DNA from: Flavisolibacter longurius
GTDB taxonomy: Bacteria > Bacteroidota > Bacteroidia > Chitinophagales > Chitinophagaceae
DNA length: 64,000 nucleotides
Assembly: GCA_014163555.1 (NCBI GenBank)
Contig: JACJGO010000018.1
Coordinates: 1 to 64,000, forward strand
Reading direction: 5' to 3'
Shown here: positions 1 to 64,000 of the stretch, in pieces
How positions within the stretch are numbered: position 1 is the first letter of the stretch
Layout: every line of letters starts with the position of its first letter
Position numbers and translations under genes: made by a program
Notes under the pieces: generated by a model
What the model was told of the DNA's origin: nothing
The model's input: only the letters and a program-made list of their open reading frames with translations
Database searches by the model: none

Positions 1-71
1 TCCATTGCTGTTGAACGGGCGGCGGCGCCGGTGGCAGCAATGGATTTTATTTTTCAACAGGAATCATTCGC

Positions 72-485
72 TCAGGCTACGTTGCCATGCGGTACAATGC
101 CAGCAGTTACCGGTTCTTCCTGCAACTGGGCACTAATCTTTTGTAAAAGAAATTCGGTTACAAACGGTTTGGCTACAAAATCATCGGCACCAAAAAGAAG
201 CGTACGCGATGTCGGGTAGTAAAGTGCCGACATCAGGATCACTTTTGTTTGCCGGCCATCGGTGGGATGTTTGACCTTCCAGCAAAGCTGACGGCCATCG
301 TCACCACTCAGGTTAATATCAATCAGCATCAGGTCGGGTTTGAACTGGGCTGCAACATATTCGGCTTCGGCCATCGAAACGGCTGATTCTACTTTATATC
401 CGCTTTGTTGAAGTTTGCGCTCGAGGAGCATCAGAAGATCAATGTCATCATCTACCACCAATACTCGCATAGTAGTGTTCATCAT
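72..485 (-). CDS. Single-domain response regulator (receiver domain)
   Basis: Encodes 137 residues that are almost entirely a CheY-like receiver domain. Visible are the acidic cluster DDD at residues 12-14, the expected phospho-acceptor Asp56 in LMLIDINLSG, and the conserved Lys106 in FVAKPF. There is no DNA-binding or enzymatic output domain, so it probably relays phosphate from a histidine kinase to a partner protein. No kinase gene lies in the window. Start codons at residues 1, 2 and 6 are all possible. The family assignment is firm; the pathway is unknown. Confidence 0.9.
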   Translation of the reverse strand: MMNTTMRVLVVDDDIDLLMLLERKLQQSGYKVESAVSMAEAEYVAAQFKPDLMLIDINLSGDDGRQLCWKVKHPTDGRQTKVILMSALYYPTSRTLLFGADDFVAKPFVTEFLLQKISAQLQEEPVTAGIVPHGNVA

Positions 486-1019
486 AGTTAAGTGTTTAGG
501 CGTTTTACGAAAATTTTTGTCACGTCTTACAACGGGTACAAATTCTCAGCAGGTACTGGCGATGGCTTTGCAATGGGTGGCGGATAAAAAAGTGAAGTTG
601 ATTGGCGGTTTGGCTTTTCTTGGATCTGGAAAAAATTTTACTGGACGGTGTCTTAGGATATGGACTAACCCCTCAATCAACTTCTGTTCAAAGATACTTG
701 TCGCTACGTTCGTCATCAAGAGCAGTTTTTCCTTTTCTCCAGGCTTCACTATTTACGTAAAAGGAGGGCTCCCTTGCGTAGTTGTACGAAAAAGGCCTGC
801 AGAAAATACGCAAGCCTGTCTTTGTTCCCCCTTTAACCTGGCAGAAACAGGCGGGGAAGAACCGTGTGAAAAAATAAATCTGTAGCTGCACAATACGCAT
901 GAAAACACACTCCGTGCTGCTTTGCGAAGGCCCCTGCAATTGAGCAAGGCCTGTGTATAACTATTTTGTTTTTTGCTGTTTGGCAGTGTTGCTAATTTAA
1001 TCCTTCGTTACCCTTTTGT
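486..1019. other. 534-bp gene-free stretch with inverted repeats
   Basis: Lies between the receiver protein and the TM2 gene, whose 5' ends face each other, so promoters for both must lie here. I found no convincing gene: the open frames have no recognisable domain. Two inverted repeats are visible. cttgcgta (773-780) pairs with tacgcaag (807-814), and gcctgt (814-819) pairs with acaggc (847-852). The two arms touch, so they could form alternative hairpins in a leader or a small RNA. That is inference only. Confidence 0.4.
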
Positions 1020-1397
1020 ATGTCAAAATACAAATCAGTACAACGGGCTTATCTTTTTTGGGCGCTCAGCATTTTTGGTCTGTTGGGTTTTCACAGGCTT
1101 TACTTGCGCAAGCGAAAAACGGCCGTTGTATGGATGATCACTCTGGGGCTTTTTGGAATCGGTGCCGTTGCAGATTTTATTTTTTTAAACTGGTTAGTTA
1201 AACGCTACAACATGATTCAGAAACTAAAAGAACTGCAAAAAGAATTAATGTCGACAGAACAATGGCGTGAGGAACTGGCACGTAAACAGAAGTATGAAGA
1301 AGCTGCTTACAACCGCGATAAAGAAAAACTGCTGAAACGGGAAATGGCCCGCCTGCGACTAAAGCTGAAGCTGGGCCGCGAAGTGGAAAGAGAGTAG
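1020..1397 (+). CDS. TM2-domain membrane protein with charged C-terminal helix
   Basis: Encodes 125 residues. Residues about 8-57 form a TM2 domain: two membrane helices joined by a short loop, with GLLGFHRLYL resembling the family's G-x(n)-HRFYLG signature. The remaining 65 residues are rich in Lys, Arg and Glu and should form a long amphipathic or coiled-coil helix in the cytoplasm. TM2 proteins have no settled biochemical role. A small one-helix membrane protein follows downstream and could be co-expressed. The ATG at 1020 follows a T-rich stretch and starts directly before the first membrane helix. Confidence 0.75.
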   Translation: MSKYKSVQRAYLFWALSIFGLLGFHRLYLRKRKTAVVWMITLGLFGIGAVADFIFLNWLVKRYNMIQKLKELQKELMSTEQWREELARKQKYEEAAYNRDKEKLLKREMARLRLKLKLGREVERE

Positions 1398-1480
1398 CGT
1401 CAATTGGCAATATACAATGGACAACAGACAATAGTTAGATACCGACAGTTGGTCATCACTTGTCAATTGCAAACTGCCTG
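1395..1480. repeat. Intergenic word-like repeat of the CAATTGGCAAT type
   Basis: The gap between the TM2 gene and the next small gene is filled by variants of one short word: caattggcaat, then acaatggacaa and acagacaata, then on the opposite strand sense tgtcaattgc. The same word family recurs in a near-perfect hairpin at 62187-62245 and as a single arm near 3964-3986. It looks like a decayed palindromic repeat. I know of no function. Confidence 0.5.
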
Positions 1481-1535
1481 TTGCCGATCGGCCTGCATGG
1501 CACAGCAATTGTCGGCTTTGGGGAAACAGTTTTTT

Positions 1536-1709
1536 ATGAAAGGAAAATATGCAATTGCCGCAGGTGTGGCCGTCGTTGGTTTTGCGCTGTATTATTTTTT
1601 AGGAAAACGCAGGGCGAAAACTTCTGCCGGTTCGCAAAAGGAAAGTGAACGCCATCATCTCACCACAGCATTTGCGCGGGCAAAGCAGGTAGCAACCGGA
1701 CGTTCATAA
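1536..1709 (+). CDS. Small single-helix membrane protein (57 aa)
   Basis: Starting at the ATG at 1536, this encodes 57 residues: one hydrophobic helix (about residues 5-22) followed by a basic KRRAK stretch and a polar tail. The positive charges after the helix predict the C-terminus on the cytoplasmic side. The frame is open further upstream, but that part lies in the intergenic repeat and is cysteine-rich and unlikely to be translated. No family is recognised. Confidence 0.5.
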   Translation: MKGKYAIAAGVAVVGFALYYFLGKRRAKTSAGSQKESERHHLTTAFARAKQVATGRS

Positions 1710-1719
1710 GGTAACATTT

Positions 1720-2130
1720 CTATTGTGGGTAATAGTCCCAAAGGCCCAAGGAGCCGCCCGTGATGATGGGTGTTTCCAGGGGAACCGGATCGGAAAAAAA
1801 CCAGGCATAACGTCCTTTTGTATCATCACCGAAAGCTTTTTCTTCAAGGGTACGGGCTGCGATTGTTGCAGCTGATACGTGTAGTGTTTCCACCGGCACA
1901 ATATCCGTAAGGGTTACACTGCCAATGATGGCACCAAACGGTAAATTATTGAAATCGGAGAGGTGTTGCCGGATGAGTGGCCGATTGCAAACAACCCTTC
2001 CTTTTTTACCCTTACTGGCATGGATCAGCAGTGGCCCGCGATAGGCCGTTTGCCACAACCGGGTTTCGATGGTTTTAACACCCATGATCACCAGTGAAGC
2101 CCAGGGTTGCAGGAGTGAGATTGTTTTCAT
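1720..2130 (-). CDS. ASCH-domain protein
   Basis: Encodes 136 residues from the ATG at 2130, where the typical ASCH opening MKTISLLQPWASLV begins. This is chosen over a TTG 27 bp upstream that lies in a hairpin. The GVKTIETR segment is the conserved strand-loop that forms the putative RNA-binding pocket of the PUA-like ASCH fold. ASCH proteins are thought to bind RNA or modified nucleotides; some cleave acylated nucleosides. No partner gene is adjacent. The fold is clear, the substrate is not. Confidence 0.8.
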   Translation of the reverse strand: MKTISLLQPWASLVIMGVKTIETRLWQTAYRGPLLIHASKGKKGRVVCNRPLIRQHLSDFNNLPFGAIIGSVTLTDIVPVETLHVSAATIAARTLEEKAFGDDTKGRYAWFFSDPVPLETPIITGGSLGLWDYYPQ

Positions 2131-2430
2131 ACCTATACTACTACAAAAGGCAGCCAACCGCTGCCTTTTGTTTTGAATATTGTTTTACCTGTCCTGCAGA
2201 CAGGAATGTTCATCGAAAAGAAAGGGCAAGCAGTCTGTAACGCCACACCAAATACACCATAATCAAAAACTGCTTACCCTGAGGAAACGTATCTGATATA
2301 TAATTCTTTGGAAAATCGTGCCATTTTCAGCAACCTACTCCGTTTCGTTTTGCGGAAAACCTGTTTCTGCACAACAGTACGTTTGCTGGCATTTTTTTGT
2401 TGTATATACCCTGTAGTAAATGCTTTCATT
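2131..2430. other. Gene-free stretch with two hairpins and a shared motif
   Basis: Holds a perfect 12-bp stem (arms 2143-2154 and 2160-2171, loop 2155-2159) just upstream of the ASCH start. A smaller hairpin (cctgtc at 2188-2193, gacagg at 2199-2204) follows. At 2340-2368 there is a 29-bp motif, recurring at 5060-5089, that begins ccgtttcgtt. The first stem looks like a bidirectional terminator, but no gene ends beside it. Confidence 0.45.
2340..2368 (+). repeat. Dispersed 29-bp intergenic motif, copy 1
   Basis: Begins ccgtttcgtt and ends aaaacctgtttct. A second copy at 5060-5089 differs at only a few positions. Both lie upstream of small genes of unknown function on the plus strand, so a shared control site is possible; a relic of a mobile repeat is equally possible. 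Confidence 0.45.
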
Positions 2431-2628
2431 ATGGAAAAGAATCAACAGAATCAAACCGGTGCAGCTTTATCCGGAAAAGCTAGTACAGAAGGTGCACGGC
2501 TGGGGCAACAACTTCCCACAGAAAATATCGGTAGCCTGGATAAGCCGCAAGCGGAGAACGACAAATTGGAGCAACACAGTGAGTCCAGTCTCCCGGAAAG
2601 TGACGAAGAAACCCTGGGAACGCCGTAA
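2431..2628 (+). CDS. Small acidic, probably disordered protein (65 aa)
   Basis: From the ATG at 2431 the product is 65 residues rich in Glu, Gln, Ser and Asn, with no hydrophobic core and no recognisable domain. It is likely disordered. The frame stays open upstream to 2308, but that part is Cys- and Phe-rich and overlaps the dispersed 29-bp motif, so it is probably not translated. No family is recognised. Confidence 0.4.
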   Translation: MEKNQQNQTGAALSGKASTEGARLGQQLPTENIGSLDKPQAENDKLEQHSESSLPESDEETLGTP

Positions 2629-2812
2629 CAGCGCTCAGTATCTAAGTAAGGATATCACTGTGTCTATACCAAAGTATACTTTCCTCGTTTCCGTATGGCG
2701 GTTGCTTTTTAGCGACGGTACCATCATTTGCAACAGTATAATTGGAAAGATTGACAGGGTATTGTATTTGCAAAAATGAAATGACAGATGATGTAATGCA
2801 TCTGCTATACAT

Positions 2813-3589
2813 ATGAAACCGCAGATTGTTACCCGCATTGCACAAGCCGGGCTGGTGGCCAAAGGCTTTGTTTATATTGTACTGGGCTTGCTGGCATTTA
2901 TGGCAGCATTTGAATTGGGTGGAAAAGGAAATGATGCCGCTACCAAAGCCGGTGCCCTGCAGCTTACACAGGAGCTGCCTGCGGGCAAGTTTTTACTCAT
3001 TGCCATTGCGTTAGGCTTATTTTGTTATTGCGCCTGGCGGATTATGGAGGCCATTCGTGAAAAAGGCAAAGGTGCCTGGAAGAAAAAGATTTTCTACTTC
3101 CTTAGCGGGCTGGCCTACCTGGCCTTTGCTGTTACGGCGCTCCGCATTGTCGGTGGCGATAACAGCAACAGCAATCAAAACCGCGAAATAGCCAGTAAGT
3201 TAATGAGCAAGCCGTTTGGCCAGGTGCTGGTTGGATTGGGAGGATTAATCTTTGCCATTGTGGGTGGCTACCAGATTTATTTCGGGTTATCAGAAAAATA
3301 CCGCAAATATGTGCAGGGCCTTTCGCTGCATTCAACCCAATCTACAGCGTTACTGCGTTCCGGTAAAGTTGGTTATATCAGTCGCGGTGTGGTATGGCTG
3401 GTGATTGCCTATCTTTTTTTCCGGGCGGCTGTTCATGCAAGGGCTTCCGAAGCCGGAAGTACCGGGGAAGCATTCCAGTTTATTGAGTCGTCACCATATG
3501 GTTCTGCGCTGCTGGGGGTGCTGGGACTTGGCGTTATTGTTTACGGCATCTTCAACTTCGTGCGGGCCCGCTATGAGCGTTTCAACTGA
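2813..3589 (+). CDS. DUF1206 membrane protein
   Basis: Encodes 258 residues with six predicted membrane helices in three similar two-helix units. Each unit opens with a motif of the form AxxGxxxKGxVYxxxG; the first is AQAGLVAKGFVYIVLGL and the third is RSGKVGYISRGVVWL. This threefold internal repeat is the hallmark of DUF1206. The biochemical role of the family is unknown. It stands alone between intergenic regions. The start is the ATG at 2813, shortly after an AT-rich promoter-like stretch. Confidence 0.85.
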   Translation: MKPQIVTRIAQAGLVAKGFVYIVLGLLAFMAAFELGGKGNDAATKAGALQLTQELPAGKFLLIAIALGLFCYCAWRIMEAIREKGKGAWKKKIFYFLSGLAYLAFAVTALRIVGGDNSNSNQNREIASKLMSKPFGQVLVGLGGLIFAIVGGYQIYFGLSEKYRKYVQGLSLHSTQSTALLRSGKVGYISRGVVWLVIAYLFFRAAVHARASEAGSTGEAFQFIESSPYGSALLGVLGLGVIVYGIFNFVRARYERFN

Positions 3590-3696
3590 TGCTTACATAC
3601 AACATATTAGATTGCGGGTAAGGTTGAAAAGGAGGGTAAGTCTGCTTAGGAGAATAGAAAACAAAACGCTGAACAACTAACGCCGATCAGCAAACG

Positions 3697-3915
3697 TTAG
3701 GCAACACTCCACCGGCCTTCCTCGTCCTTCATGTACGAAAGACCATTGCTCATGTGGTAAATTTCCTTGCCGGTTCGCGGATGCAGGGAGGTGCTTTGTT
3801 CGTAAACACGAATGCCGTTATTCTCCCTTGTTAGATAAACTAGCAGGGCATTCAGCGTTGGCGGTACCTCGTGCAGCCATTGTTCATCACTTTCCCGTAC
3901 AAATGCCTGACTCAT
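3697..3915 (-). CDS. Small hypothetical protein (72 aa)
   Basis: Encodes 72 residues, soluble and of mixed charge, with no signal peptide or membrane helix. It contains Trp-rich ends (EEGRWSVA at the C-terminus) and reads like a compact beta-rich domain. I do not recognise the family. It lies 65 bp upstream of the oxidoreductase gene start and points the other way from the DUF1206 gene. Codon use resembles its neighbours, which favours a real gene. Confidence 0.55.
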   Translation of the reverse strand: MSQAFVRESDEQWLHEVPPTLNALLVYLTRENNGIRVYEQSTSLHPRTGKEIYHMSNGLSYMKDEEGRWSVA

Positions 3916-3980
3916 ATTTTTCGTTTTAAAGATGTTGAATGCTTACGGTTAGGTGTTCTCGCTAGTCTATTGCTAATTGC

Positions 3981-4976
3981 CTATTGGATAAGCACCCGTT
4001 CACCGGTTTCCATTGCCTGGTAAATAGCCTGCAAGATCTTTACGTCCTGCCGGCCTTCTTCTCCGGGAACGGATGTGGGCCTGTTTTCTTTGATGCACTG
4101 TGCAAAATCATCCATTTGCGCTGCCTGCTGGGCCACCTCCGGCAGATCCATTTTACCTGCTGCCGTTTTTCCCTCCAGGCCGCGGTACGAAAAGGCCGGC
4201 GCCAGCTCCAGCCATCCTTTTTCGGCAACAACCCGAAGCCGGTTGGTTTTTTCGCTGTATGTAGAAGTACATTTTGCCACAATGCCTCCGGGCATCTCCA
4301 TTTGCCAGGCAATCGATTCCTCCACCGAACTGAATGTTTCAGTGTCATGCTTGAAGCCTTCCTGCGCCGTAACGGCAATGGGCTCAAGTCCTGTAGCATA
4401 GCGTACAGCCTGAACGCAATAAATACCCACATCCATCAGCGGGCCGCCGCCGGCCAGAGTTTTATCCAGCCGCCAGCCTTGCGGATAGTGCAGGCCATGA
4501 TCGGCTTCAATATCTGTGATACTTCCCATGCTTTTTTGCTGCCCCAGTTTCATAACTTCCTGGTGATGCGGTTCAAAATGCAGCCGGTAGCCAACCGATA
4601 GCATTTTTCCCGCATTTTTACAGGCAGCAATCATCCGGTCGCAATCTTCTACGCTAAGGGCCAAGGGCTTTTCGCAAATGACGTGTTTGCCGGCCTGTGC
4701 CGCCCGAACAACCCAATTGGCGTGTAAGGCGTTGGGCAGTACGATGTAAACAATATCGATGGCTTTATTATCGCGAATGCTGTCGAAGGTTTCGTAGGTA
4801 TAACAGGCATCATCCGGCAGGTTGTATTTCTTTTTCCATTGCTCAATTTTTTCAAGGCTGCCGCTTACAATTCCTGCCAGGTAACAATGGGCCGTTTGCT
4901 GCAGGGCAGGAGCCAGTTCTTTTTCGCTGTAATTGCCCAATCCTACCAGTGCAATACCAAGTTTTCCGTTATTCAT
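3981..4976 (-). CDS. Gfo/Idh/MocA-family NAD(P)-dependent oxidoreductase
   Basis: Encodes 331 residues, the normal family length. The Rossmann dinucleotide site is near the N-terminus (VGLGNYSE, residues 11-18). The family EKP motif is at residues 102-104, where the Lys takes part in catalysis. A GGGPLMDVGIY segment at about 177-187 belongs to the C-terminal substrate domain. Enzymes of this family oxidise or reduce sugars and cyclitols. The closest general type is a glucose-fructose-oxidoreductase-like cytoplasmic enzyme. No sugar operon surrounds it, so the substrate cannot be named. Confidence 0.88.
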   Translation of the reverse strand: MNNGKLGIALVGLGNYSEKELAPALQQTAHCYLAGIVSGSLEKIEQWKKKYNLPDDACYTYETFDSIRDNKAIDIVYIVLPNALHANWVVRAAQAGKHVICEKPLALSVEDCDRMIAACKNAGKMLSVGYRLHFEPHHQEVMKLGQQKSMGSITDIEADHGLHYPQGWRLDKTLAGGGPLMDVGIYCVQAVRYATGLEPIAVTAQEGFKHDTETFSSVEESIAWQMEMPGGIVAKCTSTYSEKTNRLRVVAEKGWLELAPAFSYRGLEGKTAAGKMDLPEVAQQAAQMDDFAQCIKENRPTSVPGEEGRQDVKILQAIYQAMETGERVLIQ

Positions 4977-5059
4977 AAAGAAATGTTCTCATGGCATTTG
5001 TGTAAAAAAACATGCCACAGCACAGGCCGTGCGGCTGTTTCCAGGGCGAGCATAATCAG

Positions 5060-5089
5060 CCGTTTCGTTCTGCATAAAACCTGTTTTCT
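5060..5089 (+). repeat. Dispersed 29-bp intergenic motif, copy 2
   Basis: Shares the ccgtttcgtt opening and the aaaacctgttt block with the copy at 2340-2368. It lies about 140 bp upstream of the small gene at 5231, in the gap between that gene and the divergent oxidoreductase gene. Confidence 0.45.
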
Positions 5090-5230
5090 TAACCAAAAAT
5101 GAAACAACAAAACAACTAACAGCCACGTTTGTTCTTTAATCGATAAAAGCAAACCGTTAGGCTAATATTTGCAGACCTGGATTAAACGTTGTGCAATTTT
5201 GTTGTCTAAATCATACGAACGAAAACAACA

Positions 5231-5482
5231 ATGACAGCAAGAACCTATACATCCAACACAGACATCGAAAGAGCAAGATCGCTTTGGGAAAAAGGCGTGT
5301 TGCTGGCCGAACGTCGTGATGGCTTTCATACCCTGAAACTTTACCAGTTGTACGATATCTATATTGAAGTGGTGTGGCATACCCATTTTAACGTCGCCCT
5401 GAAAGTGACTACGTTCACCGACACCGACCGGCTGGACCCTTACCTTGAAAGTATTTCCCTGGAAAACGTATATGACGCCTAG
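5231..5482 (+). CDS. Small hypothetical protein (83 aa)
   Basis: Encodes 83 residues with no signal peptide or membrane helix. The segment YQLYDIYIEVVWHTHFNVALKV suggests alternating beta strands, and the N-terminal third should be helical. It is followed 24 bp later by a strong terminator, so it is probably a one-gene transcript. I do not recognise the family beyond the impression of a small conserved Bacteroidota protein. Confidence 0.6.
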   Translation: MTARTYTSNTDIERARSLWEKGVLLAERRDGFHTLKLYQLYDIYIEVVWHTHFNVALKVTTFTDTDRLDPYLESISLENVYDA

Positions 5483-5506
5483 TCCAAATCTTTGAAACAA
5501 AAAGAG

Positions 5507-5531
5507 AGCAACCCCAAACGGTTGCTTTTTT
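5507..5531 (+). terminator. Intrinsic terminator after the 83-aa gene
   Basis: Stem agcaacc (5507-5513) pairs with ggttgct (5520-5526), followed by a run of T to 5531. The A-run before the stem is too interrupted to be sure it also works in reverse. Confidence 0.8.
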
Positions 5532-5566
5532 GATGTCCCGAAATCTCTCTCCCTAATTTCGCAGGT

Positions 5567-6241
5567 ATGAAAACCTGGGCAGAGCAACTCTTTCAGTTTT
5601 ACACCTCCTTAAAACCGCAGCAAACCCTGCCCAACGGTATCCAGTGGTTGTACCCGCAGCAAAATGGGGAGGTGTTGGACGTGCTTCAGCGGTTTCTCCA
5701 AAAATATTTCAACGATACCGGCAGGCGCCAGCTTTTCCTGGGCATTAACCCCGGCCGGTTTGGTGCCGGCGTTACCGGGGTTAATTTTACGGCGGCCAAA
5801 CAGCTTACCGAAGATTGCGGCATCGAGCATCCTTTTAAAAATGGTTCTGAAATTTCTGCTGAATTTATTTATGCCATGATCAACGCTTATGGCGGCCCCG
5901 CAGCTTTTTACAAACAGTATTTTATTGGATCCGTTTGCCCCCTGGGATTTATCAAAGAAGGAAAGAACATTAATTATTACGACGACAAGGCCTTGCTGCA
6001 GGCCGTAGAACCATTTATCATTGAAAGCATTGAAGCCCAGCTCCGCCTGCCGGTAAACCGTGACCGCTGTCTTTGTATTGGCGGGGAAAAGAATTTCCGG
6101 TATCTCACCGGCTTAAACCAGCGATTCCGGTGGTTTGGAGAGATCATTCCATTGCCCCATCCTCGGTTCATTATGCAATACCGACGGAAAGAAATACAGC
6201 CGTTCATCCAACTCTATTTGGATGTATTAAAAAAGAAATAA
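5567..6241 (+). CDS. SMUG2-like uracil-DNA glycosylase family protein
   Basis: Encodes 224 residues. The hallmark is FLGINPGRFGAGVTG at residues 57-71, the water-activating loop of the SMUG branch of uracil-DNA glycosylases. A C-terminal IPLPHPR segment (194-200) carries the His of the DNA-minor-groove intercalation loop. Members of this Bacteroidota group (once DUF4918) are predicted to remove uracil or damaged pyrimidines from DNA in base-excision repair. It stands alone. A TAATTTCG box ends 6 bp before the ATG, close to the phylum's promoter consensus. Confidence 0.85.
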   Translation: MKTWAEQLFQFYTSLKPQQTLPNGIQWLYPQQNGEVLDVLQRFLQKYFNDTGRRQLFLGINPGRFGAGVTGVNFTAAKQLTEDCGIEHPFKNGSEISAEFIYAMINAYGGPAAFYKQYFIGSVCPLGFIKEGKNINYYDDKALLQAVEPFIIESIEAQLRLPVNRDRCLCIGGEKNFRYLTGLNQRFRWFGEIIPLPHPRFIMQYRRKEIQPFIQLYLDVLKKK

Positions 6242-6358
6242 TACATTTGCCCTCTCTTCAATTGACCGCATATGCTCATCTAATCTGCCCATCACGGCCA
6301 TTTCTTCTTGCAGGCAAACAGCCTCTGTATTTTATTTTTCTATTTAAATCGTTTTCAA

Positions 6359-7774
6359 ATGTCGCAGGCAGTATTGCAACACAAGGTTGCAAAGGCATTT
6401 CAGTTATTTATTCATGCGTTAAAAGGTGAGCAGCAGGACTATACCACCGTCAGCCTGCGCAAAGCCATTTTTTTGTTGGCTGTTCCCATGATTATTGAAA
6501 TGGGAATGGAAAGTGTTTTTGCCCTTGTGGACCTGTTTTTCGTCAGCAAACTCGGAAAGCATGCCGTTTCCACGGTAGGGCTTACCGAATCCGTTCTTAC
6601 CCTTATTTATTCCATTGCCATTGGTGTGAGCATGGCGGCTACAGCTACCGTGGCGCGGCGCATTGGCGAAAAAAATGAAAAGGGAGCGGCAGTGGCAGCC
6701 ATGCAATGCATCTGGTTGGGTATTGCCATTATTCTTCTTTTTGGCATAACTGGTATTGTGTACGCCGCCGATATTTTGCGCCTGATGGGCGCAGAACCCG
6801 CTACAGTGGAAATGGGCGTTACCTATACCCGAATCATGATGGGCAGCAGCGTAGTGATCATGCTCCTGTTTCTTATCAATGGGATCTTTCGCGGTGCCGG
6901 CGATGCGTCCATTGCAATGCGCAGCCTTACGCTGGCCAATATCCTGAACATTATCCTGTGCCCGGTGCTGATCAATGGCTGGGGGCCTATACCCGCATTT
7001 GGGCTTACCGGTGCAGCGCTGGCTACAACCATCGGGCGAACAATGGGGGTGGTGTACCAACTTTTTTATCTTTTTAATGGAAAAAGCGTGATCAAACTGA
7101 CCCTTGCCTCGCTCAAAGCAGAATGGGCAGTTATTAAGTCTTTGGTGAGTATTGCGTGGCCCGCTACCCTGCAATTTATCATTGCGTCCTGTAGCTGGAT
7201 CTTCCTCGCACAATTGGTTGCCGAAACCGGTCATAGTGCTGCTTCGGCGGGTTACCAAACGGCCCTTCGCATTATTATGTTTTTCCTGTTGCCGGCCTGG
7301 GGCATCAGCAATGCAGCCACTACCCTTGTAGGGCAAAGCCTTGGTGCCAATGATAGCCTGCGGGCCGAAAAAGCGGTGCTACAAACTGCGGGGTACAATG
7401 CAGCGTTTATGGGACTCGTTTCGGGCTTGTTCCTGTTTTTCCCGGGTTGGGTAGTTGGCTTTTTTACAGAGCAGGAAGAGGTGCGCCAGTACGCGGTTTC
7501 GGCCCTCCGCATTATCAGCTGCGGCTATATTTTTTATGGCGTAGGCATGGTGATGATCAATGCATTTAATGGTGCCGGTGATACCCGTACACCCACCATC
7601 ATCAATGTGTTTGGGTTCTGGATGTTTCAGCTTCCGCTGGCCTACCTGCTGGCAAAATACCTTCAATGGGGACCTGCCGGGGTGTTTGTAGCCATTCCTG
7701 TGGCTGAAACCGCTATCACCATCGCGGCGTTTATTCTTTTCAAAAAAGGCAGGTGGAAGACCGTGAAGGTGTGA
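6359..7774 (+). CDS. MATE-family multidrug/cation efflux transporter
   Basis: Encodes 471 residues from the ATG at 6359 (MSQAVLQ). Twelve membrane helices in two homologous halves are evident. Family motifs include FALVDLFFVSKLG in helix 1-2 and NGIFRGAGDA mid-protein, mirrored by NAFNGAGDTRTPT in the second half. MATE proteins export drugs or metabolites in exchange for sodium or protons. The longer frame starting at 6308 adds 17 residues with no family match. A repeat-filled spacer follows it. Confidence 0.9.
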   Translation: MSQAVLQHKVAKAFQLFIHALKGEQQDYTTVSLRKAIFLLAVPMIIEMGMESVFALVDLFFVSKLGKHAVSTVGLTESVLTLIYSIAIGVSMAATATVARRIGEKNEKGAAVAAMQCIWLGIAIILLFGITGIVYAADILRLMGAEPATVEMGVTYTRIMMGSSVVIMLLFLINGIFRGAGDASIAMRSLTLANILNIILCPVLINGWGPIPAFGLTGAALATTIGRTMGVVYQLFYLFNGKSVIKLTLASLKAEWAVIKSLVSIAWPATLQFIIASCSWIFLAQLVAETGHSAASAGYQTALRIIMFFLLPAWGISNAATTLVGQSLGANDSLRAEKAVLQTAGYNAAFMGLVSGLFLFFPGWVVGFFTEQEEVRQYAVSALRIISCGYIFYGVGMVMINAFNGAGDTRTPTIINVFGFWMFQLPLAYLLAKYLQWGPAGVFVAIPVAETAITIAAFILFKKGRWKTVKV

Positions 7775-7779
7775 GGGGG

Positions 7780-7931
7780 CAGTCGTGAGACGTCAGACGT
7801 GAAACTGGGGAGAGTTCACATGTTCACGGGTTCACACATTCACAAGTTGAACAGCCAAACGAACTTTTGTGGTGCAACTTAAAACTATAACGACACTTCA
7901 GTTTCGTGTCTGACTTTTCCCATTTCACGTC
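7780..7931. repeat. Intergenic word-like inverted repeats (GACGTGA and GTTCACA types)
   Basis: After the MATE gene come cgtgagacgtcagacgtgaa-type words (7780-7810), then gttcaca, gttcacg, gttcaca and attcaca words (7814-7852). The inverse of the first type follows at 7899-7931: gacgtgaaactggg (7796-7809) is mirrored by cccatttcacgtc (7919-7931). The arms flank about 110 bp with no gene. This is a decayed palindrome made of short near-identical words. Confidence 0.5.
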
Positions 7932-8001
7932 ACAAGCTGTTTGCAGAAGTTACGTAATAGGGAGTAAATTCGGCCTGCCTTTTAGCAACGGAACGGGCAT
8001 T

Positions 8002-9045
8002 ATGAACAATACCACTATTGACAATAATCTACTGAAGCAGGTTTTTTTTATTGCACTTATCCTGTTTTTGGGCATTGTCCTGGCCCGGGAACTGTGGTTT
8101 TTCTTTTCTGCTTTTTTGGGCGCCGTCACCTTTTATGTACTTTTTCGCAAACGGATGTTTTACCTGGTTGAGGTAAGAAAATGGCGATCCACTACGGCGG
8201 CTGTAGTGCTGATGCTGCTTTCTTTCTTTGTCATTCTCGTGCCGCTGGGCCTGCTGGGAAACATCTTGTATTCAAAAATCAGTTATGTAGTAGCACATTC
8301 CAATGAGCTGATTAATTCTTTAAAAGTAGCCATTAACCAGTTGGAAGGTAAAATCGGATACAAGATTCTTGATCCGGATACCATTAATAAGTTGGGTAAT
8401 TATATTACCGACTTGCTTCCTAAAATATTGGGTATAACGTTTAACAGCATTACACTGGTGGCCGCGATGTATTTCCTGCTTTATTTTCTGCTGGTCAATG
8501 GTCGTAAGATGGAGATTGCATTATATGAATATATACCCCTGAAGGATTCCAATGTTGAACTCCTGGGGCGTGAAATGCGGATCATTATTAGCTCCAGTGC
8601 GATCGGAATCCCACTGATTGCCATCGTGCAAGGGATTGTCGGTCTCATCGGTTATCTGATCATTGGTGTAAGCGAACCCTGGCTTTGGTTTGTGGCCACT
8701 ACCATTGCTGCTATGTTGCCGGTAGTAGGGGCATCCATCATTTATGGTCCGTTAACCATTATGTTGTTTGTGCAAGGACATGCCGGAAAAGGTATTGCCA
8801 TGGCCATCTGGGGTTTTGGTGTGATTGGCATAGTAGACAATGTTTTTCGCTTGCTTGTCAATAAGCGCCTCGGCGATATTCACCCTCTAATTACCATCTT
8901 TGGCGTGGTGATCGGCATCCAGTTATTTGGTTTTATTGGCCTTGTTTTCGGACCTGTTTTAATTGCCTTATTCATTCTCTTGCTACGCATCTACTCCTCG
9001 GAGTTTTTTGTAAAAAAACGAGAGGTAAAACAGCTCAGGAAGTAA
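8002..9045 (+). CDS. AI-2E family transporter (putative permease)
   Basis: Encodes 347 residues from the ATG at 8002, with about eight membrane helices: two near the N-terminus, a soluble helical segment, then a dense C-terminal bundle. The LPVVGASIIYGP and VNKRLGDIHPLITIFGVVIG segments are diagnostic for the family. Members export small molecules (AI-2 in E. coli TqsA) or act as Na+/H+ antiporters, so the substrate cannot be told. The frame extends upstream to 7906 but through intergenic repeats. Confidence 0.88.
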   Translation: MNNTTIDNNLLKQVFFIALILFLGIVLARELWFFFSAFLGAVTFYVLFRKRMFYLVEVRKWRSTTAAVVLMLLSFFVILVPLGLLGNILYSKISYVVAHSNELINSLKVAINQLEGKIGYKILDPDTINKLGNYITDLLPKILGITFNSITLVAAMYFLLYFLLVNGRKMEIALYEYIPLKDSNVELLGREMRIIISSSAIGIPLIAIVQGIVGLIGYLIIGVSEPWLWFVATTIAAMLPVVGASIIYGPLTIMLFVQGHAGKGIAMAIWGFGVIGIVDNVFRLLVNKRLGDIHPLITIFGVVIGIQLFGFIGLVFGPVLIALFILLLRIYSSEFFVKKREVKQLRK

Positions 9046-9213
9046 AACAACTAGATAGTTTTAACGTAAATACACGAATCGTTCCGGTAGTATTGCTTAA
9101 TTTTGTCCTGCGATTGAAAAAACTGAATCCTATAGCTTGTATATCTGAACGTTAGATAATATTTTCACACTCGCATCGTTTATCCAATAACACCGTAAAA
9201 AACCACAAAGCCA

Positions 9214-9987
9214 GTGAAAAAGATTCTCCTTCCGGCATCGCTTGCATGCCTGCTGACTGTTCTGATTGCTGTGCCTACGTTAAAGGCGAAGAGTAGTAAG
9301 TCCATCGTGAAGACTTTGGCAGTTACCACGGCGTCAAACGAAGCATCCACAGCAGAAACAACCGTAAATAACACAAATGTTTCCCTTCTTGAGGCAGCTT
9401 CAAACCTGTTGTACGACAGTTTGAAACTCAACAAAATGGGACTTTCCAGAGATGTTATGCAGATGGCCTACAAGGGGCATCAGTATCTTCAGGAAAAAGG
9501 TTCGTTGCGTAACAGTGATATACTTGCTATTGTTGATTTTAGCCAGTCATCCAAGCAAAAGCGCTTTTACATTGTGGACACCCGTAATTTCAAAGTGCTG
9601 ATGAACACTTTTGTAGCGCATGGGAAAAACTCCGGGTTAAATCGTGCCGAGCGATTTTCCAACATACCGGAAAGCCTGCAAAGCAGCCTTGGTTTTTACG
9701 TAACAAAAAACACATACTTCGGGAAGCATGGCTTGTCACTTCGCCTTGCCGGGATGGAAGACGGCTTCAACGACAACGCAGAAGCAAGAGCCATCGTGAT
9801 GCATGGTGCTGAGTACATTGGCCCGCACCGTATAAATTCTTCGTTTATGGGTCGTAGTTTCGGATGTCCTGCTGTACCACAGGCACAATCCAAAGAAGCG
9901 ATCAACATCCTGAAAGAAGGCACTTGTTTGTTTATTTATCACCCAACACAGCAGTATTTGCGCGGATCGAAAATACTTAACAGCTAG
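9214..9987 (+). CDS. Secreted murein L,D-transpeptidase-like protein (YkuD_2 family)
   Basis: Encodes 257 residues from a GTG at 9214. Residues 1-25 are a classical signal peptide. The catalytic region shows MHG (His197-Gly198) and SFGCPAV (Ser215 to Cys218), the H-x(n)-SxGC signature of L,D-transpeptidases with Cys218 as nucleophile. The protein should act in the periplasm on peptidoglycan, cross-linking or trimming peptides. It is followed by two terminator-like hairpins, so it is a single-gene unit. Confidence 0.85.
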   Translation: MKKILLPASLACLLTVLIAVPTLKAKSSKSIVKTLAVTTASNEASTAETTVNNTNVSLLEAASNLLYDSLKLNKMGLSRDVMQMAYKGHQYLQEKGSLRNSDILAIVDFSQSSKQKRFYIVDTRNFKVLMNTFVAHGKNSGLNRAERFSNIPESLQSSLGFYVTKNTYFGKHGLSLRLAGMEDGFNDNAEARAIVMHGAEYIGPHRINSSFMGRSFGCPAVPQAQSKEAINILKEGTCLFIYHPTQQYLRGSKILNS

Positions 9988-10015
9988 TTTTGGACGCAAA
10001 CAAGGATGGATGAAC

Positions 10016-10046
10016 AAAGCCCGCCGTACCCTATGGTTGGGCTTTT
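10016..10046 (+). terminator. Terminator 1 after the transpeptidase gene
   Basis: Stem aaagccc (10016-10022) pairs with gggcttt (10039-10045), followed by a T-rich run. Another hairpin follows 36 bp later. Confidence 0.65.
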
Positions 10047-10081
10047 GTTTTTGTAAAATGTTTTTATCAGATACAACAGTG

Positions 10082-10112
10082 AAACAGCTTTTCGATCCCG
10101 AAAAGCTGTTTT
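10082..10112 (+). terminator. Terminator 2 after the transpeptidase gene
   Basis: A perfect 13-bp stem: arms 10082-10094 and 10099-10111 around the loop atcc, followed by Ts. The A/T-rich arms would let it work in either direction. Confidence 0.75.
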
Positions 10113-10155
10113 CATTTCCAGATACTACTAACAAGTAAGACCTTATTTTGCAAGT

Positions 10156-10593
10156 GTGAACAATCTGCAATTTCGCACCATTCAAACCGGTACGCCAGCT
10201 TACGAAGCGATGATCAACCTCCGCATGGAAGTATTGCTTGATCCCATTGGCATTCCTAAGTCCTACATCGATCCACTCAAAGAAGCCTCCGATAGTTTGC
10301 TTTGTGCTTATGATGATGAGCAGCTCGCAGGGTGTTGCATCCTTACACCTGTGAATGAAAAAACCGTTCAATTGCGGCAGATGGCGGTAAGCCAATCGCA
10401 CCAGAAAAATGGCGTAGGCAGGGCCCTATTGGACTTTGCCGAAACCCTTGCCCGCAACCAGGGCTTTCGGATAGTAAAGCTGCATGCCCGGGAGACGGTG
10501 ATCGCCTTTTATCAAAAATGCGGCTATACCAGCATTGGCGACCGGTTTTTTGAAGTAAACATTGGGCACCAGGCCATGCAAAAAGAGCTATAA
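10156..10593 (+). CDS. GNAT-family N-acetyltransferase
   Basis: Encodes 145 residues from a GTG at 10156. The acetyl-CoA site is visible as LRQMAVSQSHQKNGVGRALLDF, which contains the Q/RxxGxG/A motif (QKNGVGRAL) at about residues 83-91. The FYQKCGYTSIGDRF ending is also typical. Cytoplasmic acyl transfer to an amine is expected; the acceptor is unknown. Its first ATG would cut off the first strand, so the GTG is preferred. Confidence 0.85.
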   Translation: MNNLQFRTIQTGTPAYEAMINLRMEVLLDPIGIPKSYIDPLKEASDSLLCAYDDEQLAGCCILTPVNEKTVQLRQMAVSQSHQKNGVGRALLDFAETLARNQGFRIVKLHARETVIAFYQKCGYTSIGDRFFEVNIGHQAMQKEL

Positions 10594-10828
10594 CCTGCTC
10601 CACCAGACTAAATTTTAGCAACCCCCGAATACAGGATTGAAAAACCTCTATACGATCCTGTGAATTGGCTGTTTGCAAAAGCAAGTGAAATGCATGAGAA
10701 ATTACAGGTTTTCCCTCCGGGTTGGTATATTTTTCGCATGGGTAAAAACTCTTTTGGTAACATCCAACAGATAGACGTAAATTAGTATGCATAAATCAGT
10801 TCTTACGACCTTTTAAATTCTAATTATT

Positions 10829-11230
10829 ATGGCAAAAGCTTCTAAAAAAGCAGCAACAAAAAAAACAGCGGCGAAGAAAGCGCCTGCAAAAAAAACAGCA
10901 ACAAAAACAGCTGGAAAAGCTGCCGGTAAAACGGCTTCAAAAGCGGCGACGAAAAAAACAGCCGCCAAAAAGTCAACCCGCAAGCCAAATGCGGCCTTTA
11001 TGGCTCCGCTGCAACCCGATGATACCCTGGCCGCTGTAGTGGGCAACAAGCCCCTGCCGCGTACCGAGATCGTGAAAAAAGTATGGGATCATATTAAAAA
11101 GAACAACCTGCAGGACAAGAACAATAAACGTATGATCAATGCCGATGCGAAAACAAGACCGCTCTTCGGCAAGGATCAAATCTCCATGTTTGATCTTGCA
11201 AAGATTGTCAACAATCACGTAAAGAAATAA
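10829..11230 (+). CDS. SWIB/MDM2-domain protein with histone H1-like Lys/Ala tail
   Basis: Encodes 133 residues in two parts. Residues 1-52 are almost only Lys, Ala and Thr in AAKK/TKKTA repeats, like the DNA-binding tails of histone H1-like proteins. Residues about 57-133 are a SWIB domain (LPRTEIVKKVWDHIKKNNLQ, then FGKDQISMFDLAKIVNNHV). In eukaryotes SWIB domains sit in chromatin remodelling complexes; in Chlamydiae and Bacteroidota they occur in small proteins thought to bind and compact DNA. A strong terminator follows. The nucleoid role is inference. Confidence 0.88.
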   Translation: MAKASKKAATKKTAAKKAPAKKTATKTAGKAAGKTASKAATKKTAAKKSTRKPNAAFMAPLQPDDTLAAVVGNKPLPRTEIVKKVWDHIKKNNLQDKNNKRMINADAKTRPLFGKDQISMFDLAKIVNNHVKK

Positions 11231-11239
11231 CCAATAGAT

Positions 11240-11271
11240 TACCGGGTCCTAAAGCGACCCGGTATTTTTTT
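11240..11271 (+). terminator. Terminator after the SWIB gene
   Basis: A perfect 9-bp stem, taccgggtc (11240-11248) with gacccggta (11256-11264), followed by seven Ts. Confidence 0.88.
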
Positions 11272-11285
11272 CTGCTGCCGGTCTT

Positions 11286-11396
11286 CTATTTCCCGGCATG
11301 ATACAGTACGCTCCTTCTCTTTTTCTTACGAACATTCTCCTCTGTTCCATTGCGCCACCTCTTGGCCGGGTTGATGCGCTGATTTCTCTGTTTCAT
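11286..11396 (-). CDS. Candidate short basic protein (36 aa)
   Basis: A short frame on the minus strand between the SWIB terminator and the lipoprotein gene. It encodes 36 residues, about one third of them Arg or Lys, opening MKQRNQRINPAKRW and containing VRKKKRRSV. Codon choice is compatible with its neighbours, but the frame is short enough to be open by chance. If real it would be a nucleic-acid-binding peptide. I recognise no family. Confidence 0.3.
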   Translation of the reverse strand: MKQRNQRINPAKRWRNGTEENVRKKKRRSVLYHAGK

Positions 11397-11442
11397 CCGC
11401 TTTTCTGTTGTTCTTCGCCGGAAGGGGCGATATATTTATTTC

Positions 11443-11907
11443 ATGCAAAAAATGAATAAACAAAATTTTGGTTTCTTCTTCATTCTCTTTGTTTTAACTG
11501 TTCTTCAATTTGCCTGCAGCAGCACACGTCAGGCTGTACCCTCACAAATTGGCCTTTTGCCACTGGATGGGTATGAATTTACCGGCAACAATCCGGCAGC
11601 TGATACGGTGTACCGTATGATCCGAAGCGAAGCTGAATTTGATGCTTCGTTCAGAGCCTCTGCATCGGCACGCCGGCCGGCTTTCAGTGGGCAAACTGTT
11701 GTAGCGATCGTAATGAAAACGGCACCGGCCACCCCCCTGCATTTCAGCCGTGCTGAAAAAGAAGGACGCATGATTAATGTGTATGCGCAAACCTGCAATG
11801 AGTGCAGCAGCAGCCGTGCGGTAATGGCCACAATTCCTACCGTTGGTGATGCCCGTTCGGTTCGGTTTTTTATAAATGGAGAAAACAAAGCTGTTCTGGG
11901 TCTGTAG
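11443..11907 (+). CDS. Putative lipoprotein (PrcB-like?)
   Basis: Encodes 154 residues. A hydrophobic signal sequence ends in a lipobox (LQFAC) at about residues 21-25, so the mature protein should be lipid-anchored. The rest has the pattern of a protease-complex PrcB C-terminal domain: an acidic RSEAEFDASF segment, a VVAIVMKT strand and a closing beta pair. That match is weak. Cys residues in TCNECSS may form a disulfide. It is a single gene between intergenic regions. Confidence 0.6.
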   Translation: MQKMNKQNFGFFFILFVLTVLQFACSSTRQAVPSQIGLLPLDGYEFTGNNPAADTVYRMIRSEAEFDASFRASASARRPAFSGQTVVAIVMKTAPATPLHFSRAEKEGRMINVYAQTCNECSSSRAVMATIPTVGDARSVRFFINGENKAVLGL

Positions 11908-12065
11908 GTTTGAGGAAAAGAAATAGAAAGATGATCGGTGCAAAAGGGTAAACAATGTTATCCCAACCTCAATGTGAAATGTTGATGAAGACTTTCCTTT
12001 TCCCGGTCTTTTGTTTACTTTCGCTGGGCATTAACCGGCTGACGTCACGCTATTATACCTAACCT

Positions 12066-12293
12066 ATGCGAAAAATATTCCCTTTTGAAATCTCCGTGGC
12101 AACAAAAGACCGGCCCAAGAGTTTCCAGTTTATTACCCTTGCATTATTTCTGTCTAGTATAACGGTTATCCTTATCGGTATATTTCTGCGCATAACCGAA
12201 CCAACAATGCAAAGGCAAGTAGTTACAAACCCGCAGCCGCATGCGTTTGCCGGTTTGTCTGCAGTACCAGCCGCGTACAGGGTACAAAAATAA
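12066..12293 (+). CDS. Small membrane protein (75 aa)
   Basis: Encodes 75 residues with one clear membrane helix at about residues 22-41 (ITLALFLSSITVILIGIFL), a basic N-terminus and a polar C-terminal tail. The stop codon lies inside the left arm of a terminator, which marks this as a genuine transcript end. No family is recognised. Confidence 0.55.
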   Translation: MRKIFPFEISVATKDRPKSFQFITLALFLSSITVILIGIFLRITEPTMQRQVVTNPQPHAFAGLSAVPAAYRVQK

Positions 12294-12313
12294 AACCCTC
12301 CGAAGAGGGTTTT
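12292..12313 (+). terminator. Terminator overlapping the stop of the 75-aa gene
   Basis: Stem aaaaccctc (12292-12300), loop cgaa, gagggtttt (12305-12313). Perfect 9 bp; the first two bases are shared with the TAA stop. Confidence 0.75.
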
Positions 12314-12397
12314 AGCGCAACTAAATTGTCGTTTCGTTGCTTTTAGGGCGATATTGTTTTGCCTTAGGGTAAGAACAAGTGTTTTCGCAGGGTAACT

Positions 12398-12637
12398 TTA
12401 TTCTCGAACAATTGTTTTCTTTTCAACGACTCTGTCGGTGCCACCGCGGCCACCCAGCAAGGCGATCAACAATACCAGTAAAACAATACCACCTACTACC
12501 CATAGCCAGGGAAATCCGGCACCGGCGCTTTCGGTTGTTTTTGTAATGTTCACATCCAGATCGGCGCCGCCACCTTCTTGTGCCATCGCCATCACGCTAA
12601 AAAAAGCGGTCATAATTAGGAAATAAATGCGTTTCAT
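12398..12637 (-). CDS. Small exported one-helix protein (79 aa)
   Basis: Encodes 79 residues: a cleavable signal peptide (ends MAMAQ, about residue 20), a short Gly/Asp-rich outside segment, a membrane helix WLWVVGGIVLLVLLIALL (about 45-62) and a charged cytoplasmic tail ending KKTIVRE. This layout is common in small Bacteroidota membrane proteins of unknown role. It faces the preceding 75-aa gene. Confidence 0.6.
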   Translation of the reverse strand: MKRIYFLIMTAFFSVMAMAQEGGGADLDVNITKTTESAGAGFPWLWVVGGIVLLVLLIALLGGRGGTDRVVEKKTIVRE

Positions 12638-12778
12638 AAAAGGTATTTACCCTTAGTAATTTAAAGAACCGTGCCAGAATAAATTTTACCCATCAAACAC
12701 CTGTTGGTTGAGCCCGTATAAAATTCATTTTCCGTCATTGTTTAAAATTGCAGGCAAAAAATTTGTACATAATTTCCC

Positions 12779-13699
12779 ATGGATGTAAATAAGGCACTGG
12801 AATTAATCCAGCGGAAATTGTATGACTGGATGCGGGATTTTATCCGGATGCTGCCCAACCTGCTTCTGGCTACTTTGGTCATTGTAGTGGGGTTATATCT
12901 TTCGAAATTTATTAGCCGCTTTGCCCGGAAGACGTTTAACCGCCTTTCTCATGGTGCTGTTATCACCAACCTTTTTGGCTCTTTTATTTATATTTTTTGT
13001 ATTGGTATTACACTTTTTATTGCCCTTAGTATCCTGGGTCTAAATAAAGCGTTGACGTCAATGCTAGCTGGTGCTGGTATAGCAGGCTTGGCTTTTGCCT
13101 TTGCTTTCCAGGATATAGCGGCCAATTTTATGGCCGGCATCCTAATTACACTTCGGCGACCCATAAGGGTTGGAGATGTGGTAAAGATTAAAGATTATAT
13201 GGGAAAAGTACAAACAGTCAATCTACGCGACACGGTAGTAATGACATTCCAGGGACAAATGGTCATTATTCCTAACAAAGAGGTATTGCAAAATCCCATT
13301 GAAAATTTTTCCTTATTGGGAAAACGACGGATGGATCTTACAGTTGGTGTTTCCTACGGTGAAGACTTGCAAAAAGTAAAAAACCTTGCCTTGGAGGCGG
13401 TGTCTTCTATTTCGGGTTTGTCACCGGGTGAACCTATTACTTTTTTTTATGAGGAGTTTGCCGACAGTTCGATCAACTTTTCCATCCGGATCTGGGTGGC
13501 CACACCAGAGCAGCCCGAATATTTGCGGGTTCGCAGTGAAGCCATTCAAAAGATCAAACAAGCTTTTGATGAGACGGGTATTACCATTCCATTCCCAATT
13601 CGTACGCTTGATTTCGGAATTAAAGGCGGGCGAACTCTTGGCGAAATGCCGCTCCGATTTGCAGATCAAAACGCGAAAGAAGCTACGCATAACAGCTAA
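12779..13699 (+). CDS. MscS-type mechanosensitive channel
   Basis: Encodes 306 residues. Three membrane helices precede a soluble domain; the pore helix TM3 carries the Gly/Ala pattern AGAGIAGLAFAFAFQD. The beta domain follows with RRPIRVGDVVKI and VIIPNKEVLQNPIENF, both diagnostic. Such channels open under membrane tension and release solutes after osmotic downshock. Length matches E. coli MscS (286) with a slightly longer C-terminus. Confidence 0.92.
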   Translation: MDVNKALELIQRKLYDWMRDFIRMLPNLLLATLVIVVGLYLSKFISRFARKTFNRLSHGAVITNLFGSFIYIFCIGITLFIALSILGLNKALTSMLAGAGIAGLAFAFAFQDIAANFMAGILITLRRPIRVGDVVKIKDYMGKVQTVNLRDTVVMTFQGQMVIIPNKEVLQNPIENFSLLGKRRMDLTVGVSYGEDLQKVKNLALEAVSSISGLSPGEPITFFYEEFADSSINFSIRIWVATPEQPEYLRVRSEAIQKIKQAFDETGITIPFPIRTLDFGIKGGRTLGEMPLRFADQNAKEATHNS

Positions 13700-13828
13700 T
13701 GTTAAAGTAAGCAGGTAAACCAATACATGGCTTTATTTTGAATGGTAGAAAAGGATGCATGCCTGCCAATCGACATCTGCAATGATTTCGGCGCGGTTCA
13801 GGCAAGTGGCAAAAAAAGAATACAGTAT

Positions 13829-14272
13829 ATGAAATGGTTCGCTTTAATGACCGGATTTCTGTTTGTGCTCAGTAGCTGCAGCAAACCACAAAACCCGTCT
13901 TACCACGGGTATGAAGATTTCCGCGTGGAAAAAGTAGGGGTAAAAAATACAGTTCTTTCCACACGGGTAAAGCTGTATAACCCCAATGGGTATGCGTTAA
14001 AATTAAAATCTGCCAGTGTCGATGTGTATATCAACAACGATTACCTTGGCCATTCTTCTATCGATTCACTCATTACTCTTCCCGGTAAAGACACTACCTA
14101 TGTACCGCTACAGTTAACAGCATCGGCCAAAGATCTTTTGAGCAATACAGTAAAAGTCTGGTTGAATCCTGATGTCAAAATCCGGATTACCGGTGCCGCC
14201 AGGGCAGGTCGCGGCAACCTGTTTGTCAATGTGCCCATCAATTACGAAGGTGTGCAGCGCATCCAGTTGTAA
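13829..14272 (+). CDS. LEA14-like (LEA type 2) lipoprotein
   Basis: Encodes 147 residues from the ATG at 13829 (MKWFALMTG), where a signal sequence with lipobox LSSC begins; the longer frame from 13742 would bury that signal. The domain shows the LEA type 2 / WHy pattern: VKNTVLSTRVKLYNPNGYAL, then SVDVYINNDYLGHS. These proteins form a fibronectin-III-like beta sandwich, here probably anchored to a periplasmic face. Function is unknown. Confidence 0.75.
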   Translation: MKWFALMTGFLFVLSSCSKPQNPSYHGYEDFRVEKVGVKNTVLSTRVKLYNPNGYALKLKSASVDVYINNDYLGHSSIDSLITLPGKDTTYVPLQLTASAKDLLSNTVKVWLNPDVKIRITGAARAGRGNLFVNVPINYEGVQRIQL

Positions 14273-14308
14273 GGCTGGCAGCAGGCACGTTTTCGGAAAT
14301 GGTGAAGG

Positions 14309-15031
14309 TTAGAAGCGTCTGCCCAGCATTCTACCCAGCAAACCGCCCATGCCACGCATGCCCCGGCCGCCGCTTAGCATACCGATGATAGAACCCAATC
14401 CACCGCCACCTAACATGCCACCAATTCCACCGCCCAGCATGCCACCCATAGCGCCGCCAAGTCCACCCCTGCGGCCAGAAAGCATGCCGCCAATCAGCAT
14501 CGGTGCGGCAATACTCAGCACACTTTTCAGCAGGCCATTGGTATTGATGCCGGCTTGCTGCATTTTATCTTTTAGGCCGCCACCAAAAAAGTTTTGCTGG
14601 CTGTGTTCGGGTTGTTCGGCCGGTGAAGTGGGAATCTCCTGCCGGGAGAACTGGTCCAGGAGATCAAACTGTTTCTGATCCAGCCCAAGATAATCGCTGA
14701 TTTTGTGAATGCTTTGTTGCTCTGCTTCCGAATAATCATTATCGGCTTTGGCAAAGGCCATCAGGTCCGTCACCAGTGAATATTTCAACTGGCTGTTTTT
14801 TAAAACATCGAGGCAGCGGTTCAGGTCTTCACCTGTCATATCGGTGGCAGCCTGTACCACCAGGTCCTGTTGCTGGGGCGAAAGACTAGCGGCCATACAG
14901 AGTTCGCGGATATAGGTGATTTCGTCATCCGTTGCTTTGTGATCGGCTGTAGCCAACGAGGCAATAGCACCCAGGTAGGCGCCTTTTTCCATGTCGCTGT
15001 ATCCTTCTAATATAGTTGCATTTTCTGGCAT
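14309..15031 (-). CDS. TerB-like protein with glycine-rich tail
   Basis: Encodes 240 residues. Residues about 15-125 are helical with the acidic pattern of the TerB/DjlA tellurite-resistance fold (ATADHKATDDEITYI and AKADNDYSEAEQQSIHKI), which may bind a metal. From about 165 the chain is hydrophobic, then a long Gly/Met/Leu repeat (GGMLGG, GGMGGLLGRMLGRRF). The tail looks membrane-active or self-associating. No other ter genes are nearby, so a role in tellurite resistance should not be assumed. Confidence 0.7.
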   Translation of the reverse strand: MPENATILEGYSDMEKGAYLGAIASLATADHKATDDEITYIRELCMAASLSPQQQDLVVQAATDMTGEDLNRCLDVLKNSQLKYSLVTDLMAFAKADNDYSEAEQQSIHKISDYLGLDQKQFDLLDQFSRQEIPTSPAEQPEHSQQNFFGGGLKDKMQQAGINTNGLLKSVLSIAAPMLIGGMLSGRRGGLGGAMGGMLGGGIGGMLGGGGLGSIIGMLSGGRGMRGMGGLLGRMLGRRF

Positions 15032-15230
15032 AGGAGAGAGTTTTTAGACGAGATGCACAGAAAAAATAGGGCCACGGCTGACGTTGAACCTGAATTATCT
15101 GCAGGCTTCGTGGCAGGTGGTATGAATGAATAACACCTGTATTTATTATGTTAGTACAGTAATTTCTCAGAAAGGAAGGAATAACGAATGTCTTAAACGT
15201 TCTAATGCTTTCATCCCTGCCCATTGTCAT

Positions 15231-15353
15231 TCAAAACCATTTGTTCATAATACCCAGCACAAGAAGAATGGTAATCAAAAATAAGAGGATGGTAAAACGC
15301 ATTTCCGGGGATAGTTTTCGCTTCTCCATTATCTGTAAAGGTGCAAGATTCAT
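15231..15353 (-). CDS. Candidate short membrane protein (40 aa)
   Basis: A short frame of 40 residues on the minus strand: a charged start (MNLAPLQIMEKRKLSPEM), one hydrophobic helix (FTILLFLITILLVLGIM) and a short MNKWF end. The ATG is preceded by aaagga. The charged head, single helix and aromatic end are what a real small membrane protein looks like. It is 199 bp upstream of the TerB-like gene on the same strand. Confidence 0.5.
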   Translation of the reverse strand: MNLAPLQIMEKRKLSPEMRFTILLFLITILLVLGIMNKWF

Positions 15354-15424
15354 TCCTTTCATTGGTAAAATGAATGCCTGTAATTCTCTTCCTGTAAAAT
15401 TTTTAGCTGCCGTATCTTGGTGCT

Positions 15425-16717
15425 ATGGTCCGGTATGCCGTTTTTATTTTATTCCTGCTTTTCAGCAAAATGAGTGTAACACAGCCCAAAACAGACAATA
15501 CGCTTCTTTCCATTCTGGCAACAAATCAAAACAGCCTGTTTCAGCAGGTGCTGAAGGACCCGCAGACCCATCGCCTGCAGATTATTTACACGCAGATCGA
15601 CCGCGATAAACAAAATAAACCCTCGTTTACCAATTACTTCTTTCATTACGATCCGGAGCTTTATTTCAACCCGGCATCGATGGTGAAAATGCCGCTGGCG
15701 TTTTTGGCCCTGGAAAAACTCAACAGAATAAACAGGAAGGATATAACCAAACATACCACCATCCAATTTGACAGCAGCCAGCCCTGGCAAAAAACTTTGT
15801 ACACCGATACATCGGCCAATAACGGTAAACCTACACTTGCACACCTGATCAAACGGGCTTTTCTGGTCAGTGAGAACGATCCTTACAACCGCCTGTACCA
15901 GTTTGTAGGCCAGGGCGAAACCAATCGTAGCCTGCACCAGAAAGGGTATACGGATGTTCGTATCACCCGGCAGTTTATGGGGCTCACGCAGGATCAGAAC
16001 CGCTACACCAATGCCGTGCGTTTCCTGGATGAAGCAGGAAACGTTTTGTATACACAGCCGGCTTCTTATAATTCGGATTCCTTCGATTTCAGCCGGGTGA
16101 TCAAACTGGGTAAAGCGCATTGGGATCGAAACGATAACCTGGTGAATGAACCGTTTGATTTTACCCCACACAATTCGCTTTCCCTGCTCAGTATGCAGCA
16201 GATGTTGCAGTCGGTTATGTTTCCCCAATCAGTACCCGCTAAGCAGCGCTTTGGCCTTACGGATGATGATTACCGTTTCCTTTGGCAGTACCTTTCGCAA
16301 TACCCTTCGGAAACCCCCGATCCCAAATATGACACCACAGAATTTTACGACAGCTATGTGAAATTCTTTTTCCGCGACAGCACCCGAAAAATGCCGGAAG
16401 GCGTACGGGTGTTTAACAAAGTAGGCTGGGCCTATGGCTTTCTCACCGATGTGTCCTACGTAGCCGATTTTAAAAACGGTGTGGAATACATGTTGTCGGC
16501 AACGGTTTATGTTAACAGCGACGAGGTTTTGAACGACGGCAAATATGAATACACCACTGTTGGCTGGCCGTTTCTTTACCAATTGGGACAAACGGTCTAC
16601 CGGCATGAACTGAATCAGAAAAGGTCATTTAGGCCGGATCTTTCGGCTTTCAGAATCATTTACGAAAAGCGTGATCCTGCCGATACCCGCCCTTCGCTGA
16701 AAAACGTAGACAATTAA
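15425..16717 (+). CDS. Serine hydrolase of the class A beta-lactamase fold
   Basis: Encodes 430 residues with an N-terminal signal peptide (about 1-20). The three active-site elements of the penicillin-recognising fold are present: SMVK (Ser85, Lys88), SEN (149-151) and KVG (332-334). The protein is much longer than a true class A beta-lactamase (about 290), with long insertions between SEN and KVG, so it is more likely a secreted hydrolase or amidase-like enzyme than a resistance gene. It could cleave cell-wall peptides or amide bonds. Confidence 0.75.
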   Translation: MVRYAVFILFLLFSKMSVTQPKTDNTLLSILATNQNSLFQQVLKDPQTHRLQIIYTQIDRDKQNKPSFTNYFFHYDPELYFNPASMVKMPLAFLALEKLNRINRKDITKHTTIQFDSSQPWQKTLYTDTSANNGKPTLAHLIKRAFLVSENDPYNRLYQFVGQGETNRSLHQKGYTDVRITRQFMGLTQDQNRYTNAVRFLDEAGNVLYTQPASYNSDSFDFSRVIKLGKAHWDRNDNLVNEPFDFTPHNSLSLLSMQQMLQSVMFPQSVPAKQRFGLTDDDYRFLWQYLSQYPSETPDPKYDTTEFYDSYVKFFFRDSTRKMPEGVRVFNKVGWAYGFLTDVSYVADFKNGVEYMLSATVYVNSDEVLNDGKYEYTTVGWPFLYQLGQTVYRHELNQKRSFRPDLSAFRIIYEKRDPADTRPSLKNVDN

Positions 16718-16775
16718 TTAGCCGTTGCAAAAAAATCGCCTCGAGGAAGTATGGGTTTTGGTCCTGATTGGCATT

Positions 16776-16803
16776 ATTCACCATTCATCACTGACCACTC
16801 ACC
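16776..16803. repeat. Intergenic word-like repeat (ATTCACC/ACTCACC type)
   Basis: Just upstream of the uvrA-like gene: attcacc, attcatc, actgacc, actcacc in direct succession. Another short-word tract in the style of those at 7780, 41629 and 58095. Confidence 0.4.
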
Positions 16804-16834
16804 AACAGGGCATGGCAATTGATTTACTGCCGGC

Positions 16835-19393
16835 ATGCAGCACTCTTCTCTTTACAGCGGCACCGACGATGGCTTTGTGCATGTACGCGGTGCCCGTGAG
16901 CACAACCTCAAGAATGTAAGCTTGGAAATCCCACGGGATGCGCTGGTGGTGTTTACCGGCGTTTCCGGTTCGGGCAAGTCATCCCTGGCTTTTGGCACCT
17001 TGTATGCCGAAGCGCAGCGGCGCTACTTGGAGTCAGTTTCGCCGTATGCCCGGCGGTTGTTTCACCAGATGCCCGTTCCGGTAGTGGACAGCATTGATGG
17101 CCTGCCGCCGGCGGTGGCCCTACAGCAGCAGCGGGGTGGTACCTCCACCCGGTCGTCGGTGGGATCGGTAACCACGCTTTCCAATCTCCTGCGCATGCTC
17201 TATTCCCGTGCCGGTGACTATCCTAAAGGGCAGGGCATAATTTACGCTGAAGCGTTTTCGCCCAACACACCCGAAGGCGCCTGCCCGCAATGCCACGGCA
17301 TGGGCCGCATTTACGAGGCAACGGAAGCATCGATGGTGCCTGATCCGGCCCTGACGATAAGGGAACGGGCCATTGCTGCCTGGCCCACGGCCTGGGGCGG
17401 ACAAAACCTTCGCGACATTCTCATTACGTTAGGCTATGACGTGGATGTTCCCTGGAAAAAGCTGCCGAAAAAGGATCGTGACTGGATCCTCTTTACTGAC
17501 GAACAACCCCAGGTGCCGGTTTATCCCGGCTTTACCCATGAAGAAGTAAAACGGGCCATCCGGCAAAAAATGGAACCCGGTTATATGGGTACCTTCAGCT
17601 CGGCAAAACGCAACCTGTTTTATACGTTCAGCAATACGCAGAGTGCCATGATGAAAAAGCGGGTGCAGCAATACATGGTCAGCAGCGAATGTCCTACGTG
17701 TAAGGGTAAACGTTTGCGGCCGGAATCGCTGTCAATAACGTTTGCCGGGTTGGATATCGCCGATATGTCGCGGCAACCCCTGAAAAAACTGCATAGCATT
17801 TTTATACCGTATGCCGAAGGCACCGCAGCGGGTCTTGCCAAACATACCAAAGAACACCACGAAGAAAAAAGCATCGTAGCGCAACGGATTGCCGAAGACC
17901 TGGTAGCGCGGTTGGCTGTGCTGCTGGATCTCGGCCTGGGATATCTTACACTGGAGAGAAGTACGCCCACCCTTTCTCCCGGCGAGTTGCAGCGCCTCCG
18001 CCTGGCCACACAGGTGCGGAGTAATTTGTTTGGTGTGGTCTATGTGCTGGATGAGCCTTCGGCCGGCTTGCATCCTGCTGACACAGAAGCTTTGCTGCGG
18101 GCACTCGACAGGTTGAAGGCTTCCGGCAATTCGCTGTTTGTAGTCGAACACGAACTGGATGTGATCCGGCATGCCGACTGGGTGGTGGATGTAGGACCTG
18201 CCGCCGGCGAAAAAGGCGGCGAGATCTTATACAGCGGCCCACTGGAAGGCTTAGGAAATGCAAAGGGCTCAAAAACCGCTAAACATCTGTTTGGCAGAAA
18301 CGGCCAACTCCAAGCCCCAAACGCCAAACCCCAAACCCGCCATCCTTCCGGCTGGCTCACCCTTTCCGGTGTTACCCGCAACAACCTGCACAACCTCGAT
18401 GCTGCTTTCCCGCTGGGGATCATGACATCCGTAACCGGCATTTCCGGTTCCGGTAAGTCAAGCCTGGTAAGCCAGGTATTGGTGGAACTGGTGGCCGACT
18501 ACCTGGGCCACGACCTGCCCACAGAGGAAGAAGAGGCGCCAGACATATTGCCAGCAGAAACGGTGCAAACACTGGGCGGAAAGATCACCGGCGGCGCCGA
18601 AACCATCCGGCGGTTGGTACGGGTCGATCAGAAACCGATTGGTCGCACACCCCGCTCCAACCTGGCTACATACACAGGGTTGTTTGATGCCGTACGCAAA
18701 CTTTTTGCGTCAACCAAACTGGCACGCAGCCGTAAATACGATGCGGGGCGGTTTTCTTTTAATGTGGGAAAAGGCCGCTGTGAAAACTGCGAAGGCGAAG
18801 GTTTTGTGATGGTGGAGCTCCTGTTCTTGCCCAGCGTGTATGCACCCTGCCCGGTATGCGGTGGAACCCGCTACAACGCCAAAACCTTGGAAGTTACCTA
18901 CAACGAAAAAAACATTGCTGACGTGTTGCGTATGACAGTGGATGAAGCCCTCCAGTTTTTTGAAGAAGATGCGATGGTCAGCCGGTCGCTGCAAATGCTG
19001 CACGAAGTGGGATTGGGTTACCTGCGGTTGGGCCAACCGGCAACGGAGCTTTCCGGTGGTGAAGCACAACGGATTAAACTGGCAACAGAACTCCAACGCC
19101 TTGGCAAGGGCAATACACTTTACATTCTGGACGAACCGACAACAGGGCTGCATCCTGCCGACGTGGAAAAACTGGTGGTGCAATTAACCCGCCTGGTTGA
19201 TGCCGGCAACACCGTGATTTTGGTGGAGCATGACATGGAGGTAATTGCGCAAAGCGACTGGGTGATCGATATCGGTCCCGGTGCTGGCGATGAAGGCGGC
19301 CGGATTGTGGCGCAGGGTACACCGCAGGATGTGGTGAAGGTGAAGGGGAGTAAAACGGCGTTGTATTTGAAACGGCGACTGGAAGGTGCGTAA
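16835..19393 (+). CDS. UvrA2-type excinuclease ABC subunit A
   Basis: Encodes 852 residues with two ABC modules. Walker A sites are GVSGSGKSS (42-50) and GISGSGKSS (about 534). Two zinc modules with CPQC/CPTC and CENC/CPVC pairs are visible, and both Walker B regions read LDEP(S/T)xGLHPAD. The first signature is LSPGE instead of LSGGE. Canonical UvrA is about 940 residues; the shorter size fits the class II UvrA group, which lacks most of the UvrB-binding part and is tied to DNA-damage or drug tolerance rather than core excision repair. Confidence 0.9.
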
Positions 19394-19627
19394 GGGTAGG
19401 AATTGTTTTTCCTTTCAAGAGATGAAAGACTGTTTGAAATTGGATTGTGTAGTAATAAGGAATTTTAAAAGATCGATACTTTTTTCTTCTATCTGCAAGT
19501 GGCGTGCATCACATCATGTTGTTTGTAGTAAAAGGACAGTGGTTCTTTAACGGTTTGGCTACAATATCCAAGACGGAAACAGCCGGGCCCGATTTTTTCT
19601 TCCCACCGGGTTGATCAAAAAAACTAT
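19394..19627. other. 234-bp gene-free spacer
   Basis: Between uvrA2 and the amylase gene. I see no gene, repeat or clear terminator; promoter elements for the amylase are expected in its AT-rich middle (about 19440-19500). Confidence 0.4.
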
Positions 19628-21121
19628 ATGCAGAACGGCACAATGATTCAATATTTCCACTGGTATATACCGGCGGATGGAAAGTTTTGGAAACAGGTAA
19701 AGGAGGAAGCGCCAAGGCTGGCGGCGCTGGGCATCAATGCCGTTTGGCTGCCTCCGGCCTGCAAGGCAGCCGCCGGCAGTCATAGTGTGGGATACGATGT
19801 ATATGATCTGTACGATTTGGGCGAGTTTGACCAGAAAGGCACCGTGCCTACCAAGTATGGCACAAAGGAAGAATTTATCGCTGCCGTGAGGGCTGTAAAG
19901 CAGGCAGGCATGCAGGCGATTGTGGACATTGTGGTCAACCACCTGGGCGGTGGCGATGAAACCGAAACCGTGATGGCAGTGGAAGTGCACCCAGAAGACC
20001 GCAATGCTCCCGTATCCGAACCCGTTGAAATTGAGGCCTACACGTTGTTTAAATACAATGGCCGTGGCGGCAAATATTCTGATTTTATATGGACGCACCA
20101 ATGCTTCAGCGGCGTCGATTACGACCACCGTACCGGCAGCACGGCTATTTACAACATCCTGCAGGAATGGGGCGATGACTGGGAAGAAATGGTGGACGAT
20201 GAAAAAGGCAATTACGATTACCTCATGTTTAACGATGTGGAGTTTCGCAATCCGGCCGTTCGGGAAGAACTGCTCCGTTGGGGAAAATGGTACCACGATA
20301 CCGTAGGCTTCGACGGCGTACGACTCGATGCCGTCAAACACATCTCCCCCAAATTTTACAACGAGTGGCTGGTGAAGTTGCGGGAGGTCACGGGCAAAGA
20401 ATTGTTTGCCGTTGGCGAATACTGGGCGCCGGGACAGTTACACCTGCTATTGCGCTACCTTGAAGCAACAGAAGGACACATGAGCCTTTTTGATTCGGCC
20501 CTGCACCACAACCTTCACAATGCTTCGCAGGCCGGCAACACCTTCGACCTGCGCATTATCCTGGACGAGTCACTGGTGAAAGCTGTGCCGGAAAAGGCCG
20601 TCACCGTGGTGGAGAACCACGACACGCAACCCCTGCAGGCCCTGGAAGCACCGGTGGAGCAATGGTTTAAACCACACGCCTATGCACTCATCCTGCTGCG
20701 TCAGGAAGGATATCCCTGTATATTTTACCCCGACCTTTATGGTACATCGTACACCGACAAAGGAAAAGACGGCAACGATTACGAGATCTTCCTGAACAAG
20801 GTTGAAGAGCTGGAACCCTTGTTGCAGGCCAGGCGCAACCATGCTTACGGCCCGCAGCGTGATTATTTTGATGATCCTAACTGCATTGGCTGGACAAGGG
20901 AAGGTGATGAAGAGCACAGCGGTTGTGCTGTGATCCTGACTAATGCCGATGCCGACAAAAAACGAATGGAGGTCGGTCAACGTTACAACGGCCAATCCTT
21001 TGTTGACCTGTTGGGTAAGTGCACCGATGAAGTGGTGATTGATGAAAATGGCTGGGGCGAATTTTTGGTATCACCGGGCAGCGTAAGTGTTTGGGTGGAA
21101 AAAGAACCGCATAAGATGTGA
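19628..21121 (+). CDS. Cytoplasmic alpha-amylase, GH13 (subfamily 5-like)
   Basis: Encodes 497 residues, normal for this subfamily. The (beta/alpha)8 barrel carries GH13 regions: VDIVVNH, GVRLDAVKH (nucleophile Asp near 233), AVGEYW (acid/base Glu near 263) and VENHDTQ (third Asp near 329). There is no signal peptide, so it should hydrolyse alpha-1,4-glucans inside the cell, such as storage glycogen or imported maltodextrins. No transporter or SusC/D genes are adjacent. Confidence 0.92.
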   Translation: MQNGTMIQYFHWYIPADGKFWKQVKEEAPRLAALGINAVWLPPACKAAAGSHSVGYDVYDLYDLGEFDQKGTVPTKYGTKEEFIAAVRAVKQAGMQAIVDIVVNHLGGGDETETVMAVEVHPEDRNAPVSEPVEIEAYTLFKYNGRGGKYSDFIWTHQCFSGVDYDHRTGSTAIYNILQEWGDDWEEMVDDEKGNYDYLMFNDVEFRNPAVREELLRWGKWYHDTVGFDGVRLDAVKHISPKFYNEWLVKLREVTGKELFAVGEYWAPGQLHLLLRYLEATEGHMSLFDSALHHNLHNASQAGNTFDLRIILDESLVKAVPEKAVTVVENHDTQPLQALEAPVEQWFKPHAYALILLRQEGYPCIFYPDLYGTSYTDKGKDGNDYEIFLNKVEELEPLLQARRNHAYGPQRDYFDDPNCIGWTREGDEEHSGCAVILTNADADKKRMEVGQRYNGQSFVDLLGKCTDEVVIDENGWGEFLVSPGSVSVWVEKEPHKM

Positions 21122-21233
21122 GGAAAGTTTTTATCGCCCTGCTGCAACAGAATTGGAACCATACGCTAATACTACTTAGCGGACACTAAAGGATCAGCCG
21201 TCAAAATGTGTATACTTGTAACAAAGAAAAACG

Positions 21234-21644
21234 ATGCAGCAAGATTTTAGCACTACACCACCGCAACGACACGGAACGTTTTTTCGCATAGGCTGTATCG
21301 CCTCTCTGGTGTTGCTGCTGGGGCTGGGTTTGTTTGTCTGGTGGCGGTACTATTATACGTACAGCGACGGCAACCGCTTTGGTCTTTTACAGAAATTCTC
21401 CCGCCGCGGCAACCTGTTCAAAACCTATGAAGGGGAGATGATCCTGAGCAGCGTAAAAGGAAATCAAAATGTAACCCTGGCTTCGGAGAAGTTTTATTTT
21501 TCCGTCACCAATGAATCGGTGGCGCAAAAAATGGCCGGCATGCAGGGTGAAAACGTAACGGTACATTACGAACAGAAGAACAGTTCCGCTTTCTGGCGGG
21601 GCGACAGTGAGTATATCGTTGACAGTGTGTGGGTGGAACAATAA
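21234..21644 (+). CDS. Membrane-anchored hypothetical protein (136 aa)
   Basis: Encodes 136 residues. One membrane helix (about 18-38, CIASLVLLLGLGLFVWW) is followed by a soluble domain of about 95 residues that begins GLLQKFSRRGNLFKTYEGEM and ends SEYIVDSVWVEQ. The soluble part looks like a small beta-barrel. I recall similar small proteins in other Bacteroidota but no assigned function. Confidence 0.6.
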   Translation: MQQDFSTTPPQRHGTFFRIGCIASLVLLLGLGLFVWWRYYYTYSDGNRFGLLQKFSRRGNLFKTYEGEMILSSVKGNQNVTLASEKFYFSVTNESVAQKMAGMQGENVTVHYEQKNSSAFWRGDSEYIVDSVWVEQ

Positions 21645-21761
21645 ATAGTAACCATCTACACACAGTATTACACTGAGGTGCCTGGAAAATGCTGTTGAAA
21701 GTGAAAAACCACGAATGGGATTTTTGCCTTATGGATGCTTATCACGTCAAATGCATTTACG

Positions 21762-22268
21762 ATGACACATACGCAAAAAACAAAGTGCCGCAAACTGGCA
21801 GTCCTTATTCTCGCCGTAGTGGTTTCAGCGAGTTCATTTTCCCAGTTAAAAGAAGTAGGTCCCGCCCCCGACTGGCAAACCGTTGGCGAGGTGAAATGGC
21901 TAAAAACAACAAAGGCCCGGCTGCAATACACGGTGCAGCGGACCGACACCACTTATTGGCTCTACCTGAAAGATGAAAAAGTTCTCCGGAATAACAGGGA
22001 CATGCCTGTGGTCAACTATTTCAGCATCCGGTTCCGGGATGAAGGGGCTGCGTTGCAGGCGCTGGAGACTTTGCTCTTTTCGTTTTTTGATGGCGAAGGC
22101 GCAAACGATAAAGCCTACGAAAAAACCTTTTGGCTGGGCAATACCATGGTGATGGTGCAGCACTCGCCAAAGATCATCGGCAAGGCCGTGATGCTGACCA
22201 CAAAAGAAGGCTCCGTTATCCTCACTAAAAATGAATTGAAAAAACTGTTTGGACGGAAGGAGTCGTAA
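21762..22268 (+). CDS. Exported hypothetical protein (168 aa)
   Basis: From the ATG at 21762 the product starts with a basic stretch and a hydrophobic signal sequence ending near SFSQ (about residue 27). The mature part is about 140 residues of mixed alpha/beta with VNYFSIRFRDEGAALQALETLLFSFF in the middle. No family is recognised. It ends 72 bp from the convergent MFS gene. Confidence 0.55.
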   Translation: MTHTQKTKCRKLAVLILAVVVSASSFSQLKEVGPAPDWQTVGEVKWLKTTKARLQYTVQRTDTTYWLYLKDEKVLRNNRDMPVVNYFSIRFRDEGAALQALETLLFSFFDGEGANDKAYEKTFWLGNTMVMVQHSPKIIGKAVMLTTKEGSVILTKNELKKLFGRKES

Positions 22269-22339
22269 CGATCCATCTTTTCGCATGCCAGCAAAACGGC
22301 TTTTTGTATTGCTGATGCAGCCAATAAAAAGAAACCGGT

Positions 22340-23668
22340 TCACCTTTCTGCGTTTTGCCATTTGTACAACCGGTAGCGGGCTATGATCCGTCTTCGCTTC
22401 AGAAAAATAAACAGCCCGGTTAGAAAGACGATAGCGGCATTGATCCGGAAGGCGCCTTCAACACCCAGGTGTTCTGTAAGATACCCGATCCAGAAATTGC
22501 CAATGGGTGCCATGCCCAAAAACATCAGGATATACATGCTCATCACCCGGCCGCGAAACTCCTGCTTAACCATTCCCTGTACCAGCGTATTGCTCATGGA
22601 AGATTGGGAAAGCAATCCAAGGCCGATAAAAAACAGGAGCACCAGCGCCAGGATAAAATGGGGGATAAAACTGAACAGCAGGAGGCTGCATGCAAATAGG
22701 GTATTGCCGCCAAGAATAAAGATCAGCGGCGATACCTTGCCACCTCTGGAGCCCACCAGGTAGGTAGCCAGCAAAGCACCCAAACCAGTAGCGGAGTAGA
22801 GATAGCCCAGTCCTTTGGCATCCAGCCCATAGGATTCCCTGGCAATAACAGGCATAATGGTAGTGTACGACCAGCCGAAAATAGATATGGCGCCAACAAA
22901 CAGCAGTACTACGCGGATTACCGGATGAGAGAAGGAGTACCTAATTCCTTCGCGAATGGCTGCCAGCGCATGCAAAGCCCTGGCGGCGGGTTGTTCGCTG
23001 ATTCGTACAAACCATAGCGCCACCAGCACGGCAATGTAGCTGAGTCCATTGGCAATAAAAGCGCCGCCAATGCCTACCCAGGCAATCAGAAGACCGGCCA
23101 GTCCCGGGCCAATAACCCGGGCTGCATTAAAAATGCCGGAGTTCAGGGCAATAGCAGAAGGCAAATGCGCTTTTTGCACCAGTTCAGGCACCAGCGATTG
23201 CCGGGCCGGCGCATCAACGGCGTTCACGGTTCCCATTAAAAAAGCGATGGTTCCAATGACGGGAACAGTGGCCTCGCCGGCGTTGGTGATTACACCCAGT
23301 GTCAGCGCCAGCACCATGCTGGCGCTTTGTGTGAAGTACAGGATTTTCTTTTTGGAAAAACGGTCCACCACCACGCCGCCAAAAAGCGAAAACAGAAGAG
23401 AAGGCGCCGTGGCTAATGCGGCTACCAGTCCAATAAGAAAAGGCGAAGAGGTCAATTGCAACACCAGCCAGCCCTGCGCCACTATCTGCAGCCAGGTGCC
23501 AATGAGTGAAAAAAACTGGCCGAAAAAATAGATACGGTAATTGCGGTTTTGCAGGGCCGGAAAGGCTTTAAACCGACGGGTCCAGATCGTGTTCTCGCCA
23601 ACTGCTATCTCGGGACTCTCGTTGATCAGGTATTGTTCTTCAGCCTTGTGGGGAAATGGTTTTTCCAT
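22340..23668 (-). CDS. MFS exporter (EntS-like)
   Basis: Encodes 442 residues from the ATG at 23668 (MEKPFPHK). Twelve membrane helices; the loop 2-3 signature reads GGVVVDRFSKKKIL, and VNAVDAPARQSLVPELV is characteristic of the EntS/enterobactin-exporter-like branch. Such proteins expel siderophores or drugs using the proton gradient. No siderophore synthesis genes lie nearby, so the substrate is open. Confidence 0.87.
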   Translation of the reverse strand: MEKPFPHKAEEQYLINESPEIAVGENTIWTRRFKAFPALQNRNYRIYFFGQFFSLIGTWLQIVAQGWLVLQLTSSPFLIGLVAALATAPSLLFSLFGGVVVDRFSKKKILYFTQSASMVLALTLGVITNAGEATVPVIGTIAFLMGTVNAVDAPARQSLVPELVQKAHLPSAIALNSGIFNAARVIGPGLAGLLIAWVGIGGAFIANGLSYIAVLVALWFVRISEQPAARALHALAAIREGIRYSFSHPVIRVVLLFVGAISIFGWSYTTIMPVIARESYGLDAKGLGYLYSATGLGALLATYLVGSRGGKVSPLIFILGGNTLFACSLLLFSFIPHFILALVLLFFIGLGLLSQSSMSNTLVQGMVKQEFRGRVMSMYILMFLGMAPIGNFWIGYLTEHLGVEGAFRINAAIVFLTGLFIFLKRRRIIARYRLYKWQNAER

Positions 23669-23774
23669 GCAGGCTGGAAACAAGCAAGTTTTGCGCCGCA
23701 GCAAATGGCCGGAAGAATTGTAATCGTAATGGTTGCTATTTCATTTTTCCTATCTTTCTTTAAACAATTCATCC

Positions 23775-24092
23775 ATGTTACTCACCACAACCAACATCAT
23801 CGAAGGAAAGCCCGTGCAGAAATACCTCGGCATTGTTACAGCCGAAGCCATCATTGGCGCCAATATTGTCAAAGACATTTTTGCCGGCATCCGCGATATC
23901 GTGGGCGGCCGCAGCGGCACATACGAACGAGTGATTGAAGAGGCCCGAGCCAATGCTATGCGGGAACTGGAACACAAAGCCCAGTACCTCGGCGCCAATG
24001 CCGTTATCGGTATCGATCTTGATTTTGAAACCATCGGCGCCAACGGCAGCATGTTGATGGTGGTAGCCACCGGCACGGCGGTAAAAATCTAA
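23775..24092 (+). CDS. YbjQ-family (UPF0145) protein
   Basis: Encodes 105 residues from the ATG at 23775. The opening [21 protein letters not shown] and the block [29 protein letters not shown] are the conserved halves of the family, which forms pentameric beta-rich rings and has been called a heavy-metal-binding domain by structural similarity only. Cytoplasmic; function unproven. A TATCTTTC box lies 28 bp upstream. Confidence 0.88.
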
Positions 24093-24151
24093 GCGTTGCC
24101 GGCTCGGTACAAAACCATCCGGAAGTAGCCGGATGCATACCAATCTGCGGT

Positions 24152-24159
24152 TATCTTTG
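24152..24159 (+). promoter_or_regulatory. Bacteroidota -7 box TATCTTTG
   Basis: An exact TAnnTTTG match that ends three bases before the ATG of the inositol-phosphatase-family gene. Initiation about seven bases downstream of the box centre would put the mRNA start at or next to the start codon. A clear -33 element is not visible. Confidence 0.55.
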
Positions 24160-24162
24160 CGC

Positions 24163-24948
24163 ATGTTTAAAAACACCCTTTTAAAAGCACTGGAAGCGGC
24201 CGGAACCCGTATTCGCAGTTTCGATGAATCGGACTTCCAGATCTCCAACAAAGAAGGAATCAACAACCTCGTAACCGAAGTGGATCATGCAGCCGAAGAA
24301 GTTATCATTGCCACCATCAAAGAAAGTTTTCCCGGGCACCAGATTCTGAGCGAAGAGTGCGGCGAACTGGTGCAGGATTCATTATACAAATGGATCATCG
24401 ATCCCATTGACGGCACGGTAAACTTTGCACACCGCATTCCTATTTGTTGTGTATCGATTGGCCTGGAGCATGAAGGCAAGATGATCCTGGGTGGCATTTT
24501 TAATCCGTTCATGAATGAACTGTTCATTGCCGAACGCGGCGAAGGCGCCACGCTGAATGGCAAATCCATAACCGTCAGTAAAAAATCATCTGTGGCCAGT
24601 GCCTGCCTGGTTACCGGTTTCCCCTATACGTATCTCGATGAACCCAATGGTCCGCTGGAAGTGTTCGACCGTTTTATCCGGCTCGGTATTCCGGTGCGGC
24701 GCCTGGGTTCTGCCGCCATTGATTTAGCCTGGGTGGCCTGTGGTCGATTTGACGGATTTTTTGAACACAAGCTGCAGGTCTGGGACAGCGCCGCAGGCTT
24801 TTTGCTGGTAGAAGAAGCCGGTGGAAAAGTAACACAGATGAGCGGCGATCCCTACTCGCCGTACAAGCCCGGCATTATTGCCACCAACGGCATCATCCAC
24901 AACGAACTGATTGAATGGGTGAAAGGAAATATTCCGCAACAATCCTAA
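24163..24948 (+). CDS. Inositol monophosphatase family protein
   Basis: Encodes 261 residues from the ATG at 24163. Metal-binding motifs: the ILSEECGE segment (Glu64/65), WIIDPIDGTVNF (Asp80, Asp83) and VWDSAAGFLL near 210. This is the lithium-sensitive Mg2+-dependent phosphatase fold of SuhB and related enzymes. It most likely removes phosphate from inositol-1-phosphate or a similar sugar phosphate in the cytoplasm. It is 9 bp upstream of thiL and is probably transcribed with it. Confidence 0.88.
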   Translation: MFKNTLLKALEAAGTRIRSFDESDFQISNKEGINNLVTEVDHAAEEVIIATIKESFPGHQILSEECGELVQDSLYKWIIDPIDGTVNFAHRIPICCVSIGLEHEGKMILGGIFNPFMNELFIAERGEGATLNGKSITVSKKSSVASACLVTGFPYTYLDEPNGPLEVFDRFIRLGIPVRRLGSAAIDLAWVACGRFDGFFEHKLQVWDSAAGFLLVEEAGGKVTQMSGDPYSPYKPGIIATNGIIHNELIEWVKGNIPQQS

Positions 24949-24957
24949 TTTCAAGTT

Positions 24958-25992
24958 ATGAGCGAGCGAACGGAAGTGTCTTCCCTGGGGGAATTCGGAC
25001 TGATTGAACATCTTACCAAAAATGTAGAGATTCACAACGCCTCCTCTATCCTTGGCGTTGGTGATGATGCCGCCGTAATTGATCATTTCGGCAAACAAAC
25101 GGTTGTTACCAACGACCTGCTGATTGAAGGGGTGCATTTTGACCTGATGTACACACCAATCAAACACCTCGGTTATAAAACGGTAGCCGTCAACGTTAGT
25201 GACCTTTGCGCCATGAACGCCACACCAACGCAGATCGTGATTGGTATTGGCTTTAGCAACCGCTTTAGTGTGGAAGCGCTGGACGAATTTTACGAAGGTG
25301 TTTACGCGGCTTGCAGCCAGTACAAAGTAGACCTGCTGGGCGGCGATACCTCTACCTCGCAAAAAGGATTTATCATTTCCTGTACCGCTATTGGCGAAGT
25401 AGCACCGGATCAATACGTCACCCGGAAAGGCGCTGCCAAAGGTGAACTGCTTTGCGTAAGCGGCGACCTGGGTGCTGCGTATTTGGGATTGCTGTTGCTG
25501 GAAAGAGAAAAGAAAATCTTCTTGGAAAATCCGCAAATACAACCCGACCTCGAAGGTGAAAAGCATATTGTGGGCCGCCTGCTGAAACCTGAAGCAAGGG
25601 TGGATGTCATTGAATATTTCGCCAGCAGCGGTGTAAAGCCTACAGCCATGATTGATGTAAGTGATGGACTGAGTTCCGAGATCCTGCACATCTGCAAACA
25701 AAGCAACGTGGGTTGTGTGCTGTACGAAGAAAAGCTGCCCATTGCTGATGAAACAAAACTGGCGGCGTTCAAGTTCAATCTCGATCCTACCGCCTGTGCC
25801 CTCAGCGGCGGCGAAGATTACGAACTGCTGTTTACGGTGAAACAGGATGATTACGAGAAAATTTCTTCCAATGCCGACATCAGCGTGGTTGGTTATCTTA
25901 CCGATAGCGAAGCCGGTGCCCACATCATTACCAAAGGTGGAAGTAAACACCCCATTACGGCGCAGGGTTGGAATGCCTTTAAAGGAGTGTAG
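24958..25992 (+). CDS. thiL: Thiamine-monophosphate kinase
   Basis: Encodes 344 residues. It shows the ThiL pattern: GVGDDAAVI near 33-41 for Mg-nucleotide binding, NVSDLCAMNATPTQ, LLGGDTS, MIDVSDGLSSEI and the SGGEDYELLFTV block near the end. The enzyme phosphorylates thiamine monophosphate to the active diphosphate in the cytoplasm. It lies 9 bp after the inositol phosphatase gene and abuts the S41 peptidase gene, so the three probably form one operon. Confidence 0.93.
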   Translation: MSERTEVSSLGEFGLIEHLTKNVEIHNASSILGVGDDAAVIDHFGKQTVVTNDLLIEGVHFDLMYTPIKHLGYKTVAVNVSDLCAMNATPTQIVIGIGFSNRFSVEALDEFYEGVYAACSQYKVDLLGGDTSTSQKGFIISCTAIGEVAPDQYVTRKGAAKGELLCVSGDLGAAYLGLLLLEREKKIFLENPQIQPDLEGEKHIVGRLLKPEARVDVIEYFASSGVKPTAMIDVSDGLSSEILHICKQSNVGCVLYEEKLPIADETKLAAFKFNLDPTACALSGGEDYELLFTVKQDDYEKISSNADISVVGYLTDSEAGAHIITKGGSKHPITAQGWNAFKGV

Positions 25993-27471
25993 ATGCAAGT
26001 GAAGGAATGTTTGCTGCTGGTTTGTGTTGGACTGCTGTTGGGAAGTTGTTCGGTGAGCCGCTATCAGCCCTCCAAAAAATTCTCGCCCCAGCAACTGCAG
26101 GAAGATTATGCGGTGTTTCGCGGAAGCCTGGAAGAGTCGCATCCAAGCCTGTACTGGTACACACCCAAAGACAGCATGGATTTTTATTTTGACGTGGGAA
26201 AAAGCAAACTCAAAGATTCGTTAACCGAAGGGCAGTTTCGTGCGGTGCTGTCCTACGTTATTTCGAAAGTTCGTTGCGGGCATACTACCGTCCGTCCGTC
26301 ACGGGCGGCGGCAGAAGCAACGGGCCAGAATTCTCCCTTTCCGCTATACATCAAAACCTGGCCCGACACAGTGGTTGTTATGGCCAATGTAAACCGGAAA
26401 GATTCCACCATTCACCGTGGGGTTATCCTGCAAAAGCTTGACAACCGGCCAATGAAGACGGTGCTCGATTCCTTGTTTTCATTCATCACCACCGACGGCT
26501 ACAATCAAACGCACAAGTACCAAACGCTCAGCAACGGCAATGCGTTTCGCAACCTGTATGCATCGGCATTTGGACTAAAAGCAAGAACACCGGTAGAATA
26601 CATCGATACACTGGGCCAGTTGCGTACGGCCAACCTGGGCCTGTACAGTGTACGGGCTGATAGTACCCGCCGTGCCCGCACCGAAGAAAAAAGTGGTCCA
26701 TCACGCCGTGAACGAAAGCAGCTCGAACGCGAAGCCATGCGCAGCCTGCGGTTTGATTCGGCACACCAACTGGCCATATTGGAAGTAAACACGTTTACCA
26801 AAGGATACAACCTGCGGAAGTTTTTCCGGCAGTCGTTCAAAGAGCTTGAGAAAAGGGGCGTTCCCAACCTGGTGGTGGATATGCGGGTCAACGGCGGCGG
26901 CAGTGTGGTGCTCTCCAACCTGCTGACAAAATACATCATCGACCAGCCCTTTCGCATTGCTGATACTTTGTACGCAGTGCGTCGCGGAAGCGATTATGGC
27001 AAATACCGCAGCGGCCGTTTTTTCAACTGGCTTTTTCTGCAGTTTCTGACCAAAAAAAGAGGGGATGGTAAATACCATTTCTGGCTTTTTGAGAACAAAA
27101 AATTCAAGCCGAAAAAGAAGCACAATTACAACGGCACCACCTATATTTTGACCGGCGGTAATACGTTTTCAGCGGCTACACTTTTTACCAAATCACTCCA
27201 GGTGCAGGATGATGTGGTGGTGGTAGGCGAAGAAACTGGTGGTGGGGCCTATGGCAATAGCGCCTGGCTTATTCCGGATGTTACGCTGCCAAATACAAAA
27301 GTGCGGTACCGCCTGCCGCTCTTCCGCCTGATTATTGACAAAGACGCCGAAAAAGGCCGCGGTGTGGTACCCGATGTCCCCGCCCTTCCCAGCGTGGATG
27401 CCCTGCGAAATGGTGAAGATTACAAAATGGAAAAAGTAAAGACGCTGATCCGCGAAAAATCACTTAAGTGA
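25993..27471 (+). CDS. S41-family peptidase, lipoprotein
   Basis: Encodes 492 residues. The ATG directly follows the thiL stop. A signal sequence ends in lipobox LLGSC near residue 17. The C-terminal half is an S41 (Tsp/tricorn core) domain: VDMRVNGGGSVVLSNLLTKY and the catalytic serine segment TGGNTFSAATLF (Ser near 391) followed by VVVGEETGGGAYGN. No PDZ domain is evident. It is expected to cut unfolded or C-terminally tagged proteins in the periplasm. The 3' end overlaps the convergent nitrilase-type gene by 8 bp. Confidence 0.85.
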   Translation: MQVKECLLLVCVGLLLGSCSVSRYQPSKKFSPQQLQEDYAVFRGSLEESHPSLYWYTPKDSMDFYFDVGKSKLKDSLTEGQFRAVLSYVISKVRCGHTTVRPSRAAAEATGQNSPFPLYIKTWPDTVVVMANVNRKDSTIHRGVILQKLDNRPMKTVLDSLFSFITTDGYNQTHKYQTLSNGNAFRNLYASAFGLKARTPVEYIDTLGQLRTANLGLYSVRADSTRRARTEEKSGPSRRERKQLEREAMRSLRFDSAHQLAILEVNTFTKGYNLRKFFRQSFKELEKRGVPNLVVDMRVNGGGSVVLSNLLTKYIIDQPFRIADTLYAVRRGSDYGKYRSGRFFNWLFLQFLTKKRGDGKYHFWLFENKKFKPKKKHNYNGTTYILTGGNTFSAATLFTKSLQVQDDVVVVGEETGGGAYGNSAWLIPDVTLPNTKVRYRLPLFRLIIDKDAEKGRGVVPDVPALPSVDALRNGEDYKMEKVKTLIREKSLK

Positions 27472-28258
27472 AAATCTGGAAGCTGTCCGCATCCCGCCAG
27501 AACTGGAACTTGCTGCGTACCTCATCCAGGTCTTCTTTTTTCAGCGTAATGGTAAAGATGTCTTCGTCGTGGGCCTTGTGATAAAGCACTTCGCCCAGTG
27601 GCGAAACCACCACGCTGTCGCCGCTGTGATAAATTTCGTTGCCATCATTACCCACCCGGTTCACCCCAATTACATAGCACTGGTTTTCGATCGCTCTTGC
27701 CTGCAGTAATGTTTTCCAGGCCGTGTTGCGCCGCTCGGGCCAGTTGGCCACATAAATCAGCACATCGTATTCAAAGTTCTGTTCTTCGTCAAACTGTTGT
27801 CGGGCCCATACGGGAAAGCGCAGATCATAGCAAACCAAGAGGTTTATTTTAAAGCCATTGGCTGACGCAATAAAGCGTTCTGTGCCGGCTGTATAATGTT
27901 TGTCTTCGCCGGCAAAGGCAAAACGGTGACGTTTGTCGTAATAGCCATATTGACCGTTTGGAAGCATCCAGATAGAACGATTGTAATAAGCGCCGTCTTC
28001 TTCAATGATCAGACTTCCGGTGAGGATCACCTTTTTTTCGGCTGCAACTCGTTTCATCCAGGCAACCGTTTCACCACGCATGGGTTCGGCTAAAACTTCG
28101 GGCTTCATACTGAAGCCGGTGCTGAACATTTCAGGTAAAACAATCACCTGCGTTTTTTCGGAAATGCTATTGATCTTTTCTTCCAGCATTTGCAGGTTAG
28201 CCTGCTTGTCTTCCCAATGCAGGCTCGTCTGGATCAAGGTAAATGTAAGGGCTGACAT
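27464..28258 (-). CDS. Nitrilase-superfamily amidohydrolase (omega-amidase-like)
   Basis: Encodes 264 residues from the ATG at 28258. The catalytic triad is visible: Glu43 in VLPEMF, Lys109 in YDKRHRF and Cys143 in LVCYDLRFPV. The YDKRHRF form and the length fit the YafV/omega-amidase branch, which hydrolyses 2-oxoglutaramate and related amides in metabolite repair. Cytoplasmic. A longer frame to 28351 runs into the promoter region of the divergent gene. Confidence 0.88.
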   Translation of the reverse strand: MSALTFTLIQTSLHWEDKQANLQMLEEKINSISEKTQVIVLPEMFSTGFSMKPEVLAEPMRGETVAWMKRVAAEKKVILTGSLIIEEDGAYYNRSIWMLPNGQYGYYDKRHRFAFAGEDKHYTAGTERFIASANGFKINLLVCYDLRFPVWARQQFDEEQNFEYDVLIYVANWPERRNTAWKTLLQARAIENQCYVIGVNRVGNDGNEIYHSGDSVVVSPLGEVLYHKAHDEDIFTITLKKEDLDEVRSKFQFWRDADSFQIFT

Positions 28259-28386
28259 AACTTGTGAAAATAAAGCAATGTTGGGACATGAGACACCTGT
28301 TTTCTTCTGAATGTTTTCTTTGTAGTGACTGGTTGTTACAGATCCCGGCACTGACTTTGTTTTATCGTATTGTAGAAATTGTGTGT

Positions 28387-29088
28387 ATGAAAAAAGTGCT
28401 ATTCTTTTCGCTGCTGCTGGCAGGCGTTGCCCTCCATGCGCAGCCCATTGTGCAGCCGTTAGCTACTGGCGATTACTGGCAGATAGATGAATACAAACAG
28501 CGGCTTCCGGAACTGGCCAATCAAAATACGTTTCCGCGAACAATCAGTTTTTCCAATGGTTATGCCGGTGTAAGCAATGTAAAAGCTAACCGCATTATTG
28601 GTGCCAACGAGTTGCATTGGATGCTGTCGGGTGCCCAGAATGTGAGTGATTTTTATATTGAATTCAGTAGGGACCTGCGCACCTTTGAGCGGGCCGGTAT
28701 TGTGCAACTCCTGCGGTCAGATTTTGGTAATAAATACGTTTTCCGGCATCAATTCAATGACCAGGGATTGATTTATTACCGCCTGGCCCTGGTACGGGAC
28801 GGCCAGATACTGGCCTACACGCCGGCGGTGCAGGTACTGGATGAAGAAGCCCGGACGAAAGTATTTCCTACGCATGTGCAAGGCAGTACGTTTTATGTGG
28901 AAACCGGCACTCCCTACGAAAAACTGGAAGTGGTGAATTCCTCCAGCCAGTCGGTGTACCAGAAAGGGCTGGGCAACCAGACCGGTACCATCACGGTTGG
29001 ATTGCCGTCGCTGCCAAAAGGAATCTACTTTGTACGGTTGCTATCCGACAGGGCGCCACAGCATGTGCAACGGATCCTGGTACAATAA
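28387..29088 (+). CDS. Secreted protein with T9SS C-terminal sorting domain
   Basis: Encodes 233 residues from the ATG at 28387, with a signal peptide ending ALHAQ (about residue 19). The last 75 residues follow the type IX secretion sorting-domain pattern: VFPTHVQGSTFYV, LEVVNSSSQSVYQKG, then LPKGIYFVRLL and a final strand. The middle is beta-rich with no known domain. It should cross the outer membrane through the T9SS and be attached or released. This is good evidence for the phylum. Confidence 0.78.
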   Translation: MKKVLFFSLLLAGVALHAQPIVQPLATGDYWQIDEYKQRLPELANQNTFPRTISFSNGYAGVSNVKANRIIGANELHWMLSGAQNVSDFYIEFSRDLRTFERAGIVQLLRSDFGNKYVFRHQFNDQGLIYYRLALVRDGQILAYTPAVQVLDEEARTKVFPTHVQGSTFYVETGTPYEKLEVVNSSSQSVYQKGLGNQTGTITVGLPSLPKGIYFVRLLSDRAPQHVQRILVQ

Positions 29089-29145
29089 GGATGGCCAAAC
29101 CGGCTTTACGTTCTGTTCTGTTTTTACCAAATGGGGCCGGACGCT

Positions 29146-29153
29146 TACTTTTG
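29146..29153 (+). promoter_or_regulatory. Bacteroidota -7 box TACTTTTG
   Basis: An exact TAnnTTTG match that ends seven bases before the glycosyltransferase ATG at 29161; the same TACTTTTGCGGCC string recurs on the minus strand upstream of purH. A T-run about 25 bp upstream may serve as the -33 element. Confidence 0.6.
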
Positions 29154-29160
29154 CGGCCAC

Positions 29161-29925
29161 ATGCTCAACGGGAAAAAAATAGTGGTGGTGCTGCCGGCGT
29201 ACAACGCTGCTAAAACCCTGGAAAAAACCTACCGGGAAATTCCATTCGATATTGTGGATGACGTAGTGCTGGTGGATGACCTGAGTAAGGACGATACCGT
29301 GCAGAAGGCAAGAGAGATCGGCATCCGGCACGTGATTCAGCACCAGCGCAACCGCGGTTATGGCGGCAACCAGAAAAGCTGTTACACCAAAGCACTGGAG
29401 CTGGGCGCCGATATTGTGATTATGCTGCACCCCGATTACCAGTATACGCCGCAGTTGATTCCTTCGATGGCCTACCTTATTGCTAATGATCTTTACCATG
29501 TGGTGCTGGGTTCCCGCATTTTGGGCAATGGTGCCCTACGGGGCGGCATGCCCATTTACAAGTACATCGCCAACCGGTTGCTGACATTCACGCAAAACAT
29601 CTTGGTGAATCAAAAGCTCTCGGAATACCATACGGGTTACCGGGCTTTTTCCAAAGAAGTGTTGCAACGGGTGAATTACGAGATCGACAGCGATGATTTT
29701 GTGTTTGACAACGAGATGCTGTCGCAGATCATTTATCTCGGGTATGAAATTGCCGAAGTGACCTGTCCTACCAAATACTTTGAAGAAGCTTCCAGCATCA
29801 ACTTCAAGCGCAGTGCGATTTATGGTTTGGGTGTGCTGCGGGTTTCGATCGTTCACCGCTTGTGCAAGTGGGGATTGATGAAGCATGAGATGTACAGCCC
29901 CCTGTCCCCCGGTGGGGGCACTTAG
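29161..29925 (+). CDS. Family 2 glycosyltransferase with repeat-encoded C-terminus
   Basis: Encodes 254 residues from the ATG at 29161, just after a TACTTTTG promoter box. GT-A fold motifs: VVVLPAYNAAKTLEKTY, VVLVDDLSKDDT (metal/nucleotide Asp pair), and GNQKSCYTKALELGADIVIMLHPD. It resembles dolichyl-phosphate-mannose-synthase-like transferases without a membrane domain, and probably moves a sugar from a nucleotide donor. The last nine codons and the stop (SPLSPGGGT then TAG) are supplied by a dispersed 32-bp repeat, so the ancestral C-terminus has been replaced. Confidence 0.88.
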   Translation: MLNGKKIVVVLPAYNAAKTLEKTYREIPFDIVDDVVLVDDLSKDDTVQKAREIGIRHVIQHQRNRGYGGNQKSCYTKALELGADIVIMLHPDYQYTPQLIPSMAYLIANDLYHVVLGSRILGNGALRGGMPIYKYIANRLLTFTQNILVNQKLSEYHTGYRAFSKEVLQRVNYEIDSDDFVFDNEMLSQIIYLGYEIAEVTCPTKYFEEASSINFKRSAIYGLGVLRVSIVHRLCKWGLMKHEMYSPLSPGGGT

Positions 29926-29928
29926 GTC
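29897..29928 (+). repeat. 32-bp C/G-block repeat, copy A (left arm of pair A/B)
   Basis: Layout: CCCCC, TGT, CCCCC, GGT, GGGGG, CAC, TTAGGTC. The second C-block and the G-block make a hairpin; the TTAGGTC tail points to the pair's interior. It matches copy D (46784-46815) at 31 of 32 positions when reversed. Its TAG is the stop codon of the glycosyltransferase gene. Confidence 0.85.
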
Positions 29929-30057
29929 GAATCTGCCTTTCTCCATTTGCCCATTTCCTACAGCAGTATTTTTTCGCTTCCTTGCTGAATAGAATTCCAG
30001 AATGCACAAGTGTGCGACGCAACAGATGCTTATTCGAAGTATCAAAGCTTAGTACAT

Positions 30058-30102
30058 AATAAGAAAAATGCCTGCATTTTAAATGCAGGCATTTTTCTTA
30101 TT
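30058..30102. terminator. Bidirectional terminator between glycosyltransferase and purH
   Basis: A perfect palindrome with 22-bp arms (30058-30079 and 30081-30102) around one central base. The GC core tgcctgca is framed by A-runs and T-runs, so it stops transcription from both converging genes. Confidence 0.9.
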
Positions 30103-30150
30103 GAAAGAAAGGTATTTCTCAATGAAAGACTGAAAAACAAAAGTCATTTA

Positions 30151-30182
30151 GACCTAAGTTCCCCCACCGGGGACAGGGGGCC
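30151..30182 (-). repeat. 32-bp C/G-block repeat, copy B (right arm of pair A/B)
   Basis: Inverted copy of A with one base fewer in a G-block and one substitution. Its outer end overlaps the first base of the purH stop codon read on the minus strand. Confidence 0.85.
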
Positions 30183-31690
30183 TAATGCCTGAAATGCCGC
30201 ATGCCGGTCATTACCAGCGCCAGGTTGTTTTCCTTGCAATACTCGATGCTGTCCTTATCACGGATAGAGCCGCCGGGCTGAATAAAGGCGGTGATGCCTA
30301 CTTCGTGGCCCATTTTCACACAGTCGTTAAATGGGAAGAAGGCATCGCTGGCCATAACGGCGCCGCTCAGGTCAAAATTGAATTGTTTGGCTTTTTCTAC
30401 CGCGTGGCGCAGGGCATCAATGCGGCTGGTTTGTCCGCAACCCTTTCCTACCAGTTGCTTGTTTTTTACCAGGGCAATGGCGTTGCTCTTTAGGTGCTTG
30501 CAAACAATGTTGGAGAACTCTAGGTCAGACCTTTCTTCTTCGGTTGTTTGGCGTCCGCCCACTTCTTCCCATTTTTCATAATTACCCTCGTCCTTTCCCT
30601 GCTGCAGGGTACCATTGACAACGTTCTTATAAATATTGGGTGTGGTTGTAGTATTTTTCAACTCAAGCAAAATGCGATTCTTTTTTGCTTTAAGCTTATC
30701 CAGCGCATCCGCTGCAAACGAATGAGCGATCAGTACTTCAAAAAAGATCTCGTTGATGGCGTCTGCAGTTGCTGCATCTACTTCGCCGTTGCAAACCAGC
30801 ACACCGCCAAACGCACTTTCGGGATCACCGGCCAGCGCATCCTTCCAGGCTTCGGCAACAGTGCTCCGGCTGGAGATGCCACAGACGTTGGTATGTTTGA
30901 TAATGGCAAACGTAGTTTCCTGGAACTCTTTAATCAATTCAATGGCGGCATCAATGTCTACAAGGTTGTTATAAGAGATTTCTTTGCCGTGCAATTGAGT
31001 AAAACATTGATCGAGGTCGCCAAAGAAAACGGCTTTCTGGTGCGGGTTTTCGCCATAACGCAACGGTGTTTGTCTTCCGGCACCCAAAACGGTTAAAGGT
31101 TCCGAATAATTGAAATAATTGTTAATGGCAATATCGTAATCGGCTACCACGCGGAAGGCTTTTCCCGCAAAGGTTTTGCGCTGTTCCAGGGTAATGCTTC
31201 CCTCCTGACTTTGTAGCAGTTCCACCAGTGGTTGATAGTCGGATTTGGAAGCAACCACGGTAACATCAACAAAATTTTTCGCTGCAGCACGGATCATCGA
31301 AGGACCGCCGATGTCGATCTTTTCAATGATGGCTTTTTCTTCTGTTGTTTGCGCCAGCGTTTCTTCAAAAGGATACAAATCAACAATCACCAGGTCAATG
31401 GTGGGAATGTTGTATTGCTGCATTTCCTGCACGTCGGTTTCGTTGCTTCGTCTTCCCAGGATGCCGCCAAATACTGAAGGGTGCAGGGTTTTTACCCGTC
31501 CGCCCAGGATGGAAGGATAGGAGGTGAGGTTTTCAACCGGGATCACTTCAATGCCCAGGTCTTCGATAAATTTTTGCGTACCGCCGGTAGAATAAATAGT
31601 AGCGCCTTGTGCCTTTAATTGTTGCACAACCGGCTCGAGGCCATCTTTATAAAAAACGGAAATGAGTGCAGCGGAGATCTTTTTGTCCAT
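30182..31690 (-). CDS. purH: Bifunctional AICAR transformylase / IMP cyclohydrolase
   Basis: Encodes 502 residues from the ATG at 31690 (MDKKISAALIS). The N-terminal cyclohydrolase domain has YSTGGTQKFIEDLG and GGRVKTLHPSVFGGIL. The C-terminal transformylase domain has RYGENPHQKA, the catalytic KHTNVCG and the closing MRHFRH. It carries out the last two steps of de novo purine synthesis. The stop codon touches a 32-bp mobile-type repeat, but the canonical C-terminus is intact. A consensus promoter lies over the end of the upstream comEC gene. Confidence 0.95.
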   Translation of the reverse strand: MDKKISAALISVFYKDGLEPVVQQLKAQGATIYSTGGTQKFIEDLGIEVIPVENLTSYPSILGGRVKTLHPSVFGGILGRRSNETDVQEMQQYNIPTIDLVIVDLYPFEETLAQTTEEKAIIEKIDIGGPSMIRAAAKNFVDVTVVASKSDYQPLVELLQSQEGSITLEQRKTFAGKAFRVVADYDIAINNYFNYSEPLTVLGAGRQTPLRYGENPHQKAVFFGDLDQCFTQLHGKEISYNNLVDIDAAIELIKEFQETTFAIIKHTNVCGISSRSTVAEAWKDALAGDPESAFGGVLVCNGEVDAATADAINEIFFEVLIAHSFAADALDKLKAKKNRILLELKNTTTTPNIYKNVVNGTLQQGKDEGNYEKWEEVGGRQTTEEERSDLEFSNIVCKHLKSNAIALVKNKQLVGKGCGQTSRIDALRHAVEKAKQFNFDLSGAVMASDAFFPFNDCVKMGHEVGITAFIQPGGSIRDKDSIEYCKENNLALVMTGMRHFRH

Positions 31691-31717
31691 GATTGCAGAA
31701 GGATTGAGATTAGGCCG

Positions 31718-31725
31718 CAAAAGTA
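31718..31725 (-). promoter_or_regulatory. purH promoter, -7 box TACTTTTG with -33 TTTG
   Basis: On the minus strand TACTTTTG lies 27 bp before the purH ATG. A TTTG lies 17 bp upstream of it, which is the Bacteroidota promoter spacing. The promoter overlaps the 3' end of comEC, so purH need not depend on comEC transcription. Confidence 0.65.
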
Positions 31726-31728
31726 ACG

Positions 31729-33798
31729 CTACCATCGCATAACAAAAGCACCCTTTTCGCTTACATCATAAACCGGAATCTGCAGCGAGTCGCAGTCCCG
31801 TTTCCAAAGCGCCGCTTTCCAGGGCGGAACCGAGCCGTCAATAACAACTTGTTTAAGTTCAAACGAACGAACCATACGGTTGATGTAAATCTTTGGATTT
31901 TTCGAGAGAATCAGCACGTCGATTTTTTGTTTTGGAGATGACCCGGCAAAGGGCAGTGCTTCATCGAGCAAAAGGAATTGTTTTCCGGCCAGAAAAAAAT
32001 CTTTTCGTGTTGTTATTGTTGCAGAAGGGGATACTCTGTGTAGTATCCGTGATGGCTGCAGGTGAAAATTTCGTTCGAAGCCATCGTGCTGCAACAGCGA
32101 ATCACCCAGGAAAGTATAGGTTCTTCCATTGATGATATCGATGGCCGGGTGCTTTGGCACATTGTACACAATGAGTTTTCGCTGGCTGTACGCATCGTAA
32201 AAAGAAAATCCCCGCAGCAACATAAACAGGCCGAATGAAACGGTAGCAAGTCTTACATACAGCCGCTGTTTTTCCATCAGCCAATAACAGATAGCAAGAG
32301 CAAAGATGGTCAGAAATACCGTTTGCACCACAGTAATGGAAAGCAGGTTCCAGGTGGCAAATGGGAGCCTGTCCAGGCCTTCGATATAGCTGTTCATAAA
32401 GAAGATCATATGGTGCAGGACCTTACCCAATAAACCGGCAAAGAGCGGTAAAAAGAAAAGGGCACAAAGCAAGATCTCACCCATCAGGATCAAGCTGCTC
32501 AAGGGAACAGCAATAAAATTGGTGACCAGGAATAATAATGGCATCTGGTGAAAATGGTAAATGGAAATGGGTAGGGTAAGAATTTGTGCGGAAATGGTAA
32601 CGGCCGTCAGCTTCCACGTAAAGTCAATGAGTTTGTTGGAAAGATGAAACCAGTTGTACACCGGGCGAAAAAACAACACGATACTCAGTACGGCCGCATA
32701 CGAAAGTTGGAAACCCACATCCCACAACCAAAAGGGATTGATGCAAAGCAAAACGAAAGCGGAAAATGCAAGTGTGTTATAGATGTTGGTCTTTTTGGAA
32801 GTGGATTCGCCAAAGGCAATGAGGGAGAACATCAGTGCTGAACGCAAAACGGATGGACCCGCACCGGCCAGAATGCTAAACAGCCACAGCGAGCCCAATA
32901 TGATCAGGAGCCTTGGCAAAAGTAACCGTTTGGATCGCTTCATTGGTTTGGTGAGTAGCAGCAGAATAGCATAGATTAACCCGAGGTGCAATCCCGAGAT
33001 GGCAATAATGTGCACCACGCCGGTGTTGGAATAAGCCTGCACCAGGTTTTTATCTAGGTCGTCTTTGTAACCGATCAGCAATGCTTCGGCTAAGCCTTGT
33101 TCTTTTTCTCCGGAGATAAATCGTTTCAGCGTATTGACAACCCAGGATCGGCTTCGATAAATAAATTGGTTGATAGCACTTTGTTCTGTTCCGGGACGAA
33201 TTGCATAGTCTTTTTGCGTTAGGTAAACCTGGTGCGTAATGCCGTGAAAAAGGCTGTAGATCTTGTAATCAAAACTACCGGGATTGCCGGCGTTGCGAAT
33301 AGCCTGTAGGGGTGCCGCAATCAACAACCGGCTCCCGTATAGCAATGGTGGCGGCACCGAATCTTTCCGGAAATAAAGAATGATAGTACCCGTAGCGGTT
33401 TTCGGCTTTTTGTTTTGATACAAAACATCAACACGGGCCAGGGCTTTGTACGAGTTGGCTTTCTCTACCAACGGTTCCTGCATCGTTACGGCCAACACAT
33501 CGCCTGCCTGGTAAAAATGACCGGTCCAATGCTGCCGGTTGCGAACATCATTTAGCCAAACCGCAAGACTGCCACAGAGAGCTATCAACAGCAGCAACAC
33601 GAAACCCTGTAAACTGCGCAGGCGGTAGCGGAAATACACATCCGTAAAGTTGTAAGCCATGATCAAAACAACACTGCCGGTCAGTAGAACTAAAATCGTT
33701 TGGAGAGAAAGTGGTGCATACCATTGCAGAAGAATGCCGGCAGCCAATGCCGCCAGCAGGCGAATAAACGGTGCTTTTTGCCAAACCTGTGCCGCCAT
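31729..33798 (-). CDS. comEC: ComEC/Rec2-family DNA uptake channel
   Basis: Encodes 689 residues: N-terminal membrane helices with a DUF4131-type soluble insert (about 60-230), then the competence core with AEALLIGYKDDLDKNLVQAYSNTGVVHIIAISGLHLGLIYA and a further helix bundle to about 540. ComEC carries single-stranded DNA across the inner membrane during transformation. The last 130 residues occupy the place of the metallo-beta-lactamase domain but show no HxHxDH motif, so the nuclease domain is lost or degenerate. It starts back to back with the gene at 34062. Confidence 0.9.
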   Translation of the reverse strand: MAAQVWQKAPFIRLLAALAAGILLQWYAPLSLQTILVLLTGSVVLIMAYNFTDVYFRYRLRSLQGFVLLLLIALCGSLAVWLNDVRNRQHWTGHFYQAGDVLAVTMQEPLVEKANSYKALARVDVLYQNKKPKTATGTIILYFRKDSVPPPLLYGSRLLIAAPLQAIRNAGNPGSFDYKIYSLFHGITHQVYLTQKDYAIRPGTEQSAINQFIYRSRSWVVNTLKRFISGEKEQGLAEALLIGYKDDLDKNLVQAYSNTGVVHIIAISGLHLGLIYAILLLLTKPMKRSKRLLLPRLLIILGSLWLFSILAGAGPSVLRSALMFSLIAFGESTSKKTNIYNTLAFSAFVLLCINPFWLWDVGFQLSYAAVLSIVLFFRPVYNWFHLSNKLIDFTWKLTAVTISAQILTLPISIYHFHQMPLLFLVTNFIAVPLSSLILMGEILLCALFFLPLFAGLLGKVLHHMIFFMNSYIEGLDRLPFATWNLLSITVVQTVFLTIFALAICYWLMEKQRLYVRLATVSFGLFMLLRGFSFYDAYSQRKLIVYNVPKHPAIDIINGRTYTFLGDSLLQHDGFERNFHLQPSRILHRVSPSATITTRKDFFLAGKQFLLLDEALPFAGSSPKQKIDVLILSKNPKIYINRMVRSFELKQVVIDGSVPPWKAALWKRDCDSLQIPVYDVSEKGAFVMRW

Positions 33799-34061
33799 TT
33801 ACAAAAGATAGACAGCATTTGGCGCAACTGCAAGCCCTGGCACCTGCTTTCTGCCGGTACGCTGGCCGGCAAGGTGAAAATGCTTTCATAGGAAATATAA
33901 AGACCAGTAGCCGTGTTTGCGTTTTACCGGCCACGCCAGCAAACAGCGGCACCAGTGAGAGTATGCAAACCGTTCGGTTGACGGTCTTCACGTATGAAAG
34001 GCAAGAATGGCCGGACCATATTCTTTTGCCCTTGCGTACTTTCGCTGTTGAAGTTTGCTAT

Positions 34062-34700
34062 ATGGCTGATATTTTTATCGAGGGCGCCGGTTACCTGGCT
34101 TCGTTGCTGCTAGCCCTTTCCCTGCTTGTCACCAATAACCTGCGTTTTCGCTGGCTCAATACGGGTGGTTGTCTTGCGTTTATTGTTTATGGCGTACTGC
34201 TTGGCGCCTTCCCCATTATCCTGACCAATACCCTGCTTTTTATCATCAACGTTTTTGCCCTGATAAAGATCTACCGGAAACAGGAAGATTTTGAGTTGCT
34301 GGAGTTTAAGCCCGATGCCACACTGATAGCAAAATTTCTGCGCTATTATGAAGCGGACCTGAAGGCCTATTTTCCCCACTTCCGGCTGGAAGATAATAGC
34401 AACGATGTTCGCTTTGTGGTGCTGCGTAATATGGAACTGGCCAACGTATTTGTGGCCACACCTTCAGAAGAGGGCACCGCATTGGTCAAATGTAATTACA
34501 CGATTCCCAAGTTTCGCGACTATAAAGTTGGCCGGTTTATTTTTGAAAAGGAACGGGATTACCTACCGGCGAAGGGTGTTCGTAAACTCATTTATACAGA
34601 AGTGCCCAATGCCGGTCACCGCGAGTTTTTGCAGCGCATGGGTTTTCAAAAAGAAGAAAGCGGTAACGCTATACATTGGGTTAAATATTTAGCCGATTAA
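34062..34700 (+). CDS. YgjV-like membrane protein with GNAT-like C-terminus
   Basis: Encodes 212 residues from the ATG at 34062. Residues 1-75 hold three membrane helices with the YgjV-type ALSLLVTNNLRFRWLNTGG and IVYGVLLGAFPIILTN segments. Residues about 85-212 are soluble and end in the typical acetyltransferase fold closing (HREFLQRMGFQKEESG), though the acetyl-CoA loop is not obvious. The joined membrane and acyltransferase-like parts suggest a membrane-bound enzyme or a sensor; this is inference. Confidence 0.65.
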   Translation: MADIFIEGAGYLASLLLALSLLVTNNLRFRWLNTGGCLAFIVYGVLLGAFPIILTNTLLFIINVFALIKIYRKQEDFELLEFKPDATLIAKFLRYYEADLKAYFPHFRLEDNSNDVRFVVLRNMELANVFVATPSEEGTALVKCNYTIPKFRDYKVGRFIFEKERDYLPAKGVRKLIYTEVPNAGHREFLQRMGFQKEESGNAIHWVKYLAD

Positions 34701-34810
34701 AAATCGGTGCAGCAAACCTCGACATGCAGTTGTCTTGCGCCGCGTTCCACGCAACAAACAATGGTTACTAAATGCTTGTTAAAGCGATCTGGCTACATTG
34801 TTTTCTTTTT

Positions 34811-34848
34811 TGTGCAGTTGCATATTCGTTTTCTAAATCAACTGCACA
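34811..34848 (+). promoter_or_regulatory. Hairpin covering the beta-barrel gene start
   Basis: tgtgcagttg (34811-34820) pairs perfectly with caactgcaca (34839-34848); the last base of the right arm is the A of the ATG. In mRNA this 10-bp stem would hide the ribosome-binding region. Whether it controls translation is unknown. Confidence 0.45.
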
Positions 34849-35543
34849 TGAAAAAACAATCACTCCTTGCCATTGCTTTTATTTTCTTTTCCTTACTATC
34901 ACAAGCACAATTCATCGAAAAAGGCAAACGAATTTTAGGAGGAAGCGTAAGCCTGGGTTTCAGCGCTATTAACGATTCCACGCAGGCAGGCGGGAATGAG
35001 GTTACGATCCGAAATTTTTCAGTAAACCTTTCTCCTTCTTTCGGTAAAGCCATAAAGCCTGATCTTGTATTTGGCTATTTTGGTAGTGTAGGCTTTACCT
35101 CCTCCCAACTCGAACAGAGTCAATACTTCAGTAAAAACAAGTCCAATGGCTATCAGTTTGGCGGTGGGTTGTTTCTTGAAAAGTTTTTTCCAATCAGCAA
35201 CCGGTTAGCCCTTTCCGGCCATTTATCCGGTGGTGCTAATTATTCAAAATCTACAAGTAAGTTTTTTGCTCAAAACGTGGAAACACAAACAAGCACCACA
35301 AAAAACCTTAACATCGGTATATCCCTGGCGCCGAGCCTTAATTTCAAACTTTCCCAGAAGATACTAGTTGGCTTATATGCAAATGACTTTGCTTCGATTG
35401 GTTTTGCAAAAGGTACAGTGGAAAGGAGCGGCCCCAATACCAATCCATCAAAGTCTGAACACAGCAATTTTTCGGCAAGCACCGTTTTTAACTATGGTAA
35501 ACTTCTGCAGGACGTTAGCTTTTCTTTCCGCTTTCTTTTGTAA
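34848..35543 (+). CDS. Outer-membrane beta-barrel protein
   Basis: Encodes 231 residues from the ATG at 34848. The signal peptide ends LLSQAQ (about residue 20). The rest alternates polar and hydrophobic residues in strands (GGSVSLGFSAI, LVFGYFGSVGF, YQFGGGLFLEKFF) and ends on an aromatic strand, VSFSFRFLL. This is the pattern of an 8- to 10-strand outer-membrane barrel of the PF13568 type. Role unknown; small barrels of this kind are often porin-like or structural. Confidence 0.8.
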   Translation: MKKQSLLAIAFIFFSLLSQAQFIEKGKRILGGSVSLGFSAINDSTQAGGNEVTIRNFSVNLSPSFGKAIKPDLVFGYFGSVGFTSSQLEQSQYFSKNKSNGYQFGGGLFLEKFFPISNRLALSGHLSGGANYSKSTSKFFAQNVETQTSTTKNLNIGISLAPSLNFKLSQKILVGLYANDFASIGFAKGTVERSGPNTNPSKSEHSNFSASTVFNYGKLLQDVSFSFRFLL

Positions 35544-35868
35544 GGCGAGAATGTGTTTGTTCATCACCCTTATCCAAAGCCGCGGTATAAATGGCTGCGA
35601 CACCATGCCCGGGCCTGTCGGCAGGCTCGGCGATTTGTCTTGGTGACGCCGCACTGGGTATTTATGTTTGGCGAGGGAATGATGATCGCTGTTACGACTA
35701 CGATCAAACAGCATCACCTTTTCATGCATAGCGAAAAGTATTTGAATGCACGGAGCAACATGGCAACTTACAAATCTAAAAAATAAACCCTTCGTTTTAA
35801 CGTTAAGAAGACAAATCACATTAAACGTGCCGCCGGCTTTGCCGTCACAGCCTAACATTCCATAACCC
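35544..35868. other. 325-bp gene-free stretch
   Basis: Between the beta-barrel gene and the DUF1800 gene. No convincing gene. A small GC hairpin gcctg-tcgg-caggc (35613-35626) is present; otherwise I see nothing clear. The start of the DUF1800 gene should be driven from the AT-rich segment near 35760-35830. Confidence 0.4.
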
Positions 35869-37323
35869 ATGCTTTCCAACCAACAGAAAAATCAACACCT
35901 CATGTGGAGGGCCGGATTTGGTCCTGCTGCCAGCCAGTTGGGTCAGCTGCAATCGCTTTCGCCGCAACAACTTTTTGCAGCCCTGCAGAAAGCATCAGCC
36001 AAACAGCCCACTTTTTTAGACGCTGCCGATGATTACCTGAAAGGCCTAGTAAAAGGCATTCAGGAAGAAGGCATGCGCCAGGTAATGACGGCGGAAGACC
36101 GAAGAATGGTGCAGCAGCAAACACGGCAGGCGGTACGGAATTTAAACCTTCTTTGGCTGGACGAAATGGTGCACGCCAACGGACAATTGCGGGAAAAGAT
36201 GGCCTTCTTCTGGCATGGACATTTTGCTACCCGCAACCTCAATGTATTCTATCAACAGCAGATGCTGGAGGTAATTCGGCAACATGCCTTGGGTTCATTC
36301 CGCGACCTTTTGCATGGTGTTTCGAAAAGCGCTGCTATGCTTTTCTTTTTGAATGCACAACAGAACCGCAAAGGACATCCCAACGAAAATTTTGCACGGG
36401 AAGTAATGGAGTTGTTTACACTGGGCCGTGGGCATTACAGCGAGAACGATATCAAAGAAGCCGCAAGGGCGTTTACGGGCTGGAGCGCCAACCTCAAAGG
36501 TGATTTTGTGTTCCGCAAATTTCAACACGATCCCGGGGTAAAAACGGTACTCAATACATCCGGCAATTTGGAAGGCGAAGATGTGCTGGACCTGTTGCTG
36601 GAACAAAAGCAGACTTCGCAATTTATTGCGGAAAAAGTGTACCGTTTTTTTGTTAATGATACCATCGATAAGGCAAAGGTGGATTGGCTGGCCGCAAGAT
36701 TTTACAAAAGCGATTACAACATCTCCCAACTGCTGGAAGATATTTTTACATCAGACTGGTTTTATGCCGAAAAGAACATTGGCAAAAAGATCAAAAGTCC
36801 CATTGAATTGCTGGCCGGCATCCGCCGCATACTGCCGATGGAAATTGAAAACAGCGAAGCACAGCTTTTGCTGCAAAAGCTTTTGGGGCAAACCCTTTTT
36901 TATCCGCCCAATGTAGCCGGGTGGCCGGGCGGCAGGTCCTGGATCGATTCTTCAACGATGCTCCTTCGCATGCGGTTGCCGCAACTGATCAGCGATAATG
37001 ATGAATTCAATCTTCGACCGAAGAGCGATGATGACCAGATGATGGGACGAATGGACGAAAAGCCTGCTATGACTACAAAACAAACAAGCATTCGTATCGG
37101 CAGGCCTATCCGCGCCGCTATTGATTGGAACAGCTATACAGGAAATTTTGCGGCGACACCACGGGAGCAATTGGTTGGTTCCATCGCTTCCACGTTGTTG
37201 CAGGTAAAACCTTCTTTCAGCCATAGATTGATTACACAGTATACAGATAGTAATAACCGGGAAGCGTTTGTGCGATCCGTTACCTTACAGATCATGAGTA
37301 CACCCGAATATCAACTTTGTTAA
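35869..37323 (+). CDS. DUF1800 family protein
   Basis: Encodes 484 residues. Family blocks: HLMWRAGFGP at the start, LWLDEMVHANGQLREKMAFFWHGHFAT, NAQQNRKGHPNENFAREVMELFTLGRGHYSENDIKEAARAFTGW and PPNVAGWPGG. DUF1800 proteins are almost always encoded next to DUF1501 proteins, as here, and are thought to act together at the cell surface or periplasm. No signal peptide is evident in this member. Function is not established. Confidence 0.9.
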   Translation: MLSNQQKNQHLMWRAGFGPAASQLGQLQSLSPQQLFAALQKASAKQPTFLDAADDYLKGLVKGIQEEGMRQVMTAEDRRMVQQQTRQAVRNLNLLWLDEMVHANGQLREKMAFFWHGHFATRNLNVFYQQQMLEVIRQHALGSFRDLLHGVSKSAAMLFFLNAQQNRKGHPNENFAREVMELFTLGRGHYSENDIKEAARAFTGWSANLKGDFVFRKFQHDPGVKTVLNTSGNLEGEDVLDLLLEQKQTSQFIAEKVYRFFVNDTIDKAKVDWLAARFYKSDYNISQLLEDIFTSDWFYAEKNIGKKIKSPIELLAGIRRILPMEIENSEAQLLLQKLLGQTLFYPPNVAGWPGGRSWIDSSTMLLRMRLPQLISDNDEFNLRPKSDDDQMMGRMDEKPAMTTKQTSIRIGRPIRAAIDWNSYTGNFAATPREQLVGSIASTLLQVKPSFSHRLITQYTDSNNREAFVRSVTLQIMSTPEYQLC

Positions 37324-37371
37324 TCAGCGGCTGCAGAAAATAAAAACGGTTTCACAGCTAAATTCAATAAT

Positions 37372-38571
37372 ATGCTCATCAAACGCAGAGAATTTATTCA
37401 AGCTGGATCTTTGGCTACGGCTTCCTTTCTGGTGCCGAAATTTTTAAAAGCTTTTGAAGGCGGCGCCCTTGTGCCACCCGGTAACAAGGTAGTTGTCGTA
37501 CTGCAACTAAGTGGCGGCAATGATGGATTGAATACAGTGATTCCGTATCGAAACGATATTTATTACCGGTCAAGGCCCCGGTTGGGTATCCAGCAAAACA
37601 AAGCATTGTCGCTCACCGGCGAAGTGGGTTTGCATCCGGCACTGACAGCTTTTGCCGATGCGTTTAATGACGGATCGCTGGGCATTTTAAACAGCGTGGG
37701 TTATCCCAATCCCGACCGATCGCATTTCCGCAGCATGGATATCTGGCATACCGCCAGCAAGAGCACCGAATACCTGCACACAGGCTGGATCGGTCGCTAC
37801 CTGGATGCACAATGCAAAGGCTGTGATAAACCAACACAAGCCCTGGAGATGGATGATGTTTTGAGTCTTGCCCTAAAAGGCGAAAGTGAGAACGGACTGG
37901 CACTAAAAGATCCGAAACGGTTGTACGGTACCAGCAATGAAAAATTCTTTAAAGACCTTGCTGCCGCCCATCCTGGTCATGACCATGAAGAACCCGTGGA
38001 CTATCTTTATAAAACCGTAGCCCGTACGCTTTCTTCTGCCGATTATATTTTTAAACAATCGCGGATACGACCTTCTTCGGGATATTATCCGAACACCGAA
38101 CTGGGAAAAAGTTTGCAGACGATTGCCTCGCTGATCTTTTCCGATATCAATACCAAGGTGTATTATGTTTCGCTCGGAAGTTTTGATACGCATATTGCGC
38201 AGGAGGCGCAGCAACAACGACTCTTTAAAGAACTGAATGATGCCGTTGGCGCTTTTGTGAAAGACCTGAAAGCGGGAAACCGTTTCAACGATGTGTTGTT
38301 TTTTACTTTCTCGGAGTTTGGTCGCCGGGTGGCGCAAAATGCCAGTGGCGGTACCGATCATGGTACGGCCAACAACATGTTTTTCCTGGGCGGTGGCCTG
38401 AAGGAAAAAGGCGTTCTCAATGCCATGCCTGACCTTTCTGACCTGGACGAAGGCGATCTGAAATTTAAAGTTGATTTTAAAAACGTATATTCAACTATTC
38501 TTTCAAACTGGTTGGGTGCCGACGATAAAACGATCTTAGCCCATAACTACGAAAAACTGAAATTCATCTGA
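37372..38571 (+). CDS. DUF1501 family protein with Tat-type signal
   Basis: Encodes 399 residues. The N-terminus KRREFIQ followed by a hydrophobic stretch is a twin-arginine signal, implying export of a folded, perhaps metal-bound protein. Family features include VVVLQLSGGNDGLNTVIPY, DRSHFRSMDIWHTA and the C-terminal TFSEFGRRVAQNASGGTDHGTAN, which has the look of an alkaline-phosphatase/sulfatase fold metal site. It lies 48 bp after the DUF1800 gene and is certainly co-transcribed. Confidence 0.9.
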   Translation: MLIKRREFIQAGSLATASFLVPKFLKAFEGGALVPPGNKVVVVLQLSGGNDGLNTVIPYRNDIYYRSRPRLGIQQNKALSLTGEVGLHPALTAFADAFNDGSLGILNSVGYPNPDRSHFRSMDIWHTASKSTEYLHTGWIGRYLDAQCKGCDKPTQALEMDDVLSLALKGESENGLALKDPKRLYGTSNEKFFKDLAAAHPGHDHEEPVDYLYKTVARTLSSADYIFKQSRIRPSSGYYPNTELGKSLQTIASLIFSDINTKVYYVSLGSFDTHIAQEAQQQRLFKELNDAVGAFVKDLKAGNRFNDVLFFTFSEFGRRVAQNASGGTDHGTANNMFFLGGGLKEKGVLNAMPDLSDLDEGDLKFKVDFKNVYSTILSNWLGADDKTILAHNYEKLKFI

Positions 38572-38597
38572 TAGACGTGAAAAATATCAGTAAGTAA

Positions 38598-38620
38598 AAG
38601 GCTACCTCTTCGGTGGCCTT
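38598..38620. terminator. Terminator between DUF1501 and OPT genes
   Basis: aaggctacc (38598-38606) pairs with ggtggcctt (38612-38620) with one G-T pair. Between two converging genes; a T-rich run follows on the plus strand. Confidence 0.65.
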
Positions 38621-38645
38621 GCTTCATTTTATTGGTTGAATTTAT

Positions 38646-40736
38646 TTATGTATTCAAATCAATCTGTTCACTTTCCTTCACGCGGCTGGTAGCAATTTTA
38701 TACAGGATAAACGCCAGTAAGGCAAAGAACGCAACCCCCAGCCATTTGTAACCTTCAGGACCCAATCCTTCCACCAGGGCATGTTCAGCATTTACGGTTT
38801 GCAAACCTGCGTTGGTGTTTTCGAAAGCCGATAAAAATGCAACGATCACACCGGCCAATGCACCGCCAGCCACCAAGCCGGTGGCAAATAAATTTCCTTT
38901 ACCCAGGTCTTCTTCTTCCGGTGCCGTGATCTGGCCTTTGCGGCGTTGCCGCCATTCGGCAATACCGCGGATAGCACCGCCAATGAAAATGGGCAGGGTG
39001 GTGGAAAGCGGAAGGTAAGTTCCTACAGCAAAGGACAAGGATTTAATGCCGCAAAGCTCCAGGGTAACGGCAATGAACACACCGACAAGCACAAACTGCC
39101 AGTCGAGGGTCTGCGACTGAATGCCTTTGATCAGGGTTGCCATCAGCGTGCCTTGCGGGGCCGGGTACATTTCTGTTCCAATGGCATGCTGTATCCCTTG
39201 TGCGGCCATCTCCGCTGTAGGTGTATCCAGAATTTTTACAGTAGCGCCAATGGCCAGTGATGAAACGATGGCGCCTACAAACAAGGCCAATTGTTGATAT
39301 TTTGGCGTGGCGCCAACGATGTAACCTGTTTTCAGGTCCTGCGAGGTGGCGCCGGCATTGGCAGCGGCAATGCAGATCATTCCCCCTACAACAAGTGCCA
39401 TGGGTTCATAGATTCGTCCTGTCCATCCCACGGCCAGAAAGATCAAACAGGTGCCCATGATGGTGGCGATGGTCATACCGGAAATAGGGTTGTTGCTGGA
39501 ACCGATCAACCCCACAATGCGGGAGGAAACGGTAACAAAGAAAGCGCCGAAGATGATAATAAGAATTCCCAGCAGGAGTTTCGCTCCAATGCTTTGTCCG
39601 GGGATCAATGTTGATGGCATCAGGGCCACGCAAAGAATCAGGACCAAACTTCCGATACCCACTATTTTTATGGAAAGGTCTTTTTCGGTTCTTTTTACGC
39701 CTTCTTCATCCACACCTTCCACGCCGCTTTTTTTAATGGAACCAATGCTGCTTTTGAACGATGAAATAATGGTCGGAATAGTTTTCAGCAATGTAATAAA
39801 ACCGCCGGCTGCAACAGCTCCGGCACCAATGGAGCGGATGTAGGCACGATAGATGGCGGTAGTCCAGTCGCCAAAGTTTTGGTTCACGGGATCCCAGCCA
39901 CCGGGTCCGCCGGCTGTGGTGATGGTGGCGAGGTAGCCTTGTTTAACCAACTGGGCGGCAATCACGTCGGCAGGGACCAAAGATGCCAGGAGCGGAATCA
40001 ATACCAGCCAGCTTAATACGCCACCTGCTACCAGCACGCCGGCAATGCGTGGCCCGATGATATATCCTACACCCAGGTATTCCGGTGTGATCTCGCCACT
40101 GATCTTGGCCGAAGGAAAAAAGCGCTGAGTTTGTTGTGTCATGAATTCCGGTGCTTCGGCAATCACCCGGAAGACTTTTTGTAACAAGGCATAAGCACCA
40201 GCTACGCCGAGTCCGAGAAAGGCCGTTTTTGCAATTGAGCCGCCTTTTTCGCCCGCCTTCAAGACAGAGGCGCAGGCCGTACCTTCTGGATAGGGAAGTT
40301 TGCCATGCTCCTGAACGATCAGTGACCGCCGCAAGGGTATCATCATCAGTGTTCCCAGGATGCCGCCGAAGATGGCCAGCACCAGGATGGTGAAATAGTT
40401 GAAAAAATCGGCGCTGGCCGCATCGCTTAAGAACAAAAAACCGGGCAGTGTAAACACCACGCCTGCCGCAATGCTTTCACCAGCGGAACCGGTAGTTTGA
40501 ATGATGTTGTTCTCGAGAATGGTTGTCCGTAAAAATGCCTTGCTGAGTGCAATGGCCAAAACCGCAATCGGGATAGAGGCGCTAACGGTGAGACCTGCTT
40601 TCAAGGCAAGGTACACGGTGGCAGCGCCAAAGATGATACCGAAGATGGAACCGGTGATGATGGATTTGAGGGTAAATTCCGCGATCTTTTTTTCTGCAGG
40701 GATAAACGGTTTGAACGCTTTTTCTGTTTCGGCCAT
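38646..40736 (-). CDS. OPT-family oligopeptide transporter
   Basis: Encodes 696 residues with about 14-16 membrane helices. Visible family traits are the [17 protein letters not shown] segment near 148, the repeated Gly/Pro-rich helices and [11 protein letters not shown]. The bacterial OPT group takes up peptides or peptide-metal complexes with protons. Together with two POT transporters 1-4 kb away it suggests active peptide uptake. It is the only gene on its transcript as far as seen. Confidence 0.9.
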
Positions 40737-40864
40737 AAAAAGGTTTTGGTAAAGCTAAATGTAAGAAGGAATCGTGAGTGGCAAATGGAAGGGAATGTGT
40801 CGTACGCAGATGTTGTTTGTTAGATCGTAGGAAAAGTATTCATGGAAGTGGATTGCGCAAAGGA

Positions 40865-40955
40865 TTTTAAGCCCGGAGGGCTTTCCTTTTAGTAGCCACC
40901 GGTGCAACCGGTGGAAGTGAGAATATAAAAGAACCCTGACCCCGCAGGGGTCATC
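40865..40955 (+). repeat. RAYT-associated hairpin array, left
   Basis: Three palindromes in a row: gcccggagggc (40871-40881), ccaccggtgcaaccggtgg (40896-40914) and tgaccccgcaggggtca (40937-40953). The same three occur in inverse order and orientation at 41482-41572, so the two arrays are long inverted repeats around the transposase gene. Confidence 0.85.
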
Positions 40956-41016
40956 TTTTTTCCTTGCCATTACAGAAGAACTGTATTAATTTTTCAGAAC
41001 CAATCTAACATGCAAT

Positions 41017-41463
41017 ATGAGTACATTCCGCCAAGTTTATTATCATCTTGTCTTTGGCACAAAATATCGTGAGCCCGTTCTTACACCAGCTTACCAAGAA
41101 GAGTTGTATCGGTTTGTATGGGGCGTGGTTAAAAACCGGCATGGACATTTATACCGTATCAACGGCACCGAAGACCACATTCACATTTTCACTGATTTGC
41201 ATCCCGCCATAGCGTTAGCTGATTTGGTAAAAGAAATCAAAGTTGCCAGCAGCATCTGGATGAAGGAAAGCAGTTTATTTCCCAGCTTCACAAATTGGCA
41301 AGAAGGCTATGGAGCTTTTACCTGTTCTGTTCATGAACGAGATGCTGTCATTGCATACATAAAGAACCAAAAAGAACATCATCGAACGGAAAATTTTCTG
41401 GATGAATACAAAAGACTATTGAGGGAAAACCAGATTCCATTTGACGAAAAATACCTGCTGTGA
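41017..41463 (+). CDS. IS200-like Y1 transposase (REP-associated)
   Basis: Encodes 148 residues, full length for the family. The HUH metal motif is HIH (54-56, in EDHIHIFTDL) and the nucleophile is probably Tyr113 in AVIAYIKNQKEHH. The start MSTFRQVYYHLVFGTKYR is typical. These enzymes cut and join single-stranded DNA at hairpins; the flanking palindromes are the likely substrates. The gene appears intact. Confidence 0.92.
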   Translation: MSTFRQVYYHLVFGTKYREPVLTPAYQEELYRFVWGVVKNRHGHLYRINGTEDHIHIFTDLHPAIALADLVKEIKVASSIWMKESSLFPSFTNWQEGYGAFTCSVHERDAVIAYIKNQKEHHRTENFLDEYKRLLRENQIPFDEKYLL

Positions 41464-41481
41464 TATTTGATAAAATAAACA

Positions 41482-41572
41482 GGTGACCCCTTCAGGGTCA
41501 GGGAATGCAAAAAACTGCTTTCCACCGGTTGCACTGGTGGCTATTGACTGGAAAGCCCTCCGGGCTTAAAAG
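41482..41572 (-). repeat. RAYT-associated hairpin array, right
   Basis: Inverse of the left array: ggtgaccccttcagggtca, then ccaccggttgcactggtgg (41522-41540), then gccctccgggc (41555-41565). A few bases differ in loops and spacers. Confidence 0.85.
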
Positions 41573-41601
41573 AAAAAACCTCCTGACTATACAGGAGGTT
41601 T
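41573..41601 (-). terminator. Terminator for the 548-aa POT gene
   Basis: A perfect 10-bp stem (41576-41585 with 41592-41601, loop actata). Read on the minus strand the stem is followed by six Ts, directly downstream of the transporter gene. Confidence 0.85.
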
Positions 41602-41628
41602 ACTTATAAAATGCATCATTCAATAATC

Positions 41629-41674
41629 GGCTACTCGCTACCTTCTACTTACTAATCACTCCTCATTTCACTCC
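41629..41674. repeat. Word-like tract at the end of the POT gene
   Basis: ctactcgctac, cttctactta, ctaatcactc, ctcatttcact: short degenerate words as in the tracts at 16776 and 58095. It overlaps the last codons of the POT gene. Confidence 0.3.
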
Positions 41675-43309
41675 CTTCTCCGCCATAATCTTATTCAACC
41701 AGCGCAGCATTAAAAAGCACATGGCAGCCGCCGCCATCAGCAGGGCAAAATTCAACCAAAAATAATTGGCTTTGTTGCTGTAATTATCCCACAAGGTTGC
41801 CAACACGCCGGATAGTTTATTGCCAATAGATGTGGCCAAAAACCATCCCCCCATCATCAGTGAGGTAATACGTGCCGGGCTTAGTTTCGAAACCAGCGAA
41901 AGACCCATGGGACTTAGGAATAATTCTCCAATAGTAATGACACCATATGAAGCAAAGAGCCAGGCCACACTTGCTTTTTCACCACCATTGTTGCTGGCAT
42001 AAACGGCTGCCACCATCACCAACGCAGACAAGCCAGAAATGAACAAACCCCAGGCGATTTTCGTAGCGGTTGATGGTTCACGATTTCTGCGGCGCAAAAA
42101 ACTAAAGAAAGCCACTACCAATGGCGTAAGTACAATCACCCAAAACGGGTTGATGGACTGACTCAGGTTCGTAGCCCAAAGCGTCATCGCATTGCCGTCA
42201 ACCGGTCGGTCATCTTCTTTTACGTTTCTGAAATAATAATGATAAGCCTCTTCCCGCAATACGTTGCCATCTTCTTTTTGAATGCGGAATTGTTCATCAT
42301 ATACGGGCACATCACGCTTGGTATATGATAAAGTATCAGCCAGGCGAAGACCGGTGAAAATCTTTCCGGCAACACCACTCACTTCACGGTCGGTATAGCG
42401 GTCGGCCCAGTTGTTCAGCGCCGAACCGTTTTGCTTGAAAACGGCCCAAAACAGCACTACCACGGCAAAGATGGCCAGCAAGGCTGCAATGGGGCGGCGT
42501 TCGCTCCTTTCTGCACTGAAATAAAGTGACGCAAAAAAATAGATCACGGGCAGACAGGCAAAGATGAAAGCATCAGTGGATTCGCTGCCTACCAGTGGAT
42601 GTCCCAGCAAAAGATTGGGCAGGTACCAGCCGGCCACGCCGGCCAGCAACGATGGCACAAGGATCAGCATCACGATCCTTGTCATCGACATGTCGCCTTC
42701 TTTCACGCCCTTGATTACATCGTATTCTTTATAGTGCCGTGTGCCGATGATGAAAACAATCACGCCAATGAACATGCCGACACCCGCGGCGATAAAGGCA
42801 GCTCCCCAGCCATACGTGATGTACAAGGCCGCACCAAAAAAGTTACAGATAAAGGCGCCCACATTGATACCCATGTAAAAGATGTTGTAACCCACATCTT
42901 TTTTCTTTTCATACTGCGGGGTGGAATACACATTTCCCAACAGGGTTGAAATATTGGGTTTAAAAAACCCGTTACCAATAACCACCAGGAACATGGCCAC
43001 GTAAAGCATGCTCAGGCTATGAATGGACATCAAACAATAGCCAATGCCCATCATGATACCACCGATAATAATGGACTTGCGATAGCCCATGTAGCGATCG
43101 GCAAGGAGGCCACCGAGGAAAGGCGTTAAAAAAACAAGAGCAATGAATGTTCCATAGAGGTCAGCCGATTCGGCTTCGGTCATAGCAAAACCTTCTTTGA
43201 CATCCTTGAGGTAAAGCGTAAAAATGCCGATCATCAGGTAATAACCGAAACGTTCCCACATTTCGGAGAAAAAAAGAAAAGGCAGAGCCTTTGGATGCTG
43301 TTTCCACAT
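41663..43309 (-). CDS. POT/PTR-family peptide transporter (548 aa)
   Basis: Encodes 548 residues with 12-14 membrane helices. The family motif EMWERFGYYLMIGIFTLYL (residues 16-34) and FYMGINVGAFI are clear. A long soluble insert (about 320-380) lies mid-protein. POT proteins import di- and tripeptides with protons. A second POT gene lies 150 bp upstream on the same strand, related but diverged, probably from an old duplication. Confidence 0.92.
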   Translation of the reverse strand: MWKQHPKALPFLFFSEMWERFGYYLMIGIFTLYLKDVKEGFAMTEAESADLYGTFIALVFLTPFLGGLLADRYMGYRKSIIIGGIMMGIGYCLMSIHSLSMLYVAMFLVVIGNGFFKPNISTLLGNVYSTPQYEKKKDVGYNIFYMGINVGAFICNFFGAALYITYGWGAAFIAAGVGMFIGVIVFIIGTRHYKEYDVIKGVKEGDMSMTRIVMLILVPSLLAGVAGWYLPNLLLGHPLVGSESTDAFIFACLPVIYFFASLYFSAERSERRPIAALLAIFAVVVLFWAVFKQNGSALNNWADRYTDREVSGVAGKIFTGLRLADTLSYTKRDVPVYDEQFRIQKEDGNVLREEAYHYYFRNVKEDDRPVDGNAMTLWATNLSQSINPFWVIVLTPLVVAFFSFLRRRNREPSTATKIAWGLFISGLSALVMVAAVYASNNGGEKASVAWLFASYGVITIGELFLSPMGLSLVSKLSPARITSLMMGGWFLATSIGNKLSGVLATLWDNYSNKANYFWLNFALLMAAAAMCFLMLRWLNKIMAEKGVK

Positions 43310-43415
43310 GGCGATACTTAATTTTTAGTCAGATGTATAAACGTCAAACGACAGTTGAAAGCAAGCAAAATTTACTACGGGTTCACTGCTGCCATTTGCG
43401 GTTGCCTCATAAAAA

Positions 43416-43439
43416 AGGGCGGCTAAATATAGCCACCCT
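43416..43439 (-). terminator. Terminator after the 582-aa POT gene
   Basis: agggcggcta (43416-43425) with tagccaccct (43430-43439), one mismatch, A-run before and T-run after. Read on the minus strand it follows the transporter gene. Confidence 0.65.
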
Positions 43440-43461
43440 TTTCAAAAACGGTTTGTCAAAA

Positions 43462-45210
43462 TTATTTCCCGGCGCTCATCATTGTTTGCAGCTTGCGGGT
43501 GATAAGGAACAAAATAATAGAAGCAGCACCCGCCATAAATACAAACAACATAAAGAAGTCATAGTTGTCTTTCATCTCGTAGCCAACAAACGAGGTTGTT
43601 TTTCCTTCCGAAGGATAAAGAGCACTCAGCACGCCGGCCAGTTTGTTGGCGGCAGCATTGGCCAGGAACCAAACCGCCATCAGTAAAGATGCAAACTTGA
43701 GCGGTGCCAATTTGTTTACCAGCGACAAGCCAATGGGTGATAAACAAAGTTCACCCCAGGTATGCAACGCGTACATACCAATCAGCCACATCATGCTTAC
43801 CCGCGTGGTGGCCGAAACATCTTTTACACCAAAGGCAATCCACAAATAGCCCAGCGCCAGCAGGAAAAGACCAATGGCCATTTTGGTGGGAGCGCTGGGT
43901 TCCCATTTGCCCAGCTTTAACCAAAGCGAAGCAAACACCGGTGCAAACAGAATAACGAAAAAGGAATTGAGCGATTGAAATGTACTGGCCGGAACTTCGT
44001 CCAAAACAAGACTGGCTTGCCCACCTGTCGCCAGGGAATAGATCACCCAGGCTGTACCCAATACAAGAATAAGAATAATGATCTGCACGCCGTTCAGGAG
44101 CGACTTGTCGTTTGCTGAAAGATTCTTTACCGCCTTGCGCCAAAGGCTAAGGAAGAAAACAATAACAGCCACCAGGATGGCATAGATCACATACACGGAA
44201 ATGTTCCAGTTGATGGTACGATCGGTTTGGCGATCGGCAAACAGCGTAAGCGAAGCCCCCGCCTGCTCAAACGCCGACCAGAAAAACACTACGAAAAAAG
44301 CCACGATAAAAATGACACCAATTCGCTGCTTTTCGGGGGCGGTTAGCGATTTATCGGAGAACAGGATAAACGCAATGAACAATACAGCACCCAGGAGCAG
44401 GTAAGAAAGAAAACTGAACTGCGTGGCATCCACATACAGGAGGCCAATGGCTACCGCCGAAAACAACAGGAGGCCGCCGATGATAAAGGCAGGATTTTGC
44501 CATTGTTTAGGTGCATTGACGGCCGGCTCGCCCAGGGGCACACCTTGCGGGTCGCGGATGTATTTATCCTGGTAAACCTTCTGCACCACTACGCTAAGCA
44601 ACATGCCAATACCCGCTACTAAGAAAGCCCATTTAAAATCGGCCGGGTTGCCCGTATCGCCAACAATGCCGCAGACCAGTGGCCCCAGCATACCACCAAC
44701 GTTGATACCCATGTAAAAGATGGTATAGGCAGGGTCGATCCGGCGATCACCTTTGGGATAAAGCTGTCCTACCAGCGAAGAAATATTGGGTTTGAAAAAA
44801 CCGTTACCGGCAATCATAAAACCAAGACCGGAGAAAAAGAAAAACGTAGAGAGAGCGGACGAACTTTCATAAAACGATCCGCAGAAGAAAAGCAGGAATT
44901 CGCCAATGGCCATTAGCAAGCCGCCGATGATAATGGAGCGTTTGCTGCCCCAGTAGCGGTCGGCAATGTAGCCACCGATCAGCGGTGTCAGGTACACAAG
45001 GCCTGTATAGCTGCCGTAAAGATTTGAGGCAAAGGCATCGTCAAAAAGCAGGGCCTTTGTCATGAAAAGGATAAGGATGGCCCGCATGCCATAGTAGTTG
45101 AAGCGTTCCCACATTTCGGTGGCAAACAGCACGTACAGTCCTTTCGGGTGACCTTTCGGGGCGTCCGAAAAGTCCGTTCTGATTTCATCGGAGGCTTTTA
45201 TTTCCGGCAT
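43462..45210 (-). CDS. POT/PTR-family peptide transporter (582 aa)
   Basis: Encodes 582 residues. EMWERFNYYGMRAILILFMT (near 32-51), SRWG-type loop GGYIADRYWGSKRSII, and FYMGINVGGMLGPLVCG mark the family. It imports small peptides with protons. It has its own terminator, so the two POT genes may be separate transcripts despite their common direction. It is divergent from purD across a 124-bp promoter gap. Confidence 0.92.
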   Translation of the reverse strand: MPEIKASDEIRTDFSDAPKGHPKGLYVLFATEMWERFNYYGMRAILILFMTKALLFDDAFASNLYGSYTGLVYLTPLIGGYIADRYWGSKRSIIIGGLLMAIGEFLLFFCGSFYESSSALSTFFFFSGLGFMIAGNGFFKPNISSLVGQLYPKGDRRIDPAYTIFYMGINVGGMLGPLVCGIVGDTGNPADFKWAFLVAGIGMLLSVVVQKVYQDKYIRDPQGVPLGEPAVNAPKQWQNPAFIIGGLLLFSAVAIGLLYVDATQFSFLSYLLLGAVLFIAFILFSDKSLTAPEKQRIGVIFIVAFFVVFFWSAFEQAGASLTLFADRQTDRTINWNISVYVIYAILVAVIVFFLSLWRKAVKNLSANDKSLLNGVQIIILILVLGTAWVIYSLATGGQASLVLDEVPASTFQSLNSFFVILFAPVFASLWLKLGKWEPSAPTKMAIGLFLLALGYLWIAFGVKDVSATTRVSMMWLIGMYALHTWGELCLSPIGLSLVNKLAPLKFASLLMAVWFLANAAANKLAGVLSALYPSEGKTTSFVGYEMKDNYDFFMLFVFMAGAASIILFLITRKLQTMMSAGK

Positions 45211-45334
45211 ACATGAAGAATTAATGAATGAATCTTAGCTGTATAAATAAAGTGCCCAAAATACGCGAATTTATATTTCAAAACGGCCTTGCCCATTTGT
45301 ACCGATATTCGCACCGCATCAGCATAAACCTGTT

Positions 45335-46630
45335 ATGAATATTCTTTTACTCGGTTCCGGCGGGCGGGAACATGCCCTTGCCTGGAAGATTTCGCAGAGC
45401 AAGCTTTGTTCTAAACTATTGATTGCCCCAGGCAATGCGGGCACGGCGCAATGTGGATCGAACCTTTCGTTTTCGGCAACGGATTTCAACGCCATTAAGC
45501 AATGCTGTATCAATGAAGCGATTGATATGGTGGTGATTGGCCCCGAAGAACCCCTGGTAAAAGGTCTGGTCGATTTTCTGGCCGGTGAATTTGGTTCGAA
45601 GCTATTGGTGATAGGACCTTCGAAAGAAGCCGCCCAACTTGAGGGCAGCAAAGCCTATGCAAAAGCGTTTATGCAGCGGCACAGCATTCCCACAGCTGGA
45701 TACAAAGAATTTACTGCTGCCAACTTTGAAGAAGGGATCACTTACCTGCAACAACATACGCTTCCTATTGTATTGAAAGCCGATGGCCTAGCGGCCGGTA
45801 AAGGTGTGATCATTGCGCAAAGCCATGAAGAAGCGCTAGCCGAATTTTCTGCCATGATCCGTGATGCCAAGTTTGGCGATGCCAGCAGCAAAGTGGTGGT
45901 GGAAGAGTTTTTAGATGGTATTGAGCTTTCCGTATTTGTGCTGACAGATGGAAAGTCTTATGTGTTGTTGCCCGAAGCAAAAGACTACAAGCGCATTGGC
46001 GAAGGCGATACTGGGTTGAACACCGGTGGCATGGGTGCCATAAGCCCCGTACCGTTTGCCGGTGAAGCGCTCATGCAAAAAATTGTTACCAATATTGTAG
46101 AGCCCACCATTGCGGGATTTGCCAAAGATGGCCTGAATTATAAAGGCTTTGTATTTTTTGGACTGATCAAAGTAGGCGAGGAGCCGCTGGTGATTGAATA
46201 CAACTGTCGCATGGGCGACCCGGAAACCGAAGTGGTGATGCCGCGTATTAAAACTGATTTGGTAGAGCTACTGGAAGCAACCGCAAAAGGTGAATTGAAT
46301 TGTCGTACCCTTGAAAAAGATTCCCGCTTTGCAACAACGGTGGTCGCTGTAAGTGGTGGTTATCCCGGTGACTATGAAAAAGGGTTTGCAATGAGCGGCC
46401 TTGCGCAGCAGGGCGACACGCTGCTTTTTCATATGGGCACCAAAGTAGCGGGCGGCGAAGTTGTTACTAGCGGTGGCCGGGTTATTTGTGCAACGACGCT
46501 GGATGAAAATTTGCAAGGCGCCCTTGCGAAAAGCAAAAAGGCGATTGAAGACGTACAGTTTGAAGGGAAATATTTTAGAAAGGATATTGGGTTTGAATTC
46601 GGCCCCCTGTCCGCCGGTGGGGGAACCTAG
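45335..46630 (+). CDS. purD: Phosphoribosylamine-glycine ligase with repeat-encoded C-terminus
   Basis: Encodes 431 residues. ATP-grasp features: LLLGSGGREHALAWK at the start, VLKADGLAAGKGVIIA, NTGGMGAISPVP and EYNCRMGDPETEVVMPR. The enzyme joins glycine to phosphoribosylamine in purine synthesis. The body ends at a normal GFEF; the final residues GPLSAGGGT and the TAG come from repeat copy C, in the same frame as in the glycosyltransferase gene. The enzyme should still work because the tail follows the last domain. Confidence 0.95.
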   Translation: MNILLLGSGGREHALAWKISQSKLCSKLLIAPGNAGTAQCGSNLSFSATDFNAIKQCCINEAIDMVVIGPEEPLVKGLVDFLAGEFGSKLLVIGPSKEAAQLEGSKAYAKAFMQRHSIPTAGYKEFTAANFEEGITYLQQHTLPIVLKADGLAAGKGVIIAQSHEEALAEFSAMIRDAKFGDASSKVVVEEFLDGIELSVFVLTDGKSYVLLPEAKDYKRIGEGDTGLNTGGMGAISPVPFAGEALMQKIVTNIVEPTIAGFAKDGLNYKGFVFFGLIKVGEEPLVIEYNCRMGDPETEVVMPRIKTDLVELLEATAKGELNCRTLEKDSRFATTVVAVSGGYPGDYEKGFAMSGLAQQGDTLLFHMGTKVAGGEVVTSGGRVICATTLDENLQGALAKSKKAIEDVQFEGKYFRKDIGFEFGPLSAGGGT

Positions 46631-46633
46631 GTT
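46602..46633 (+). repeat. 32-bp C/G-block repeat, copy C (left arm of pair C/D)
   Basis: Same layout as copy A with several substitutions (CCGCC for CCCCC, AAC for CAC, CTAGGTT tail). Provides the last nine codons and the stop of purD. Confidence 0.85.
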
Positions 46634-46756
46634 GGAATGGCGACAACGTATGCAACCTTTCTTTAAAATATCTTTTATTGATGGATGCAATTGAAATCAA
46701 AGTATCTCAGCATCCTTAAGAATATCCTTATTTAAGAAAAAACGGTAACCTGCGAT

Positions 46757-48325
46757 ATGGCTGTAAAAGAAAAAAGCAACGCCGGCCTAAGTGCCCCCAC
46801 CGGGGGACAGGGGGCAGCGGATGTTCACTACCACGATTACCTTCAACTCGATAAAATTTTAGGTGCGCAGTTTCCTGAAAGTGATAAATGCAACGCGTCA
46901 GCACATGATGAAATGCTGTTCATCATTATTCACCAGGCCTATGAGCTTTGGTTCAAGCAACTGCATTACGAAGTGGACTCGCTGCATGCCATCATGCGAA
47001 AGCCTTCTCTCAACGATAATTCACCCGAACTGCAAACAGTCGTACACCGACTCCATCGCATGGGCGTTATCCTTCGGGTGCTGGTACACCAGATAGATAT
47101 TCTGGAAACCATGACACCGATGGATTTCCTGGATTTTCGTGATATGCTGCGGCCGGCTTCGGGTTTTCAAAGCTGGCAGTTCAAGCTGCTGGAAGCCAAG
47201 CTGGGACTGAAGTTCGAATACCGGCATGGGAAAGAATATTATACCGCACAATTGCGGCAGGAACATGTGGACCTGATTAAAAACGCAGAAAGCGAACATT
47301 CGTTTCTGCAACTGGTAAACGACTGGCTGGAGCGAATGCCTACTGCCCCCCAACCCCCCAAGGGGGGAGTGGCCAAAGCACAGGGCCAGTTTGAGCAAGA
47401 TGATGACAGTTTATTAGAGGAAGATGTTTATGAATACCACACTGCAGATCCTGCGGTTTATGGTTTGTTGAAGCAGTTTGTAAAAGAGAATAGAAGTAAG
47501 CCAACTGAGGCTGAAGATGCCTTGTGGCAGCAATTGCGGGGAAAGCAATTGGGAAGCTACAAGTTTAGACGACAGCATATCATAGGCCATTACATTGCAG
47601 ATTTTGTTTGCCTGCCGGAGAAATTGGTGATTGAAGTTGACGGACTCATTCATCAGTTGCCGGAAAATAAAACAAATGACGAAGAAAGAACTTCATGGTT
47701 GGAAAGAAATGGCTTCCAGGTTCTCCGTTTCACAAATGACGAAGTATTGCATCATCCTGATAAAGTGTTGAACAAAATCTTTCAAACCATAAAAAGTCGC
47801 AGCGAAAACAAGGAATCAGTAGCAGGCAAGGGTAGTGCGGCTGCCACTCCCCCCTTGGGGGGTTGGGGGGGCTTTGATTTCTGGTCAGCATATAAAGAAG
47901 CCTATCAGAATTCTCTGGCAGAAGCCGAAAAAAATAACCTGGCTGCGTTTGACGAAGTATTCTTTCAGCAACGCGAAACGCATTACACCTTTTCAGCCAA
48001 AGCCAACCGTGCTGCATTATTCATCATGCTCTATCGTGGTTATCCTTTATTGCAATTGCCTTTTCAATTGTTGAATAATTTATTGGACATCGACGAGCAA
48101 CTGAGCACCTGGCGGCACCGCCACATGAATATGGTGCACCGCATGATCGGCACCCGCATCGGTACAGGCGGCAGCAGCGGGAAAGATTACCTGAAATCAG
48201 CCGCCGACAAGCATTACATCTTTAAAGAAATTGCCCAACTGACTTCTTTTTTAATTGAACGGAGACGTTTGCCCCAACTACCCAAAGAGATTGAACGAAA
48301 GCTGGGGTTTGCCGCAGAAGATTGA
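46757..48325 (+). CDS. Tryptophan 2,3-dioxygenase interrupted in frame by a DUF559 domain
   Basis: Encodes 522 residues against about 280-320 for the family. Residues 25-196 and 373-522 are the two parts of a heme dioxygenase: HDEMLFIIIHQ (His59), FRDMLRPASGFQS (Arg128), TWRHRH (heme ligand His456) and RIGTGGSSG (Thr470), all positions known from bacterial enzymes. Residues 197-372 are an insertion whose core (about 226-345) is a DUF559 endonuclease-like domain. Residues 10-20 are also repeat-derived (GLSAPTGGQGA). No frameshift or stop occurs. The normal reaction opens tryptophan to N-formylkynurenine; activity of this form is untested. Confidence 0.9.
   Translation: MAVKEKSNAGLSAPTGGQGAADVHYHDYLQLDKILGAQFPESDKCNASAHDEMLFIIIHQAYELWFKQLHYEVDSLHAIMRKPSLNDNSPELQTVVHRLHRMGVILRVLVHQIDILETMTPMDFLDFRDMLRPASGFQSWQFKLLEAKLGLKFEYRHGKEYYTAQLRQEHVDLIKNAESEHSFLQLVNDWLERMPTAPQPPKGGVAKAQGQFEQDDDSLLEEDVYEYHTADPAVYGLLKQFVKENRSKPTEAEDALWQQLRGKQLGSYKFRRQHIIGHYIADFVCLPEKLVIEVDGLIHQLPENKTNDEERTSWLERNGFQVLRFTNDEVLHHPDKVLNKIFQTIKSRSENKESVAGKGSAAATPPLGGWGGFDFWSAYKEAYQNSLAEAEKNNLAAFDEVFFQQRETHYTFSAKANRAALFIMLYRGYPLLQLPFQLLNNLLDIDEQLSTWRHRHMNMVHRMIGTRIGTGGSSGKDYLKSAADKHYIFKEIAQLTSFLIERRRLPQLPKEIERKLGFAAED
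46784..46815 (-). repeat. 32-bp C/G-block repeat, copy D (right arm of pair C/D)
   Basis: Differs from reversed copy A at one base. Read in the dioxygenase frame it is open and encodes GLSAPTGGQG, while the opposite orientation carries a stop. Confidence 0.88.
47346..47373 (+). repeat. 28-bp terminal inverted repeat E, left end of the DUF559 element
   Basis: CCCCCC, AA, CCCCCC, AA, GGGGGG, then agtggc. Perfect inverse of copy F. It contains its own C/G hairpin, so each end can fold alone or the two ends can pair. Confidence 0.93.
47843..47870 (-). repeat. 28-bp terminal inverted repeat F, right end of the DUF559 element
   Basis: gccact, CCCCCC, TT, GGGGGG, TT, GGGGGG: exact reverse complement of copy E. 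In the host frame it reads ATPPLGGWG. Confidence 0.93.
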
Positions 48326-48879
48326 TGTTGGAAAGTCTTGCAAGCCTGCATTTTTTACCCGATCTTTTGCCCGGCATGAACATGCATATTCTGAAGGTTT
48401 ATTTCAAAGCGGCTGTTTTGGTGCCGTTTTACCTCGCCTGTTTTATTTGTTTTATTAGTATTAGCGGTGTATGGATCCATTCCGGGTACAACTGGCAGGC
48501 CATTGCCGAAAACAGTTTCTGTTATAATATGCTGCGGGTTACTTTTCTTTCCGGTATCACTGGCCTGCTAACGCTGACTGCATTTTTCAATCTAAGAGAA
48601 AAGGTGGCTACCAGTTTGTTTTATAGTTTGCTGGCTTGGATGTTACTGCCGTATTTATTTATAACCTATTTGCTCTTTTGGGTGGTGGATTGGTCGGTAA
48701 TGAACCGGCCCGGAAGTGCCGAAATGACGCAGGAGATTTTTCTACTGGTTACCTGTTTTTTTCACACGATCGGTATTATCATTGGTTACACCGACTTCAG
48801 GGCCACAGTCATATTGCACAAGAAAGAGCAGGCAATGAACGTAAGCAACACCGTTGATGTGTACGATACGGTGCAGTAG
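48325..48879 (+). CDS. Membrane protein of unknown function (184 aa)
   Basis: Encodes 184 residues from an ATG that shares its A with the dioxygenase TGA stop (TGATG), suggesting translational coupling; a second ATG at 48376 is also possible. About four membrane helices are predicted (near 28-48, 70-90, 102-122, 138-160). The tail is polar. No family is recognised. Its position after the dioxygenase may be incidental. Confidence 0.6.
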   Translation: MLESLASLHFLPDLLPGMNMHILKVYFKAAVLVPFYLACFICFISISGVWIHSGYNWQAIAENSFCYNMLRVTFLSGITGLLTLTAFFNLREKVATSLFYSLLAWMLLPYLFITYLLFWVVDWSVMNRPGSAEMTQEIFLLVTCFFHTIGIIIGYTDFRATVILHKKEQAMNVSNTVDVYDTVQ

Positions 48880-48904
48880 GGCTTAAATAGTCCCTTGCTG
48901 CTTC

Positions 48905-49669
48905 TTAGTCTTTGGTAGAGGCTTTGTAGGTTGGTGTCTTTATATCGTGGTAAAACAAAAACGTCCAGCCTTCCTTGTTGCCCTGTTCCCACCATTGCAT
49001 GCGCAACTGCATGGCTTTTTCCGGATCATGGTCGTACTTTGTTTTGTACCGCACTTTCATCTGTTGCAGTTGCGGCGCTTCGTCTCCACCAAAAAAGATC
49101 GTTTCGTCTCCTTCTTTGATCCAGAACGCCTGGTGATAAGGCGAATGCCCACCGGTGTGCTCGTAGTGTATATTGTCATCAATCACACCTTTATCGTCGT
49201 GCATAAAATGCACTTGGTGCGATTGCAGCAAGGGCTCAATTTCATCGGGTAAAAAAGAAGGGGCGCCGGTTTGCCAGGCAAAATCCAGCTCCCGTTTTTG
49301 CACATAATAAGCGGCATTGGGAAAGTTCATCACATTGCCTTCGCCAAAGCGGGAAGGCGAAGCATTGGCAATACCGCCTGCGTGGTCTTTGTGTAAATGC
49401 GAAAGCAAAACCTTGGTGACATCCTCCGGTTGGTAACCGGCTTTGCGAATGTTCTCGTGGATCTGCAGTTTGCCGTGCGAATCAAAAAAGCCCAGACCTG
49501 CATCCAGCAGCAAAACATCTTTCTTTGTAATGACCAGAAAGGGCTGAATTTCCACCAGCAAACTACCGCGACTGCGTTCATTCAGCACATCAGATTCTTC
49601 GTTGAAGGGAACAAACAATTTTGTCTTATCTATCGTAAAGCTGCCTTCGGAAAGCGGGATGATCTTCAT
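48905..49669 (-). CDS. Metallo-beta-lactamase-fold hydrolase
   Basis: Encodes 254 residues from the ATG at 49669. The metal motif HLHKDHAGG, a further metal His (HTGGHSPYH) and the bridging Asp in FFGGDEAP fit the lactonase/quorum-quenching-like branch. Two zinc ions are expected. The substrate could be a lactone, a thioester or a phosphate ester. Cytoplasmic. It lies downstream of rodA on the same strand. Confidence 0.85.
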   Translation of the reverse strand: MKIIPLSEGSFTIDKTKLFVPFNEESDVLNERSRGSLLVEIQPFLVITKKDVLLLDAGLGFFDSHGKLQIHENIRKAGYQPEDVTKVLLSHLHKDHAGGIANASPSRFGEGNVMNFPNAAYYVQKRELDFAWQTGAPSFLPDEIEPLLQSHQVHFMHDDKGVIDDNIHYEHTGGHSPYHQAFWIKEGDETIFFGGDEAPQLQQMKVRYKTKYDHDPEKAMQLRMQWWEQGNKEGWTFLFYHDIKTPTYKASTKD

Positions 49670-49699
49670 AATCAAGAATAGCAGCAAAGGTACGCTGCC

Positions 49700-51043
49700 T
49701 TACCGCAATACCATCTGCCTGTCGGCATCAAGCCGTACCAAAATAAACAGCATAATGGAAAACGTGAGCAGCGAAGTGCCGCCATAGCTAATAAAAGGTA
49801 ACGGAATTCCAATCACTGGTGCCAGCCCGATGGTCATGCAAATGTTGATGACGATATGAAAAAAGAAAACAGCCGCCACACCATAGGCATAGCAACGACT
49901 AAATACACTTCGCTGCCGCTCGGCTGCGGCGATGATCCGGAAAAGAAGCAGAACATAGATCAATACAACAATGGTGGTACCCACAAATCCAAAGCCTTCG
50001 CCAATGGTACAGAAGATAAAGTCGGTGCGTTGTTCCGGCACAAAATCGTAACGGGTTTGGGTTCCTTTCAGGAGTCCTTTGCCAATAACACCTCCCGAGC
50101 CAATAGCAATTTTTGATTGCTTTACGTTGTAATCGGTGTCCTTGGGTTTGCCGGCCGCAATTTGTGCGTACTCTTTTTTGTGCGCCTGAATATATTCCAG
50201 CGGCACCTCGCGCCCTACGGTGCTGTAAATACGCTCTACCTGGTAAAGCTTCAGCATGTTTTTAAAGAAGTACGGTACGCCTATACCGGCAAAGGCCATC
50301 GTCATCAGCCAGATCAATACCACCGGTACAAGGGAGGAAAACCGCCGCCGGTTGCGCTGGTACACAAAAAAACCAATGATGGCGGCCAACACGGTAAAAA
50401 CGATCATCAGCACTTCGGTTTCCATCAGCAGCGTACACACAACAATAATCCCAATGGTAGCACCAATAGTGAGGATTGTGGAGGGAAGCCCTTCGCGGTA
50501 CATCACCAGAAAAAAAGCAAAATAAACCAGGGCCAGGCCCGTCTCGCTTTGCATCAGGGTTAACACCGCAGGAAACAGTGCAATGGCCGCGGCAATCAAC
50601 TGCGAACGGGTTTTGCTGAAGTCCATGTTGGGCAGCGAAAGGTATTTGGCAAGGGCCAGGCACACGAAAATTTTACACAGTTCCGCCGGCTGAAACTGGA
50701 AGGAGCCAAAGCGGATAATGGACTTGGTTCCCTTTACCTCGGAGTGAAAAGGAAAAACCAGCAGGAGCAGCACAATGCCCACAGCATAAAAAAGATTGGC
50801 TGTGGCCGGGAAAAATTTACTGTCGGTCAGCAGGATAAAAATACCCAGTACCGCTGCAATAAAAAAGTACAGAAGTTGCTTGCTGTAGTCGCTTTGAAAG
50901 GCGAAAAAGGAAGCCACCATTGGGTCGCCGTCTTTGTAGGTTACGCCAAAAATGGCCATAATGCCAATGCCTACCAGCAGCAGGTAAATCCAGATAAAGC
51001 TCCAGTCGATGTTCCGGGAGAAACCACTTTCTTTCCTCGCCAT
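49700..51043 (-). CDS. rodA: SEDS peptidoglycan polymerase, rod-shape
   Basis: Encodes 447 residues with about ten membrane helices. The SEDS signature region FQPAELCKIFVCLALAKYL and the closing GIPLPFISYGGTSLL are clear. RodA polymerises glycan strands during elongation together with PBP2, whose gene precedes it and overlaps by one base (TAATG). A long loop between helices (about 255-300) is seen as in other Bacteroidota RodA. Inner membrane. Confidence 0.93.
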   Translation of the reverse strand: MARKESGFSRNIDWSFIWIYLLLVGIGIMAIFGVTYKDGDPMVASFFAFQSDYSKQLLYFFIAAVLGIFILLTDSKFFPATANLFYAVGIVLLLLVFPFHSEVKGTKSIIRFGSFQFQPAELCKIFVCLALAKYLSLPNMDFSKTRSQLIAAAIALFPAVLTLMQSETGLALVYFAFFLVMYREGLPSTILTIGATIGIIVVCTLLMETEVLMIVFTVLAAIIGFFVYQRNRRRFSSLVPVVLIWLMTMAFAGIGVPYFFKNMLKLYQVERIYSTVGREVPLEYIQAHKKEYAQIAAGKPKDTDYNVKQSKIAIGSGGVIGKGLLKGTQTRYDFVPEQRTDFIFCTIGEGFGFVGTTIVVLIYVLLLFRIIAAAERQRSVFSRCYAYGVAAVFFFHIVINICMTIGLAPVIGIPLPFISYGGTSLLTFSIMLFILVRLDADRQMVLR

Positions 51044-53196
51044 TATGCTACGCTCCTTCTTTTTTTACCCGTTCTGTCGTCCCACATTTCATCGCGGTGC
51101 CAGTAAATAGTTTGTTCTTTTTCGCGGTCAGCAGGCGGAAGGCCGTTATCTTCTCCTTGCCATGCCACCCTTCTTTCAGGGGCTGTCGTAGCAGGCTTTG
51201 TTGAATCCTTTTTAGCCGGTGCTACATTTCCGCGGAGGTATTTTTTAATGTAGTTGCTGTCTTTTGTGATATTGAAATAATACCGGGCCCGCAGGGAGTC
51301 CTCGATGTATTGTTTTACTTTCAGGATGCTGGGCATCAGGTCACGTTGAGCAAACGCATCTGCTTTTTTCTGGCTGGCGGTGCTCAGCGTATCATTCAGG
51401 TATTTTTCAATCATCAGCGAGGCAATGGGACCGGCCGCCGTAGAACCGTAACCGGCATTTTCCACCACTACGGCAATGGCGATTTTCGGATTTTCCCGCG
51501 GCGCAAAGGCTACGAACATGGAATTTTCATTCAGTTCGACTTTTTTGCCGCGTAGCATCGTAAAATTTTGAGCGGTACCCGTTTTCGCGCAAATGTTTAT
51601 ACCAGGAATAGCCGCACTACGGGCCGTACCGTTGGTCACCACATCCTGCATACCGGCCATCACCACGTTAAAAGCTGAATCGGATATATGAGTCAATACA
51701 TCGTGCTTGATCTTGTAGGGTTGCAGCACTGTATCGGCTTCTTCTTTGTCGATGCTTTTTACAAAATGCGGTGTGTAATAATAGCCCTTGTTGGCAATTA
51801 TGCACATGGCATTGGCCAGTTGCAGCGGTGTAGAGGTCATCATATCCTGCCCAATGCCCAGCGTAAGGTTGGTGCAGGAATTCCAGGAGTTGCGGTACAC
51901 CCGGTTGTAAACCGATGTATCGGGAATGTTGCCCTTGTCCTCACTGGGCAGATCAATACCCAGGCGCAGCCCTAAGCCAAAGGCGTTCATATATTCTTTC
52001 CATTTATGATAGCCATTCTTTACACCACCATATTTGGGGTTATCGGTTACCATCCGGTATATGTGTACGAAATAGGAGTTGCAGGAGTTGGCAATGGCCC
52101 GGCGCAGATCAGCGGCGTGACCGCCACCAGCATGGGTACAGGCAGGCTTGCCATGCCCGCAAGCGTAATACCGTCCGCCGCAGGGATAGCCAAACGATGG
52201 TGTGATCAGGCGTTCGTCCAGTGCTACCAGGGCACCCAGGGGCTTGAAGGTAGAACCCGGAGGATACTGTCCCTTAATAGCACGGTTTAGCAACGGGCCG
52301 GAAACATCGAGAACAAACTTGCTGTATGTTTTTTTGAACTCAGGGCCGGTCAACTGGTTAGGATTGAAATTCGGGCCCGACACCATACTGAGAATACCGC
52401 CGGTTTGGGGCTCAATGGCCACTACGGCACCTACCTTATTTTGCATCAGCTTTTCAGCCAGTTGCTGCAGTTCCAGGTCAACATAGGTATGCAGCGGCCG
52501 GCCGGCGATGGGTTGCTCATCCAGTTCGCCATTTTCAAAGCGGCCCACCAGTTTGTTGCGGTTGTCCTTGATCAGGTACTGCACGCCGCGCTGTCCCATC
52601 AGCACTTTTTCATAGGTCGATTCCAGCCCGGTGCGGCCTACATAGTCGCCCATCTGGTAAAATCCTTCCGAACGGGCAATGATCGCCGAATCCACTTCGC
52701 CGATGTAACCCACAAAGTGTCCGCCCACACCACCCGGGTAAATGCGTACCGGGCGGTCCTGCAGGTAAAAGCCTTTGCCCAGGCGCCAGCTGTTTTCTTC
52801 CAGGCGGGCATGTTTTTCCGGTGTCAGCAGGCTTTCAAAGGCCGAAGGACGGGAGCGGCCGTTCTTGATGATGGCGTTCAGCATGCGGGCTTTGAACTCG
52901 GTGGTGTCAATATCGAGCAATTGGCAGATATATGTTGTATCCACACCCCGGGCTTCGGATGGGACTACCATCAGGTCGGTCATTTGGGTGTTGGTAACAA
53001 TGGCTTTTCCCTTGCGGTCGAAGATGATGCCGCGTGCCGGGTAAACGATCTTTTTGAACACGGCATTTTCCTGCGCCAGCCGCTGGTACTTATTGCTCAT
53101 CACCTGCAGAGTAAACAACCGTATCAGGATAATAAGGAAAACAATGGCGAAGATGATGCGGACAATGTAGCTTCTCGATTGTGTGAAAACAGACAT
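51043..53196 (-). CDS. mrdA: Penicillin-binding protein 2 (elongation transpeptidase)
   Basis: Encodes 717 residues from the ATG at 53196 (MSVFTQSRSY). One N-terminal membrane helix, then the dimerisation domain, then the transpeptidase with STFK (Ser315, Lys318), SCN in IANSCNSYF and KTGTAQN. A Cys/His-rich loop (CGGRYYACGHGKPACTHAGG) lies next to the active site and could bind zinc. It cross-links peptidoglycan in the Rod complex with RodA. The gene's mre partners lie 4 kb away on the other strand. Confidence 0.93.
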   Translation of the reverse strand: MSVFTQSRSYIVRIIFAIVFLIILIRLFTLQVMSNKYQRLAQENAVFKKIVYPARGIIFDRKGKAIVTNTQMTDLMVVPSEARGVDTTYICQLLDIDTTEFKARMLNAIIKNGRSRPSAFESLLTPEKHARLEENSWRLGKGFYLQDRPVRIYPGGVGGHFVGYIGEVDSAIIARSEGFYQMGDYVGRTGLESTYEKVLMGQRGVQYLIKDNRNKLVGRFENGELDEQPIAGRPLHTYVDLELQQLAEKLMQNKVGAVVAIEPQTGGILSMVSGPNFNPNQLTGPEFKKTYSKFVLDVSGPLLNRAIKGQYPPGSTFKPLGALVALDERLITPSFGYPCGGRYYACGHGKPACTHAGGGHAADLRRAIANSCNSYFVHIYRMVTDNPKYGGVKNGYHKWKEYMNAFGLGLRLGIDLPSEDKGNIPDTSVYNRVYRNSWNSCTNLTLGIGQDMMTSTPLQLANAMCIIANKGYYYTPHFVKSIDKEEADTVLQPYKIKHDVLTHISDSAFNVVMAGMQDVVTNGTARSAAIPGINICAKTGTAQNFTMLRGKKVELNENSMFVAFAPRENPKIAIAVVVENAGYGSTAAGPIASLMIEKYLNDTLSTASQKKADAFAQRDLMPSILKVKQYIEDSLRARYYFNITKDSNYIKKYLRGNVAPAKKDSTKPATTAPERRVAWQGEDNGLPPADREKEQTIYWHRDEMWDDRTGKKRRSVA

Positions 53197-53437
53197 AGGT
53201 ATTGAAAATGGCTTAGCCGGAATGGGAAGGCAACTGCACCACAAAAATGCTGAATCGTTGCCAGAAGGCAAAAGAAGCGGGAAAAGAATTAGTAAATATT
53301 TCGCAAGAACGGAAACGGTTCACAGTTTACAGTTCAACGTTCGCAGTCAAATCCACTCCTGTTCTGGTTTTCAGCTAAAATGGAATAATTGGTCTGCAAG
53401 TGATTTCTCCTTTTCTCCGCCTACCCCGTTCGAAAAA
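53197..53437. other. 241-bp gene-free stretch upstream of mrdA
   Basis: Between the mrdA start and the terminator of the M13 peptidase gene. No gene or repeat seen; it should hold the mrdA-rodA promoter, with an AT-rich part near 53280-53310. Confidence 0.4.
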
Positions 53438-53465
53438 GAAAAAGTCCCGCCGGAGGCGGGACTTT
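53438..53465 (-). terminator. Terminator of the M13 peptidase gene
   Basis: Perfect 11-bp stem (53441-53451 with 53455-53465, loop gga). On the minus strand it is followed by a long T-run. Confidence 0.88.
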
Positions 53466-53487
53466 CTACTATGGGATTGAAAAACGA

Positions 53488-55515
53488 TTACCAAATACGG
53501 ATACGCTTGTCCGGGGCTATATACAGCTTGTTTCCGGGTTGCACATTGAAGGCCGTGTACCAGGCATCAATGTTCACCACGGCACCGTTGGTGCGGTACA
53601 TGCCGGGAGAATGCGAATCGGTCAGCACCTGCTGGGCCTGGGCTTCGGGCAGCATGTTGATGCGCCAGATCTGTGCCCAGCTCAGGAAAAAGCGTTGCGC
53701 CGGTGTAAAGCCGTCGATCTTTTTGCCTTCGCGGAACTGCTTTGTTTTGGTGAAGGCATCGTAGGCAATGCTCAAGCCTCCAATGTCGGCGATGTTCTCA
53801 CCTAGGGTTAGCTTTCCATTTACATGCAGTGTATCCAGTACAGTATAAGCATTGTACTGCGCCACTACCTGGTCAGCCTTTGCCTTAAACTTCGTCTGGT
53901 CTTCTTTGCTCCACCAGTTTTCGAGGTTACCGCTGGCAGCGTATTGGGCACCCTGGTCGTCAAAGCCGTGCGTCATTTCATGACCGATTACTGAGCCAAT
54001 ACCGCCGTAAATGACCGCATCATCGGCGCCAAAGTCAAAGAAGGGAAACTGCAGAATACCTGCCGGGAAGGCAATCTCGTTGTTCACTGGGTTGTAATAG
54101 GCGTTGATGGTGGGTGGTGTCATGCCCCATTCTGTTTTGTCAACGGGCTTGCCCAGGCGGGCCGTCATGTAATTATAGCTCCAAACCGAGGTGCTGCGCA
54201 GGTTGCCCACAAAATCATCCGGCGAGATGGTCACACCCTGGTAGTCTTTCCAAACATCCGGGTAAGCGATCTTTTTGCTAAAGGCGTTCAGTTTTTGCAG
54301 GGCTCTTTCCTTAGTTGCTGCACTCATCCAGTCCAGCTTTTTAATGCGGTCGGCAAACGTTTGCTGCAGGTTGTTCACCATTTCCAGCATCCGCGTTTTG
54401 GCTTCGCCCTTAAAATAGCGCTGCACATAAAGTTGTCCCAACAGGTCGCCGAGGCGCTGGTCAAGCAGGCTGCTCATGCGCTGCCAGCGGGGTGTTTGTT
54501 CCTTCTGGCCGGTAAGCACCTGCGACAGGCGGAAATCTTCCGTTACAAAAGCGCTGCTCAGGTAAGGGGCTGCGTTGCGCAATACATTCCAGCGCAGGTA
54601 GGCTTTCCAATCCTGGAGTGGCAGGGCACCCAGCAGAATATCGGTGGTTTTCAGGAAGGAAGGATTGGTTACCAAGATGCTGTCCACGCCTTTTACCTTC
54701 ATCTGCTCCAGTAGCGCTGCCCAGTTCATGCCACTGGTTTGTGCCGACAGGTCTTTTACTGCAAACTTGTTGTAGGTTTTGTAAGGGTCCCGCATTTCCA
54801 CACGGCTCATCTGGGCCTTACCAAGGGCCGTTTCTATGCGCAGGATGGCGTCGGCGCTGTAGGCAGCGGTAGCCGGGTTTTCACCCACCAGTGCAAACAT
54901 GCGTTCCAGGTGATCGCGGTAGGCTTTGCGGATGGTGCTGCTGCGGGCATCGTTCTTCAGGTAGTAATCGCGGTCGGGGAGAGAAGTGCCACCCTGGCCC
55001 ACCTGTACGATGTATTGGGTTACGTTTTTACGGTCCTGGGATACAAACATGCCAAACAGGGGCGAAGCAATGCCTTGGGTGCGGAGAGAGGCGACTTCGG
55101 CGAGTACCTGTTGCTTGTCTGTAAGAGCCAAGAGGCGATCCAATTCGCTTTTAATGGGCTGGTAGCCACGGGCTTCAATGGCGGCAGAGTCCATACCACT
55201 ACGGTAAAAATCGCCGATCATCTGCGTCAAGCGGTCGCCCTTTTTGCCTTTGGCCGCTTCTTCCAAAAGGTTGCGCAGGCGCTGGGAGCTTTCTTCCCGC
55301 AAAACGTGAAAGGAGCCCCAGCTTGTTTTAGAAGCCGGAATGGCATTTTGCTTTAGCCAGCCACCATTGGCATACTGGTAAAAATTATCACCCGGTTTTA
55401 CTGACAGATCCATGTTGGCCGGGTCAATGTACTTCGGCTTTTTTTCGTTGGGGGCAAACGCAAGCGCAACAGTGGCTACCGCCCCAACCAAAACAGCTTT
55501 GGACAAGGTTCTCAT
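53488..55515 (-). CDS. M13-family (neprilysin-like) zinc metallopeptidase
   Basis: Encodes 675 residues from the ATG at 55515, with a signal peptide ending ALAFA (about residue 22). Zinc site HEMTH near 506-510 in VIGHEMTHGFDDQG and the third ligand in GENIADIGG near 570. NAYYNPVNNEIAFPAGIL is the family's substrate-binding segment. It is expected in the periplasm or on the surface, cutting peptides up to about 40 residues. It separates the two halves of the rod-shape gene set. Confidence 0.93.
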   Translation of the reverse strand: MRTLSKAVLVGAVATVALAFAPNEKKPKYIDPANMDLSVKPGDNFYQYANGGWLKQNAIPASKTSWGSFHVLREESSQRLRNLLEEAAKGKKGDRLTQMIGDFYRSGMDSAAIEARGYQPIKSELDRLLALTDKQQVLAEVASLRTQGIASPLFGMFVSQDRKNVTQYIVQVGQGGTSLPDRDYYLKNDARSSTIRKAYRDHLERMFALVGENPATAAYSADAILRIETALGKAQMSRVEMRDPYKTYNKFAVKDLSAQTSGMNWAALLEQMKVKGVDSILVTNPSFLKTTDILLGALPLQDWKAYLRWNVLRNAAPYLSSAFVTEDFRLSQVLTGQKEQTPRWQRMSSLLDQRLGDLLGQLYVQRYFKGEAKTRMLEMVNNLQQTFADRIKKLDWMSAATKERALQKLNAFSKKIAYPDVWKDYQGVTISPDDFVGNLRSTSVWSYNYMTARLGKPVDKTEWGMTPPTINAYYNPVNNEIAFPAGILQFPFFDFGADDAVIYGGIGSVIGHEMTHGFDDQGAQYAASGNLENWWSKEDQTKFKAKADQVVAQYNAYTVLDTLHVNGKLTLGENIADIGGLSIAYDAFTKTKQFREGKKIDGFTPAQRFFLSWAQIWRINMLPEAQAQQVLTDSHSPGMYRTNGAVVNIDAWYTAFNVQPGNKLYIAPDKRIRIW

Positions 55516-55626
55516 GTGTTGTAATATTTTTAGGATCACGAAGTTACAAAGAGCCATTTGCAGTTGGGGCCGTAAAAACCAAAGATTCTGCAAAGGCTTT
55601 TGAATAGTTTTGTGAATTTTACCGCT

Positions 55627-56952
55627 ATGCGAATCTTTTCGGCCCTGATCCTCTCCGGAATGCTGTTAAGTGCTTGCGGCGTTTCCCGGCAGCTGCAGCA
55701 ATCCGTACAAACAACGGTTTTGAGCGACTCCTCCTTGCAGGCAGCCCATGTGGGCATTAGTATTTATGAGCCCGCTACAGGCAAGTGGTGGTATAATTAC
55801 CAAGGCGACAAATATTTTGTTCCGGCCAGTAATACCAAGATCGTAACCTCTTATGCCGCCATGAAATACTTAGGCGATAGCTTGGTGGCGGGGCGGTTTG
55901 CAGTAAATGAACAAGGCCGGTTGCAGGTATTCCCTTCCGGAGATCCCACATTTTTGCACCCCGAGTTTCGGTACCAGCCTTTATTCCAAAAAATGAAAGG
56001 ATTTAAAAATATCCTTTTAGCAACCGATGGATGGCGGGATCAGCGGTGGGGCAGTGGCTGGTCGTGGAACGATTACGATGCGGCCTACATGGCCGAACGG
56101 TCGGTACTGCCGGTTTATGGAAATGTGGCCACGTTTTCCCTGGCCGGAAATGTATTGCGGGCAATCCCTTTTTCGGTGCCGATAAGAGGTGCGCAGGCCA
56201 TTGGCTACGATCCCTCCACCCGGCAGGTAAAAGACAAAGCTTTTTCAGTGGAAAGAGGACTGGATGATGATACGTTTTTTCTTCAACAAGCAAATACGCC
56301 CTTTTCAAGAGCATCTATTCCCTTGCGAACCGATTTGGGACTTGTTTCCGCTTTGCTGGAAGATACCCTGCAGGCCGAGGTGGTGCCGTCCAGCGTTGCT
56401 CCCGGCTATACGTATTCACCAAAAACAACCGTCATTTATTCCCAGCCTACGGATTCGCTCCTGAAACCGCTGATGCACCGCTCCGACAATTTCTTCGCCG
56501 AACAAGCCCTCCTGATGGTGAGCAATGAAGTGTTGGGCTATATGAATGCAGCGGCCATTATTGATACCATTCTGAAATCGGATTTGCGGGACCTTCCGCA
56601 AAAGCCTCGTTGGGCCGATGGTTCGGGCCTGAGCCGCTACAACCTTTTTACTCCGCAAAGCTTTGTTGCAATCTTAAATAAGATGAAGGCTGAATTCGGG
56701 ATGGACCGCATCCGCGATATTTTCCCCACCGGAAACGAAGGAACGCTGACCAATTATTACAAGCGTGATAGCACTTTTCTTTATGCCAAAACCGGTACGC
56801 TTTCCGGTGTGGTGGCCCTAAGTGGTTTTATGACAACGGCCGGGGGCAAGGAACTTATTTTTTCAGTTTTGGTAAACAATCACCAGTCTTCGTCCGTCCG
56901 TATCCGGCGGGCCGTAGAGGCGTTTTTGCAAAAGCTTCGACAAAACTTTTAA
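55627..56952 (+). CDS. dacB: PBP4-type D-Ala-D-Ala carboxypeptidase/endopeptidase (S13)
   Basis: Encodes 441 residues from the ATG at 55627. A lipoprotein signal with LLSAC (near 13-17) anchors it. Active-site motifs: SNTK (68-71), SDN (near 286) and KTGT (near 389). The long gap between SxxK and SxN is typical of PBP4, which carries extra domains there. It trims or cleaves peptidoglycan cross-links in the periplasm. Lies 114 bp before mreB. Confidence 0.88.
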   Translation: MRIFSALILSGMLLSACGVSRQLQQSVQTTVLSDSSLQAAHVGISIYEPATGKWWYNYQGDKYFVPASNTKIVTSYAAMKYLGDSLVAGRFAVNEQGRLQVFPSGDPTFLHPEFRYQPLFQKMKGFKNILLATDGWRDQRWGSGWSWNDYDAAYMAERSVLPVYGNVATFSLAGNVLRAIPFSVPIRGAQAIGYDPSTRQVKDKAFSVERGLDDDTFFLQQANTPFSRASIPLRTDLGLVSALLEDTLQAEVVPSSVAPGYTYSPKTTVIYSQPTDSLLKPLMHRSDNFFAEQALLMVSNEVLGYMNAAAIIDTILKSDLRDLPQKPRWADGSGLSRYNLFTPQSFVAILNKMKAEFGMDRIRDIFPTGNEGTLTNYYKRDSTFLYAKTGTLSGVVALSGFMTTAGGKELIFSVLVNNHQSSSVRIRRAVEAFLQKLRQNF

Positions 56953-57066
56953 CCTTTCCTGCCACAAATCAGCAAATACCGCTTGCCGGCCGTTTTTCTT
57001 GTTTGTTTATCAAATCTTTTCCACCACCTTTGCACACAATTAAAATTTAAATCCAAGAAAAGCAGT

Positions 57067-58092
57067 ATGGGACTTTTTAACTGGTTTACACAGGAGATTG
57101 CGATTGACCTGGGTACTGCAAATACGCTCATTATACACAATGATGAGGTGGTGGTGAACGAACCTTCGATTGTAGCCCTTAACCGAAATAATCCTAAGGA
57201 AGTACTGGCCGTTGGAAAACGGGCCTTGATGATGCACGAAAAAACCCACGAAAGCATAAAAACAATCCGCCCCTTAAAAGACGGTGTGATTGCCGACTTC
57301 AATGCGGCGGAGCTGATGCTGCGGGAAATGATCAAGCTGGTGTATCCGAAAAAACCGCTGTTTCCCCCGAGCTGGCGCATGATGATCTGTATTCCGTCCT
57401 CTATTACCGAGGTGGAAAAACGGGCCGTTCGCGATAGTGCGGAACAAGCCGGTGCTAAAGAAGTTTACCTGATTCATGAGCCGATGGCTGCTGCGCTGGG
57501 TATCGGTATCGACGTGGAAGAACCGGTTGGTAACATGATTATCGACATTGGTGGAGGTACTACCGGCATCACGGTGATTGCCCTTGCCGGTATTGTTTGC
57601 GACCAATCGATCCGCATTGCCGGTGACGAATTCACGGCTGACATTATGGAAGCCCTTCGCCGGTACCATAGCCTGTTGATCGGTGAACGTACAGCGGAGC
57701 AGATCAAAATCCAGATTGGTGCTGCTATGAAAGATCTTGATAGCCCACCGGATGATATTCCTGTGAATGGTCGTGACCTGGTGACCGGTATACCAAAGCA
57801 GATCATGGTGAGCTACCAGGAGATTGCCGAAGCCCTGGACAAAAGCATCTTTAAAATTGAAGAAGCCATTCTGAAAGCCCTGGAACAAACACCACCCGAA
57901 CTGGCCGCCGATATCTACCGTCGCGGGTTGTACCTGACCGGCGGTGGTGCCCTGCTGAAAGGCCTGGACAAACGCCTGAGCCAAAAGATCAAACTGCCGG
58001 TTCACGTGGCCGACGATCCGCTGAAAAGCGTGGTACGCGGCACCGGGCTGGCGCTAAAAAATTACGATCGTTACCCGTTTGTAATGAGATAA
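57067..58092 (+). CDS. mreB: Rod-shape actin homologue MreB
   Basis: Encodes 341 residues from the ATG at 57067. Actin-fold motifs: EIAIDLGTANTLI (phosphate 1), IDIGGGTTGITVI (phosphate 2), YLTGGGALLKGL (adenosine). It forms filaments under the inner membrane that steer the elongation machinery. A repeat-like spacer of 100 bp, with a GC hairpin, separates it from mreC. Confidence 0.95.
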   Translation: MGLFNWFTQEIAIDLGTANTLIIHNDEVVVNEPSIVALNRNNPKEVLAVGKRALMMHEKTHESIKTIRPLKDGVIADFNAAELMLREMIKLVYPKKPLFPPSWRMMICIPSSITEVEKRAVRDSAEQAGAKEVYLIHEPMAAALGIGIDVEEPVGNMIIDIGGGTTGITVIALAGIVCDQSIRIAGDEFTADIMEALRRYHSLLIGERTAEQIKIQIGAAMKDLDSPPDDIPVNGRDLVTGIPKQIMVSYQEIAEALDKSIFKIEEAILKALEQTPPELAADIYRRGLYLTGGGALLKGLDKRLSQKIKLPVHVADDPLKSVVRGTGLALKNYDRYPFVMR

Positions 58093-58094
58093 AG

Positions 58095-58185
58095 GCTTAT
58101 GGCCACTGGCTACTAGCTCTAAGCCGGTCGTTTTTAAACGGCCATTGCTTTCGGCCAGCAGCCAGTAGCTTGTAGCCAGTAGCTT
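58095..58185. repeat. Word-like inverted repeat between mreB and mreC
   Basis: ggccactggctactagct (58101-58118) and agccagtagcttgtagccagtagctt (58160-58185) are related in inverse orientation, with a GC hairpin (ggtcgttt ... aaacggcc, near 58127-58144) between them. Sits inside the mre operon and may act as an internal processing or attenuation site. Confidence 0.45.
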
Positions 58186-58193
58186 CCTCCCCC

Positions 58194-59072
58194 ATGCTTA
58201 ACATCTTTGCTTTTCTTCGCCGGTACTTTACATTTATCACCTTTGTTGTGCTGCAGGCGGTGTCGCTCTGGATGCTGTTTAATTACAACCGCTTCCACCG
58301 GGCAGCCTTTCTGGGGGTAGCCTCCGAACTTACCGGCAGCATCAATACACAGGTGGATAAGCTGGATGATTATTTTCACCAGGGCGCAGAGGCCAGACGG
58401 GTGCACCGCATGAACGACTCGCTCATGAACCTCCTGCAGGCCAATTTTTCTGTTCCGGATACCGGCGTGCAAACAAGGGTTGACACCCTGCGGTTTGATA
58501 CGACGAGGGCTATCCGCCGCTATCTCTGGCGGGATGCGAAAGTGGTGTACAACACCATTGCTTCCGAACAGAATTATATCCAGTTGAACCGTGGTAGTAA
58601 CTATGGCATCCGGGATGAAATGGCGGTGTTGAGCTCTAGCGGCGCCGTTGTGGGTGTAGTGGTAAACGTTAGTCCTAACTTCAGCCAGGTGCTGAGCCTT
58701 TTGCATATTCAAAGTTCGGTGAGTGCGGCCCACCAGCCCAGTGGTACCCTGGGCAAAGTGGAATGGGACGCAAAAGACCCACGCTTTGTTTTGTTGAAAG
58801 GGATTTCCCGGAGTGTGGATGTGAAGGTGGGCGACTCGGTGGTTACCAGTCGGTATTCGTATAATTTTCCATCCAATTACCTGATAGGAACCGTTAGCGG
58901 AATCACCAATGACCCGGCCACCGGCTTTTACCTGCTGAAGGTGAAAACGGCGGTTAACTTCTCTACCCTGCAACAGGTTTTCGTGGTGGAGAACCTGATG
59001 CGGGAAGAACAATTAAAACTGGCGGCCGACACGGAAAAGAAACTGGAACAACAAAAAAAAGGACAACGGTGA
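58194..59072 (+). CDS. mreC: Rod-shape protein MreC
   Basis: Encodes 292 residues: one N-terminal membrane helix (about 11-31), a coiled-coil stretch (about 40-80) and a beta-rich domain with GIRDEMAVLSSSGAVVGVVVNVS and VKVGDSVVTSRYS. The tail is a charged helix (EKKLEQQKKGQR). It links MreB to PBP2 across the inner membrane. Its stop overlaps the mreD start (GTGA). Confidence 0.92.
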   Translation: MLNIFAFLRRYFTFITFVVLQAVSLWMLFNYNRFHRAAFLGVASELTGSINTQVDKLDDYFHQGAEARRVHRMNDSLMNLLQANFSVPDTGVQTRVDTLRFDTTRAIRRYLWRDAKVVYNTIASEQNYIQLNRGSNYGIRDEMAVLSSSGAVVGVVVNVSPNFSQVLSLLHIQSSVSAAHQPSGTLGKVEWDAKDPRFVLLKGISRSVDVKVGDSVVTSRYSYNFPSNYLIGTVSGITNDPATGFYLLKVKTAVNFSTLQQVFVVENLMREEQLKLAADTEKKLEQQKKGQR

Positions 59073-59602
59073 GTGACTTGGTAAGAAATAGTTTACGGCT
59101 GATTGTGTTTTTGCTGGTGCAGGTTTTTGTCCTGAACAAAATTCCTTTTCTGCACCAGTTTGTGGTGCCTTATCTCTACTTTCTGTTTATTCTGTGGTTG
59201 CCGTTTTCCATTCCCCGAACCGGGTTGCTGGTGATTGCCTTTTTTACCGGATTGCTGCTTGATTATTTTATGTGGCAGCCTGGTTTACACGCTGCTGCCT
59301 GTGTGCTCATCGCCTATATACGACCCTTCATCATTACCCTACTCATTCCAAAAGACACCCAGGAGTTTAACTACCGCGAACCATCACCCAAGGCCATGGG
59401 CTGGGCACCTTACAGTGTGTACGCACTGGTGATGACCTTTGTGCATCATCTTTACCTGACTTTGCTGGAGTGGCTGCAGTTTGGTACCTGGCTCAGTTTT
59501 CTTATAAAGGTTGGCGCTACCACCGCCATCAGCATGCTGCTGATCTTTACGGTAGAATTGCTGTTTCCCCGCAAGGTGAAGTTCCGGACCAATACGGCGT
59601 AA
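59069..59602 (+). CDS. mreD: Rod-shape membrane protein MreD
   Basis: Encodes 177 residues from a GTG that overlaps the mreC stop by four bases. Five or six membrane helices with GLLLDYFMWQPGLHAAACVLIAYIRP as the family-typical segment. It belongs to the Rod complex. A divergent repeat pair (G/H) follows immediately and may end transcription. Confidence 0.85.
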   Translation: MSDLVRNSLRLIVFLLVQVFVLNKIPFLHQFVVPYLYFLFILWLPFSIPRTGLLVIAFFTGLLLDYFMWQPGLHAAACVLIAYIRPFIITLLIPKDTQEFNYREPSPKAMGWAPYSVYALVMTFVHHLYLTLLEWLQFGTWLSFLIKVGATTAISMLLIFTVELLFPRKVKFRTNTA

Positions 59603-59610
59603 AGTGGCCT

Positions 59611-59645
59611 GGCCTCCCCCTTCCCCTCCGGTGGAGGGGCTCAGG
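59611..59645 (+). repeat. C/G-block repeat, copy G (left arm of pair G/H)
   Basis: CCCCC, TT, CCCCTCC, GGT, GGAGGGG, CTCAGG: same order of blocks as copy A with a longer stem. Begins 8 bp after the mreD stop; its hairpin could double as a terminator. Confidence 0.7.
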
Positions 59646-59738
59646 ACAAACACACTGCTTTGTCTGCAACCAGTTTTTATTATCTGTTTCGGATTCGAAT
59701 AATAAATGATTGCTTCCAACATAATCAGGGTCTTCGAT

Positions 59739-59772
59739 CTGGGCCCTCCCACCGGGAGGGGCGGGGTAGGCC
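59739..59772 (-). repeat. C/G-block repeat, copy H (right arm of pair G/H)
   Basis: gggccctccc, acc, gggagggg, c, ggggtaggcc on the plus strand: inverse of G with several changes. Confidence 0.7.
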
Positions 59773-59849
59773 GGCTGTTGGTCATTTTAGTCTAACCTTA
59801 GCAAAGCCTTTCCTCTTCATCAAACCGAAAGAGTTTAAGTTTGTCCCCC

Positions 59850-61253
59850 ATGCGTAAGGCAATTTTTTCGTTTTTCATTCTGCTGGCTGGCGCTTTTTTC
59901 CTGACGTTTTCGTCCTCCGGCTGCGCCAATATTATTCCACCATCCGGCGGCCCGCGGGACAGTCTGCCTCCGAAATTAGTTTTGGCTACCCCTGGCGACT
60001 CCACCCTAAACTTTCAGGCTAACCGTATCAACTTCGTCTTTGATGAATACGTGGATCTGCAGGAAGTGCAGAATAACCTGCTGTTTACGCCAACCTTCGA
60101 GATCAATCCCGAAGTATCTGTACGGTTAAAGACAGTTTCCGTTCGCTTTCGCGACTCTCTTCTCCCCAACACAACCTATATACTGAACTTTGGCAATGCC
60201 ATCCGCGATATCAACGAAAGCAACCCGTTACGCAACTTTACTTATGTCTTTTCTACCGGTAGTGCGCTGGACTCCTTAACGCTGAGCGGCCGGGTGCTGC
60301 TGGCTGAAAACGGGCAAACTGATTCCACACTTACCATCCTTTTGCACCGCAATTTGGATGATTCGGCAGTGATCAAACAGCGTCCGGTGTACGTGGCCCG
60401 CGTGAGAGCCGACGGAACCTTTCGGTTTACCAATCTTCCCCTCGATACGTTTGCCATTTATGCTTTGGGAGACGCAGGTATAGTTCGGCGCTACCAAAAT
60501 AAATCCACACAATATTTTGCGTTTAACGATTCACCGGTTGTGGCCGGAAGCCGCGATTCTATTCTTCTCTACGCCTATAAAGAAGCTGCCGCACCTGGAC
60601 AAACAACGACCGCACCTCCCGGCCGCAGCACACCAACGCCAGGTGGCGCCGAACGGCTTCGTTTTACGCCGCCGGCTGGTTCGGTGGACCTGCAAAGCGA
60701 TTTTGTTCTGGGTTTTCCGGTGCCCATTCGCAATTACGATTCTACCAAAGTTTCGCTGAGCACCGATTCTACTTTTACACCCGTTCCGTTTACAAGCCGT
60801 CTGGATTCGGCCGGAACCGGACTGCGCATCCGTTCTACCTGGCGAGAAGGCACCCGGTACAACCTGATCCTCGATCGTGCCTTTGCAGAAGATACATTGG
60901 GGCGCCGGCTGCTGAAAACCGATACCCTGAATTTTACCACCAAAAAGCTCAGCGATTACGGCCGTCTGAACATACGTATCCGGAACATTGATACGGCCCG
61001 CAACCCTGTGCTGCAGTTTGTGCAGAATTCGCAGGTAGCGTATTCGGTGCCCATTCGCAGCGGTGTCTACACCTCCCGGCTGTTTTCACCTGGCGAATAC
61101 GAGCTGCGCATTTTGTATGATGAGAACGGCAATGGCAAATGGGATCCGGGTGATTTTTTTGGTGCAAAACGGCAACCGGAAATTGTACAGCCCATCCGGC
61201 AAAATATTACCATCAAAGCCGATTGGGACAACGAATTTGAGCGGTCGTTATAA
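59850..61253 (+). CDS. Ig-like-domain lipoprotein
   Basis: Encodes 467 residues from the ATG at 59850. Lipobox SSGC near residue 24. The opening IIPPSGGPRDSLPPKLV followed by FQANRINFVFDEYVDLQEVQ is the bacterial Ig-like (Big_5) domain that begins many Bacteroidota surface lipoproteins. Further beta domains and a GRSTPTPGG linker (about 255) follow; the end has YELRILYDENGNGKWDPGD, a calcium-loop-like motif. Likely on the outer membrane; role unknown. Confidence 0.8.
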   Translation: MRKAIFSFFILLAGAFFLTFSSSGCANIIPPSGGPRDSLPPKLVLATPGDSTLNFQANRINFVFDEYVDLQEVQNNLLFTPTFEINPEVSVRLKTVSVRFRDSLLPNTTYILNFGNAIRDINESNPLRNFTYVFSTGSALDSLTLSGRVLLAENGQTDSTLTILLHRNLDDSAVIKQRPVYVARVRADGTFRFTNLPLDTFAIYALGDAGIVRRYQNKSTQYFAFNDSPVVAGSRDSILLYAYKEAAAPGQTTTAPPGRSTPTPGGAERLRFTPPAGSVDLQSDFVLGFPVPIRNYDSTKVSLSTDSTFTPVPFTSRLDSAGTGLRIRSTWREGTRYNLILDRAFAEDTLGRRLLKTDTLNFTTKKLSDYGRLNIRIRNIDTARNPVLQFVQNSQVAYSVPIRSGVYTSRLFSPGEYELRILYDENGNGKWDPGDFFGAKRQPEIVQPIRQNITIKADWDNEFERSL

Positions 61254-61287
61254 GCCCTTTTTAACACCGGTTACGGGGGCAAAATTG

Positions 61288-61295
61288 TACATTTG
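61288..61295 (+). promoter_or_regulatory. Bacteroidota -7 box TACATTTG before recR
   Basis: Exact TAnnTTTG ending six bases before the recR ATG at 61302; predicts a near-leaderless mRNA. A T-rich patch about 30 bp upstream may be the -33 element. Confidence 0.6.
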
Positions 61296-61301
61296 TACAC
61301 T

Positions 61302-61919
61302 ATGCAATTCTCTTCTTCTCTCCTGGAAAATGCGGTCAATGAGTTTGCAAAACTGCCCGGTATTGGCAAGAAAACAGCCCTTCGGCTGGTGCTTCATTTG
61401 CTGAAGCAGGAAAGCGAAGATGTGCAGCATTTTAGTGAGGTAATGAGCCGCATGCGCAGCGAGATCAAATTCTGCCAGCGCTGTCACAATGTGGCTGATG
61501 CAGATATCTGTTCGATCTGTGGCAACAGTATGCGCAAGCAGGAAATGATTTGCGTGGTGGAAAATATCCGGGATGTGATTGCACTGGAAAGTACGCAGCA
61601 ATACAGCGGAACCTATCATGTACTCGGCGGTGTTATTTCACCCCTGGATGGCGTGGGGCCTAACCAGTTGAACATCGATACACTGATCCATCGTGTACAG
61701 AAAGAAGAAACGGCTGAAGTGATCTTCGCACTGAGTCCTACTATTCAGGGAGACACGACCATCTATTACATTCAGAAAAAATTACCGGCAACAACAAAGG
61801 TGACCACCATTGCCCGGGGTATTGCTTTTGGCGGTGAACTGGAGTATGCCGATGAAATGACGCTGGCCCGTAGCCTTCAAAATCGCCTCCCGGTAGACAG
61901 CTATGTAAGCAGTCGCTAA
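61302..61919 (+). CDS. recR: Recombination mediator RecR
   Basis: Encodes 205 residues from the ATG at 61302. A helix-hairpin-helix with LPGIGKKTALRLVLHLL (near 17-33), a zinc finger with CQRCHNVADADICSIC (near 55-70), then a Toprim domain (CVVENIRDVIALE, SPTIQGDTT) and a Walker-like end. With RecF/RecO it loads RecA on gapped DNA. Length is standard. Confidence 0.96.
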   Translation: MQFSSSLLENAVNEFAKLPGIGKKTALRLVLHLLKQESEDVQHFSEVMSRMRSEIKFCQRCHNVADADICSICGNSMRKQEMICVVENIRDVIALESTQQYSGTYHVLGGVISPLDGVGPNQLNIDTLIHRVQKEETAEVIFALSPTIQGDTTIYYIQKKLPATTKVTTIARGIAFGGELEYADEMTLARSLQNRLPVDSYVSSR

Positions 61920-61925
61920 ACCCTT

Positions 61926-62153
61926 TTACAAAGCTTTATTTTCGCGGTCTTCTTCCACCGATTTTATGCCGCGAACATTGTTCAGTTTTTTTAAATCAGG
62001 CGTAGTGCCCGTGATGATGCCGGTGAACGATAAAACCTGGTCGATGCAGGCGCCTTCCTTCTTCATGCGGTCGGCCACCTCATCGATTTTTTCCGTCTGG
62101 TCTTCTTCCACAACGGCAATGAATTTTTTAGTTTGTTTCGCTTCTCTTTTCAT
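61926..62153 (-). CDS. Small protein resembling a subtilisin propeptide (I9-like)
   Basis: Encodes 75 residues. KFIAVVEEDQTEKIDEVADRMKKEG, LSFTGIITG and VRGIKSVEEDRE follow the beta-alpha-beta-beta-alpha-beta pattern of inhibitor family I9, the propeptide of subtilisins, whose last strand ends GVxxVExD. It lies 95 bp downstream of a subtilisin gene on the same strand, so it may be a free inhibitor or folding helper of that protease. Based on pattern only. Confidence 0.55.
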   Translation of the reverse strand: MKREAKQTKKFIAVVEEDQTEKIDEVADRMKKEGACIDQVLSFTGIITGTTPDLKKLNNVRGIKSVEEDRENKAL

Positions 62154-62186
62154 ACAAAGCGCTTGAAGTCGCTACAAGGTAATTAG

Positions 62187-62245
62187 CAATAGACAATTGG
62201 CAATGGACAAACAACCAGTTCTTGTCGAATGCCAATTGTCTATTG
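62187..62245. repeat. Hairpin repeat of the CAATTGGCAAT type
   Basis: Two 24-nt arms, 62187-62210 and 62222-62245, near-perfect inverses with 16 consecutive matches, around an 11-nt loop. Lies between the subtilisin gene and the I9-like gene, touching the former's last codons. May split or stabilise the shared mRNA. Confidence 0.7.
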
Positions 62246-62247
62246 AT

Positions 62248-63492
62248 TCAAGGACACTGCGCTAAACCAATGCCTACATCAGTAGCCGGCAGGTTCAGCC
62301 GGCGTGCCAGTTGTACGAGTTTCATCCAAATGTCCGCAGGTGTTGCTTTCGGATATTTCTCCCAGAGCAGGGCAGCAATGCCAGCCACAAAAGGCGTAGC
62401 CATGGAAGTGCCCGAAATGGTGCGATGCTTTTTGCCCTTCCAGCTACTGTAAATATCTACTCCCGGTGCGGCAATGTCCACCTGCCCGCCATTGAGATTA
62501 ATGCCACCACAGGAAAATTCGGCCACCCGCAAGTCATTGTCCAGTGCTGCCACCGCCATTACCGAAGGACAATTGGCCGGATGCCCTACCGGCTTTATCA
62601 ATCCGTACTGTCGTTCACTTTCGTTGCCTGCAGCCGCAATAATGATACAGCCGTTGCGTAATGCCGTACGGGCCACCCGTTCGTATGCTGGTGAAAAGGT
62701 CTCGCCTTCTTCCACACCGGCGCCCAGCGACATGGAGATCACTTTGCATTTGTTCTGCAGGGCCCATTCAATGCCCGCCAGAATGCCGGAATCATAGCCC
62801 ACACCCTGGTTGCTCAGTACTTTCCCTACATACAGGTTGGCATCGATAGCCACCCCGTAGCGCCACCCGGTTTTCTTCTGAATGCCGCCTGCCGAAATCC
62901 CGCAGCAATGCGTTCCGTGACCATTCCCATCTTCAACGCCCTGCCGCTTGATGAATGATTTGTGCTGAATGGTCAGGCGCTTAAAATCGGGATGAGTAAG
63001 ATTCAGGCCTGTGTCCAAAACGGCGATGTTTACACCTTTGCCGGTACATTTTGAAGCCGGTAATTTAATGGCCTGGCAGCCCCAGGAAAATTCATCGCTG
63101 TCGGGGATGGCCGCTATTTTTACTTTCTTTTTTTCAGCTGTTGCCGGCAGGGCATACACATAACGTTCGGGTTCGCTGCGCACCTGGTCGCTGGTGCCGG
63201 CACTGGCAGCCATCATAAAACTGAGTTGATCTTCGTTGCCTTCGTTTACGACAGCTACTTTAAAACTATCGAAGTAAAGTCCATCGGCCTGTTGAAACGC
63301 TTCGTTGAAGCGGGTCATGTCAGATTTGAAGTCGTTGATGCTGGCCATTTTTAGCGAAGCACTGCGGGATAACTTTTGAATAGACGCCGGTTTGGCCTCG
63401 CTGTTCATGGTGATGATGCGCTTGCCGGTAAAACGTGGCCGGGTCCCATGCCTGCCAAACAGGTTGTCGGGTTGATTGTTTGTGTTGGCCAT
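62248..63492 (-). CDS. Subtilisin-like S8 peptidase without signal peptide
   Basis: Encodes 414 residues. Catalytic triad: Asp160 in IAVLDTGL, His192 in GNGHGTHC and Ser363 in ISGTSMATP; oxyanion Asn290 in AAAGNES. The first 30 residues are polar, so no Sec signal is present. The N-terminal 130 residues may be a propeptide-like domain (FDSFKVAVVNEGNED). It may act in the cytoplasm or leave by another route. Its neighbours are the I9-like gene downstream and an unknown gene 45 bp upstream, on the same strand. Confidence 0.9.
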   Translation of the reverse strand: MANTNNQPDNLFGRHGTRPRFTGKRIITMNSEAKPASIQKLSRSASLKMASINDFKSDMTRFNEAFQQADGLYFDSFKVAVVNEGNEDQLSFMMAASAGTSDQVRSEPERYVYALPATAEKKKVKIAAIPDSDEFSWGCQAIKLPASKCTGKGVNIAVLDTGLNLTHPDFKRLTIQHKSFIKRQGVEDGNGHGTHCCGISAGGIQKKTGWRYGVAIDANLYVGKVLSNQGVGYDSGILAGIEWALQNKCKVISMSLGAGVEEGETFSPAYERVARTALRNGCIIIAAAGNESERQYGLIKPVGHPANCPSVMAVAALDNDLRVAEFSCGGINLNGGQVDIAAPGVDIYSSWKGKKHRTISGTSMATPFVAGIAALLWEKYPKATPADIWMKLVQLARRLNLPATDVGIGLAQCP

Positions 63493-63537
63493 GGTGTTTG
63501 GTTTTTAGGTGAAGAATTGAGCGATGATGTTGTGTTG

Positions 63538-64000
63538 TTATAAGGTTTGCACCTCCATCTCCGGTTTTTCGGTAATGGTGCGGGTCGTTGCCAGCTTTTC
63601 TTCCTTGCTGCGCACCACCATTTTAAAGTTGAAGTCCACATTGCGGGTGGCATATACCAGTGGCGATACGCCCAGTTTATCGAAATCGCCAAACAAGGTG
63701 GTGTAGCTGTTGATCACTGTGCCCAATGGTTTGTCTTCCACCTTGCCCAGGTGTCTTCCAACCACGGAAGCAACGCTTGTCAATACGTCGGTGGCCACGT
63801 TAAATTTAGCGGCATCTTTCGCCAGCTTCGACAAGTTGCCGATCAGGTCTTTGTATTCGGCATCTTCTTTCACTTTGCTTAGAATCTCACCAACATCCCG
63901 CAGGCTTTGTTTGCTTTTAACCACGGAACAGAAGACGTGAATCTGGTTCGGTGCCTTTTCTTCCTGTTTTTCGGACTGCCAGAGGTATATGCTCTTGTTG
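63538..64000 (-). CDS. Unknown protein upstream of the S8 peptidase (5' end beyond the window)
   Basis: The frame is open to the right edge of the window, so the start is not seen; at least 153 residues are present. The visible part is soluble: a helical LGKV/KDLIGNLSKLAKDAAKF region, then a beta-rich FNFKMVVRSKEEKLATTRTITE end. A GTG at 63924 could be misread as the start, but the frame and codon use continue upstream without change. No family recognised. It probably shares an operon with the S8 peptidase. Confidence 0.6.
   Translation of the reverse strand, partial: NKSIYLWQSEKQEEKAPNQIHVFCSVVKSKQSLRDVGEILSKVKEDAEYKDLIGNLSKLAKDAAKFNVATDVLTSVASVVGRHLGKVEDKPLGTVINSYTTLFGDFDKLGVSPLVYATRNVDFNFKMVVRSKEEKLATTRTITEKPEMEVQTL

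Follow-up and report, generated by a model that had tools for sequence, protein, structure and literature searches.

Selfish genes that reside within essential genes normally need splicing, as inteins and introns do. Several described systems nevertheless resemble parts of the element reported here. In REPtrons, as the accessible parts of PMC8266576 and PMC3733652 describe them, an HUH Y1 enzyme (RAYT, or TnpA-REP) is encoded between inverted palindromes (REP, REPIN) that are GTAG-tagged and that also occur dispersed as single and paired copies. Rickettsia palindromic elements (RPE) are repeats of about 150 bp that lie in frame within unrelated genes, and the accessible part of PMC10969869 mentions no nuclease gene in them. 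RPE-4 and RPE-6 have been classed with the CGTC palindromic repeats, which apparently lack a dedicated transposase and whose mode of movement is left open in the available sections of PMC3733652. The homing endonuclease I-Bth0305I is treated among the group I intron homing endonucleases in the available text of PMC3943268. A DUF559 gene has been placed in the EDxHD homing endonuclease family (PMC9403480, available sections), so that this link is already in print. Lastly, Caulobacter VsrA, which has the same DUF559 domain, is the product of an ordinary gene that is damage-induced and has a proposed role in mismatch repair; repeats go unmentioned in the portion of PMC12907096 at hand. We found no report of repeats around DUF559, or of in-frame DUF559 insertions, in a search that lay mostly outside the subscription literature, and an earlier description is possible.

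We analyzed a 64-kb stretch of DNA, hereafter the window, in which an earlier note made from the sequence alone had placed a DUF559 nuclease gene in frame within the gene for tryptophan 2,3-dioxygenase (TDO). The features of this locus are the following.

46757–48325, plus strand: TDO open reading frame (ORF) with an in-frame insert; 522 aa, no internal stop.
46787–46815, minus strand: lone related C-rich repeat of the CCCCCTGTCCCCCGGTGGGGGCACTTAG type, read in the TDO frame close to the N-terminus as LSAPTGGQGA.
47346–47870, plus strand: whole element, 525 bp with both arms, or 175 codons, with the host frame kept.
47346–47373, plus strand: left terminal inverted repeat, consisting of a C tract and the hairpin CCCCCC-AA-GGGGGG at 47354–47367.
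47471–47791, plus strand: DUF559 nuclease domain (EDxHD/Vsr-like), modelled with pLDDT 88.9.
47843–47870, minus strand: right terminal inverted repeat, complementary to the left one at every position, with its hairpin core at 47849–47862.

Pfam searches of this ORF detected TDO (PF03301) in two stretches (E = 6e-78) and DUF559 (PF04480) at residues 239–345 (E = 1.4e-35). These results confirmed that a whole DUF559 domain is encoded in frame within the TDO gene and that the host protein, translated without an internal stop, has 522 residues. H59, R128, H456 and T470, which we take to be catalytic residues of TDO, are present as the note had named them. The arms are 28 nt each, 100% complementary and 469 nt apart. 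In each, a short spacer separates a C tract from a C-rich palindrome; the translation is PQPPKGG for one arm and PPLGGWGG for the other. The perfect inverted repeats and the 175 in-frame codons of the earlier description were thus upheld, but the 525 bp that it had placed between the repeats include the arms. With at most one mismatch, the core CCCCCNAAGGGGGNA had 13 matches in the genome from which the window comes and the backwards pattern had none, indicating that the repeat is not due to chance. A further C-rich repeat (46601–46627) forms the end of the upstream ORF at 45335–46630 (terminal GPLSAGGGT), a putative purD-like gene.

We consider it probable that the insert is a compact selfish element, in which two inverted C-rich palindromic repeats surround a small nuclease gene of the EDxHD/Vsr type (DUF559), and which persists in frame without any splicing signal that we could find. 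As the note had supposed, the insert resembled neither an intein nor an intron. Pfam matches in the ORF (E up to 0.01) were limited to TDO, DUF559 and MTES_1575, with no Hint splicing domain or other intein family among them. Rfam gave no match for group I or II introns, or any other, up to E = 1 in 46000–49000, and the insert is an open frame.

To compare the same site in relatives, we aligned 31 TDO ORFs, including that of the window’s own genome (G000), and delimited 27 linkers by script. The linker was plain in 24 of them. G008, another genome of the genus, had DUF559 at the same place as G000 with near-matching arms, and G010 had a repeat-bounded insert of similar make without the nuclease. 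The sister species of G000, G014, had no insert and a native linker of 14 residues. The alignment suggested in the note therefore showed the insert to be absent from most relatives, but it yielded no clean empty site, because the insert took the place of the native linker. A LeuRS tree gave the order G008,(G000,G014) with support of 99/97 and 100/99, and in the TDO tree the three genomes formed one clade (97/96) without a firm internal order. The TDO insert is sporadic among close species, being present in G000 and G008 and absent from G014; this distribution requires one loss or two gains, which counts against a selfish element. The proposal of a small mobile element that keeps the frame within a conserved gene fits an insert that is in frame, repeat-bounded and sporadic, whereas the mobility itself is something that we infer from comparison.

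The TDO-resident nuclease proved to be old. Between G000 and G008, 78% of synonymous sites differed in DUF559, compared to 61% and 80% in the two host parts, and pN/pS was 0.17 in DUF559 and about 0.08 and 0.04 in the host parts. Because its synonymous divergence was like that of the host and its pN/pS was low, the domain is of long standing and under purifying selection, and a recent, decaying insertion is disfavored. Values of pN/pS were 0.14–0.44 in ten pairs of DUF559 copies with saturated dS, which favors a selfish element, and dN/dS was 0.063 in the sole pair with unsaturated dS. The two host halves gave mixed signals on co-conversion of the TDO flanks. The note had named two ways in which it could be wrong, and G008 bears on both. 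An assembly error at the junctions is unlikely, since G008 has the same arrangement at saturated synonymous divergence. An ancient fusion without repeats disagrees with the 24 of 27 linkers that lack the domain and with G008, in which the domain is accompanied by inverted repeats.

DUF559 matches were found in 30 of 58 related genomes. We retained 65 copies above about 50 bits and excluded weaker matches. Of these strong copies, 27 are read in one frame with a host protein; these hosts come from 12 families: LeuRS (nine copies, at two linker sites), M23 peptidase (three), TDO, MetH, IcmF, the ArgB N-terminus and the DUF5522 N-terminus (two each), and a RecQ-like helicase, CinA, IspG/GcpE, the HemE C-terminus and HsdR (one each). 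Host sequence was present on both sides of 18 copies; five were located at a protein end (ArgB 2, DUF5522 2, HemE 1), and four had one side masked or off the contig (MetH in G012, IcmF in G045, CinA in G028, HsdR in G046). Three of the 30 ORFs of at least 240 aa were judged not to be inserted hosts and were left out (G014_C44, G000_C54 and G030_C2). In G023 (100% complete) and G029 (99%), all LeuRS matches listed (to about E = 1e-24) fell within one interrupted ORF; there, an essential enzyme must work with the insert in place or after its removal. The G029 gene, an ORF of 1315 aa on contig C90, carries two different DUF559 elements at two linkers (L088/L051). G028 (72% complete) has two LeuRS N-termini, each with a different element at site 1 (L094, L098), which may reflect a strain mixture. 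A different kind of in-frame growth occurs at the same linker in G032 and G026, in the form of short tandem expansions (TTCAAAATTCAAAATTC... and CAACATTCAACATTC...; L120, L121).

Scanning GTDB species genomes with five of the relatives’ DUF559 nucleases gave 80 loci, 79 of them testable (the flank of L194 was too short) and three titled outside Bacteroidota (two Ignavibacterium, one Nitrotoga MAG). The nearest copies sat in ORFs of at least 250 aa in 74 of 79 cases, and methionine synthase was the host in 37 of these 74 (NCBIfam); other hosts, assigned by motif, include MetRS, LeuRS, IleRS, ValRS, CinA, adenine deaminase, UvrA and IcmF. This set is biased, because the query itself consisted mostly of in-frame copies. 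An even sample of the phylum had a DUF559 match in 170 of 296 genomes, with open frames of at least 350 aa around 42 of the best 150 matches. The search advised in the note thus found DUF559 bounded by PPxGGxG-like peptides inside many unrelated Bacteroidota proteins and, beyond what the note had claimed, inside essential enzymes. We concluded that conserved proteins hold the element in frame within their linkers and that the resident nuclease is under purifying selection there.

Phylogenies of the nuclease were built without rows shorter than 85 aa and without G030_C2_65698 and G055_C210_42482, which kept 60 of 65 and 139 of 144 copies. In the 60-copy tree, the RecQ-resident copy of G001 was sister to the LeuRS-resident copy of G010 (100/91), the copy at LeuRS site 2 of G023 was sister to that at LeuRS site 1 of G004 (98/94), and one 13-member clade spanned seven host families (97/87). 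A Flavobacterium clade (SH-aLRT 99) held both MetH sites. Many forks lacked resolution in these trees of a domain of about 107 residues. Host labels on the 139-copy tree needed 46 changes, with a minimum of 27 and a shuffled mean of 91. Host switching must therefore be slow, since the labels are far more clustered than by chance, and this counts against a selfish element. Even so, repeated switches of host are present on the trees, and these favor a selfish element.

The clustered labels and the purifying selection would also be consistent with a domesticated accessory domain, captured long ago and kept as a help to host enzymes or to the cell (e.g., in defense or repair), with the repeats as scars; so would the many copies in MetH and aminoacyl-tRNA synthetases. 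We regard this explanation as very unlikely, because the hosts are unrelated, the domain is present or absent between sister species, the arms are paired, and repeat-bounded inserts without the nuclease occupy the same sites. Such inserts were read by eye in congeners, at the TDO site in G010 and at the LeuRS site in G001 and G009, in favor of a selfish element.

We then examined the arms. C-rich hairpins, each with a C tract on its outer side, flanked the gene on both sides in inverted orientation at 102 of 144 DUF559 loci, namely 42 of the 65 from relatives and 60 of the 79 from named genomes, but in only 4 of 262 control windows, which supports a selfish element; the count takes in all copies and scores short-flank loci as misses. 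The 42 copies without arms on both sides, short flanks included, point the other way. An inverted-repeat score of at least 14 was reached by 42 of 65 loci in relatives (shuffles, at most 13), by 39 of 79 in named genomes (controls, 0 of 283) and by 15 of 29 in the phylum sample (controls, 1 of 54). Arm types varied widely among elements, but the two arms within one element had a similarity of 0.436, compared to a mean of 0.187 in random deals (highest of 200 deals, 0.215), which favors a selfish element. When the same site was compared across species, left-right similarity exceeded left-left and right-right similarity at LeuRS-1 (0.50 vs. 0.29 and 0.26), MetH-a (0.34 vs. 0.27 and 0.27) and MetH-b (0.43 vs. 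0.26 and 0.25). Arm pairing was not clear at MetRS-a (0.47 vs. 0.39 and 0.50) or CinA (0.42 vs. 0.39 and 0.44), and of 48 elements at five sites only 19 had their own right arm as the best match; both results count against a selfish element. Repeats of different sequence types occupied the same place in related species in E1-dehydrogenase (G000, G014, G006) and in IcmF (G000, G014), and six other IcmF genes had plain linkers. Such turnover points to conversion between copies, for some sites at least. Folded as DNA, the arms fared no better than shuffles of equal composition (z = 0.27 to 0.74), and a simple motif search at four loci found no CGTC-type motifs beside DUF559.

The repeat of the TDO insert proved to be a genome-wide family, some copies of which lack the nuclease, a finding that goes beyond the earlier note. 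Three further features of the window are relevant here.

29897–30181, no strand: nuclease-free inverted pair of this repeat type, about 285 bp, MITE-like, at one ORF’s end and before the next ORF.
41017–41463, plus strand: RAYT (Y1_Tnp) gene, outside the element and flanked by inverted repeats of another kind.
59612–59771, no strand: second inverted pair without the nuclease, 160 bp.

A scan of 364 kb of the own genome found 11 repeat copies and none in block shuffles; an earlier, differently built scan had found five against two. Among the dispersed repeats listed, many were inverted pairs roughly 150–270 bp apart, and ten such pairs in G009 had common ends and a terminator-like interior. The intergenic pairs of G009 (about 217 bp; L274–L293 together with G011) contain a conserved terminator-like hairpin, GAGCGGATGCC...GGCATCCGCTC, and several G011 pairs seemingly begin straight after a stop codon (TAA followed by GCCCCCTG). 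None of ten MITE copies in G009, the genome tested, had a target-site duplication in the form of a direct repeat of at least 4 nt, which argues against an IS or MITE of the DDE-transposase type and also counts against our own reading.

Repeat abundance was associated with the nuclease. Across the 58 genomes, at least three C-rich repeat matches were found in 16 of the 25 genomes that have strong DUF559 and in 1 of the 33 that do not; within the genus, the values were 13 of 14 and 0 of 4 (p = 0.0016). At least ten matches were found in 14 of 25 and 0 of 33 genomes overall, in 11 of 14 and 0 of 4 within the genus (p = 0.011), and in 3 of 11 and 0 of 29 outside it (p = 0.017). Overlapping matches and the arms of the elements themselves enter into these counts, and genomes of the same genus are not independent. 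Outside the genus the link was weak (p = 0.056 for at least three matches). The count of three in G004 consisted of its own arms alone, and G003 had DUF559 and no repeat match. Judged by these comparisons, the DUF559 gene is linked to a class of C-rich repeats, related copies of which lie elsewhere in the genome without the nuclease.

The RAYT gene served as an internal control. It is flanked by GTAG-type inverted palindromes at about 40865–40925 and 41480–41570 and is a second, separate nuclease-palindrome system in the window. From a longer list, we hand-picked 21 strong RAYT loci in six genomes of the genus; a test of the same kind found own inverted repeats at 14 of them and C-rich arms at none. 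Y1_Tnp enzymes occurred in 42 of the 58 genomes, and their presence was not linked to C-rich repeat counts (p = 0.35 and 0.53). The counts follow DUF559 and not RAYT, and RAYT is disfavored as the mobilizer of the C-rich repeats. This bears on the idea that another enzyme, or host recombination, spreads the repeats while DUF559 hitch-hikes between two of them. Repeat matches do far exceed nuclease genes in several genomes, and Y1_Tnp enzymes are common in the set, but the lack of C-rich arms at the RAYT loci, the association of the counts with DUF559 rather than Y1_Tnp, and the recurrence of the gene-repeat link in other phyla make a passenger role very improbable in our judgment.

The predicted fold places the nuclease near a homing endonuclease. 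The model of the insert (built with a 96-row alignment) had as its nearest solved structures 3HRL (NGO0050; hmmsearch E = 6e-34, Foldseek 6e-9) and the catalytic domain of I-Bth0305I, 3R3P (hmmsearch E = 1.2e-6, Foldseek 2.4e-4). Weaker fold matches were to Toxoplasma and Tetrahymena mitoribosomal proteins, PvuRts1I and Vsr (Foldseek 0.24), and the likeness to Vsr and PvuRts1I speaks against a homing-type enzyme. A single-sequence model of the whole TDO fusion (pLDDT 37) was set aside. Residues E31, D60, E71, D73 and H77 were invariant in all 96 aligned copies (alignment A6, 96 of 138 available rows). The note’s comparison with a homing endonuclease therefore holds for the protein, whose best functionally known PDB relative is I-Bth0305I; the mobility that it implied is drawn from comparison.

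Our best reading is that the element behaves as a REPtron and a homing gene in one, the layout being REPtron-like and the enzyme apparently homing-like. DUF559 would recognize and cut the palindromes, or sites carrying them, and repair from another copy would then spread the repeat and sometimes the nuclease gene too, as in homing. Frame and linker position would be retained since selection removes other insertions, and the host enzyme would work with the extra domain. Alternatively, DUF559 might act as TnpA-REP does, on single-stranded hairpins during replication, with the repeats as non-autonomous substrates and with no double-strand break or gene conversion. The REPtron layout, with the gene between inverted palindromes and dispersed pairs elsewhere, agrees with such transposition, as does the absence of target duplications in the ten MITEs. 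We find it unlikely, however, because DUF559 is no HUH enzyme, the closest solved structure with a known function is that of a homing endonuclease, and the change of arm type at one site between species fits conversion better.

The DUF559-repeat link recurs in other phyla, which the earlier note had not considered. Among 12 plasmid-collection loci hand-picked from 40 listed, five had an inverted-arm score of at least 16: Pseudanabaena (37; in frame inside a longer methylase-like protein), Sphingomonas (24; L323, with DUF559 between sufB and sufC), Azospirillum lipoferum (24), Deinococcus (20) and Picosynechococcus (16). Cyanobacterial copies (L318, L320, L325) adjoin DUF1156 genes or lie in frame inside a methylase-like protein. 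In E. coli, a 40-nt repeat beside DUF559 overlaps the annotation ycjD in ten genomes listed (L348). With the limit relaxed to E = 10, it had matches in 5353 of 5426 genomes, with a median of 18 places per genome with any. E. coli has a GC-rich repeat called box C, with which it may be identical. The arms at the E. coli and Neisseria loci were not an inverted pair by the test used.

To our knowledge, no enzyme has been assigned to the multi-phylum class of C-rich palindromic repeats. We tentatively propose, as a possibility on which we would not yet rely, that DUF559 is the dedicated mobility nuclease of this large class, the ycjD-overlapping repeat included, and that in Bacteroidota the elements have turned into non-splicing ‘protein introns’ in frame in essential synthetases and metabolic enzymes, homing into older repeat sites. 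If so, a common domain of unknown function would be the mobilizer of a widespread repeat class. Because ycjD overlaps such a repeat, the idea is testable in E. coli. In LeuRS and methionine synthase, the nuclease gene appears to persist as an added domain, no removal step having been detected. A non-HUH nuclease paired with palindromes would also be worth seeking as an answer of a new kind to how CGTC repeats move, as that question is framed in the available sections of PMC3733652.

Compared with the systems outlined at the start, the element shares with REPtrons, as far as the accessible text of PMC8266576 and PMC3733652 goes, a nuclease gene between inverted palindromes that are also dispersed singly and in pairs. 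It differs in its enzyme, which is no HUH Y1 transposase but DUF559 with the predicted EDxHD/Vsr fold of 3HRL and 3R3P, in its repeats, which are C-rich with an outer C tract, and in that the nuclease gene itself often resides in frame. Like RPE in the available account (PMC10969869), it is a palindromic element in frame in unrelated protein-coding genes, a likeness of layout; unlike them, it carries a nuclease in frame. With the EDxHD homing endonuclease I-Bth0305I (PDB 3R3P) it shares a related catalytic domain, with conserved catalytic residues on a predicted Vsr-like fold; our searches at this locus revealed neither intron nor intein, and the protein carried is little more than the catalytic domain. 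By our own comparison, E31, D60, D73 and H77 match, in their spacing, four of the five catalytic residues proposed for VsrA in the accessible part of PMC12907096. Inteins, introns, DDE elements and REPtrons each have a defining feature that the element lacks. If every nuclease-palindrome pair were counted as one kind, it would be only another form of that kind; because no described class that we tested holds it, we regard it as new in kind.
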